In this document: one piece after another, positions 1-26,225 of the stretch
How the letters are laid out: each line of letters opens with the position of its first letter
Numbering within the stretch: position 1 is the first letter of the stretch
Source of the DNA: a virus
Virus record (IMG/VR): IMGVR_UViG_3300046512_000075
Coordinates: 1 to 26,225 of that record
Reading direction: 5' to 3' (one strand)
Length of the DNA: 26,225 bases
Translations under genes and position numbers: made by a program
The notes under the pieces: model-generated
Databases searched by the model: none
What the model saw: only the letters and a program-made list of their open reading frames with translations
What the model was told of the DNA's origin: nothing

Positions 1-222
1 CATGAGGGTGTGAGCCGGTTGTTCGAAATGGACTGGGACATCCCGCGTGTGGCGAGTGTTTCTGGGCACCGGGATTGGAATTCGATGAGGCGATACACCC
101 ACCTGCGTGGCAAGGGTGACCAGTATGTGGGGTGGGAGTGGCACGAAAAAATACTGAGGGCGCCCGTCCAACTGGGCGCCGCATCAGAGAAGTGGCTCAA
201 ACGGCGCGTTTTATCCCGTTGA
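1..222 (+). CDS. int: Site-specific tyrosine recombinase (phage integrase), C-terminal part
   Basis: This is the 3' end of an integrase whose first part lies left of the window. The reading frame is open from base 1 (HEGVSRLFE...). It carries the end of the tyrosine-recombinase catalytic domain: the box II histidine at codon 1, the second histidine in SGHRDW (codon 23) and the nucleophilic tyrosine in RRYTHL (codon 32, bases 94-96). About 40 residues follow the tyrosine. The family cuts and joins attP and attB through a 3'-phosphotyrosine link. The gene converges with the early operon: its last 26 bases overlap the end of the PrtN-like gene on the other strand, so no attachment site fits between them. 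The ATG at base 28 and the GTG at base 10 are internal codons, not starts. The family call is firm; substrate and att site cannot be seen. Confidence 0.9.
   Translation, partial: HEGVSRLFEMDWDIPRVASVSGHRDWNSMRRYTHLRGKGDQYVGWEWHEKILRAPVQLGAASEKWLKRRVLSR
146..180 (-). terminator. Candidate intrinsic terminator of the early operon
   Basis: On the minus strand a perfect 7-bp G/C stem (GGCGCCC, 8-base loop, GGGCGCC; 159-180) is followed after 7 bases by a run of six T (151-146). It lies 17 bases beyond the stop codon of the last early gene and inside the integrase coding sequence on the opposite strand. The gap between stem and T-run is longer than usual, which lowers confidence. Confidence 0.45.
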
Positions 223-472
223 GCTGGTTGTGTTCCTTCACAGCGGCCGCGCGCTGTAAATCGAGGTAGGCAGCGAAGTCGGAGAGGTGGATGCCCTTGG
301 CCGACTTCTGGCTAACCTCCAAACGGGTGATGGGAAGCTTGATCTGACCGCTCATCACCTTGCGCTGGAACATCTCCGGCGTCAGATGCGTGAAGTAATC
401 GCGGCACACAAGCTCCAGCGGGATGATGACTTGTCCATCGTATTGGGCCATCAGGATAAAGGCTGTATTCAT
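197..472 (-). CDS. Pyocin activator PrtN-like protein
   Basis: This 91-residue protein begins MNTAFILMAQYDGQ and continues with the pattern of the PyocinActivator (PrtN) family, including EMFQRKVMSGQIKLP and GIHLSDFAAYLDLQR. In Pseudomonas aeruginosa PrtN is the transcriptional activator that turns on pyocin genes after DNA damage by binding P-boxes in their promoters. Copies in temperate phages are usually of unknown role. The ATG at 472 was chosen over longer starts because AAGGGG lies 7 bases upstream and the family motif begins there. It is the last gene of the early operon. Its 3' end overlaps the convergent integrase by 26 bases, and a candidate terminator follows. It may activate phage genes or cross-talk with host tailocins; that is inference. 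The family call is confident. Confidence 0.85.
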   Translation of the reverse strand: MNTAFILMAQYDGQVIIPLELVCRDYFTHLTPEMFQRKVMSGQIKLPITRLEVSQKSAKGIHLSDFAAYLDLQRAAAVKEHNQLNGIKRAV

Positions 473-482
473 GGTGGACCCC

Positions 483-734
483 TTACATCCGAAACGATTG
501 ATGAATGAACGCCGGCTGCGCTTTGTGTTCTGCGGGTTTCGCGTCACTGCCCTGGGTCTCGCAAACGAACCGATGCCTCTTTCGGTTGAGCGCAGTCAGG
601 GCCTCGGTAAGGCCTGGCACGACGGCGGTGCATTGCTCATAGGCGAGAGGGCCATTCCAGCTATCAGCCTTCACCACTTGGCAATCCGTTCGGGTTGCAT
701 CTGCGCAGAGGTAAAGCAGAAGGAATACCGTCAT
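483..734 (-). CDS. Small secreted protein, unknown function
   Basis: This 83-residue product is not recognised. It starts with a short hydrophobic stretch (MTVFLLLYLCADA) that looks like a minimal signal peptide or anchor. Cysteines at 10, 18, 35 and 58 could form disulphides in the periplasm. The cysteine at 10 does not sit in a good lipobox, so a lipoprotein is less likely. A clear ribosome site (GGGAGG, 7 bases before the ATG at 734) supports the start. It begins 3 bases after the stop of the gene before it and ends 10 bases before the PrtN-like start, so it is part of the early operon. Confidence 0.6.
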   Translation of the reverse strand: MTVFLLLYLCADATRTDCQVVKADSWNGPLAYEQCTAVVPGLTEALTALNRKRHRFVCETQGSDAKPAEHKAQPAFIHQSFRM

Positions 735-737
735 ACG

Positions 738-998
738 CTAACCTCCCATGAGCATGCGCGTCAGTGCATTGGGCTTGCCGTCCGGTGTCAGCTTGTCGAG
801 TGGTTGGGTGACAGTGCGACCGTTCGCGGCGCGTAGGGTGGCAACGTTGCCGTCGATCCCTACGATCACGCCCGTGCGTGCGTTGAGTCGGTACTCCCGA
901 CCACCGCCGCTCATTTCGATGTAGCTGGCCTTGTCGCCGACAGCCAGTGGTGTTGTGGTAGCCTCTGCGGTGCCGCCTTTGGGTCGATTCACTTGCAT
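738..998 (-). CDS. Small conserved phage protein, SH3/KOW-like barrel suspected
   Basis: This 86-residue early protein has no recognised function. After a polar N-terminus, residues 22-75 (VGDKASYIEM, RTGVIVGIDGNVATL, NGRTVTQPLDKLTP) alternate short strands with glycine turns, as small SH3/KOW-like barrels do. The motif resemblance is by eye only. The start at 998 is set by AAGGAG 7 bases upstream. The leader is nearly the same as that of the gene before it: 26 identical bases cover both starts. A 12-bp hairpin (1021-1050) stands just upstream of the ribosome site. The longer open frame upstream of 998 would cross that hairpin and is not believed. Confidence 0.65.
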   Translation of the reverse strand: MQVNRPKGGTAEATTTPLAVGDKASYIEMSGGGREYRLNARTGVIVGIDGNVATLRAANGRTVTQPLDKLTPDGKPNALTRMLMGG

Positions 999-1019
999 GG
1001 TGCTTCTCCTTTGGGTGGT
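994..1019 (-). repeat. Duplicated translation start region, copy 1
   Basis: Twenty-six bases identical to 1364-1389. The block holds the start codon, the AAGGAG ribosome site and the bases just upstream of the gene at 738-998. The coding sequences after the two starts are unrelated. Confidence 0.9.
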
Positions 1020-1020
1020 C

Positions 1021-1050
1021 GGTGTCGAGGGGTTGCAGCCCCTCGGCACC
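1021..1050 (-). promoter_or_regulatory. Perfect 12-bp RNA hairpin between two early genes
   Basis: The inverted repeat has 12-bp arms (1021-1032 and 1039-1050, one G-U pair) and a CTGCAA loop on the minus strand. It lies 6 bases beyond the stop of the upstream gene and about 9 bases before the ribosome site of the downstream gene. No T-run follows in the direction of transcription, so it is not a standard terminator. It could protect or process the mRNA, or tune initiation at the next gene. Confidence 0.6.
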
Positions 1051-1056
1051 ACCTTC

Positions 1057-1368
1057 TTATTGGCTTTCGCCGGTGGGGTTTTGCTTGCGTACCAAGTGCA
1101 GCAGCAGGTTTTCAAACTCAACAACCTCATCCGTTGCTGACTGCCATTCCAGGACTGCCTGGATCTGATCCCGGCTGCACTCCAGCACTAGAATTTCTTT
1201 GTCGCTTACCGCACGAACCTCAAGGATCGCGACCAGGCCCGCAGGGTCGTAGGCTTCGGCGTGAACAATTTTCCCGGACTCGTTAAACCAGTCCTTCAGC
1301 TCTTTCAGGTGCCGAAGGCGGTTGGTCTCGCCCTGCTGGCCCTCGCCGGTGATGACTTGTACGTGCAT
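1057..1368 (-). CDS. Small early phage protein, unknown function
   Basis: This 103-residue acidic protein is not recognised. It runs MHVQVITGEGQQGETNRLRHLKEL and then has a mixed alpha/beta middle (KIVHAEAYDPAGLVAILEVRAVSDKEILVLECSR broken into strands) and a helical C-terminus. No transmembrane segment, cysteine cluster or HTH is visible. The start at 1368 is fixed by AAGGAG 7 bases upstream, within the 26-base block shared with the next gene. It follows the primase-helicase gene after 62 bases and belongs to the same early operon. The leader has a weaker version of the CTGCAA loop (1397-1404) seen at 1032-1039. Confidence 0.65.
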   Translation of the reverse strand: MHVQVITGEGQQGETNRLRHLKELKDWFNESGKIVHAEAYDPAGLVAILEVRAVSDKEILVLECSRDQIQAVLEWQSATDEVVEFENLLLHLVRKQNPTGESQ

Positions 1369-1389
1369 GGTGCTTCTCCTTTGGGTGGT
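1364..1389 (-). repeat. Duplicated translation start region, copy 2
   Basis: Twenty-six bases identical to 994-1019, covering the start codon and ribosome site of the gene at 1057-1368. See the other copy. Confidence 0.9.
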
Positions 1390-1430
1390 GGCCAGCGTTG
1401 CAGCGCATGGCGGGTGTTGCCGTTGATTGG

Positions 1431-4244
1431 TCAGGCCTGAAAGTGCCAGCACTTCACGATGGGTTGTTTAGTGATGACTGCGTTGCTGGTCTTCGCCTGG
1501 TGAGCACGTACCGCGCTGTCAGTGGCTTTATTGATATCGAGCAGCTTCCGGGAGCGGGAGTCTTTCAGGCGGTCGCGCAACTCGCTGACGTCGGCGATCT
1601 TCTGGCGATGCTCGGCAGCACACTTCACAAAGTCGTTGAGGTTGATGGCGATGACGTTGTCTTTCTTGCTGTGGTTGACCACGGGGCCGTCGGCGTCGAG
1701 GCCTTCCAGGTACTCGTAGACTTCCCAGAATTCAGCCACCACCGGATGGTCGGAGCTGATCGAGGACTGGCGCTCGATCGCCATGCGGATGATCTGCGTG
1801 CGGGTGTGGCTGATCTGCGGTTCGGTGAGCGGCACCACCATGCGCAGGCAGTCGAGCAGGGCGAGCAGCTGGGCGTGGTTCTTGTTGATCCGCTCAACCC
1901 GGATGTAGCCGCGCAGCTTGTTGCCGCAGTGCTGACAATCGGCTTGCTCATCCTGAAACGGTGTCTCGCAGGCAAAGCAATGCGAATGCAGGTTGCGCAA
2001 CTTCGCCTCGTAGCCAGGGATTCGCTGGGCGAACAGCTCCATCACTTCCAGCTCTTTGCGAACCGCCTGCAAGACAAAGTTGCTGAGCGTTGAGCCTTCC
2101 AGGGCATTGAGCCGATCTGCCGCCGCTCGGCTCTCTGGCGTCACGTTCGGGCGCACAAAGTGCAGTTTCACAATCCGGGTCATGATCGCTTCAGACGCAA
2201 CCACGGGGGCGTTCTGGCTGATGGCAATCGTGCCGCGAAACGGCGGTTCGTAGGTTTCGTTACCGGCGGTTTTGACACCCTTGGTCGCGAGTGTGCCGCC
2301 GCCGTAGTAGTCCTTGAGTTCGTCCCATTCAAAGGTCTTGGCGTGGGCCTTGTCATCGCCGCTGCGGTCCGACTCCAGCAGCACGATGGGCATGCCCGAT
2401 ACCTGGCCCATCAAGCGGCTACGGCCGGCTTTGGTGGACTTGGACGGGTCGAACCCCTCGTAACCGTCCCGGCCTGCCAGTTTCCACAGCAGGGTAAGCA
2501 AGGTGGTTTTGCCGGCGCCGGCCTCGCCTGTGGCTTCAAGGAACGGAAACGACTGGTAGCGGCTGCGGATCTGTTCAGCAAACAATGAGCCAAACCAGAA
2601 CGTCAGCGCGACGATTCCCTGCGCGCCAAAGCACTGCCACAGAAGGCCCAGCCACTGTTGGTCGTAGTTTTTACCGTCCTTCTCCAGATCGATCTTCACA
2701 CCCTTTTGCAGGGTCTTGAGTTTCAGCTTGCCCATCTCAAAAAACTCCTCTTCGTTGATGTGGATGACCTGGCCTTCGCGGACGGCTACGTCGTTGAATA
2801 CGTAACAGTGGTATTCCTTGCTGTAGCCCACGTAGTCGATGGTCTGAACGGTCTTGATGCCGAAAAGCTGGTCTTTCATAAGTTTGTCCAACTGTTGTCC
2901 ACTGCCGGTGAACACGGCCCCGGCGCCCATGCCGAGAAGTCTTTTTTTGAATTCGCTGGCGGCAGCGACCTGGCCGCCGGTGAAGGTGTTTTTCACTGAC
3001 CCACCGTCGTGGGGGAAGTCGACGCGGAAGAAGTACCAGGACTCGTCGGTGATCTCGTTGCGCTGGAAATAGAGGGCTTTGGGGTAGCAATTGGCGATTT
3101 CGACGACGCAGCCGGCCACGTTCAGGGCCTTCTCCCGCAGCTGCTTTTCGTTCAGCACCTGGGCTTCCTGGTCGTCGCTTTTCTCCAACGCCTGCTTGGC
3201 GCTGTTGTATTTCGCAAGGTCCAACTTCCACCAGTACAGGCGGGAGTCGAAGCAGAAGTGAAACTCCTCGCGCTCGCGCCACTGGTACATGAGCAACGCC
3301 TTGTCGCTGGCACTGTCTGCGATCAGCAGGGCGCCCTGGTGGCGGGCTTCCTTCAGGTCTTTTTCGATGCGTTCCGCACGGGCCTTCTCGTCGTCGATAA
3401 ATGCCCAGCGCTGATGCAGATCGTTCCAGTCAACCTTGCGTGCATCCGGCTGCGTGACCTGGGCGGCGTCGCAGGTAAAGCCGAGCTCGCGGGCACGTTT
3501 CACCCAGGTGCGGGTGTATTTGTGAGCGCCTGGCTCGTTGTCCAAGGCCCAAACCAACTTGGGAGTTTTGCCGCCGCGAGCGGTGATGAGCGCCTTCAGC
3601 GATTCTTCTGGAAAGGCGTTTGATGACAGAGCTGCGACGGCCGATATACCGTTTTGAATGAGCGCAATGGCGTCGAAGATGCCTTCAACAATCCAGAGTT
3701 CGTTCACCTCCAACAGGTCCAGGCAAGGCGGGCACCACCAATGCCCTCGGTAGCTCTTGAGGGGTTGGAACCGGGCTTTCTTCTTGCCAAAGCGGGAAGG
3801 CTGATCAATCAGGCGCTCCCAGTAACCGCCATGCTCCAACGGAAACCGCACGGTTGCAGAGCCGATGTTCAGGTCGCGATCGAAGTAGCTTTCCTGGGTG
3901 TACCAGCCCTCAATGAGCTCCACACGGAAACCCCGTGCGAACGCCAGGTAAGCCTGGGCACTGGCGGCTGGCTGGTCACTGGTAGCCGGTGCGCGCTTGC
4001 TCCAGTCGTCGAATAGGTCCGGGTACAGCTCTTTTGTTGGAGCCATGTACCGGCACTTTTCCTCACGGCCACAGCGTATAAACCACGGCTCATCGTGACG
4101 CGAGAACAGGCGTTTCTGATTGCACTGGGGGCAGGTGCCCTTGCGCATGTAATGCGTGCCGGTCATGTGCTGAAGGCCGTAATCGGACTCCAGACGCTGA
4201 AGTACATCAGCCCGGATCTTGTCTTCCATGGGCTTACGTATCAC
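1431..4244 (-). CDS. Toprim primase-helicase replication protein
   Basis: This 937-residue protein is a primase fused to an AAA+-type helicase and is the likely replication protein of the phage. An N-terminal zinc finger has C38, C41, C58 and C64. A Toprim domain follows at about 180-280, with the acidic motif in VEGIFDAIAL (E187, D191) and DNEPG at 235-239. The helicase part has Walker A GEAGAGKTT (573-581), a Walker B-like strand PIVLLESD (619-626), a sensor-like AISQN (674-678) and a possible arginine finger near R690. A second zinc ribbon has C756, C759, C770 and C773. The start is GTG at 4244, which overlaps the previous stop as GTGA. An ATG at 4229 lacks a ribosome site. P2 itself uses the rolling-circle initiator gpA, which is absent here, so replication likely differs from P2. 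Confidence 0.88.
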   Translation of the reverse strand: MIRKPMEDKIRADVLQRLESDYGLQHMTGTHYMRKGTCPQCNQKRLFSRHDEPWFIRCGREEKCRYMAPTKELYPDLFDDWSKRAPATSDQPAASAQAYLAFARGFRVELIEGWYTQESYFDRDLNIGSATVRFPLEHGGYWERLIDQPSRFGKKKARFQPLKSYRGHWWCPPCLDLLEVNELWIVEGIFDAIALIQNGISAVAALSSNAFPEESLKALITARGGKTPKLVWALDNEPGAHKYTRTWVKRARELGFTCDAAQVTQPDARKVDWNDLHQRWAFIDDEKARAERIEKDLKEARHQGALLIADSASDKALLMYQWREREEFHFCFDSRLYWWKLDLAKYNSAKQALEKSDDQEAQVLNEKQLREKALNVAGCVVEIANCYPKALYFQRNEITDESWYFFRVDFPHDGGSVKNTFTGGQVAAASEFKKRLLGMGAGAVFTGSGQQLDKLMKDQLFGIKTVQTIDYVGYSKEYHCYVFNDVAVREGQVIHINEEEFFEMGKLKLKTLQKGVKIDLEKDGKNYDQQWLGLLWQCFGAQGIVALTFWFGSLFAEQIRSRYQSFPFLEATGEAGAGKTTLLTLLWKLAGRDGYEGFDPSKSTKAGRSRLMGQVSGMPIVLLESDRSGDDKAHAKTFEWDELKDYYGGGTLATKGVKTAGNETYEPPFRGTIAISQNAPVVASEAIMTRIVKLHFVRPNVTPESRAAADRLNALEGSTLSNFVLQAVRKELEVMELFAQRIPGYEAKLRNLHSHCFACETPFQDEQADCQHCGNKLRGYIRVERINKNHAQLLALLDCLRMVVPLTEPQISHTRTQIIRMAIERQSSISSDHPVVAEFWEVYEYLEGLDADGPVVNHSKKDNVIAINLNDFVKCAAEHRQKIADVSELRDRLKDSRSRKLLDINKATDSAVRAHQAKTSNAVITKQPIVKCWHFQA

Positions 4245-4486
4245 TGCGGACGCTCCGCAGTCGGCACAACGAGCTGCTTCTTCAGTTCGTGGCGCGTCTT
4301 ACCAATGCCTGCCAGGTACGGGTAGTCGGCAAGCACTTTTGGCCCGCGCTGGCCGTTCGGTACATTCCGGTAGCGATCGGAGTACCAAATATCAGCCATG
4401 GTGACTTCGTACTGGCTGGTCAACCACAACAGGTAGTGCTGCGCCTGCTGCTCGTCCAGCTCAAGTTTTATGGTGATTTTGCTCAT
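4241..4486 (-). CDS. Small early protein, unknown function
   Basis: The 81-residue form begins MSKITIKLELDEQQAQHYL, reads like one strand then a helix, and ends in a basic tail (GIGKTRHELKKQLVV). The middle is rich in tyrosine and tryptophan (MADIWYSDRYR). No family is recognised. Two starts are possible: ATG at 4486 with a weak GGTGG, or ATG at 4540 (99 residues), 17 bases after the previous stop and without a visible ribosome site. Codon use looks coding in both, so the choice is uncertain. The stop overlaps the GTG of the primase-helicase gene, suggesting coupled translation and a role in replication. That role is inference from position only. Confidence 0.6.
   Translation of the reverse strand: MSKITIKLELDEQQAQHYLLWLTSQYEVTMADIWYSDRYRNVPNGQRGPKVLADYPYLAGIGKTRHELKKQLVVPTAERPQ
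4244..4260 (-). promoter_or_regulatory. Hairpin over the start codon of the primase gene
   Basis: A perfect 7-bp inverted repeat with a 3-base loop (CTGCGGA, GCG, TCCGCAG on the minus strand). It contains the GGAG ribosome site in one arm and ends at the first base of the GTG start. Folding would hide the site until a ribosome finishing the upstream gene opens it, which fits the overlapping GTGA stop/start. Seen in sequence; the control role is inferred. Confidence 0.45.
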
Positions 4487-4557
4487 TTCGGCCACCAGTA
4501 AGTTGCAAATTTCCCCTACCCACGCGGTGCGGGCATCCATCAGGGATTGGTTTCGGG

Positions 4558-4932
4558 TTAGTGCGGGAGGTTGCGAGTCAGCAGCAGGCGTGTGGGAAGC
4601 AAGCGCGCTGAAACGGGGTGTCGCTGTTGGGTGCAGTTGTCGAGCAGCCAGATGACCGGTCGAAACGGGCCGCTATTTGGGTGAACGCCAAGCCAGGCAA
4701 CGCGCTTGCAGGTCATGCTTTCGAACTCGGCAACGGCCAGTTCAGCGAGGCGTTGCACCAGGTGCTGGGGGACTTCAAGCGACAGCGTCAGGTAGCGGGT
4801 GCAGTTCTCCAGCAACTGCGTGTCTCCGGCCAGATGCTGGCAACGATGGCGGTAGAGGTAGGCCACCGCCGCCTGCTGCATCGCGGCGCGGTAGTCACTG
4901 GCGGGGTTGGTAGTCAGGCTAATAGCGTTCAT
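4558..4932 (-). CDS. Early phage protein, unknown function
   Basis: This 124-residue protein is mostly helical (SDYRAAMQQAAVAYLYRHRCQH, then QLLENCTRYLTLSLEVP, then QRLAELAVAEFESM). No catalytic or binding motif stands out. The C-terminus is rich in arginine and leucine (SARLLPTRLLLTRNLPH). The ATG at 4932 overlaps the Ogr stop as ATGA, with GGAGG 10 bases upstream, so the start is well supported. It lies between the late activator and the replication genes in the early operon, with tight spacing. The type of protein is common in Pseudomonas temperate phages, to my recollection, but I cannot name a function. Confidence 0.6.
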   Translation of the reverse strand: MNAISLTTNPASDYRAAMQQAAVAYLYRHRCQHLAGDTQLLENCTRYLTLSLEVPQHLVQRLAELAVAEFESMTCKRVAWLGVHPNSGPFRPVIWLLDNCTQQRHPVSARLLPTRLLLTRNLPH

Positions 4933-5222
4933 GCGGATGTGGCCTCCATATCCAGTTGATCCAGCAGATCGGGTTGATCGTTGGCTGTTTTCATTGCCTG
5001 GCGACGAATGACCACATCTGCAACTGGCAGCTTTACCGCCGGGTTGGGCATGCCGCTGGGGCTCAGCTCGTGGGTCATTTGAAATTCAGCACGTCCCGCC
5101 CAGCCGCACGCCTCGTTGGTGCACTGCAGGTAGGTGATACGTAGGAAAATGTGTTGGCCTTCGCTGGTGCGGATGCGCATGCGGCCGTGGCAGTGGGGGC
5201 AGACGAGTTTGTACGTGCTCAC
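4929..5222 (-). CDS. ogr: Ogr/Delta-type zinc-finger activator of late genes
   Basis: The protein has 97 residues and the four-cysteine finger of the Ogr/Delta family: C8 and C11 (CPHC), then C34 and C39 (CTNEAC), with the basic RMRIRTS between. Ogr of P2 and Delta of P4 bind dyad sites upstream of the late promoters and recruit host RNA polymerase through the alpha subunit. The start is GTG at 5222, overlapping the upstream stop as GTGA. In P2 ogr lies after D. Here it sits in the middle of the early operon, so it should be made directly from the early promoter and time the late phase. Its likely targets in this window are the matching dyads before V and FI (20081-20103 and 15044-15066). Family call confident; target sites inferred. 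Confidence 0.88.
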   Translation of the reverse strand: MSTYKLVCPHCHGRMRIRTSEGQHIFLRITYLQCTNEACGWAGRAEFQMTHELSPSGMPNPAVKLPVADVVIRRQAMKTANDQPDLLDQLDMEATSA

Positions 5223-5692
5223 TGGACAGCTCCCTGGCTGTAGAGCTGGATTGTCGCGAACACCTCGGCGTAGCGGGCCGACATGTAGGCGATCAGGGCG
5301 GCGATGATCGCGTCGGCTTCACGCTTTTCGATGACCCCGTCGTCCAGGGCGGTAGACATGATCTGGTCGACTTTGCCCCGCTTGGCTGAGGCCTTTAGCG
5401 AGCGGCTGTACAACTCCACGTTGTCCAGGTTCTCCGGGATACTCAGCGGTACGAACATGCCGCCGTACATTGAAGCGATGTAATCAGCCAGGAAGTTGGT
5501 GCCTGCGACCTTCTCCAGGCGGCGAATGTGTTCGTCGGTCAGCGGGCGGCTGCCGGCATTTTCGTATGCTTGGTTGTCGAACTTCTTCAGCGGCATGCCG
5601 AGGTCTGCCGAGGCGTATTCCCGACCGCCTGGGTAGGCGCCGATGACGGCCATGACGACGCTCTTTCTGCTGTCTAGAACTGGGCGTTTCAT
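5219..5692 (-). CDS. YmfL/CII-like phage regulatory protein
   Basis: The protein has 157 residues from the ATG at 5692, with GGGAG about 10 bases upstream. It starts MKRPVLDSRKSVVMAVIGAYPGG. The first 70 residues look like a DNA-binding domain of the phage CII/YmfL type, with a recognition-like stretch around GMPLKKFDNQAYENAG and LTDEHIRRLEKVAG. The C-terminal half is helical. Proteins of this class, encoded right after the Cro/Cox-like gene in P2-like and lambdoid phages, are taken to be regulators of the lysis-lysogeny decision. A longer open frame to 5800 overlaps the previous gene and lacks a ribosome site. The stop overlaps the ogr start. The superfamily assignment is moderately sure. 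Confidence 0.7.
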   Translation of the reverse strand: MKRPVLDSRKSVVMAVIGAYPGGREYASADLGMPLKKFDNQAYENAGSRPLTDEHIRRLEKVAGTNFLADYIASMYGGMFVPLSIPENLDNVELYSRSLKASAKRGKVDQIMSTALDDGVIEKREADAIIAALIAYMSARYAEVFATIQLYSQGAVQ

Positions 5693-5732
5693 CTTCTGGT
5701 TTCTCCCTGGAGTCATCGCCCCTACAGTCGTT

Positions 5733-5993
5733 TCATACAGCCTGTGCTGAATTTTGCGCGGCACTTTCCGCGAGGATCCCAGGCAAGATTTCTTTGCCAA
5801 TCACCCGCGACAGGTCTCGCAGGATTTGGAACGTCAACCGGCCGCGTGGCAGTTTGGTGTGACCTGCCCAACGCTGAACCACTTGCGTCACTGTGCGCAC
5901 TTCATAGCCGTGGCTGAGAGCGAATTGGCGGAAGTTGCTGCCGCGCTCGATCAGACGTGCTTGGATCTGGCGCTTTTCCATGGCTTGGCTCAT
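5733..5993 (-). CDS. HTH protein of the BcepMu gp16 family (Cro/Cox-like)
   Basis: This 86-residue protein is the first gene of the early operon. It matches the phage-associated BcepMu gp16 family in layout: a helix ending ARLIERGSNFRQFALSHGY, an HTH-like turn into TVTQVVQRWAG, then a conserved end FQILRDLSRVIGKEILPGI. Its position directly behind the leftward promoter and facing the repressor is that of Cro or Cox, which shut off the repressor promoter and, in P2, also direct excision. That role is by position. The start at 5993 was preferred; a second ATG (5981) is possible. The 5' leader is about 40 bases from the predicted -10. Confidence 0.78.
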   Translation of the reverse strand: MSQAMEKRQIQARLIERGSNFRQFALSHGYEVRTVTQVVQRWAGHTKLPRGRLTFQILRDLSRVIGKEILPGILAESAAQNSAQAV

Positions 5994-6037
5994 GGTTCGA
6001 GTGTTCCTAGTTGGTTAAGATGTACCTGTTTGTTCGC

Positions 6038-6065
6038 AGTATACGCACCAAAATGAGTGCGTCAA
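6038..6065 (-). promoter_or_regulatory. Leftward early promoter
   Basis: On the minus strand TTGACG (6065-6060) and TATACT (6043-6038) are separated by 16 bases. This is a near-consensus sigma-70 promoter and the best one in the window. It points into the early operon, whose first ATG is at 5993. The dyad ACGCAC-N8-GTGCGT fills the space between the two boxes, so repressor binding would block it. Confidence 0.75.
6043..6062. promoter_or_regulatory. Candidate repressor operator
   Basis: A perfect dyad, ACGCAC (6043-6048), 8 bases, GTGCGT (6057-6062). It overlaps the first base of the -10 box and three bases of the -35 box of the early promoter and lies 20 bases before the chosen start of the repressor. 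It is a single full site; no second close copy was seen nearby. Confidence 0.6.
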
Positions 6066-6082
6066 TTGGAATTTATGAAAAA

Positions 6083-6490
6083 ATGAGTATAGCCGCTCGC
6101 CTGCGCAGCGTAATCGACGACAGAGGTATGTCTATAAAGGAGGCCTCAGAAGTAGTGGGGATCCCTTACAGGACGCTTCAGAACTACCTTCTGGGCGAGC
6201 GTGAACCCAATGCGAAGGCTATGGCAGCCATTCGCACTCATTTGGGTATAAGTCTGGATTGGCTGCTGACGGGTGAAGGCTCTATGTGTCTGGGTGTTTC
6301 GGCGGATTCGTCGGAAGCGCAAACAAAGAATCAGCAGGAGGAGGCCATTCTTGAGCTGTTCCGCTCGCTTGGAGAGGCCGGTAAGCGGGAGATACAGAGC
6401 GCTGCTGAAGAAAAGAAACGCTTAATGGATGTCGAGCAGCGCCTCAAGGATTTGACTGAAGCCCTTGCCGATACCAAACGGCCAGCATAG
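6083..6490 (+). CDS. Phage repressor, CI/C-type HTH protein
   Basis: This 135-residue protein should keep the prophage silent. Residues 3-66 form an HTH_3/XRE domain: IAARLRSVIDDRGMSIKEA, then the recognition region VVGIPYRTLQNYLLGEREP, then LGISLDWLLTGEG, a hallmark ending of such domains. The rest (about 80-130) is charged and likely a coiled coil for dimerisation. It lacks a LexA-type peptidase domain, so, as with P2 C, induction by RecA self-cleavage is not expected. ATG 6083 is the start that begins the domain cleanly; ATG 6053 (145 residues) lies inside the operator, and neither has a good ribosome site. It is divergent from the early operon and, 281 bases later, is followed by the rex-like cassette on the same strand. 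Confidence 0.85.
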   Translation: MSIAARLRSVIDDRGMSIKEASEVVGIPYRTLQNYLLGEREPNAKAMAAIRTHLGISLDWLLTGEGSMCLGVSADSSEAQTKNQQEEAILELFRSLGEAGKREIQSAAEEKKRLMDVEQRLKDLTEALADTKRPA

Positions 6491-6508
6491 TCTGTACCCA
6501 TTAAGAAC

Positions 6509-6538
6509 GGATCAGTTAGACAGGGAAGCCACTGATCC
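6509..6538 (+). terminator. Inverted repeat after the repressor, possible weak terminator
   Basis: GGATCAGT (6509-6516) and ACTGATCC (6531-6538) form a perfect 8-bp stem with a 14-base loop, 18 bases after the repressor stop. No T-run follows, so a factor-independent terminator is doubtful. It could slow or protect the repressor mRNA, or be an operator-like dyad. Confidence 0.35.
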
Positions 6539-6771
6539 ACTCGCTAGACCCTGTTCTTGGGATTGCGAGTACGCCAAATGGCTTGCCTAAACCTGCATAG
6601 GGACGTGACCCATGTACAAAGTTCTGCCGTTCATGGCCCTGTTATCTTTCGCAAATATAACTATCGTTATTAATAATATATGTCGAGATAAGGGCGCTAT
6701 TGCTAAGGTAATAAGCTAGTGTCTTTTGAAGGCTGATTAATTACTTTGTCATGGATTTTTAAGGTGGTTTA
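6539..6771 (+). other. A/T-rich region before the two-gene cassette
   Basis: These 233 bases between the repressor hairpin and the cassette change from G/C-rich to A/T-rich near 6650 (for example ATTAATAATATATG around 6668-6682). Composition shifts like this often mark the edge of acquired cargo. No clear -35/-10 pair was found, so the cassette may have its own weak promoter or be read from the repressor promoter. A 35-codon frame at 6612-6719 (MYKVLPFMALLSF...) could encode a tiny membrane peptide but has only a distant AGGGA and is not called as a gene. Confidence 0.4.
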
Positions 6772-7728
6772 ATGGCGGTCAAGCAGAAGTCTCTAAATCG
6801 TACGTTGGCACTCAAGCCAATAATTTTTGCGAAAGAAATCGATAAAAAACTATCTGAACTGTTGATTGAGGCTGATAAGGCTTGTGATACGGTCGGTAAG
6901 CGAATGATGCATGATTACGTAATCGGTCCAGATGGCCCGATTCCGGATTACAGTTATTTTTATAATAATTTCGATATCTATGAAAATGGCGCGGTCTTTT
7001 TTGAGGTTTGGTCATACATTCCAGGAAGAATGCCAGCCGGGTTTACTCCCGACCTTACAGCCAAAAATGCAATGTACGACGTTGCTCAGCTTGTAGATGG
7101 GAATGGTAATGCAAAAGAATTAATTCATATTTCTCACGTGTTAATATATAAAAATGCTGCCATAATTGAAGCTACAAAGGGCACTGGTGGCTCTTATTTG
7201 ATTGAGAAATATCTAAATAAGTTGATCCGGGAGCGATGTGTAAAGCGGCCACCTCATGTTGCGTTTACTACTGCAATATCGTCTGACTTGTTTGGGGAGA
7301 TTCAGCAAGGAGGTGGTGCGGTATCTATATCTTTAGGGTTAACCCATGCAAAGCCGGGAAAAGATAATAAAGTAGTTGGCCTGTTATCTGACGCGCACTC
7401 TGTGTTTAGTCGCACTGATCTTGTGACGCTCAGTTGGAGTGCAGGTAGTAATTCGACTTTGAGTGCGGATGAGGTCGTAAGCGAGGCTCGTACAGCCAAA
7501 GACGACGAGCTTGATAAAATTTTTATTAAACTGAAGCATGGCAGTATCAAAGGTCTGTCAAAATATAAAATTACAAACCCCATTGTCGTTAGGGATGCAG
7601 GTGGTCGGAATCCTGACCATAAAGAAGTGAAAGAGACTATGATTGATTACCTGGGGCGCCTGTTGCAACCAGATGCTAAGGGTAAACGCGTGTTAGACGA
7701 TGAGGGTAACTTGATAAATAATGTCTAG
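6772..7728 (+). CDS. Accessory protein A of a rex-like two-gene cassette, unknown function
   Basis: This 318-residue soluble protein has no recognised family. It has no signal or membrane segment and no Walker, HNH or other nuclease motif I can point to. The N-terminal third is mixed alpha/beta; residues 118-152 read HISHVLIYKNAAIIEA, a glycine turn (KGTGG) and a helix SYLIEKYLNKLI; 195-260 has strands then an acidic-basic helix (DDELDKIFIKLKHG). Order and style recall lambda RexA, and size and pairing with a membrane protein also recall Kiwa KwaB. This is architecture, not shown homology. The ribosome site AAGGTGG lies 4 bases before the ATG. Codons are far more A/T-rich than in the flanking phage genes, a sign of transfer. 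It overlaps gene B by 8 bases, so the two are translated together. Confidence 0.7.
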   Translation: MAVKQKSLNRTLALKPIIFAKEIDKKLSELLIEADKACDTVGKRMMHDYVIGPDGPIPDYSYFYNNFDIYENGAVFFEVWSYIPGRMPAGFTPDLTAKNAMYDVAQLVDGNGNAKELIHISHVLIYKNAAIIEATKGTGGSYLIEKYLNKLIRERCVKRPPHVAFTTAISSDLFGEIQQGGGAVSISLGLTHAKPGKDNKVVGLLSDAHSVFSRTDLVTLSWSAGSNSTLSADEVVSEARTAKDDELDKIFIKLKHGSIKGLSKYKITNPIVVRDAGGRNPDHKEVKETMIDYLGRLLQPDAKGKRVLDDEGNLINNV

Positions 7729-8323
7729 GAAATGGCTTCCTGAAGAAATAGTGAACCTTGGGCTGGTAATTCGACAGTTTGGTATTGTCTCGAAAGCCGC
7801 TACAAATCACGTTTGCTCGCTATTCCTCAATTTTGTTTTTTTGATGGCTGGTGGCATTGTTGGATATATGCTGAGCGTCTCTGCTCAGGATAAAATCCTA
7901 GATTCTCTTTTAAGCTTTTGTGGGATAATTATTGGCTTTGTAATTACCGCTATGCTGTTTTCAGGTCGCAATCAATCGGCGGACAAGCTGGGCCTTGAGC
8001 AGGCTAAGGTGTATGCACTCAAGACGAGGTATATTCTAGTGTCTCAGACGCAGACTCTTATCGCGTTTTTATTTTGTGTAGGCTTCAGTTTGTTTGCAAT
8101 TATGTGTAAAAATTCCAATCTGAGTTCTGTTGATTCGCAGTTGGTGTTTGCGCTTGCAATGGGGTATTTTTCTCTTGGAGTTTATCGAACTATATTTTTA
8201 CCTTTTCAAATTTACGATGTTCACTCCTTTGCTCTTGATTCATTGATTCTGGAAAAAGAGGAACAAGCAAATTTGAAGGCGAAAAACGTTATGGATGGAT
8301 TTAAATCAATAAAAAGAGATTGA
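7721..8323 (+). CDS. Accessory protein B, four-helix membrane protein of the rex-like cassette
   Basis: The 200-residue product has four likely transmembrane helices, at about 31-52, 63-82, 109-129 and 139-160. Between helices 2 and 3 is a polar loop (SGRNQSADKLGLEQAKVYALKTRY), and the C-terminal tail is charged (EKEEQANLKAKN, then KSIKRD). An amphipathic N-terminus of 28 residues precedes helix 1. Such a protein would sit in the inner membrane with both ends in the cytoplasm. No family is recognised. Lambda RexB and Kiwa KwaA are also small four-helix proteins paired with a soluble partner, so a channel or membrane effector triggered by protein A is a reasonable guess. The ATG overlaps the end of gene A (ATGTCTAG) and has no strong site of its own. 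It ends 5 bases before the convergent stop of gene D. Confidence 0.7.
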   Translation: MSRKWLPEEIVNLGLVIRQFGIVSKAATNHVCSLFLNFVFLMAGGIVGYMLSVSAQDKILDSLLSFCGIIIGFVITAMLFSGRNQSADKLGLEQAKVYALKTRYILVSQTQTLIAFLFCVGFSLFAIMCKNSNLSSVDSQLVFALAMGYFSLGVYRTIFLPFQIYDVHSFALDSLILEKEEQANLKAKNVMDGFKSIKRD

Positions 8324-8325
8324 TT
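8304..8325. terminator. A/T-rich inverted repeat at the cassette/D junction
   Basis: AATCAAT (8304-8310) and ATTGATT (8319-8325) pair around an AAAAAGAG loop, overlapping the stop of gene B and 3 bases from the end of D. The stem is weak, and the plus-strand tail is only CTTTC. It may help end transcripts from either side. Confidence 0.3.
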
Positions 8326-8328
8326 CTT

Positions 8329-9600
8329 TCAATGGCTTGAGTGGTCCTGCATCTTGCGCCACTCTCGATCCACCGCCCGCTTGGCCGTCTTCTCACTGGC
8401 ATACAACCACCGTAGCCGCCTCGGCTTCGCCTGATCACCCGCCGTAATCGTTTTTTCCTTCCCGGTTTTCGCGTCGCGGTAATACGCGATGATCCCCGTG
8501 TAATCCCCCGTGTTCTCCTCCGCCAAATCCTCAACATTGTCCTCCGGCAACTTGCTCTCCAGCTCCAGGCTGACCGTGTAACCCCCGTCCGCACTCAGGC
8601 TGTGCTGCACATTCCCGCCATACCAAATGATCTCGTCGATTTCCGCCTTCACACCCTGGAGCGTGTACGTCAGTTCGGGAATCAGATCCGGCCGGCCCAT
8701 CGCCAGGGTGTAGCTGAGCGTGGCACTGCCGCGCTGCAACCGCCGAAACTCGGCACGGGCGGCCCGCAGGGCTGACTGCTGGTCGCTGTAGGTATGGCGC
8801 AGGTCCTTGAGATTGTCGCCGCCGCCGGCAATGGCTTCCTGTTTCTTGGCGCTGTTCACGTCGTAGTAGTAAGCGCGCACGCCGTCGTAGCTGTCGCGGT
8901 CGGCTTGCAGGTAGCGGTGCTGGTCGCCGTCGGCGCGGGTGAGGGTGATGTGGGGCAGGTCCATGCCACTGGCGGTCTTGCCGCCACCCGCCGGTAGGCA
9001 CAGCAGGCAGCCGGCCTTGACGCTGGCCACCGCGTCGAATTCTTCGCCCAGGCGGCTGATGAGGTTGGCGTCGGATTCGTTGGCCTGGTCGAGTTGCAGG
9101 ATGGGCAAACCGTCCAGCGCGCCGGCGATGGTGGCGGTGAGGCCGTTGCCAATGGCGATATCGCCCAGGACGTCGCCGAGGGTGGTGTTGCTCCAACTGC
9201 GCTCGCGTTTGGTTTTGAGGCCCTTGCGCAGGTCTGCCGATCGAGCGCGGATGCTGAGCACGTCCGGCGCGCCGCTGTGCTCGGTTTCGTCGACGGTGTA
9301 GGTGCCTTTGTCGACCAGGCCGGTGTCGCTCCAGCCCAACCACAACCGCACCACTGCACCCTTCGGTGGAATCGTCAGCAAGCCGTCATGGTCGCTGAGG
9401 GTGATGCTGAGTTGGTCGGCCTCGACGCCGCGGTTGTCGGTCAGCTCCAGGCTCATCAGCCGCGGGCTGATTATTTGGGCAATGTCCAGGCCGTCGACGG
9501 CGAGCCGGAAGGCCGGCACCGGATAGGCTGCGTCCCGGACGTAGCGCTCTGCGGTGTTGCGCAGGTAACCGGTGACCTTGGCAATCATGGGCTCGATCAC
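8329..9600 (-). CDS. D: Tail protein D (baseplate hub)
   Basis: The 423-residue protein is the GpD family of P2. It was first named a late-gene control protein and is structurally a hub like T4 gp27. It begins MIEPMIAKVTGYLRN and has the typical early segment PAFRLAVDGLDIAQIISPRLMSLELTD, then DHDGLLTIPPKGAVVRLWLGW, and a later HTYSDQQSALRAARAEFRRLQRG. P2 D is somewhat shorter (about 390), so the C-terminal RDAKTGKEKTITAGDQAKPRRLRWLY segment is extra or lengthened; phiCTX-type phages often show it. The start is GTG at 9600, overlapping the U stop as GTGA. It is the last gene of the FI-to-D late unit and abuts the convergent accessory cassette. Confidence 0.9.
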   Translation of the reverse strand: MIEPMIAKVTGYLRNTAERYVRDAAYPVPAFRLAVDGLDIAQIISPRLMSLELTDNRGVEADQLSITLSDHDGLLTIPPKGAVVRLWLGWSDTGLVDKGTYTVDETEHSGAPDVLSIRARSADLRKGLKTKRERSWSNTTLGDVLGDIAIGNGLTATIAGALDGLPILQLDQANESDANLISRLGEEFDAVASVKAGCLLCLPAGGGKTASGMDLPHITLTRADGDQHRYLQADRDSYDGVRAYYYDVNSAKKQEAIAGGGDNLKDLRHTYSDQQSALRAARAEFRRLQRGSATLSYTLAMGRPDLIPELTYTLQGVKAEIDEIIWYGGNVQHSLSADGGYTVSLELESKLPEDNVEDLAEENTGDYTGIIAYYRDAKTGKEKTITAGDQAKPRRLRWLYASEKTAKRAVDREWRKMQDHSSH

Positions 9601-10037
9601 AGTAGGCCCCGCAGGATGTTGACGCCGATGCTGGTACCGGCGCCGAGCAGGTCGATACGGTCATCGTCCGTACGCTTAAGGCTCAGGGTGAACTCAATGC
9701 GCCGCGCCGTACCGTCGGGGAAAAATATGGTCCTGGTTTCGCTGAGACTTTCGATCACCCACAGGCCATAGATCCGCCCGGTGCCCTCGACCATGGGCCA
9801 GGCCTTGCCGGTGTTTGCCATCAGGCGCAGCGAGTCGAGGCTGAGGGCTGTACCGGCCAGCTCGGGGAAGATGATGCCGGGGAGTGTGATGGCGTCTTCG
9901 CCACGGCCAACGAACTGCCGCGCGGGGGCTGCACCGATGCGGTTGTTGCTGGCGTGGCGCCAATCGGTTTGGCGTTGCAGCTCCTGGTAGGCGGCGGTGT
10001 GGAGGCTGAACACGAACATGCCGAGGGCCATCATCAT
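9597..10037 (-). CDS. U: Tail terminator/assembly protein U
   Basis: This 146-residue protein is the P2 GpU family. Recognisable parts are ALGMFVFSLHTAAYQELQRQTDWRH near the N-terminus, GAAPARQFVGRGEDAITLPGI in the middle and GRRI/ARRIEFTLSLKR near the end. GpU acts in completing the tail tube. Three ATG codons follow each other at 10037, 10034 and 10031; the first was chosen for lack of a deciding ribosome site (a weak GGAA lies some 10-12 bases upstream). It lies 5 bases after the T stop and overlaps D by 4 bases. Confidence 0.9.
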   Translation of the reverse strand: MMMALGMFVFSLHTAAYQELQRQTDWRHASNNRIGAAPARQFVGRGEDAITLPGIIFPELAGTALSLDSLRLMANTGKAWPMVEGTGRIYGLWVIESLSETRTIFFPDGTARRIEFTLSLKRTDDDRIDLLGAGTSIGVNILRGLL

Positions 10038-10042
10038 GGTGG

Positions 10043-12718
10043 TTATTCCAGGTCGGAGAGTTTGCTGCGCTGACGCGCTTTCTTTTCGTTTTCGATGCGG
10101 GCCAGAATCGCGCGCAGGCTCTTTTCCAGGCTTTGCATGTCGGTGCCAGGCCCTGCCGTGATGGAGATTTGGTAGGTGTCGTGGCTGTCGTAAACGGTGG
10201 CTGCGGACGATCCGCTGATCGGGGGCGCGTTATCCACAGCAAACGCCGGCATTGCGGTAGCGCCGAGCGCCAGAGTGCCGGCGGCGGTCATCCGCTTGCT
10301 CATACTGGTCATGGCGTCCAGCGGGCCTTTCTGCCCTCCCTCAAGGCCCTGAGTAAGCCCGGCCATGGTGAACCCGCCCAGCTCCGCAAACACCCGCGAC
10401 GGGCTGTGGATGCCGAGTTTTTCCTTGAACCAACCAATGCTGGCGTCTCCGATCGAGCCGATGGCGTTTTTGACGGCGCCGATGCCGGCCGTCAGCCCGT
10501 TGATCAGGCCGTTGACGATCATGCCGCCGAACTCGGTGAAGCGGCCGGGTAGTTCGATGCCCAGGTAACTCATCACGCCGGCGAACGCTTGGTAAATAAG
10601 GCCTAGGGGGCTGAAATTGACCAGGGTGGTGATGATGCCGCCGATCCCACCATCGAAACCCGCTTTGATCTCGGTCCATGCGTTGGCGAAGTAGTTCTTC
10701 ACCGCATCCCAGTTTTTGTATATCAGGTAGGCCCCGCCGGCGAGCGCGGCGACAACGGCGGCGATGATCAGAACGATTGGGTTCGCTGCCAGCCCCCACA
10801 GAGCCACGCCTACGGTGCGCAGGGCGGTCAGCAGGGCGCCGCCCATTGTCGTGGCGACCATACGAACGCCTTGGGCAAACATCGGGAACGCATTGCGGGC
10901 GAGTCCGGTCAGAGTGGGCATCAACCGGCCAAGCATTTTGGTGATGCCGCCACCCTGGAGACCGAACAGGGTCATGCCGTAACGCAGCACCGCGAACGGC
11001 CCCAGCATGCTTGCCATGGTCAGTGCCAAACCGCCGAAAACGAATGCCATCGCGGCAATTGCAGCCACGACCTTGACCAGGCCCCCGGCAAGTTTTGGAT
11101 TCTCCCTGGCCCAAGTGCCGACGCTATTGGCGATCTCGCCCAGCACATTGATCAGGTCTTTCAGGTCAGGCGCTACCGCTGCACCGAACTCAGCCATGGC
11201 GTTGGTGAAACTGCCTTCTGCGGCCTCCATGACGTTGGTGAGGGTGCCTAGCTGTTCATTCACACGGGTGCGTAGGTCGGCTTGAGTTTGCAGCTTCTGC
11301 TGGACTTCCCGATATCCCGCCAGACCCTTGTTCATCATGGCGTCCAGAGTCGACATCGTCTCCGCATCATCCCCGAACAACGTCTGTTTTATTTCTGTTC
11401 GATCGGTATCGTTCAGGCCCTTCAGCTTCTCAATTTGCGCATACAGATTTTCCAGTCCAGCAAAGTTGCCCTTGTCATCCGTGAACTTGAACGACATCCC
11501 CGGTTTAGATTTCGCGAGCGCTTTGTTCGCTTTGTCGACTTTGTCTTGATTCAGCCCCGCTTGGAAAATTTTGCGGAAGGCGTTGCCTGCGGAACCACCG
11601 TCCATAGCTGCCTGGTCCATCATGATTAGCAGCGGCGCCAGTTCCTTTGCAGCATCGATCCCTGACTTCTTGATTACGTCCATCACTGGGGCAATCTTGC
11701 TGAAGCCCTGTAGCATGTTTGTTGGGTCAACACCGGCATAGAAACCACGCTGGATGGTATCCATCAGCCCCATCATGTCTTTTTCGCTGGTACGCGTGGC
11801 GTCCTGCATCTTGGCCGCGAATTCAGCCGCCTCTGTGGCTCCCATATTCAACTGGACGCCGAGGTATGCTGCGGCTTCACCGGTACCACCGAGGATGCTC
11901 TGAGCGCTGATGCCCTGGCGCCGGAGCATCGTCATCATGTTCTGGAAGTCAGCCGTGGTGCCTGGCAAGCGGTCGCCCAGCTTGGTGGCCAGATCCGTGA
12001 TCTTCTGGAAGTCCTCGGAGACCTTGCCGGTGTTGTCCATCATCGACACTTTGAGCTGTGTGGCGGAATCCTCATTGGGCGCAAAGGCCTTCACTGCTGC
12101 AGCTACGGGGCGGCTGGCTGCGTAGCCAACACCCAAGCCGGCGGCGCCGTTCACGGCAAGGTTGCCGGCGGCGCGCTGGGACTTCTCCATTTGGCTACGA
12201 GCCAACGCTGCGCGCTTGTGCTGGGCGCTCAGCTCGGCCATGCGCTTGCCTTGCGTGCTGATGCTGGCGTTGGTGGCGTTGATTTGCTCGCGCAGCTGGC
12301 GCTCATGGGTGCCGAGATTTTTAGTGCTGATGCCGGCGTCGTAGAGCTTCGATCGCAGCCCTTGCAACTGAACGCTCTCTTGCTGGTGCTGCTGCTTGAG
12401 TCGGGTGGCCTCGCGCACTGCTGCCTGGAAGCTGCGGGTCATTGCCCTGGTCGGCGCGTCGGTGGCGGCGAGTTCCTGGCTGAGGGATTTGACTCGATCA
12501 CGTGCAGCAGTGAGCGATGCACCGGTTTGTTCGGCTGCTGCTCGCTGAGCCCGCCAGGCGCTGACGTCTTTTTGTTGGGAGGTGAGTTCTTTCAGGCGGT
12601 CGCGAGCAGCCTTGAGGGCACGCGCTGTCTCGATGCCCCCTTCGCTGATGTGCTTCAGCGGGCGGGTTGCCTTGTCGATGGTACTGAGCAGCACCTGAAG
12701 TCTCAGATCATTTGCCAT
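10043..12718 (-). CDS. T: Tail tape-measure protein T
   Basis: At 891 residues this is the longest structural gene here, and tape-measure length sets tail length; P2 T is about 815, suggesting a slightly longer tail. The N-terminus (about 25-180) is a coiled coil rich in A, R, E and Q (LKAARDRLKELTSQQKD and similar). The tape-measure core domain follows at about 215-430 (EDSATQLKVSMMD, ISAQSILGGTGEAAAYLG). Hydrophobic stretches lie between about 545 and 685 (VVAAIAAMAFVFGGLALTM; NPIVLIIAAVVAALAGGAYLIY), as in phages whose tape measure inserts into the host membrane. The C-terminal FAELGGFTMAGLTQGLEGG repeat type is typical. The ATG at 12718 overlaps the end of E' by 11 bases. Confidence 0.95.
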   Translation of the reverse strand: MANDLRLQVLLSTIDKATRPLKHISEGGIETARALKAARDRLKELTSQQKDVSAWRAQRAAAEQTGASLTAARDRVKSLSQELAATDAPTRAMTRSFQAAVREATRLKQQHQQESVQLQGLRSKLYDAGISTKNLGTHERQLREQINATNASISTQGKRMAELSAQHKRAALARSQMEKSQRAAGNLAVNGAAGLGVGYAASRPVAAAVKAFAPNEDSATQLKVSMMDNTGKVSEDFQKITDLATKLGDRLPGTTADFQNMMTMLRRQGISAQSILGGTGEAAAYLGVQLNMGATEAAEFAAKMQDATRTSEKDMMGLMDTIQRGFYAGVDPTNMLQGFSKIAPVMDVIKKSGIDAAKELAPLLIMMDQAAMDGGSAGNAFRKIFQAGLNQDKVDKANKALAKSKPGMSFKFTDDKGNFAGLENLYAQIEKLKGLNDTDRTEIKQTLFGDDAETMSTLDAMMNKGLAGYREVQQKLQTQADLRTRVNEQLGTLTNVMEAAEGSFTNAMAEFGAAVAPDLKDLINVLGEIANSVGTWARENPKLAGGLVKVVAAIAAMAFVFGGLALTMASMLGPFAVLRYGMTLFGLQGGGITKMLGRLMPTLTGLARNAFPMFAQGVRMVATTMGGALLTALRTVGVALWGLAANPIVLIIAAVVAALAGGAYLIYKNWDAVKNYFANAWTEIKAGFDGGIGGIITTLVNFSPLGLIYQAFAGVMSYLGIELPGRFTEFGGMIVNGLINGLTAGIGAVKNAIGSIGDASIGWFKEKLGIHSPSRVFAELGGFTMAGLTQGLEGGQKGPLDAMTSMSKRMTAAGTLALGATAMPAFAVDNAPPISGSSAATVYDSHDTYQISITAGPGTDMQSLEKSLRAILARIENEKKARQRSKLSDLE

Positions 12719-13171
12719 CGGTGGAGCTCCGCACCCTGGCGCGCTCGCGCCAGTCCATCAGTTCCTTCAGGCCCAACTGATCCATATCAGCCGGTGCCCA
12801 GTGAAAAACCACGGCCAGGTCGGCCATGGCGTCCTCTACGCAACGAGGGATGCGTCCGTCTTCATCGATTTCTGTAACAAAAAACCGCACACCTTGGTTC
12901 CGAGCGCGAACAGATCGGCAGGGTCCATCGATGTGACTTCAATTGCAGTTAGGGTTGGACTGCTGATGCGCGGCACCACCTTTACCAGGCTGTTGACGTC
13001 CATCTGCAACAGCTCGGACAGGCTCACGCCACGCAGTTCGCCCGAGTTGGGTTTGCGCAGGGTAATGCTGTCGATGCTGGTGGTGCCACGGCGGATCGGC
13101 GTGTCGAGGATGACGGTGTTGTCGTCGGCCAGTGGTTTCACGTCGGGTTGTTCGGTGGTTTCGGTCTTCAT
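12708..13171 (-). CDS. E: Tail assembly protein E+E', made by -1 ribosomal frameshift
   Basis: This entry is the fusion: residues 1-98 of E, a -1 shift at TTTTTTG (12884-12878), then 56 residues in the second frame, about 154 in all. The second frame contains the GpE family signature (MADLAVVFHWAPADMDQLGLKELMDWRERARVR broken as AVVFHWAPADM and ELMDWRERA). P2 makes E and E+E' from the same arrangement as chaperones for the tape measure, like lambda G and GT. In the 0 frame the codons are GGT TTT TTG, the exact register needed for tandem slippage. The second frame has no believable start of its own, although GTG at 12890 opens a 60-codon frame. Join: 13171 to the slip, then on to 12708. Confidence 0.85.
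12836..13171 (-). CDS. E: Tail assembly protein E (unshifted product)
   Basis: This 111-residue protein is the P2 E type: a low-complexity acidic start (MKTETTEQPDVKPLADDNT), then ILDTPIRRG, SITLRKPNSGELRGVSLSELLQMDVNSLVKVVPRISSP broken over two strands and a helix, and MDPADLFALGTKVCGFLL near the end. Most ribosomes end here, 13 codons beyond the slippery site. It helps load the tape measure and tube during tail assembly and is not expected in the virion. The ATG at 13171 lies 48 bases after the FII stop, with AGGTG about 10 bases upstream. Confidence 0.88.
   Translation of the reverse strand: MKTETTEQPDVKPLADDNTVILDTPIRRGTTSIDSITLRKPNSGELRGVSLSELLQMDVNSLVKVVPRISSPTLTAIEVTSMDPADLFALGTKVCGFLLQKSMKTDASLVA
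12878..12884 (-). promoter_or_regulatory. -1 frameshift slippery site in E
   Basis: The heptamer TTTTTTG is read as T-TTT-TTG in the E frame, which is the X-XXY-YYZ register. A -1 slip joins E to the E' frame with no intervening stop. The same heptamer is the known site in P2 and its relatives. No stimulatory structure was worked out. Confidence 0.85.
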
Positions 13172-13219
13172 GGGTAAAGCACCTGGTGATGAAAGTGGGT
13201 TAGCGATCGATGCCGGCGA

Positions 13220-13735
13220 TCAAAGACCGATGGCGCTGCGCTGTTTCTCCAGCATGTCGACGCCGCCGACCTTCTCGATGAAATTCAGCAGGTCGATTTC
13301 GATGATGTCTTCGTTGTCGACGGTCAGCTTGTAGTAGCTGCAGGTGGTGGTGATGGAGTGCTCGGTGTCTTCACCAGGTGTGGCGTCACCCATTTCAATG
13401 GTTTCGTGACGGCCGCGAACGGTCACTTCTACGGCGCTGATTTCACCGGTGTCGTCCTGCTGGAAAGCACCGGCGAAGCGCAGGGCAATTCCCGCTGCGT
13501 TGACCGCGCCGAACTGCTTGAGCACGGCCAGGTCCAGGCCGCCCAGCTTCCATTCCAGCTGGATGCCATCGTCGGACATGCCCAGGTCAGCCTTGACCGG
13601 GCCATTCATGCCAGCGGCGCGCCAGGCTTCCATCTTGCGGCCCAGAGAGGGCAGGGTGACGGTTTTGACTTTGCCTTGGTAGCTGCCGCCGTCGTTGAAC
13701 AGGTTCATGTTTTTCAGTTTGTGAGGCATGGCCAT
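13220..13735 (-). CDS. FII: Major tail tube protein FII
   Basis: This 171-residue protein matches P2 FII in length and pattern: MAMPHKLKNMNLFNDGGSYQG, then VTLPSLGRKMEAWRAAGMNGPV, VEVTVRGRHETIEMGD, and HSITTTCSYYKLTVDNEDI near the end. It polymerises as rings inside the contractile sheath. GGAG sits 9 bases before the ATG at 13735. It is the second gene of the FI unit, and a small hairpin stands in the 57-base gap before it. High copy number is expected, and codons are well adapted. Confidence 0.95.
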   Translation of the reverse strand: MAMPHKLKNMNLFNDGGSYQGKVKTVTLPSLGRKMEAWRAAGMNGPVKADLGMSDDGIQLEWKLGGLDLAVLKQFGAVNAAGIALRFAGAFQQDDTGEISAVEVTVRGRHETIEMGDATPGEDTEHSITTTCSYYKLTVDNEDIIEIDLLNFIEKVGGVDMLEKQRSAIGL

Positions 13736-13769
13736 GGCGGGAATCTCCGGGGTTATGGCACAGGGTTAA

Positions 13770-13785
13770 CTCCCCTTGCGGGGAG
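13770..13785 (-). promoter_or_regulatory. Stable small hairpin between FI and FII
   Basis: On the minus strand CTCCCC, loop GCAA, GGGGAG: a 6-bp G/C stem closed by a GNRA-type tetraloop, 7 bases past the FI stop and 34 bases before the FII start. No T-run follows. It may protect or adjust the FI/FII message ratio. Confidence 0.5.
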
Positions 13786-13792
13786 GCCCGGT

Positions 13793-14968
13793 TTAAGCGT
13801 TGACGGCGGCGGCGAACTGCATCAGGTAGCGGTCGGTGATGCGCTGACGCAAGGTGAGGTCTTCCAGGGGCGGCACGGGGGTGTAGTCGTAATCGAGGGT
13901 CAGCTTGCCGGCCTTGAGGGTGTCCTTGTCGTTGACGTCTTCTGGGTACCAGCAGCTGCCGCCGATCAGGTAGCCCTGGTTGACCAGTTCGCGGAACTTG
14001 GCGTTGATCCCGTTGATGATGTCTTTGACCAGGGAGGCGTGCATGGGCTTGTCCATGGCCCACATGTGCGCCTCGGCCATGGTGTCGGCGATGATCTGCG
14101 CGGTGCGGGTGTAGTTTTCGAACGCGAACAGCGGATCGTCGCTGCACGTACGGCTGCCCCAGAAGCGGAAGCCACCCTCATTGATCAGAGTGGTGACTTC
14201 GTTGCTGTTGAGGTAGTTGGCGTCAGTGGCTGGGTTTTGCAGGTCCCAGAACACATCGGCGCTGATGCCGGTCACGCCGTTGACCGCGACGTTGGAGATG
14301 GTTTTGTGCCAGCCGATGTCTTTGTCGATCAGCGCCCGCAGGCCCAGCGCACGGGCTACTGCCGATGCGGTGACGGTCGCGCTGGTGACCGTGTCCCAGT
14401 TCTGGAACTCCGGCCAGATCACCATGACTTCACGAGCGCCGAAGTTTTCGCGGTAGGCGACCACCTCTTCCTTGGTTTTGCAGTCCCAGGCACTGACGTA
14501 GGCGAAGGCGCGCAGGTCTTTGGCGATCGATACCAGTGCGGTGGCCACCGGCTGACTGTCGAGGCCTGGCACACCGAGAATGCGCGGCGTCATGCCTACT
14601 CGGGCCTTGGCGGCGAGCAGGGCTTTCATGCCGGTGTACTTGCCGTCGGCGGTGGTGGTGCCGATCAGGGCGGTGGTGGTGGCTGCTGAATCTGCGCCTT
14701 CCTTGACCCGCACCACGATGGTGTAGGGCTTGGTCTGGTCCGCGATGGCCTGCAGGCTCTTCGCCAGGGTGCCTTTGACGCCGGCTTTGGCGATGCCTGT
14801 TTGAACATTGGTCAGCAGGACAGGGGTGTCCAGCGGGAAAGCGAGCGGGTCCGCATCTTCAGCCGTACATACCAGGCCGATGACTGCGGTTGCGATGGTG
14901 CGAATGGGGCGGGTGCCGTCGTTGAGTTCGAGAACCCGCACGCCGTGGAGATAGTCTGAACCGGCCAT
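13793..14968 (-). CDS. FI: Major tail sheath protein FI
   Basis: This 391-residue protein is the contractile sheath subunit, about the size of P2 FI (396). It begins MAGSDYLHGVRVLELNDGTRPIR and shows the sheath family pattern: AVIGLVCTAEDADP, FPLDTPVLLTN, then RILGVPGLDSQPVATAL, and late NSNEVTTLINEGGFRFWGSRTCSDDPLF broken across the conserved G-x-R-FWG-R core. The C-terminal DYTPVPPLEDLTLRQRITDRY is also typical. It is the first gene of the FI-FII-E-T-U-D unit. A late-promoter dyad lies 76-98 bases upstream, and AGG occurs about 10 bases before the ATG. Confidence 0.95.
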   Translation of the reverse strand: MAGSDYLHGVRVLELNDGTRPIRTIATAVIGLVCTAEDADPLAFPLDTPVLLTNVQTGIAKAGVKGTLAKSLQAIADQTKPYTIVVRVKEGADSAATTTALIGTTTADGKYTGMKALLAAKARVGMTPRILGVPGLDSQPVATALVSIAKDLRAFAYVSAWDCKTKEEVVAYRENFGAREVMVIWPEFQNWDTVTSATVTASAVARALGLRALIDKDIGWHKTISNVAVNGVTGISADVFWDLQNPATDANYLNSNEVTTLINEGGFRFWGSRTCSDDPLFAFENYTRTAQIIADTMAEAHMWAMDKPMHASLVKDIINGINAKFRELVNQGYLIGGSCWYPEDVNDKDTLKAGKLTLDYDYTPVPPLEDLTLRQRITDRYLMQFAAAVNA

Positions 14969-15043
14969 GGGTGGTTGCCTGCGCTGTGATGGAATGACAG
15001 TGCACAGGCTGCCGCGCGCGCGCCGGATGGGCGAGCGGCGGCA

Positions 15044-15066
15044 CTTGTAGGGGATGGGGTTACAGG
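15044..15066 (-). promoter_or_regulatory. Candidate Ogr site of the FI late promoter
   Basis: On the minus strand CCTGTA, 11 bases, TACAAG (followed by TG). The same half-sites with the same 11-base gap occur before V (20081-20103) and, on the visual scan, nowhere else in the window. The place fits P2 late promoter PF. The letters differ from the P2 Ogr consensus (TGTTGT-N12-ACAACA), but this is a dyad of the same kind and size. Confidence 0.6.
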
Positions 15067-15076
15067 TGGCAGATGG

Positions 15077-15454
15077 TCAGGCGGGATTGATCTTGTAGCG
15101 TTTGCCGCCACCTATCCGGACACCGGCCCAAAACAGCCAGGCTCGCCAGCGTGCAATTCCCTCGGCACGCAGGCCACGGTACAGCACCGCGTCGGCCTGT
15201 TTACGAGTGAGAGGGCCGGTGGTGTAGAGCCAGTCGTGCACGGTGGCGGCGTAGTTGCCGTAACCGGCGAGCAGTGCGTACAGCGCGAACAGGAAAATGT
15301 TGTGCAGGAACCGGATGCTGGCGAAGTCGGTTCTGAAGCCGGCCGGGACAGTGATCAGTCCGTGGTCATCGTCCTGGATCGACAGCTCCGCCAGCAGGGT
15401 GCGGTCCCACTTGCTGTCCTGTTCGGTTTTCAGAGTGTTCAGGAACTTGCTCAC
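15077..15454 (-). CDS. DUF1353-type protein downstream of the fibre genes
   Basis: The 125-residue protein has the motifs of the DUF1353 family: GLITVPAGFRTDFASI (33-47) and TVHDWLYTTGPLTRKQADAVLYRGLRAEG (71-99, with H73 and D74), plus a hydrophobic stretch around 53-64 that could touch a membrane. Function is unknown in the family, which is widespread near phage tail genes. The GTG at 15454 overlaps the upstream stop as GTGA and has GGTGG 5 bases before it, so it was preferred to ATG 15466. It is the last gene before the FI promoter dyad. P2 has no gene of this type here. Confidence 0.75.
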   Translation of the reverse strand: MSKFLNTLKTEQDSKWDRTLLAELSIQDDDHGLITVPAGFRTDFASIRFLHNIFLFALYALLAGYGNYAATVHDWLYTTGPLTRKQADAVLYRGLRAEGIARWRAWLFWAGVRIGGGKRYKINPA

Positions 15455-16014
15455 GCCGGCCACCATATGTCGTCGGTGAAGTTCTCAGGAATCTCCGGCA
15501 GATCCTTCAATGCACGACCGGCGTGGATCAGTTCCGACTTCCGTAGCGCGGCGGCTCGTCCAAAATCGACAACGGTTTGAGCGTCCATCGGTACCAGCGT
15601 GTTTTCGGCGCAGATCCAGGCGAAGTCTTGGTCGGGGTTAGACCAGCGCAGATTGCCCGGTTGAACACCTCCGACCACCGCCATGAATGCCATCTGGGCA
15701 GCGCCTGCGATGTTTTCTCTGTCGGTCGTTTTCGATTGATAGAGCACCTCATTGAACGTTACACCAGCGTCGATCCGGCGGTCACGCTCCGCATCTATCT
15801 GGGCGTGGCTTACAACAATTGGAGAGTCGGGAACGTCCTCCAAAAAGGGCAGGCCGTCGCCGTCGATGCTTATCAATTTGCCGCGTGATGCGCCTTCCAT
15901 TAACGATTGATGCAACTCCAAAGAAATTTTCACTGCATCGCTTGGTAGCTGATCTTTACGGAAAATCACCGTACTGAAAAAGCCGGGAGTCGATGGGCTG
16001 TAATAAATATCCAT
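15451..16014 (-). CDS. Tail fibre assembly protein with DUF4376 domain
   Basis: The 187-residue protein follows the fibre gene, the place of P2 G. The N-terminus (MDIYYSPSTPGFFSTVIF, then ISLELHQSLMEGASRGKLI) is the usual phage tail fibre assembly/chaperone start. Residues about 68-175 (HAQIDAERDRRIDAGVTF, AAQMAFMAVVGG, FGRAAALRKSELIHAGRALKD) are the DUF4376 domain, often attached to these chaperones. It should fold or trimerise the fibre tip. TAGGT stands about 5 bases before the ATG at 16014. The gene starts 14 bases after the fibre stop and overlaps the next gene. Confidence 0.85.
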   Translation of the reverse strand: MDIYYSPSTPGFFSTVIFRKDQLPSDAVKISLELHQSLMEGASRGKLISIDGDGLPFLEDVPDSPIVVSHAQIDAERDRRIDAGVTFNEVLYQSKTTDRENIAGAAQMAFMAVVGGVQPGNLRWSNPDQDFAWICAENTLVPMDAQTVVDFGRAAALRKSELIHAGRALKDLPEIPENFTDDIWWPA

Positions 16015-16028
16015 TCTTTACCTACCGA

Positions 16029-17600
16029 TTAATAGCCGATGGCATACCACCGGATTTCTCCGGCGGAACTTGTGTAGTTGTTTTGCACGCGAACAACGGA
16101 ATTCGAGATGATCTCTGATCCAGGGGCGAAAGCACTGGTCGACGTCATATTGGAAAACGCATAGGTTGCCCAGACGGAAAAGGCGGCGTTTGGAAATACA
16201 ACTGGCAGGGTGATATCGCGTGTAGGACCGAGGCCACTGCCGGCTCTAGGTACATCCGAAGCCTGACCCCACTGGAAAATGAACCCACCCAGCCATGTCG
16301 GAAGCACGATGGCGCCGTTGGGCCCCTTAATGAACTGGAAGCCAAACCGCATTTTCTTCGGCGTGACAATTGTGGCGTCATCAGTCCCTAGAACAACCTG
16401 AGTTTGGGTTGCAACTTTCGCGATTCCAGAGAGCTGTTCCGTGGCTTGAACAATCAACGCAGCGAGGGCAGTTGAAAACTTTTTGGGAGTGATGAACGCC
16501 GTGTCATCACTTCCGCTGTTTGTCTGGTTTTGAGTAGCGACTTTTGCCCAACCGAAAGCAGTTTCTGTCGCCTGAGTGACACGAGCGACAATAGCCTGCC
16601 AAACGCGCAGGGCTGTCATCGGCTTGGTGTTGTCCTGATCCGACTGCGCTTCGGCTTCTACCTGGGTTGGGATTTCAATGCCGTAGTCCACGAGTTTGGT
16701 CGGGGTAGTGCCCGCAATTACGCGACCGAGCTTATCAACAGTCACACTTCGGTAGGTGCCTGTGATCACCCCAGTACGTCCTGCGATCATTTCAAATAGC
16801 AGTGCAGTGGTGCCTAGGACAATCGGCGCATCCGTTACCAACTGCCATACGCTGTCGCCGTTGGCTGTGCCCTTTTCTACGCTGACGAAAAGCCCTGGTG
16901 TAACTTCAACACTGGTATCAGCATCCTGCGCCCGCTTCCACACTCCCGCTGCTGGAACGACGTAGATGCCGTTGTCCTTTGCCTGTACTTGATCCTTCAC
17001 CAACACCCGTGCACCGACCGGCAACAGCTCACCGTCGATGGTCTGGATGCCACTCAGCACGATATTTGCCGTGGTGGCCGCCAGCACCGAGTGCTTGTAG
17101 TCCAGCTTCGACAGCGCCTCGACGACGACGGTGTCGACGTATTCGCGAGTCGCCAGTACAACGCTGGGGTCAATCCTCAGCTCGATGTTGGCCGTGCTGC
17201 TAACGATCAGGTTGATACGAATTACCTGCGTCCGACCAGAGCCTTGGGCGAGCAGAGGCTTGAACGTGGGCGCGCAGTTGGCAACCGCGACCATGTCGCC
17301 ATCCGCGTCGTACAGCGCAAGCTCACGCACCCACCAGCCGCCGACGCTCTCAGGGATGATCTGCTCGGCAATGATTACGCTGGCATTAGCCGGATCCACC
17401 TTCACCTGATTCAATGGCGCACGTCGGCGCTCGTTGATCAGTTTGGTTTGTGTGCGGCTAGGGATAGGGTCTGTGCCGTTGGCATCACCCACTGCCATCT
17501 GGGCGAACGTCCAGGACGTGCCGAGGGCTGCGGCGTTGGCTTGTTTGGCTTCGCCTACGGCAGTGAGGATCGCGAAGAACTGGCTGTTTTGATCGGTCAT
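16029..17600 (-). CDS. H: Tail fibre protein H
   Basis: The 523-residue protein is the receptor-binding fibre. Residues 1-155 are the baseplate-attaching tail-collar (DUF3751) domain: FFAILTAVGEAKQANAAALG, FAQMAVGDANG, INERRRAPLNQV, GGWWVRELALYDADGDMVAVAN. The middle (about 160-285) repeats short beta segments (TIDGELLPVGARVLVKDQ, GIYVVPAAGVWKRAQDAD), which suit a beta-rich shaft. Two KxA/TQ repeats follow (WAKVATQNQTNSGSDDTAFITPKKF and IAKVATQTQVVLGTDDATIVTPKKM, at roughly 361-425, split here by family rule). The C-terminus, with GGFIFQWGQASDV and IRWYAIGY, resembles gp53-like tips and probably sets host range. Start and stop overlap I by 4 bases. Confidence 0.9.
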   Translation of the reverse strand: MTDQNSQFFAILTAVGEAKQANAAALGTSWTFAQMAVGDANGTDPIPSRTQTKLINERRRAPLNQVKVDPANASVIIAEQIIPESVGGWWVRELALYDADGDMVAVANCAPTFKPLLAQGSGRTQVIRINLIVSSTANIELRIDPSVVLATREYVDTVVVEALSKLDYKHSVLAATTANIVLSGIQTIDGELLPVGARVLVKDQVQAKDNGIYVVPAAGVWKRAQDADTSVEVTPGLFVSVEKGTANGDSVWQLVTDAPIVLGTTALLFEMIAGRTGVITGTYRSVTVDKLGRVIAGTTPTKLVDYGIEIPTQVEAEAQSDQDNTKPMTALRVWQAIVARVTQATETAFGWAKVATQNQTNSGSDDTAFITPKKFSTALAALIVQATEQLSGIAKVATQTQVVLGTDDATIVTPKKMRFGFQFIKGPNGAIVLPTWLGGFIFQWGQASDVPRAGSGLGPTRDITLPVVFPNAAFSVWATYAFSNMTSTSAFAPGSEIISNSVVRVQNNYTSSAGEIRWYAIGY

Positions 17601-18214
17601 GAGTAGATGTCCATCGTGTCGATATGGTGTTCGCGGCCACCGATGCGGTACACGCCGCTGACGTCGATATCGCGCTGGGTCGGTGGGTAAACGCTGAGTT
17701 CGTCGCCTTCGTAAACGCAGGCCCCGATGTATACGGTGCCGGTGCTTTCTAGGCTGATGGCCAGGCCAGTGAGTGGGCGGGTGAGCGGCTTGGCGTCATC
17801 GATCAGCCAGGTCAACTCCAGGTACATTTCCTCGGTGATACCGGTGTCCAGCACGCCGACTTTGAGGGCAAAGGTGCCGGGCACGCCTTCCGGCACGGTC
17901 TGCCACCACTCGACCACCTCGATCAGGTAGCCCAGCGGCTCGACCACACGACGCAAAGCGCCGATGGTGCCCTTGTGCGCGTGGATGTAGCGGGATGAGC
18001 GGATGGCGGCGCGCTTGGTGGCTTCGCTCCAGTTGCTGTCCCAGCGGTCGACGGAGAAGGCCCAGGCCAGGTAGGGCAGTGCCACCACGGGGCAGGTGTT
18101 CGGGTTGCACAGCGTTCTCAGCGGGATCGGTACGCGCTGAATGTGCGCGAGCGCCTGAGCAGCCTGGCGCTCAAGCGACGTGGAGTTGTTCGGCAGTAGT
18201 TGCTGGGCGCCCAT
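17597..18214 (-). CDS. I: Baseplate protein I
   Basis: This 205-residue protein belongs to the phage tail protein I family. Key parts are LLPNNSTSLERQAAQALA, the P-x-CP-x-LPYLAWAFSVDRWDSNW stretch (seen here as NPNTCPVVALPYLAWAFSVD) and AAIRSSRYIHAHKGTIGALRRVVEPLG. It is a baseplate wedge component joining J to the fibre. It is a little longer than P2 I, with an added beta-rich C-terminus (YIGACVYEGDELSVYPPTQ). The ATG at 18214 overlaps the J stop by one base (TAATG), and its own stop overlaps the H start. Confidence 0.92.
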   Translation of the reverse strand: MGAQQLLPNNSTSLERQAAQALAHIQRVPIPLRTLCNPNTCPVVALPYLAWAFSVDRWDSNWSEATKRAAIRSSRYIHAHKGTIGALRRVVEPLGYLIEVVEWWQTVPEGVPGTFALKVGVLDTGITEEMYLELTWLIDDAKPLTRPLTGLAISLESTGTVYIGACVYEGDELSVYPPTQRDIDVSGVYRIGGREHHIDTMDIYS

Positions 18215-19125
18215 TATTCAACGCCCCGCGTGATGGCCACACCGGTGCAGTAGGGCGCCTGTTCTTTGGTGGCGACGATATCGACCCAGTCTTCCAGCTC
18301 AACTTTGCGAACCCCTTCGACGAACAACGCGGCGTGCAGCGCTGATTCCGACACCTCCATTGCGAGGCGTCGACGTTGGTGGACGTATGCCAGCAGGCGC
18401 TGTTCGGCTGCCGCAAGAATTGGCTCTGACTCGGGGCCGCTGGTCAGCAGGTAGAGCTTGGCTTTAACCGCGTAACGGATGATCTCCGCGCCCTGGACGG
18501 TGAGGCGGTCGGCAACGGGCCGGCGGTCATCGTCGCTCAGGTGTTTTTTGACGACGTTGACCAGGTCGGCAGACGCGCTGCCGTCGCCTAGCAGCGCCTG
18601 CACGGTAACAACCGCCACAGCGGGTGATGGGCTTTCGGCCGTGGCATCGGCAACACGGCCGTCCGCGCCTCGGGCGTGGAATATGTAGCTCTGGCGCGGG
18701 CCGGCGGTGCTCAAGCCCTCCCAGGCCATTTGCGCCCGTTCGCGCAAGCTGTCGTCGCTTTCCATAATCCGCGCGAGGGGCGGGACCGCCATGGGCTTGG
18801 CTTCCTGAACCACCAGGCGCTGTACGTTGAAATTTCCAGCCAGTTGATCCAGGTCGGGGCCTTTGGCAAAGGCCAGCAGGTTCGCCATGGACGCCTCATT
18901 CACCCTCTGACGCCAGATGGTTTCGCGGTAGGCGTTCTCCTGCAGCAGCTTTGCCAGGGGTTCAGATTCCATGTCGAGGCGCGCTGCAATCTGCTCCTGT
19001 TCCTCGATCGGCCACAGGCTGATCATGTAGGCCTTGCGCTCGGCCAGGATCAATTCGAAGTCGATCTGCTCAACGATCTGCGGCGCCGGGAGCTGGCTGA
19101 GGTCAATCGCGGCAAAGGAATTCAT
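18214..19125 (-). CDS. J: Baseplate wedge protein J
   Basis: The 303-residue protein is P2 J, equal in length to P2. The start NSFAAIDLSQLPAPQIVEQIDFE and the later GPDLDQLAGNFNVQRLV and RIMESDDSLRERAQMAWEGLSTAGP are family signatures. The C-terminal VRKVELEDWVDIVATKEQAPY is also typical. It is the wedge protein of the baseplate (gp6-like). A strong GGGGG site lies about 5 bases before the ATG at 19125, and the start overlaps the W stop as ATGA. Confidence 0.93.
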   Translation of the reverse strand: MNSFAAIDLSQLPAPQIVEQIDFELILAERKAYMISLWPIEEQEQIAARLDMESEPLAKLLQENAYRETIWRQRVNEASMANLLAFAKGPDLDQLAGNFNVQRLVVQEAKPMAVPPLARIMESDDSLRERAQMAWEGLSTAGPRQSYIFHARGADGRVADATAESPSPAVAVVTVQALLGDGSASADLVNVVKKHLSDDDRRPVADRLTVQGAEIIRYAVKAKLYLLTSGPESEPILAAAEQRLLAYVHQRRRLAMEVSESALHAALFVEGVRKVELEDWVDIVATKEQAPYCTGVAITRGVE

Positions 19126-19466
19126 ACGCTTCCCCCCAGTTGCAGTGGCAGGCTCAGGCTAAAGGGTTCATTGGTGTCGACGACGGAGCCCTCCAGATCA
19201 AGCACGGACTGCCCTTGCAGGTTCGCACCGAGGAACTGCACGCGACTGAGGCTGATACGGGTCTCCCAACGCATCAACGCCATGACTGAGCCCGCGTAAA
19301 CGCGTAGGCGCGTGGCGTCGTTGAAGGGATGATCGACCAGCTCGGGCAGCAGGCTGCCGTATTCGCGGCGCATCACGCGCGTGCCGATGCGGGTGGTGAG
19401 AATGTCCGTGATGCTCTGGCCGATGTGGTCCAGATCGCTGATGGTTGCGCCGGTTTCGCGGTTCAT
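19122..19466 (-). CDS. W: Baseplate protein W (gp25-like)
   Basis: This 114-residue protein is the GPW/gp25 family, a lysozyme-like baseplate wedge protein without the need for a catalytic site. The pattern ISDLDHIGQSITDILTTRIGTRVMRREYGSLLPELVDHPFND (held by several short motifs, among them REYGS and ELVD) is the diagnostic part. Length agrees with P2 W (115). The start overlaps the V stop and its stop overlaps J. Confidence 0.93.
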   Translation of the reverse strand: MNRETGATISDLDHIGQSITDILTTRIGTRVMRREYGSLLPELVDHPFNDATRLRVYAGSVMALMRWETRISLSRVQFLGANLQGQSVLDLEGSVVDTNEPFSLSLPLQLGGSV

Positions 19467-20035
19467 TCTGGTTTCCCCGTCTTCGCGCTGCCCACCAGCA
19501 CGCCGCCGTGCAGGTGCTTGACAAGGCTGATGGTGGCCGCGACCACGTCTTCGGAGACGGTCACCAGGCCGACCACGTTCTGGTTGCCGGTTTGGTTGTA
19601 ATCGCCCTGGTGATTGATGGGGCCGATGATGTTGATCCCGCCCTTGCTCACCAGGCTGGTTGTACCGCTTTCGGGCAGGGTTGCGTTCAGGTGGTGGGCG
19701 ACGCTGTCGTACTCAATCACCGCGCCATCGGCGTAGGTGCGACGGTGCAGGCCGGCGCGGTTACCGTTGGCTGGGATGTGGTCACTGAACAGGCCGGTTA
19801 CTACGATGCCGTTGGCGAGCTGCCCGGATGGGCTGAAAAGAATCACCTGTTCGCCTTCGGTGGGTGGATCCCACTCTTGGTCAGCACCGGCGCGCAGGGC
19901 GAGCCACGGCAGCCAGGCGGTGATCAGCTTTCCGGTTTTTACCTGCACGCGCGGGGGCTCCATCTGCACGGCGGCGATTACGCCGAAGCGGATGAGGTTT
20001 TCGAGCATGCGGGAGAGGGCGGCGAAGTCGTTCAT
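19463..20035 (-). CDS. V: Baseplate spike protein V
   Basis: The 190-residue protein is the tail spike that pierces the outer membrane. The N-terminal OB-like domain has MLENLIRFGVIAAVQ, VQVKTGKLITAWLPWLALRAG and EGEQVILFSPSGQLANGIVV. The C-terminus is a beta-helix with NIIGPINHQGDYNQTGNQ and KHLHGGVLVGSAKTGKP. The end shows the H-x-H style metal-site region (KHLHGG). P2 V is about 211. The ATG at 20035 fits the family start; a frame open to 20074 is an upstream extension. Neither has a good ribosome site. It is the first gene of the V-W-J-I-H unit, and a late-promoter dyad stands 46-68 bases upstream. Confidence 0.93.
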   Translation of the reverse strand: MNDFAALSRMLENLIRFGVIAAVQMEPPRVQVKTGKLITAWLPWLALRAGADQEWDPPTEGEQVILFSPSGQLANGIVVTGLFSDHIPANGNRAGLHRRTYADGAVIEYDSVAHHLNATLPESGTTSLVSKGGINIIGPINHQGDYNQTGNQNVVGLVTVSEDVVAATISLVKHLHGGVLVGSAKTGKPE

Positions 20036-20080
20036 GGCGCCGATGGTGGGGCCGCGCGTGCGAGGGCGCAGCATCTGTCA

Positions 20081-20103
20081 CTTGTAAGGCGGATATGTAC
20101 AGG
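20081..20103 (-). promoter_or_regulatory. Candidate Ogr site of the V late promoter
   Basis: On the minus strand CCTGTA, 11 bases, TACAAG (followed by TG), identical in half-sites and gap to the site before FI. It fits the place of P2 promoter PV. It lies in the 131-base divergent gap shared with the accessory gene at 20167. Confidence 0.6.
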
Positions 20104-20166
20104 CTGAGATAGACTTGAGGGGGAAAAATAATGCGCTCCTAAAATAATCCAAGGCAGGAAATACTT

Positions 20167-20727
20167 ATGTTTTTAGAAACGCTTAAAAGCGTACCTTCAG
20201 AGGCATGGATAGGGCTGGCAGGTGTTGTTTTTGGTTCGTTATTGACAACTTTTGGCGTCTGGTTGACTAATCGCTCTAATTTGAGTCAATTGCAAAAGCA
20301 ACTTCAGCATGAGGATAAAAGGATTAATGGGAGAGTATCAAAAGAGCGTTTCGAGGAATTGTATATTCTTGTGTCTAGTTGGCTGAACGGTTTTTTTGTA
20401 GATTATCTTCATTTGATAAGTGTCATGAGGGATCAGATTACCTATAAAGAATATACTGATATTGTAATTAAAGCAGGTAGTGTCACGGATTTCAGTCGTA
20501 TCGAAATGATAGTTGGAATATATGGTGGTGATATTACTGAGGCTTTTAATCGTGTGTTGGCATTGCGAGCGCCACGCAATGCAATCATTACTGAACACAA
20601 GTTTACTTACGAACGTGGCGGGTCGGGAACACAGTTCATCGAGCCTTTTACAGCTGCCCAGACGGCTTTAGAGGATGCCTGTGAAGAGTTGAAGCTTGCT
20701 ATTGCTCGTGCTGCTCGCGTTAGTTAA
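20167..20727 (+). CDS. Accessory membrane-anchored protein inserted between S and V
   Basis: This 186-residue protein is not recognised. One transmembrane segment lies at about 12-35 (AWIGLAGVVFGSLLTTFGVWL), followed by NRSNLSQLQKQLQHEDKRI, a probable short coiled coil, then a helical cytoplasmic domain. It runs against the late genes, is clearly more A/T-rich than they are, and lies exactly at the boundary of two late operons. These are marks of a moron. AGGA lies 7 bases before the ATG. Its TAA overlaps the TAA of S on the other strand (shared TTAA at 20724-20727). Similar single-helix anchor proteins are common in prophage cargo; a superinfection-exclusion or defence role is a guess from context. 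Confidence 0.7.
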   Translation: MFLETLKSVPSEAWIGLAGVVFGSLLTTFGVWLTNRSNLSQLQKQLQHEDKRINGRVSKERFEELYILVSSWLNGFFVDYLHLISVMRDQITYKEYTDIVIKAGSVTDFSRIEMIVGIYGGDITEAFNRVLALRAPRNAIITEHKFTYERGGSGTQFIEPFTAAQTALEDACEELKLAIARAARVS

Positions 20728-21188
20728 TGCTCTTCAGTCAGTAGTGCTACTAAACTATTACGAATCAGATCTATATCTGATTCGGCAAACCCCAAAATTG
20801 CTCGCTTGTCATAGCGCACGTCGGGAGCGCCAGGTTCGGCACGATCTTTTAAACCATATTGGTGAACCCTAGCGATCCGGGCGATACGCCCGGTGAACCC
20901 GACAGAGATTCCGTTGCTGTCACCTCGGACCTTCAGATATGACGCAGTCCGCAGCTTTTTGAACATCGCCAACTTCCGACGAACCCGGCCCTGCTTGCCG
21001 CGCAGATCACGTTGCTTACGCGGCGCAAACTTGCTCCCGTCCGGATTTTCTTGCGCCATCACGCGCTTCTGCTGACTGCGGCGCAGCTCCTGGCCGATGC
21101 TTCGCGCCAACTTGCTTCGTTCTCCTGGCTCGAGCCGATCCAGCAGCACCGCCGCCCAGGTTTCTAGAGCCTCCAGGTTATTCGCCAT
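20724..21188 (-). CDS. S: Tail completion protein S (virion morphogenesis)
   Basis: This 154-residue protein belongs to the phage virion morphogenesis family of P2 S. Typical parts are LEALETWAAVLLDRLEPGERSKLAR, IGQELRRSQQKRVMAQENPDGSKFAPRK and the IARVHQYGLKDR segment. It helps complete tails or join them to heads. The ATG at 21188 was chosen because GGAGGG lies 6 bases upstream; an earlier in-frame ATG (21206) has no such site. It overlaps R by 11 bases. The last 70 bases contain a perfect 10-bp hairpin, and the stop is shared with the convergent accessory gene. Confidence 0.9.
   Translation of the reverse strand: MANNLEALETWAAVLLDRLEPGERSKLARSIGQELRRSQQKRVMAQENPDGSKFAPRKQRDLRGKQGRVRRKLAMFKKLRTASYLKVRGDSNGISVGFTGRIARIARVHQYGLKDRAEPGAPDVRYDKRAILGFAESDIDLIRNSLVALLTEEH
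20761..20784. promoter_or_regulatory. Perfect 10-bp hairpin near the end of S
   Basis: CGAATCAGAT (20761-20770), CTAT, ATCTGATTCG (20775-20784). It lies within the S codons and 33 bases beyond the stop of the opposing accessory gene. It has no T-run on either strand, so it may be a transcript-end stabiliser or a protein site rather than a simple terminator. Confidence 0.5.
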
Positions 21189-21660
21189 CCGGCACCCTCC
21201 ATTCACTGGTGTTGCCCTGCGTACCAGGCTTCCAGTTCGGATCGAGATAGCCCACCACGTACTGCGGTTCGTTCGGGTGCTTTACGGTGGTGTTGCCCTG
21301 GTCATCCTTACCTACAACCACGCGCTCCGTCAGGGCCAGGGTTATGCTGAGGTCCACCTTGTTCTTGTCGAGGATGTCGGCTTCGAACTGAATGCCGTCT
21401 TTGACCTTGTCCAGGTTCTCTAGCATCTCGGACTGGTTGACGCTGAGCCAAGCCAGGATCGGCAGAATCACGCTGTCGGGGTGACCGGCGAACTCGGTGA
21501 GGATGATCTGCAGGTCAAAGCTGTATTCAAACGACAGGGTGTGGGCGGCGGTGCAACGGACTTTGCCGTTGTCTATGAATATCAGCAGACGGTCGGGGTT
21601 GTGCTTGAACTCGGCGACGGTGGCCAGCAGGTGGGCGCGTAGGCTTTCCGGCTTATTCAT
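21178..21660 (-). CDS. R: Tail completion protein R
   Basis: This 160-residue protein matches P2 R: MNKPESLRAHLLATVAEFKHNPDRLLIFIDNG, read in short blocks (LRAHLL, NPDRL, IFIDNGKV), then LSFEYSFDLQIILTEFAGH and LPILAWLSVNQSEML. It acts with S in tail completion. The ATG at 21660 overlaps the LysC stop as ATGA. The frame stays open upstream inside lysC, which is not used. Confidence 0.92.
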   Translation of the reverse strand: MNKPESLRAHLLATVAEFKHNPDRLLIFIDNGKVRCTAAHTLSFEYSFDLQIILTEFAGHPDSVILPILAWLSVNQSEMLENLDKVKDGIQFEADILDKNKVDLSITLALTERVVVGKDDQGNTTVKHPNEPQYVVGYLDPNWKPGTQGNTSEWRVPDGE

Positions 21661-21914
21661 GGGTTGGCCTGCTGGTGTTTGTAGACCAAGTCGACCTGCG
21701 CCGCGCATTCAGCCCAGGCAGCTTCGGCGCGGTCTTCGTCGGTCAATAGGTCACCGTTGTTGATGGGGCTTGTCGCCGGCAGCTGGCACGGCACCACGGC
21801 CGGACAGCCAGTCACGATAAGCGGCGGCGCCGGTGAGGGCGGGGCGCTCGCGCAGCCGGCGAGCAGCATCAGGCAAAAGCTGAGTAGCCCAGTCGCGTAG
21901 TTCGTCGTTTTCAA
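21657..21914 (-). CDS. lysC: Outer-membrane spanin subunit LysC (Rz1-like lipoprotein)
   Basis: The 85-residue product has a lipoprotein signal peptide ending in LLAGC (lipobox cysteine at 21), followed by a proline-rich stretch (ASAPPSPAPP), the hallmark of Rz1-type o-spanins. It partners LysB to fuse the inner and outer membranes at the end of lysis. The start is TTG at 21914 with a strong GAGGAG 8 bases upstream. The first 164 bases lie inside lysB in another frame, as in P2 lysB/lysC. The stop overlaps the start of R. Confidence 0.85.
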   Translation of the reverse strand: MKTTNYATGLLSFCLMLLAGCASAPPSPAPPLIVTGCPAVVPCQLPATSPINNGDLLTDEDRAEAAWAECAAQVDLVYKHQQANP

Positions 21915-22200
21915 GTTTCAGCTCCTCTATTGTTCGCTCGCGTTTGGCCAGGCTCTGTCGCAGCTGGTCCTGCTGGCCGCGCAGGGTGCTCTGTGCGTCG
22001 CGTTCCTGTTTCAGGGTATCGGCGAGGGCATTGGCGGTTTTCAGGTTGCGGTCGGCGTCGTCGCGGGCGGACTTGGCCGCATCTTGTGCCCGTTCGGTTT
22101 TGCCTTCAGCGACGTCGATGCGTGTTTCTTGGACCGAGATCAGCAGCACCAGAGCGCCGAGCAGGGCGAGGCCATATAGGGCCTGGCGCAGCGTGCTCAC
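21751..22200 (-). CDS. lysB: Inner-membrane spanin subunit LysB (Rz-like)
   Basis: This 149-residue protein has an N-terminal membrane anchor (ALYGLALLGALVLLISV, about 7-23) and a long periplasmic coiled coil to about 105 (AEGKTERAQDAAKSARDDADR, KQERDAQSTLRGQQDQLRQSL). It then has the LysB-type end with DWATQLLPDAARRLRERP and ALTGAAAYRDWLSGRG. It spans the periplasm and binds LysC. The start is GTG at 22200, overlapping the previous stop as GTGA. The 3' third also encodes the start of LysC in another frame. Confidence 0.88.
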   Translation of the reverse strand: MSTLRQALYGLALLGALVLLISVQETRIDVAEGKTERAQDAAKSARDDADRNLKTANALADTLKQERDAQSTLRGQQDQLRQSLAKRERTIEELKLENDELRDWATQLLPDAARRLRERPALTGAAAYRDWLSGRGAVPAAGDKPHQQR

Positions 22201-22400
22201 GCGCGGTACCAGCCGAGCTTGTTCATGTCGGCGGTATCGAGCTGTTTGATCGGGCCGCGCACGATTACGGCCCGTGCGCCGTTCATGATCTGGATGGCTT
22301 CAGCCAACAACTCCATATCGCTTTGTTCGGTCGACTCCGGTACCACCAGCAGGTCACCGTCACTTACCCGCAGCTTTTGCAGCGCTTTGAAATCGATCAT
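22197..22400 (-). CDS. Small protein in the lysis cluster, unknown function
   Basis: This 67-residue soluble protein reads MIDFKALQKLRVSDGDLLVVPE, then a helix (MELLAEAIQIMNG), then RAVIVRGPIKQLD and NKLGWYRA. It looks like a small alpha/beta fold. No family is known to me. GGAG lies 7 bases before the ATG at 22400. It overlaps the endolysin stop and the LysB start by 4 bases each, so it is made with the lysis proteins. Conserved placement suggests an accessory lysis role, which is not shown. Confidence 0.7.
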   Translation of the reverse strand: MIDFKALQKLRVSDGDLLVVPESTEQSDMELLAEAIQIMNGARAVIVRGPIKQLDTADMNKLGWYRA

Positions 22401-23242
22401 GCCGCCACTCCTTTGCCACACTCGCAGGCCGCGTGCCGCTCGTAGGCGCGCTGGAGCTTGGTGTCGTAAAGGTTCCGCAGATAATCCGGCCCGTTGTAGA
22501 GCCTGGCGAACTCGGCCCATTTGCGGCCCTTCAGCGCCTTGTGCAGCACCGGGTCGGTTTCGATGAACCGGGTGAAGGCGTCGAGCTGCTGCGATTCGCT
22601 GGCAGCCATAGCCGCGACGAAGGCCTGCACGCTGGCGTAGCCGAGGCGCTTCCAATGAAAGCCCATAATCTGGAACGCTCCCCAGGAAGCCGACTCCAGT
22701 GCGGCTGTGTCGTCGATCAGGCGAGCCATGGCCAGGCGCTGGTGTTCGGAGGTACCGCCGATGTATCCGCCGGGCTTCGGGTTGATCAGGGCAGGGTTGG
22801 CGGTGGCGAGCTGGTCCGCGTGACGCTTGAGTTCGGCCGCGTCATCGCCGGCATGTCGTGCCGTGGCGAGCTGGCGGTACATGATGTGCCGTTCGAACAG
22901 GATCACCGGCTTGCCGTTGTCGAGAAAGCCCTTGCCCTTCGATTCCACTTCATTGACCGCATAGATGCTCGCCAACGGAACGTCGAGGCGTTCGGCAGCG
23001 GCCACCAGGTCATTGTTGCGCAGCAGCTGCGTGCAGTCGCCACCGGCCAGGCTGGTTTGGGTCTTTTCGCCGGCGGCGCCATCGACGACCAGGCCGACTT
23101 TCAGCTGGTAAGCGCGAACAGCCAATTCAGTGTCGTCGCCGAACACACCATCAGGGTAGAGGTTGGCACCGTGCTTGTTGAGGTTCTTTTGCAGCATCAG
23201 CACTGCTTGCGAGCGGTCGCCGTGGCGAAGGGTGGTGGTCAT
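22397..23242 (-). CDS. Endolysin: peptidoglycan-binding N-acetylmuramidase
   Basis: The 281-residue protein cuts the cell wall at lysis. Residues 1-66 are a PG_binding_1 domain (LRHGDRSQAVLMLQKNLNKHG, PDGVFGDDTELAVRAYQ). Residues about 75-270 are the N-acetylmuramidase domain (DUF3380 type): IYAVNEVESKGKGFL with likely catalytic glutamate E98 or E100, PVILFERHIMYR, and SWGAFQIMGFHWKRLGY. No signal peptide is seen, so release should depend on the holin. It differs from P2 K, which is another muralytic type. The ATG at 23242 overlaps the holin stop as ATGA; an open frame upstream is not used. Confidence 0.9.
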   Translation of the reverse strand: MTTTLRHGDRSQAVLMLQKNLNKHGANLYPDGVFGDDTELAVRAYQLKVGLVVDGAAGEKTQTSLAGGDCTQLLRNNDLVAAAERLDVPLASIYAVNEVESKGKGFLDNGKPVILFERHIMYRQLATARHAGDDAAELKRHADQLATANPALINPKPGGYIGGTSEHQRLAMARLIDDTAALESASWGAFQIMGFHWKRLGYASVQAFVAAMAASESQQLDAFTRFIETDPVLHKALKGRKWAEFARLYNGPDYLRNLYDTKLQRAYERHAACECGKGVAA

Positions 23243-23517
23243 GCGCTGGGCCTCAACAGGGCGGCGACGTTGCCGCGTGAACGGAAAATCAGGATGCAAA
23301 GCAGCACGATGGCAGCGGCCTGCCCGAGGCTGGTGGGCTGGCGTTCCAGCAGGATCTCCAGACCACAGATGCACAACGTGGCGCCAAACAGGCTTGCCAG
23401 CAGTGAGATGCTGCGCCGGTACCGCGCATCGCCTCGGGTGTAGCAGGCCAGGCGCAGGGCACTCAGCAGGTAGGCAATCGCCGCGATCAACTGCACGGCC
23501 AGTTCGATGTTCGGCAT
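23239..23517 (-). CDS. Three-helix phage holin
   Basis: The 92-residue protein has three hydrophobic helices, at about 5-22, 38-54 and 66-79 (LAVQLIAAIAYLLSALRLA; ISLLASLFGATLCICGLEIL; QAAAIVLLCILIF), with basic ends. This layout fits the 3TM phage holin family. It would form the hole or triggering lesion that lets endolysin reach the wall. It begins 1 base after the previous stop (TGATATG) and overlaps the endolysin. The two holin-like genes here could be a holin and an antiholin. Confidence 0.78.
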   Translation of the reverse strand: MPNIELAVQLIAAIAYLLSALRLACYTRGDARYRRSISLLASLFGATLCICGLEILLERQPTSLGQAAAIVLLCILIFRSRGNVAALLRPSA

Positions 23518-23518
23518 A

Positions 23519-23872
23519 TCAGGTGCCCCCTCTGATGCGACGCCAGATGTCCCAGATGTCCGCTTTTTCCACCCACACCATGAGCTTGATGCTGATCGGG
23601 ATGACCACTAGGGCACAGACAAATGCACTGCCGCCGCTGGTGATAAACGGAATTGCCTGTAAAGCCATAGGCGCGAACAGATAGCCCACGCCGGCCGACA
23701 GGAACAGTGAGCCCAGCCGCTGCCAGACTTTAAGGTCGCGCTTGGTACTGGTGACCAGCCAGGCGCCGAGGATGGCGCCGAATAGCGCCCCGTCGTCGAT
23801 AACGGGCGTTACGGTGGACAGGCCCAAACCAATGAGCAGGCCAGTCACAACGCTGGAAGTCGGATCAGCCAT
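23519..23872 (-). CDS. Second holin-like membrane protein (Phage_holin_8 type)
   Basis: This 117-residue protein has three to four hydrophobic segments (SVVTGLLIGLGLSTVT, GALFGAILGAWLV, LGSLFLSAGVGYLF, FVCALVVIPISIKLMVWV). It ends in a charged tail (EKADIWDIWRRIRGG). The pattern resembles the putative holin family 8. It sits where P2 Y, the holin, sits, directly after X, and may be the real holin while the next gene is the antiholin, or the reverse. The ATG at 23872 follows the X stop by 27 bases. Confidence 0.75.
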   Translation of the reverse strand: MADPTSSVVTGLLIGLGLSTVTPVIDDGALFGAILGAWLVTSTKRDLKVWQRLGSLFLSAGVGYLFAPMALQAIPFITSGGSAFVCALVVIPISIKLMVWVEKADIWDIWRRIRGGT

Positions 23873-23899
23873 GGTGTGGTTTTCCTTGGATGCAGGGGG

Positions 23900-24112
23900 T
23901 CAGTTCCATAGCTGCACCATCTGCCGCTGGGGCGCGCTGGTTTGGGCTTCGGGCATGTTGACGACAAGGCCTTGCGGCAGGATCGGGCCATGGTCGGCCA
24001 GGCCGGGGTTGGCTTCCAGCACGGCCTCGGTGACGCCGGCGGTGCGGCCGTAGAACCGCCAGCAGAGGGCGTCGACGGTGTCGTTTTGATTGGTGCGGAT
24101 GGCGACGGGCAT
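23900..24112 (-). CDS. X: Tail protein X
   Basis: This 70-residue protein is P2 X. It begins MPVAIRTNQNDTVDALCWRFYGRT and ends with the LPQGLVVNMPE segment, a LysM-like fold family found in contractile tails. The length agrees with P2 (67). Its ATG overlaps the last base of the L stop (TGATG). It caps the head-completion to lysis part of the operon. Confidence 0.92.
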   Translation of the reverse strand: MPVAIRTNQNDTVDALCWRFYGRTAGVTEAVLEANPGLADHGPILPQGLVVNMPEAQTSAPQRQMVQLWN

Positions 24113-24573
24113 CAGATCAGCTCCACTGTGGTGCGGCTGATTCCGAGGAAGTCACGGACGGCCCAGCGCAGGTCGCGGCGATAGTCGTCGATGGTTGGGG
24201 TGGTTTCTTCAGCTTTGTCGCTGCCCGTGTTGGTCGCGCTGTAGTCGCGGTAGCGCTCGCAGACTTCGGCGCCGGTACCGGCCTCGATCGCACGGCGGTA
24301 CAGGTGGGCCTGGACCGATACGTCGTTGATCTTGTCATCTGGCACATCGGCCAAAGTTGCGTGGCCGGCAGCCTGTTGTGTGGCCTTCCAGGACTTCAGT
24401 TCGCGGTTGAGGTTGATGGCTGCGGCGATTACGGCCGTTTCCAGGCGGGCAGGAGTGACGCTGTTGTCGATGCGCAGAGTGGCGCGCAGTTGCTCAAGAT
24501 CGATTGAGGGCCAGAACGGGTCGGTGTTGATATGGCCGCCAGTCACAGGGCCGCTGGCTACAAATGCGCTCAT
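24112..24573 (-). CDS. L: Head completion protein L
   Basis: The 153-residue protein matches P2 GpL: INTDPFWPSIDLEQLRATLRID, then RLETAVIAAAINLNRELKSW, and YRRAIEAGTGAEVCERYRDYSAT in the centre, ending RDLRWAVRDFLGI. It joins the portal after packaging. P2 L is about 169. The ATG at 24573 follows a 104-base gap after M; that gap contains only a weak GC hairpin (24645-24660) and no other gene I can support. Confidence 0.92.
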   Translation of the reverse strand: MSAFVASGPVTGGHINTDPFWPSIDLEQLRATLRIDNSVTPARLETAVIAAAINLNRELKSWKATQQAAGHATLADVPDDKINDVSVQAHLYRRAIEAGTGAEVCERYRDYSATNTGSDKAEETTPTIDDYRRDLRWAVRDFLGISRTTVELI

Positions 24574-24677
24574 GGAACGGCACTCAAAAATAGATCGCCG
24601 GTGGTCGGGGCTTCACGTTCAGGAGGAGCGGCCTGGCCGATCCGCCCCGAGCCGGCGGGGTGCGTGGGGACGCTCGG

Positions 24678-25385
24678 TTAGCTGCTGGGAGCAGCGTATT
24701 TTTTGAGGAGACGCTCGACGCGCTCCAGATCCTTTTTGCCGCCGCAGTTGGTATGCAGCTCAATGGCACGGGCCAGGTGTGTCTTGGCAAGTTCCAGCGG
24801 CTCCATGGAGCTGCTCGCGGGAGCATCGTCAGCAACCTGTGCCGACAGAGACTTACCTATCGCCAGATGCAGCTTGGCGCGGGCCTGGTCGGGCATATCT
24901 TCTTTGGCAGTGATCTGCGCGGTACGCAGCAGCAACCCAAGTTCAAAGCTGCCGCCGGCTTTCTGAGCCTTAAGCGCCGCTTCGGCGATCTCCTCCGCGA
25001 CGATGGTGCCGGTGGTGCGTTCAAAGCGATCCGGCATCAGCAGCGAATGGGTGATCACGTAGTCGGCGATATCCAGAGCGCCCGCAAAGTCCGTGGCATC
25101 CATCCGCCAAACCATCAGCGTGGTCATCACCTGGTCTTGCGCGCCTTTGCCCTCGGCGAGAACGCCTTCGACATAGGGGCTGTACTCCGGTAGCAATTGC
25201 CGTTTCAACTCCGCTTTTCCTTCGGTCGACTGCACCTGTTTCAGGCGCAGGTAGTCCTGCTGGAGCTTCGCCAGGTGCAGCTCGTAAACGGATGCGCCTT
25301 CCATGGTCATGGCAGGGCCAGCCACAGCAGCGGCTGCAACCGCTGCTGTGGTGCGTTGGAAGTGACGGCGGCAGGGGTTAGTCAT
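24678..25385 (-). CDS. M: Terminase small (endonuclease) subunit M
   Basis: This 235-residue protein is the P2 GpM family, the cos-cutting or small terminase part. It begins MTNPCRRHFQRTTAAVAA, then VYELHLAKLQQDYLRLKQVQS, LPEYSPYVEGVLAEG, VWRMDATDFAGALDIADYV and HLARAIELHTNCGGKKDLERVERLLKK (the tail is conserved). It works with large terminase P to package DNA. It starts 11 bases after the capsid stop; GAGG lies about 10 bases before the ATG. Confidence 0.92.
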   Translation of the reverse strand: MTNPCRRHFQRTTAAVAAAAVAGPAMTMEGASVYELHLAKLQQDYLRLKQVQSTEGKAELKRQLLPEYSPYVEGVLAEGKGAQDQVMTTLMVWRMDATDFAGALDIADYVITHSLLMPDRFERTTGTIVAEEIAEAALKAQKAGGSFELGLLLRTAQITAKEDMPDQARAKLHLAIGKSLSAQVADDAPASSSMEPLELAKTHLARAIELHTNCGGKKDLERVERLLKKYAAPSS

Positions 25386-25396
25386 GATTGCCCGCC

Positions 25397-26225
25397 TCAG
25401 CTCAGGGTGATGTTTTCGGCCATGGCAGCGCAGCCCAGGTCTTCAATCACGTAGCTTTCATTAACCGATTCGAAGTTCTCGATGCGGTCGCGTTTGGCGT
25501 TGTCGACAACAGTGCGGCGGCGAGTGCCTTCCTGCCAGTACAGCGACAGGTTATCGAGACGGGTCACCAGCAGGCCGTTGGCCGGGAAGTGCGGTACACG
25601 TACGGCCGGCAGGTTGCCAAGACGCTTCTGGCTGGTGACGATATCGGCCGCGAGCATTTCCGTCGGTGCCTGGGATTTGTTGATGATCGGGAAGTACTTG
25701 TCGGCCAGCAGTTGGCGACCACAGATCACCACCAGGTCGGTATCTTCCTGATACCAGGGCTCAATGAACTCGTTGACCATACTCACGACCAGGGCGTCGA
25801 TGTTTTCGAAGTCCTTGCCTGCACCGATCTGAATTTTCCCGCTGCCGTCGACTACTTCATGCAAGACGCGAGCGGCGTTCTCCAGGCGCATTTTCTGCAA
25901 CCAACCGACGTTCACGTCTTGCAACAGTGGGTTGGTGGCTGGGTTGGATGTTGCCGCCCGACTGGTACCGTTCCAACCGATCATGATGCGGTTGAGTGCT
26001 TGTGCCTTGATGATGGCGTCGCGGATCCGTGCTTGGAAGTCCTTGAACTTTGCCCACTGATCAAGCTTCTGGTAACGGATACCGGTGTCGAAGTTGGTCT
26101 GGGTGCACGTGTACCCACGGTTGTCCAGGCCGCTAGGGTCGCGGGGTTCGCGATCTTTAAGCGTGGTGTCGGTGGTGCTGGCGATAGTGCCGTCGATACC
26201 GATACCGATTTTTTCACCCGACTGC
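25397..26225 (-). CDS. N: Major capsid protein N, C-terminal part
   Basis: The window cuts this gene. The last 275 codons are seen, the frame being open to the right edge with first residues QSGEKIGIGIDGTIAS. Family traits of the P2 major capsid protein include NRGYTCTQTNFDT and KLDQWAKF, then ALNRIMIGWNGTSRA, NVGWLQKMR and PVRVPHFPANGLLVTRLDNLSLYWQEGTRRR in parts. In P2 it is cleaved near the N-terminus by scaffold O, which lies outside. An in-frame ATG at 25984 is internal, not a start. Confidence 0.92.
   Translation of the reverse strand, partial: QSGEKIGIGIDGTIASTTDTTLKDREPRDPSGLDNRGYTCTQTNFDTGIRYQKLDQWAKFKDFQARIRDAIIKAQALNRIMIGWNGTSRAATSNPATNPLLQDVNVGWLQKMRLENAARVLHEVVDGSGKIQIGAGKDFENIDALVVSMVNEFIEPWYQEDTDLVVICGRQLLADKYFPIINKSQAPTEMLAADIVTSQKRLGNLPAVRVPHFPANGLLVTRLDNLSLYWQEGTRRRTVVDNAKRDRIENFESVNESYVIEDLGCAAMAENITLS

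What the first reader, a model, noticed from the sequence alone, without database searches (positions are those of the whole stretch)
6772..8323. Rex-like two-gene cassette behind the repressor, of unknown family
Seen: a 318-residue soluble protein and a 200-residue four-helix membrane protein, overlapping by 8 bases, on the same strand as the repressor, in DNA much richer in A/T than its neighbours. Known: lambda cI is followed by rexA (soluble) and rexB (four-helix membrane), which abort infection by other phages; Kiwa pairs a four-helix KwaA with a roughly 315-residue KwaB. Inferred: this is a prophage exclusion or defence pair in which protein A senses an infecting phage or its DNA and B harms the membrane. 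I see no nuclease or ATPase motif, and sequence likeness to RexA or KwaB is at best faint, so it may be a new family.
Basis: partly seen in the sequence, partly recalled or inferred. Interest (0 to 1): 0.78.

Follow-up and report, generated by a model that had tools for sequence, protein, structure and literature searches.

The report
Rex-type phage-exclusion pair behind repressor
Beside its repressor, this Pseudomonas-type prophage carries two linked genes that look like a distant relative of phage lambda's RexA/RexB, so it probably makes infected cells shut down before a rival phage can multiply.

Summary
A (6772-7728, 318 aa) and B (7721-8323, 200 aa, four TM helices) overlap by 8 bases on the repressor's strand, in the window's most AT-rich stretch. 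Both are under strong purifying selection. Neither has a significant match in Pfam, NCBIfam, PHROGs or PADLOC. A predicted model of A (pLDDT 81) has lambda RexA as its best solved relative (Foldseek E 1.1e-5; Z 10.9), then RdgC and Iml3. B aligns weakly with lambda RexB (suggestive only). An A homologue lies directly upstream of B in 17 of 18 other records; the 18th starts inside B. In its P2-like phage family the pair fills a sharply bounded exchange pocket. Kiwa is not supported. Best reading: a Rex-type abortive-infection module, A as DNA-binding sensor and B as membrane effector. That function is inferred from lambda Rex and from RexABpp of P. putida (PMC12894663). Whether this is RexABpp's own sequence family could not be tested.

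The parts
6772..7728 (+). Protein A, 318 aa: RexA-fold soluble protein, proposed DNA-binding sensor
   Evidence: ORF; AF2 model pLDDT 81.4; lambda RexA best PDB match; dN/dS 0.015
7721..8323 (+). Protein B, 200 aa: four-TM membrane protein, proposed effector; conserved GFVITAMLFSGR (end of TM2) and LPFQIYDVH (after TM4)
   Evidence: ORF; alignment A6; four hydropathy peaks and segment conservation; helical model; weak RexB alignment
6011..6490 (+). Phage repressor (XRE/CI-type HTH) directly upstream of A
   Evidence: Pfam HTH_3 E 1.9e-9, Phage_CI_repr 1.9e-5; PHROG transcriptional repressor 1.3e-15
6491..6771 (+). AT-rich intergenic leader of the pair; one weak sigma-70-like site at 6648-6677 and an SD-like AAGGTGG at 6761-6767
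   Evidence: promoter-like sites in that scan are hardly more frequent than in shuffles (6 found, 4.3 expected)
6510..8358 (.). Variable pocket: DNA similarity to sister phages stops just after the repressor (6509-6527 in 3 of 4) and resumes at the end of gpD (8358-8361 in 4 of 4)
   Evidence: blastn against L004, L035, L057, L058; in L004 its own A-B pair also aligns inside the pocket (6946-8305); gene content differs between records
8329..9600 (-). Tail gene gpD (late control D), right border of the pocket
   Evidence: Pfam Phage_GPD 9.9e-10; PHROG tail protein 6.6e-155
5219..5993 (-). Divergent early control genes (BcepMu gp16-like HTH 5733-5993; YmfL/CII-like 5219-5800), left side of the immunity region

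Best explanation
The pair is a Rex-type exclusion (abortive-infection) module carried as a moron by a P2-like Pseudomonas-type prophage. A (RexA-fold; inferred dimeric, sequence-unspecific DNA binder like its fold relatives) sits idle in the lysogen; when an infecting phage makes replication or recombination intermediates or a trigger protein, A changes state and switches on B. B (four-TM, probably oligomeric) then opens or damages the inner membrane and growth stops before the infecting phage is finished. Shown here: the genes, their selection, pairing and place, and A's predicted fold. Inferred from lambda RexAB and RexABpp: DNA binding, activation of B, membrane damage, exclusion.
For: A's model: best PDB match lambda RexA 8twq (Foldseek E 1.1e-5, prob 1.00; VIA Z 10.9 over 234 residues; only 2 of 997 chains reach Z 8 and the entry shown at that level is RexA), then RdgC (Z 7.6) and Iml3 (6.7); the RexA crystal paper names RdgC, IML3 and CHL4 as RexA's relatives (PMC11077077 passages). 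Gene order repressor-soluble-membrane on one strand as in lambda and in CarolAnn, whose rex-like genes also overlap. Pairing: A directly upstream of B in 17 of 18 other records; A and B distances correlate at 0.956 over 91 pairs of 14 loci, Mantel p 0.0001 (this shows co-inheritance, not binding). B-RexB profile alignment: score 22.2 over 103 columns, TM2 to the final FQ[IL]Y; reached by 0 of 38 and 0 of 5 unrelated multi-TM proteins and 1 of 100 block shuffles. The borders of an exchange pocket recur in 4 of 5 sister records compared. Very low dN/dS. PMC12894663 (read: abstract, parts 1-4 of 9, discussion) reports for P. putida a RexA-like DNA-binding protein plus a four-TM protein downstream of a repressor, both needed for defence, with membrane damage.
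Against: No sequence match of A to Pfam RexA or of B to Pfam RexB, and A-RexA profile comparison fails (E 0.48 and 0.63); but lambda RexA against CarolAnn gp44, an accepted Rex protein, fails the same test. The A-RexA superposition is loose as one body (rmsd 13.5-14.7; TM 0.31-0.38); the RdgC and Iml3 matches are under Z 8, where the tool warns of common arrangements. No entry named RexA is among the 50 rows of the viral structure library. B-RexB E is only 0.012; the decoys were single sequences against a 7-sequence RexB profile, and of seven single RexBs four score 10.7-14.9, within the decoy range. Net charge of A homologues is about zero (-8 to +3 in 14), no pointer to DNA binding, though lambda RexA is +3 and CarolAnn gp44 -7. 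No sequence relative in phage or plasmid records or PDB. 7 of 19 records carry the pair beside an integrase, not a repressor. In RexABpp itself no A-B contact, no depolarisation and no complementation in trans were seen.
Confidence: 0.72

Rival explanations
1. Reversed roles, as proposed for mycobacteriophage Butters gp30/gp31: A is the antiviral agent that acts on infecting phage, and B holds A at the membrane until infection frees it.
For: Same anatomy (cytosolic RexA-like plus membrane partner) per the discussion of PMC12894663; A is the more constrained partner (dN/dS 0.015 vs 0.042).
Against: For lambda, Sbash, CarolAnn and RexABpp the membrane protein is described as the effector. B's conservation peaks after TM4 (0.83) and in TM2 (0.67), as fits a gated effector.
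Confidence: 0.13
2. A lysogeny-control module: A binds DNA unspecifically and tunes the repressor switch; B is auxiliary, and exclusion is minor or absent.
For: lambda RexA biases the bistable switch independently of RexB (PMC11077077 abstract); the pair lies directly behind the repressor here.
Against: The same pair sits between mutS and an integrase, not behind a repressor, in L007, L009, L011, L013, L023; between window and L001 the repressor's N-terminal part has no match while A is 97% identical; RexABpp did not change repressor promoter activity (PMC12894663).
Confidence: 0.08
3. A Kiwa (KwaA/KwaB) variant.
Against: No match of A to Pfam KwaB at E up to 10 (Pfam's PF16162 is named KwaB); hhalign of A against two KwaB and of B against their 193- and 207-aa neighbours (taken for KwaA) gives E 0.31-0.44, and those loci run membrane gene first; RexA ranks first in the fold search.
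Confidence: 0.02
4. A moron pair unrelated to phage exclusion (for example a host membrane or stress function).
For: No functional assay; in two genome carriers no phage gene was identified beside the pair (L024, L025; few neighbours were scanned).
Against: 14 of the 18 other records are IMG/VR viral contigs; fold and order match Rex; pocket content turns over.
Confidence: 0.05

Closest known systems
RexAB of phage lambda (RexA PF15969, PDB 8TWQ; RexB PF15968)
   Same: A has the RexA fold by prediction; repressor-A-B order on one strand; four-TM partner; B aligns weakly with RexB
   Different: No sequence-profile match to RexA or RexB; A longer (318 vs 279 aa), B longer (200 vs 144 aa); genes overlap here, while rexA and rexB are 15 bases apart
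RexABpp (PP_5643/PP_5644) of Pseudomonas putida prophage P1, PMC12894663
   Same: Pseudomonas host; downstream of a Cro/CI-type repressor; RexA-like soluble protein (37.5 kDa with His tag) plus four-TM protein; RexApp over-production harms only RexBpp-bearing cells there
   Different: Two further genes lie between repressor and rexA in P. putida; sequence relation untested because I found those sequences in no collection here. Seven RexBpp residues named in the paper match at most 3 of 7 positions (ungapped, shifts up to 15) in any of 14 B proteins, a crude check that speaks only against close homology to those 14
CarolAnn gp44/gp43 (Gordonia) and Sbash gp30/gp31 (Mycobacterium)
   Same: Soluble RexA-like gene and four-TM gene as partners; CarolAnn's overlap and follow the repressor
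   Different: No sequence similarity detected between A and gp44 (E 0.27); B and gp43 align over 26 columns only (E 0.094). Sbash proteins were not compared
RdgC, and Iml3/Chl4 and related kinetochore proteins
   Same: Match A's model at Z 5-7.6, and are named as RexA's fold relatives
   Different: Chromosomal recombination or kinetochore proteins without a membrane partner (recalled); Z under 8 is not proof of relation
Kiwa (KwaA/KwaB)
   Same: Sizes and a four-TM plus soluble composition
   Different: No profile similarity, opposite gene order

Membership tests
lambda RexAB (sequence family) | A matches Pfam RexA (PF15969) | tested here: not met
   0 families for A at E<=10; in 10 A homologues at E<=1 two weak families, neither RexA; lambda RexA itself scores 1e-97
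lambda RexAB (sequence family) | B matches Pfam RexB (PF15968) | tested here: not met
   RexB not among the 4 weak matches of B at E<=10 nor among the 25 of 28 families shown for 14 B homologues; lambda RexB scores 8.5e-92
Rex-type exclusion systems (structural/functional kind) | Soluble partner with RexA fold | tested here: met
   Best PDB match lambda RexA, Foldseek E 1.1e-5, Z 10.9 over 234 residues, next entry Z 7.6; a prediction, not a solved structure; rmsd 13.5 as one body
Rex-type exclusion systems (structural/functional kind) | Four-TM membrane partner encoded directly downstream | tested here: met
Rex-type exclusion systems (structural/functional kind) | B homologous to RexB | tested here: inconclusive
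   hhalign E 0.012, score 22.2, 103 columns; 0 of 38 and 0 of 5 decoys, 1 of 100 block shuffles reach it; 4 of 7 single RexBs at decoy level
Rex-type exclusion systems (structural/functional kind) | Located behind the prophage repressor | tested here: met
   window and 7 of 18 other records; 7 of 18 lie beside an integrase; in 4 of 18 neither was found
Rex-type exclusion systems (structural/functional kind) | A binds DNA; activated B permeabilises the membrane; both needed for exclusion | not testable with these tools
   bench assays needed
RexABpp (P. putida) | Sequence homology to PP_5643/PP_5644 | tested here: inconclusive
   Sequences not held; ungapped check of 7 named RexBpp residues gives at most 3 of 7 in any of 14 B proteins
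Kiwa | Soluble partner matches KwaB (PF16162) | tested here: not met
Kiwa | Membrane gene (kwaA) precedes kwaB | tested here: not met
   A (soluble) precedes B; the two KwaB loci L082 and L083 have a 193- or 207-aa hydrophobic ORF upstream of kwaB, taken for kwaA without a profile test

The most novel reading that the evidence does not exclude
A separate Rex lineage, found in Pseudomonas-type prophages, another gammaproteobacterium and a Nitrospirae MAG, in which B is gated by its own conserved elements (GFxxTxMxFxG at the end of TM2, the central loop, LPFQIYxxH after TM4; motifs from 14 aligned B proteins) and is not merely a distant copy of lambda RexB, RexABpp or the actinophage pairs; its trigger may differ too.
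Probability: 0.35. Interest if true: 0.6.

Novelty: new member of a known kind. Interest (0 to 1): 0.5.

Why it matters
PMC12894663 counts only five described RexAB-like systems (PMC11077077 lists further actinophage homologues), and how RexA senses infection is still open. This pair adds a family that the profile libraries do not see, found in 19 records, with conserved motifs in B, which allows comparative and mutational tests of sensing and gating that the small lambda family (1 of 369 class genomes by Pfam RexA) hardly does. It also marks a small exchange pocket between repressor and gpD in Pseudomonas P2-like phages as a place to look for other exclusion genes.

Tried and rejected
Kiwa: rejected. 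CBASS-type 4TM effector: only a weak PADLOC hit in 2 of 10 B members (E 0.095). PADLOC PDC-M53A: E 0.015 in 1 of 10 A members, not seen in five divergent A proteins. DUF6338: 4 of 10 A members, best E 0.023, not pursued. Assorted Pfam membrane families matched 1-3 of 14 B members (best ATPase_gene1 2.8e-4), taken as hydrophobic noise. Fold search of B: no PDB match at E<=0.001 (best 0.066); VIA listed helical bundles up to Z 11.1, the membrane proteins NINJ1 (10.8) and Orai (9.6) tied with soluble bundles, below the tool's caution line for such folds; no inference drawn. A-RexA by profile-profile: nothing. Absence of KwaB from the fold list was not counted; a KwaB and its neighbour found no PDB sequence.

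Prevalence: evenly drawn samples gave 1 of 298 and 2 of 398 (overlapping the first) Pseudomonas, 2 of 369 in the class and 1 of 295 in the phylum of G004; every positive was a carrier already known, so these samples added no new carrier. KwaB: 2 of 239. A second scan with four divergent A proteins returned only one of its own members. Several collections may omit records near the window, as the tools say.

RexABpp: its sequence was in no collection I used; supplements could not be read; the 7-residue check was inconclusive. That this family is undescribed rests and paper searches only. The split into two B subgroups is by eye on the alignment; no tree was built.

Full report
Observation. The window is a 26,225-base IMG/VR virus record. 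Its late genes are P2-like (gpD 8329-9600 -, tape measure 10043-12718 -), and parts of 5000-9600 (26-38% of it) are 76-80% identical in DNA to Pseudomonas phages such as Dobby and OQ658368. Against L001, A has 12.5 non-synonymous against 123.5 synonymous differences and B 16 against 69, so both are real, constrained genes.

What the libraries say. A matches nothing in Pfam, NCBIfam or PADLOC at E up to 10 and only chance-level PHROGs (E 0.38 and 0.4). B gives only weak hits (best E 0.011, a PHROG of unknown function). tblastn in 50,697 phage and 72,556 plasmid records finds neither, nor two relatives tried.

Relatives. Scans of viral contigs and of genome contigs gave B relatives in 14 viral contigs and 4 genomes: Pseudomonas faucium (L023), P. 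izuensis (L024), a gammaproteobacterial MAG (L025) and a Nitrospirae MAG (L026), at 94% down to 26% identity. Three contig pairs are near-duplicates (L004/L005, L008/L009, L011/L012). An A homologue is directly upstream of B in 17 of these 18; L012 starts inside B, L008's A is cut by the contig start, and L035's A is reduced to its C-terminal part. In 14 aligned pairs the genes overlap by 4-59 bases in 12 and are 1 and 12 bases apart in two. Distances of A and B correlate at 0.956: the pair is inherited as a unit.

Fold of A. An AlphaFold2 model from the 14-sequence alignment (mean pLDDT 81.4, pTM 0.75) has lambda RexA as its two best Foldseek matches (E 1.1e-5 and 8.8e-5) and as its best VIA match (Z 10.9, 234 residues). 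Next come RdgC (Z 7.6, 7.5), a kinetochore chain (7.1), Iml3 (6.7) and further inner-kinetochore chains, among them CENP-N: the RexA crystal paper names RdgC, IML3 and CHL4 as RexA's relatives (PMC11077077, passages read). These lesser matches are under Z 8 and count little on their own. The rigid-body rmsd to RexA is large (13.5). The paper says that crystallised RexA is in a closed state and that AlphaFold predicts an open one, which would explain a large rmsd with good per-domain similarity; I did not superpose the domains separately. Among predicted viral proteins the best matches are unnamed phage proteins (E 5.9e-14 down) and then recombination-associated, RdgC-type phage proteins (E 9.6e-4, 1.8e-3); no entry named RexA is among the 50 rows.

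B. Four hydropathy peaks, as in lambda RexB and CarolAnn gp43. Conservation is highest just after TM4 (LPFQIYDVHSFALDSL, 0.83) and in TM2 (0.67); the TM2-TM3 loop (0.59) is about level with TM3 (0.58). [quoted passage not shown] Profile alignment with seven RexBs runs from TM2 to FQ[IL]Y (score 22.2, E 0.012). Controls: 0 of 38 unrelated multi-TM proteins reach it (maximum 20.0 over 13 columns) and 0 of 5 more, 1 of 100 block-shuffled RexB alignments does (24.0), the reversed alignment gives 12.6, and of seven single RexB sequences three score 21.9-22.6 over 95-99 columns or, in one further case, 24.1 over 25 columns: four of seven exceed every decoy and three of seven (10.7, 12.3, 14.9) do not. 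The decoys were single sequences, the RexB side a profile. I read this as a hint of homology, not a demonstration. (Elsewhere in this report 'four of seven at decoy level' should read three of seven; the odds do not depend on it.)

A against RexA by sequence fails, but lambda RexA against CarolAnn gp44 fails equally, so the test has no power at this depth.

Place. Five sister records were compared by blastn. L001 aligns through the whole pair. Similarity to L004, L035 and L057 (OQ658368) stops at 6509-6527, just behind the repressor; in L058 (Dobby) the last match before the gap ends at 5707. It resumes at 8358-8361 in all four; L004 aligns once more inside, over its own pair. L004/L005 hold an A-B pair 67% (A) and 72% (B) identical to the window's, plus other ORFs; L035 holds a BRCT-domain ORF, a truncated A and a B of the other subgroup; L057 a 464-aa ORF and a 291-aa ORF that looks like a D12-class adenine methylase (my reading of its sequence, no profile run); Dobby a LuxR-type regulator and others. 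So this is an exchange pocket. Antiviral hotspots between cI and integrase are known in P2-related phages of Vibrionaceae (PMC9122126 passages). Elsewhere the pair lies behind an S24 or HTH protein taken for the repressor (L006, L026, L036) or between mutS and the integrase at a prophage end (L007, L009, L011, L013, L023). In all, the window and 7 of 18 other records have it behind a repressor, 7 of 18 beside an integrase (L008 and L012 are cut before mutS), and in 4 of 18 (L010, L014, L024, L025) neither was found with the few neighbours and queries tried.

Mechanism. Shown: two co-inherited genes under strong selection, a RexA-like predicted fold for A, four TM helices for B, an exchange pocket. 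From the literature: RexApp binds DNA unspecifically, both P. putida genes are needed for protection, and over-producing RexApp damages membranes only with RexBpp present (PMC12894663; read: abstract, text parts 1-4 of 9, discussion). That paper found no RexA-RexB contact by two-hybrid and no depolarisation, and could not complement in trans, so the link from A to B is unproved even there. Inferred for the window: A senses infection on DNA and switches on B, which stops growth. I put 0.72 on this, 0.13 on reversed roles as in Butters, 0.08 on a switch-tuning role, 0.05 on a non-exclusion role and 0.02 on Kiwa.

Membership. It fails the sequence-profile tests for Pfam RexA, RexB and KwaB, so I do not file it in those sequence families. 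It meets the fold, order and topology features of Rex-type systems, a kind that already unites pairs without detectable sequence similarity in my tests (lambda and CarolAnn). Whether it is homologous to RexABpp at the sequence level is open. Interest 0.5: a solid new Rex-type family, with function untested.

Noticed in passing
window 20167-20727 (+): A second AT-rich island (GC 0.408) with a 186-aa ORF that begins with a likely TM helix, on the strand opposite to the surrounding late genes; only weak family matches (best E 0.017). Probably another moron.
   Followed up: partly
window 6026-6334 vs L001 6728-7045: The repressor's N-terminal part and the sequence before it have no blastn match between window and L001, while the repressor's C-terminal part, the A-B pair and the flanks are 79-85% identical: immunity specificity seems swapped on its own.
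   Followed up: partly
L035 7134-8534: Same pocket in a sister prophage contig: a BRCT-like ORF (Pfam E 0.0012, just under the curated cut-off) followed by a truncated A and a B of the other subgroup.
   Followed up: partly
L057 (OQ658368.1) 4445-6716: Same pocket in a P. aeruginosa phage record: a 464-aa ORF without Pfam match and, on the other strand, an unannotated 291-aa ORF resembling a D12-class adenine methylase; possibly another defence cassette.
   Followed up: no
L023 6995-9820, likewise L007, L009, L011, L013: A branch of the pair sits between chromosomal mutS and a tyrosine integrase, i.e. at the end of prophages inserted next to mutS.
   Followed up: partly
fold search of A against BFVD: Four unnamed phage proteins of 277-322 aa match A's model strongly (E 5.9e-14 to 1.7e-8); they may be further RexA-fold sensors.
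   Followed up: no

Follow-up and report, generated by a model that had tools for sequence, protein, structure and literature searches.

A cargo gene in an exchangeable slot between the S and V genes of P2-like phages, with a proposed role in phage exclusion

Between its late genes S and V, a P2-like phage carries a small AT-rich gene that belongs to the accessory (moron) class and fills an exchangeable slot: it sits at the S-V joint, it is absent or replaced in close relatives, and its base composition deviates from that of its surroundings. The gene lies in a 26,225-bp IMG/VR virus contig from a Citexvirus-like phage, analysed in full and called the window below, whose closest annotated relatives are Citexvirus phages of P. 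aeruginosa. Its product is most likely a phage-exclusion protein that would be tethered to the membrane and expressed in the lysogen. The two statements taken jointly, namely an accessory gene in an exchangeable S-V slot that encodes a lysogen-expressed membrane protein protecting against other phages, are held with slightly better than even confidence.

The cargo gene and its surroundings

V and S flank the cargo gene; by the ORF list and Pfam they are minus-strand genes, to which the cargo is antisense (Table 1). The initial annotation, which had described a 186-residue protein with one N-terminal membrane helix encoded antisense between S and V in A/T-rich DNA, agrees with the ORF, Pfam and GC data. 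The GC content of the ORF is about 40% within DNA of 62% GC, and 300-bp windows range from 0.35 to 0.42 over the gene versus 0.60-0.64 on either side. The stop codons of the cargo gene (20725-20727) and S (20724-20726) overlap, so that the genes abut at their 3' ends; a search of this junction revealed neither a terminator-like site nor an intergenic terminator. A promoter scan for the cargo gene returned nothing above chance. Another AT-rich segment (~0.40-0.43 GC), the first along the window, is a two-gene accessory module beside a CI-like repressor (6772-8323), encoding proteins of 318 and 200 aa, the latter with several hydrophobic segments; neither has a significant match in Pfam, PHROG or PADLOC.

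Table 1. Coordinates of the cargo gene, its flanking features and the late-activation elements in the window
Feature	Position	Strand	Remarks
Ogr/Delta zinc-finger late activator homologue	4929..5222	-	Pfam Ogr_Delta, E 3.7e-15
Second TGTA-N11-TACA dyad	15046..15064	-	upstream of FI (start 14968); probably PF late promoter
Gene V, baseplate spike	19463..20035	-	Pfam Phage_base_V (gathering score passed); conserved MND/MNN start in relatives
Ogr-type dyad TGTA-N11-TACA (TGT-N13-ACA)	20083..20101	-	upstream of V
ATAGAC element	20109..20114	+	fixed distance from dyad; specific to the window's cargo family
Cargo leader	20115..20166	+	AT-rich; Shine-Dalgarno-like AGGA; presumed own promoter; sequence read directly
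Cargo gene	20167..20727	+	186 aa; ATG start, TAA stop; TM helix, long helix, four-helix bundle
Gene S, tail completion	20724..21206	-	Pfam Phage_tail_S, E 1.9e-35; 3' ~100 bp in exchanged unit
Gene R, tail terminator, flanking core gene	21178..21708	-	Pfam P2_Phage_GpR

An ORF without a Pfam family in an AT-rich spacer might be read as a chance or decayed frame. Against this, five same-site orthologues align at 49-52% identity over their full length, and full-length orthologues at 45-57% identity occur across phages, Pseudomonas, Extensimonas and Methylotenera. Purifying selection is evident in within-family pairs (dN 0.05 and dS 0.41 for L002 and L015). Because same-length orthologues, constraint on the protein sequence and a confidently predicted fold coincide, the ORF represents a real gene; the chance or decayed reading was rejected and retains a negligible probability.

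The same position is occupied in P2. The initial annotation had stated that one late unit ends and promoter PV begins in the P2 S/V gap, and the P2 gene order bears this out: the O-operon terminator is followed by the antisense orf30 (NP_046770) and then by the pV activator site. Like the window cargo, orf30 lies antisense in this place. It is non-essential and encodes a different protein, which has no PADLOC match either, and the overlapping stop codons without a terminator-like site distinguish the window from P2. Three regions of P2 are known to vary horizontally, and the orf30 locus is among them (PMC3091744).

Content, boundaries and exchange of the S-V slot

Loci were gathered through the relatedness of V and S, which yielded 95 distinct S-V intervals and, together with the window, a sample of 96 loci, namely those with the greatest similarity to the window's V or S. 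Of these, the window included, 71 have a filled slot and 25 an empty one. Gap length is bimodal: empty intervals (n=25) span 22 bp under the annotated reading frame and 61 bp when measured to the revised start of V, and filled ones measure 466-1392 bp (70 relatives) with a mean GC of 0.42 versus 0.62 in the flanks. Most phages carry a single gene in the slot, which extends to about 1.4 kb at most. By single-linkage clustering at E 1e-3, the cargo of the 71 filled slots fell into 24 clusters with no match between them at this threshold, as expected from the earlier proposal that genes can be inserted at the S/V joint and that relatives may carry different ones there. The opposite-strand placement noted for the window does not extend to the group as a rule, since the longest ORF of the slot opposes S and V in 45 relatives and is co-directional with them in 25 (46 and 25 with the window counted). 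Two kinds of unusual slots were also observed. One IMG/VR contig (L164:760-2056) has two cargo genes stacked in its slot, a window-type gene and a member of another cluster, while L020, L030 and L031 have ~1.4-kb slots in which the longest ORF, winged-helix-like, reaches only 136-158 aa, possibly as decayed cargo.

The family of the window's gene accounts for 6 of the 96 loci and is antisense in all six; other, unrelated cargo occupies 65. Membership in the conserved core of this phage group would explain why the gene recurs at the same place in five sampled relatives, in further IMG/VR contigs and in two Pseudomonas genomes, and why most of those same-site copies share a junction element. With 25 loci empty and 65 holding unrelated genes, this reading was rejected, and we give it almost no weight. 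The survey of S-V intervals that the initial annotation had called for thus failed to produce the pattern of a core gene, that is, the same gene in all relatives with matching base composition: the family is infrequent and AT-rich. The empty relatives suggest that the cargo gene is non-essential for phage growth.

On the V side the slot has a fixed boundary. The start of V was revised from 20074 to the ATG at 20035, 39 nt downstream, because this ATG is conserved, whereas the in-frame codon at 20074 is a non-start in most relatives and a stop in some. Measured from this start, a TGT-N13-ACA dyad begins at -65 to -67 in all 96 loci (shuffles gave a mean of 1.1), and its centre, near -56, coincides with the centre of the pV activator site annotated in P2. 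The window has just two copies of the longer form, TGTA-N11-TACA, where 0.2 would be expected; one precedes V and the other FI. The P2 consensus is given as TGT-N12-ACA (PMC3931495); a search for this pattern at V found none, since the spacing here is N13, as published for Ralstonia P2-like phages with centres at -50 to -90 (PMC5694545). Judging from their position and symmetry and from the Ogr homologue, we infer that the V and FI dyads are Ogr sites; an Ogr-dependent PV beside the slot is consistent with the placement of the dyad before V and with the activator homologue encoded in the window. Between the tail-fibre genes and FI, a DUF1353 gene (15077-15466) occupies the position of fun(Z) in P2.

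In empty loci the S stop region, CTGTAA, itself forms the left arm of the dyad. Cargo is always found between S and the dyad, on the S side; since it is always upstream of this fixed dyad, PV remains intact and the V operon is not split, which supports the earlier claim that cargo can be added without splitting a unit. Within the window's family, ATAGAC is present in 10 of 11 site copies and in none of the 65 other filled or 25 empty loci. It is a possible promoter or leader element of the cargo gene.

Comparison of closely related loci revealed how much is exchanged together with the cargo. Between the window and L002, dS is 0.11 for V, 0.16 for W and 0.06 for J, but 1.15 for S, and the cargo is saturated; the cargo was therefore replaced at a V divergence of only 0.11. 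Among 63 pairs with near-identical V-W (93-99%), identity falls from 0.93 in R to 0.66 toward the cargo, over the final 100 bp of S, and leaps to 0.97 at V, whereas five pairs with both slots empty and near-identical V-W exhibit no such drop in R and S. At matched V identity, the 3' ends of S are more alike when the cargo type is the same (0.67-0.85 versus 0.60, in most bins). Because S identity drops toward the cargo and the S 3' ends track cargo type, the exchanged unit comprises about 100 bp of the S 3' end along with the cargo. The module that is swapped thus runs from the S 3' end through a single cargo gene to the junction and leaves PV and the V operon untouched; the insertion point postulated earlier stands as to its location and has to be widened to include the end of S. 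Most simply, recombination between homologous flanking tail genes would move the unit. The gene tree of the window's family has few supported branches, and the number of entries into the site is not readable from it; the shared ATAGAC junction favours a single entry that was followed by spread between phages.

Slot-mates, predicted fold and distribution of the cargo family

One representative per cargo cluster was examined with Pfam, and 21 cluster representatives (L030, L026 and L081 being left out) were examined with PADLOC, which matched six of the 21 versus none of nine core genes. One cluster matches the Shedu protein SduA at 632 bits and another cargo gene matches PD-T7-4 (E 4e-82). The further matches are to PDC-S15 (FRG domain), PDC-S31 (twice) and PDC-S45, PDC models representing candidate, not proven, defence systems. 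Pfam domains found in the cargo include HEPN_Toprim_N with RiboL-PSP-HEPN, DUF4062, DUF4145, DUF2971 and a trypsin-like protease, although the majority of families at the slot are uncharacterised.

With fixed boundary genes, high turnover and several unrelated defence systems, the S-V locus has the properties by which defence hotspots are recognized, and it is a third defence-type hotspot of P2-like phages, beside the two in E. coli P2-like phages. In their accessible portions, the E. coli surveys of P2-like defence loci describe a cos-proximal (old/tin) and a fun(Z) hotspot and do not name the S-V slot as one (PMC9122126, PMC9519451). As these portions portray them, all three are small variable loci between conserved P2 genes that carry anti-phage systems, and the S-V slot differs from the other two in holding mostly one gene, in its size of up to ~1.4 kb, and in having a late-promoter activator site as its limit.

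The cargo protein itself belongs to no Pfam, NCBIfam, PHROG or PADLOC family. The best PADLOC match (E 0.023) covers the TM segment only and places the protein in no known defence family. One hydrophobic segment was predicted near the N-terminus, at about residues 13-33, so that by prediction the protein is a small membrane protein, as superinfection exclusion proteins are. The AlphaFold model (12 sequences, mean pLDDT 86) contains a single long helix, residues 11-87, which runs from the membrane segment into a bundle. Net positive charge follows the TM helix, and on this charge only an N-out/C-in topology with a cytoplasmic bundle is suggested. No PDB chain has sequence similarity to the protein, and a Foldseek search of the model gave no match below E 0.001 in the PDB or viral models. 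The top structural matches were to periplasmic sensor bundles of chemoreceptors, at a Z of 14.9 that is in the usual range for helical bundles, which reach such scores by chance arrangement. These matches would suit a sensor and some other role alike. The 4HB sensor domains of MCP2201 and Tar share with the cargo protein a TM helix that leads into a four-helix bundle (rmsd 2.4 across 126 residues), but the cargo protein has no signalling domain, no sequence similarity to them and probably the opposite membrane orientation.

Relatives of the family were found only when an alignment of six sequences served as the query. Searches with the single sequence gave none in viral or genome contigs and just three weak Enterobacter phage matches (E 8e-3), and no clear relative was found encoded in phage or plasmid records. 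A search of 399 Pseudomonas genomes yielded only three strong matches, two of them at the S-V site of P2-like prophages; same-slot relatives also occur in other IMG/VR contigs. Outside phages, the Extensimonas relative is a lone AT-rich chromosomal gene with no phage nearby. The Methylotenera and epsilonproteobacterial relatives lie directly downstream of integron integrases (TIGR02249, 473 and 409 bits), in arrays whose genes are separated by attC-like repeats. These sites were identified through repeated intercassette sequences; a strict attC scan gave one match only, inside an integrase gene. Integron arrays with IntI, attC-like repeats and the window's gene family span L174:2606-9000 and L176:2759-12318, and the latter holds a further TM-plus-helix cassette of similar architecture (7893-8405). 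The phage copy differs from these cassettes in having no attC-like site in the scanned stretch and in being bounded by S and the dyad. In Pseudomonas peli (L175:5629-8717), small same-strand ORFs that include the window's family lie between attC-like spacers beside earP/efp and resemble an integrase-less cassette cluster, no integrase having been seen within the stretch. Weak relatives of ~280-310 aa (E 1e-5 to 1e-8) in four Pseudomonas genomes (L190-L193) have a similar N-terminal TM segment, then a longer C-terminal part.

Proposed function and significance

Phage exclusion is the best single guess for the function of the cargo gene on the basis of its slot-mates, the spread of its family through integrons and the architecture of its product. 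The argument from location is indirect, since most of its slot-mate families are likewise uncharacterised. A lysogenic-conversion gene that serves host fitness and is not directed at phages, for instance one encoding a membrane stress or signalling protein, would fit the lack of a defence-family match, the resemblance of the fold to sensor four-helix bundles and the many non-defence functions that integron cassettes carry; we consider it unlikely in view of the known and candidate defence genes that recur in the same slot and of the single small genes there, which are typical of phage-exclusion morons. Under the exclusion reading, the cargo gene would have a promoter of its own that is active in the lysogen and points away from PV, and its product would cross the inner membrane once and carry a helical bundle on the cytoplasmic face. 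The lysogen would be protected from other phages through exclusion at DNA entry or through an abortive membrane response. On induction, Ogr-driven late transcription running off the end of S would be antisense to the cargo gene and might silence it.

The slot-mates, being defence effectors, also make it quite improbable that the product helps the phage against host immunity, as an anti-defence factor at work early in infection or upon induction. P2-like phages have to get into cells that are defended, and a membrane-tethered helical protein could serve this end, but the gene reads against the late operons from what is presumed to be a lysogen promoter, and its relatives are found within integrons and, in one case, as a solitary gene of a chromosome without a nearby phage.

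A wider proposal is that the family of the cargo protein is a new anti-phage family, shared by integron cassettes and the cargo of P2-like prophages, and that the S-V slot is a third general and minable defence hotspot; the two parts together fall a little short of an even chance. The slot now has exact, searchable boundaries, namely the end of S and the TGT-N13-ACA dyad before V, and in Pseudomonas P2-like phages its small genes, mostly one per phage, come from at least two dozen families. Since Shedu and PD-T7-4 occur there alongside a majority of uncharacterised families, it is a compact place to look for anti-phage gene candidates, of which the window's family is one. If the proposal of a new family and a third hotspot is true, the S-V slot of P2-like phages could be mined automatically for new defence genes.
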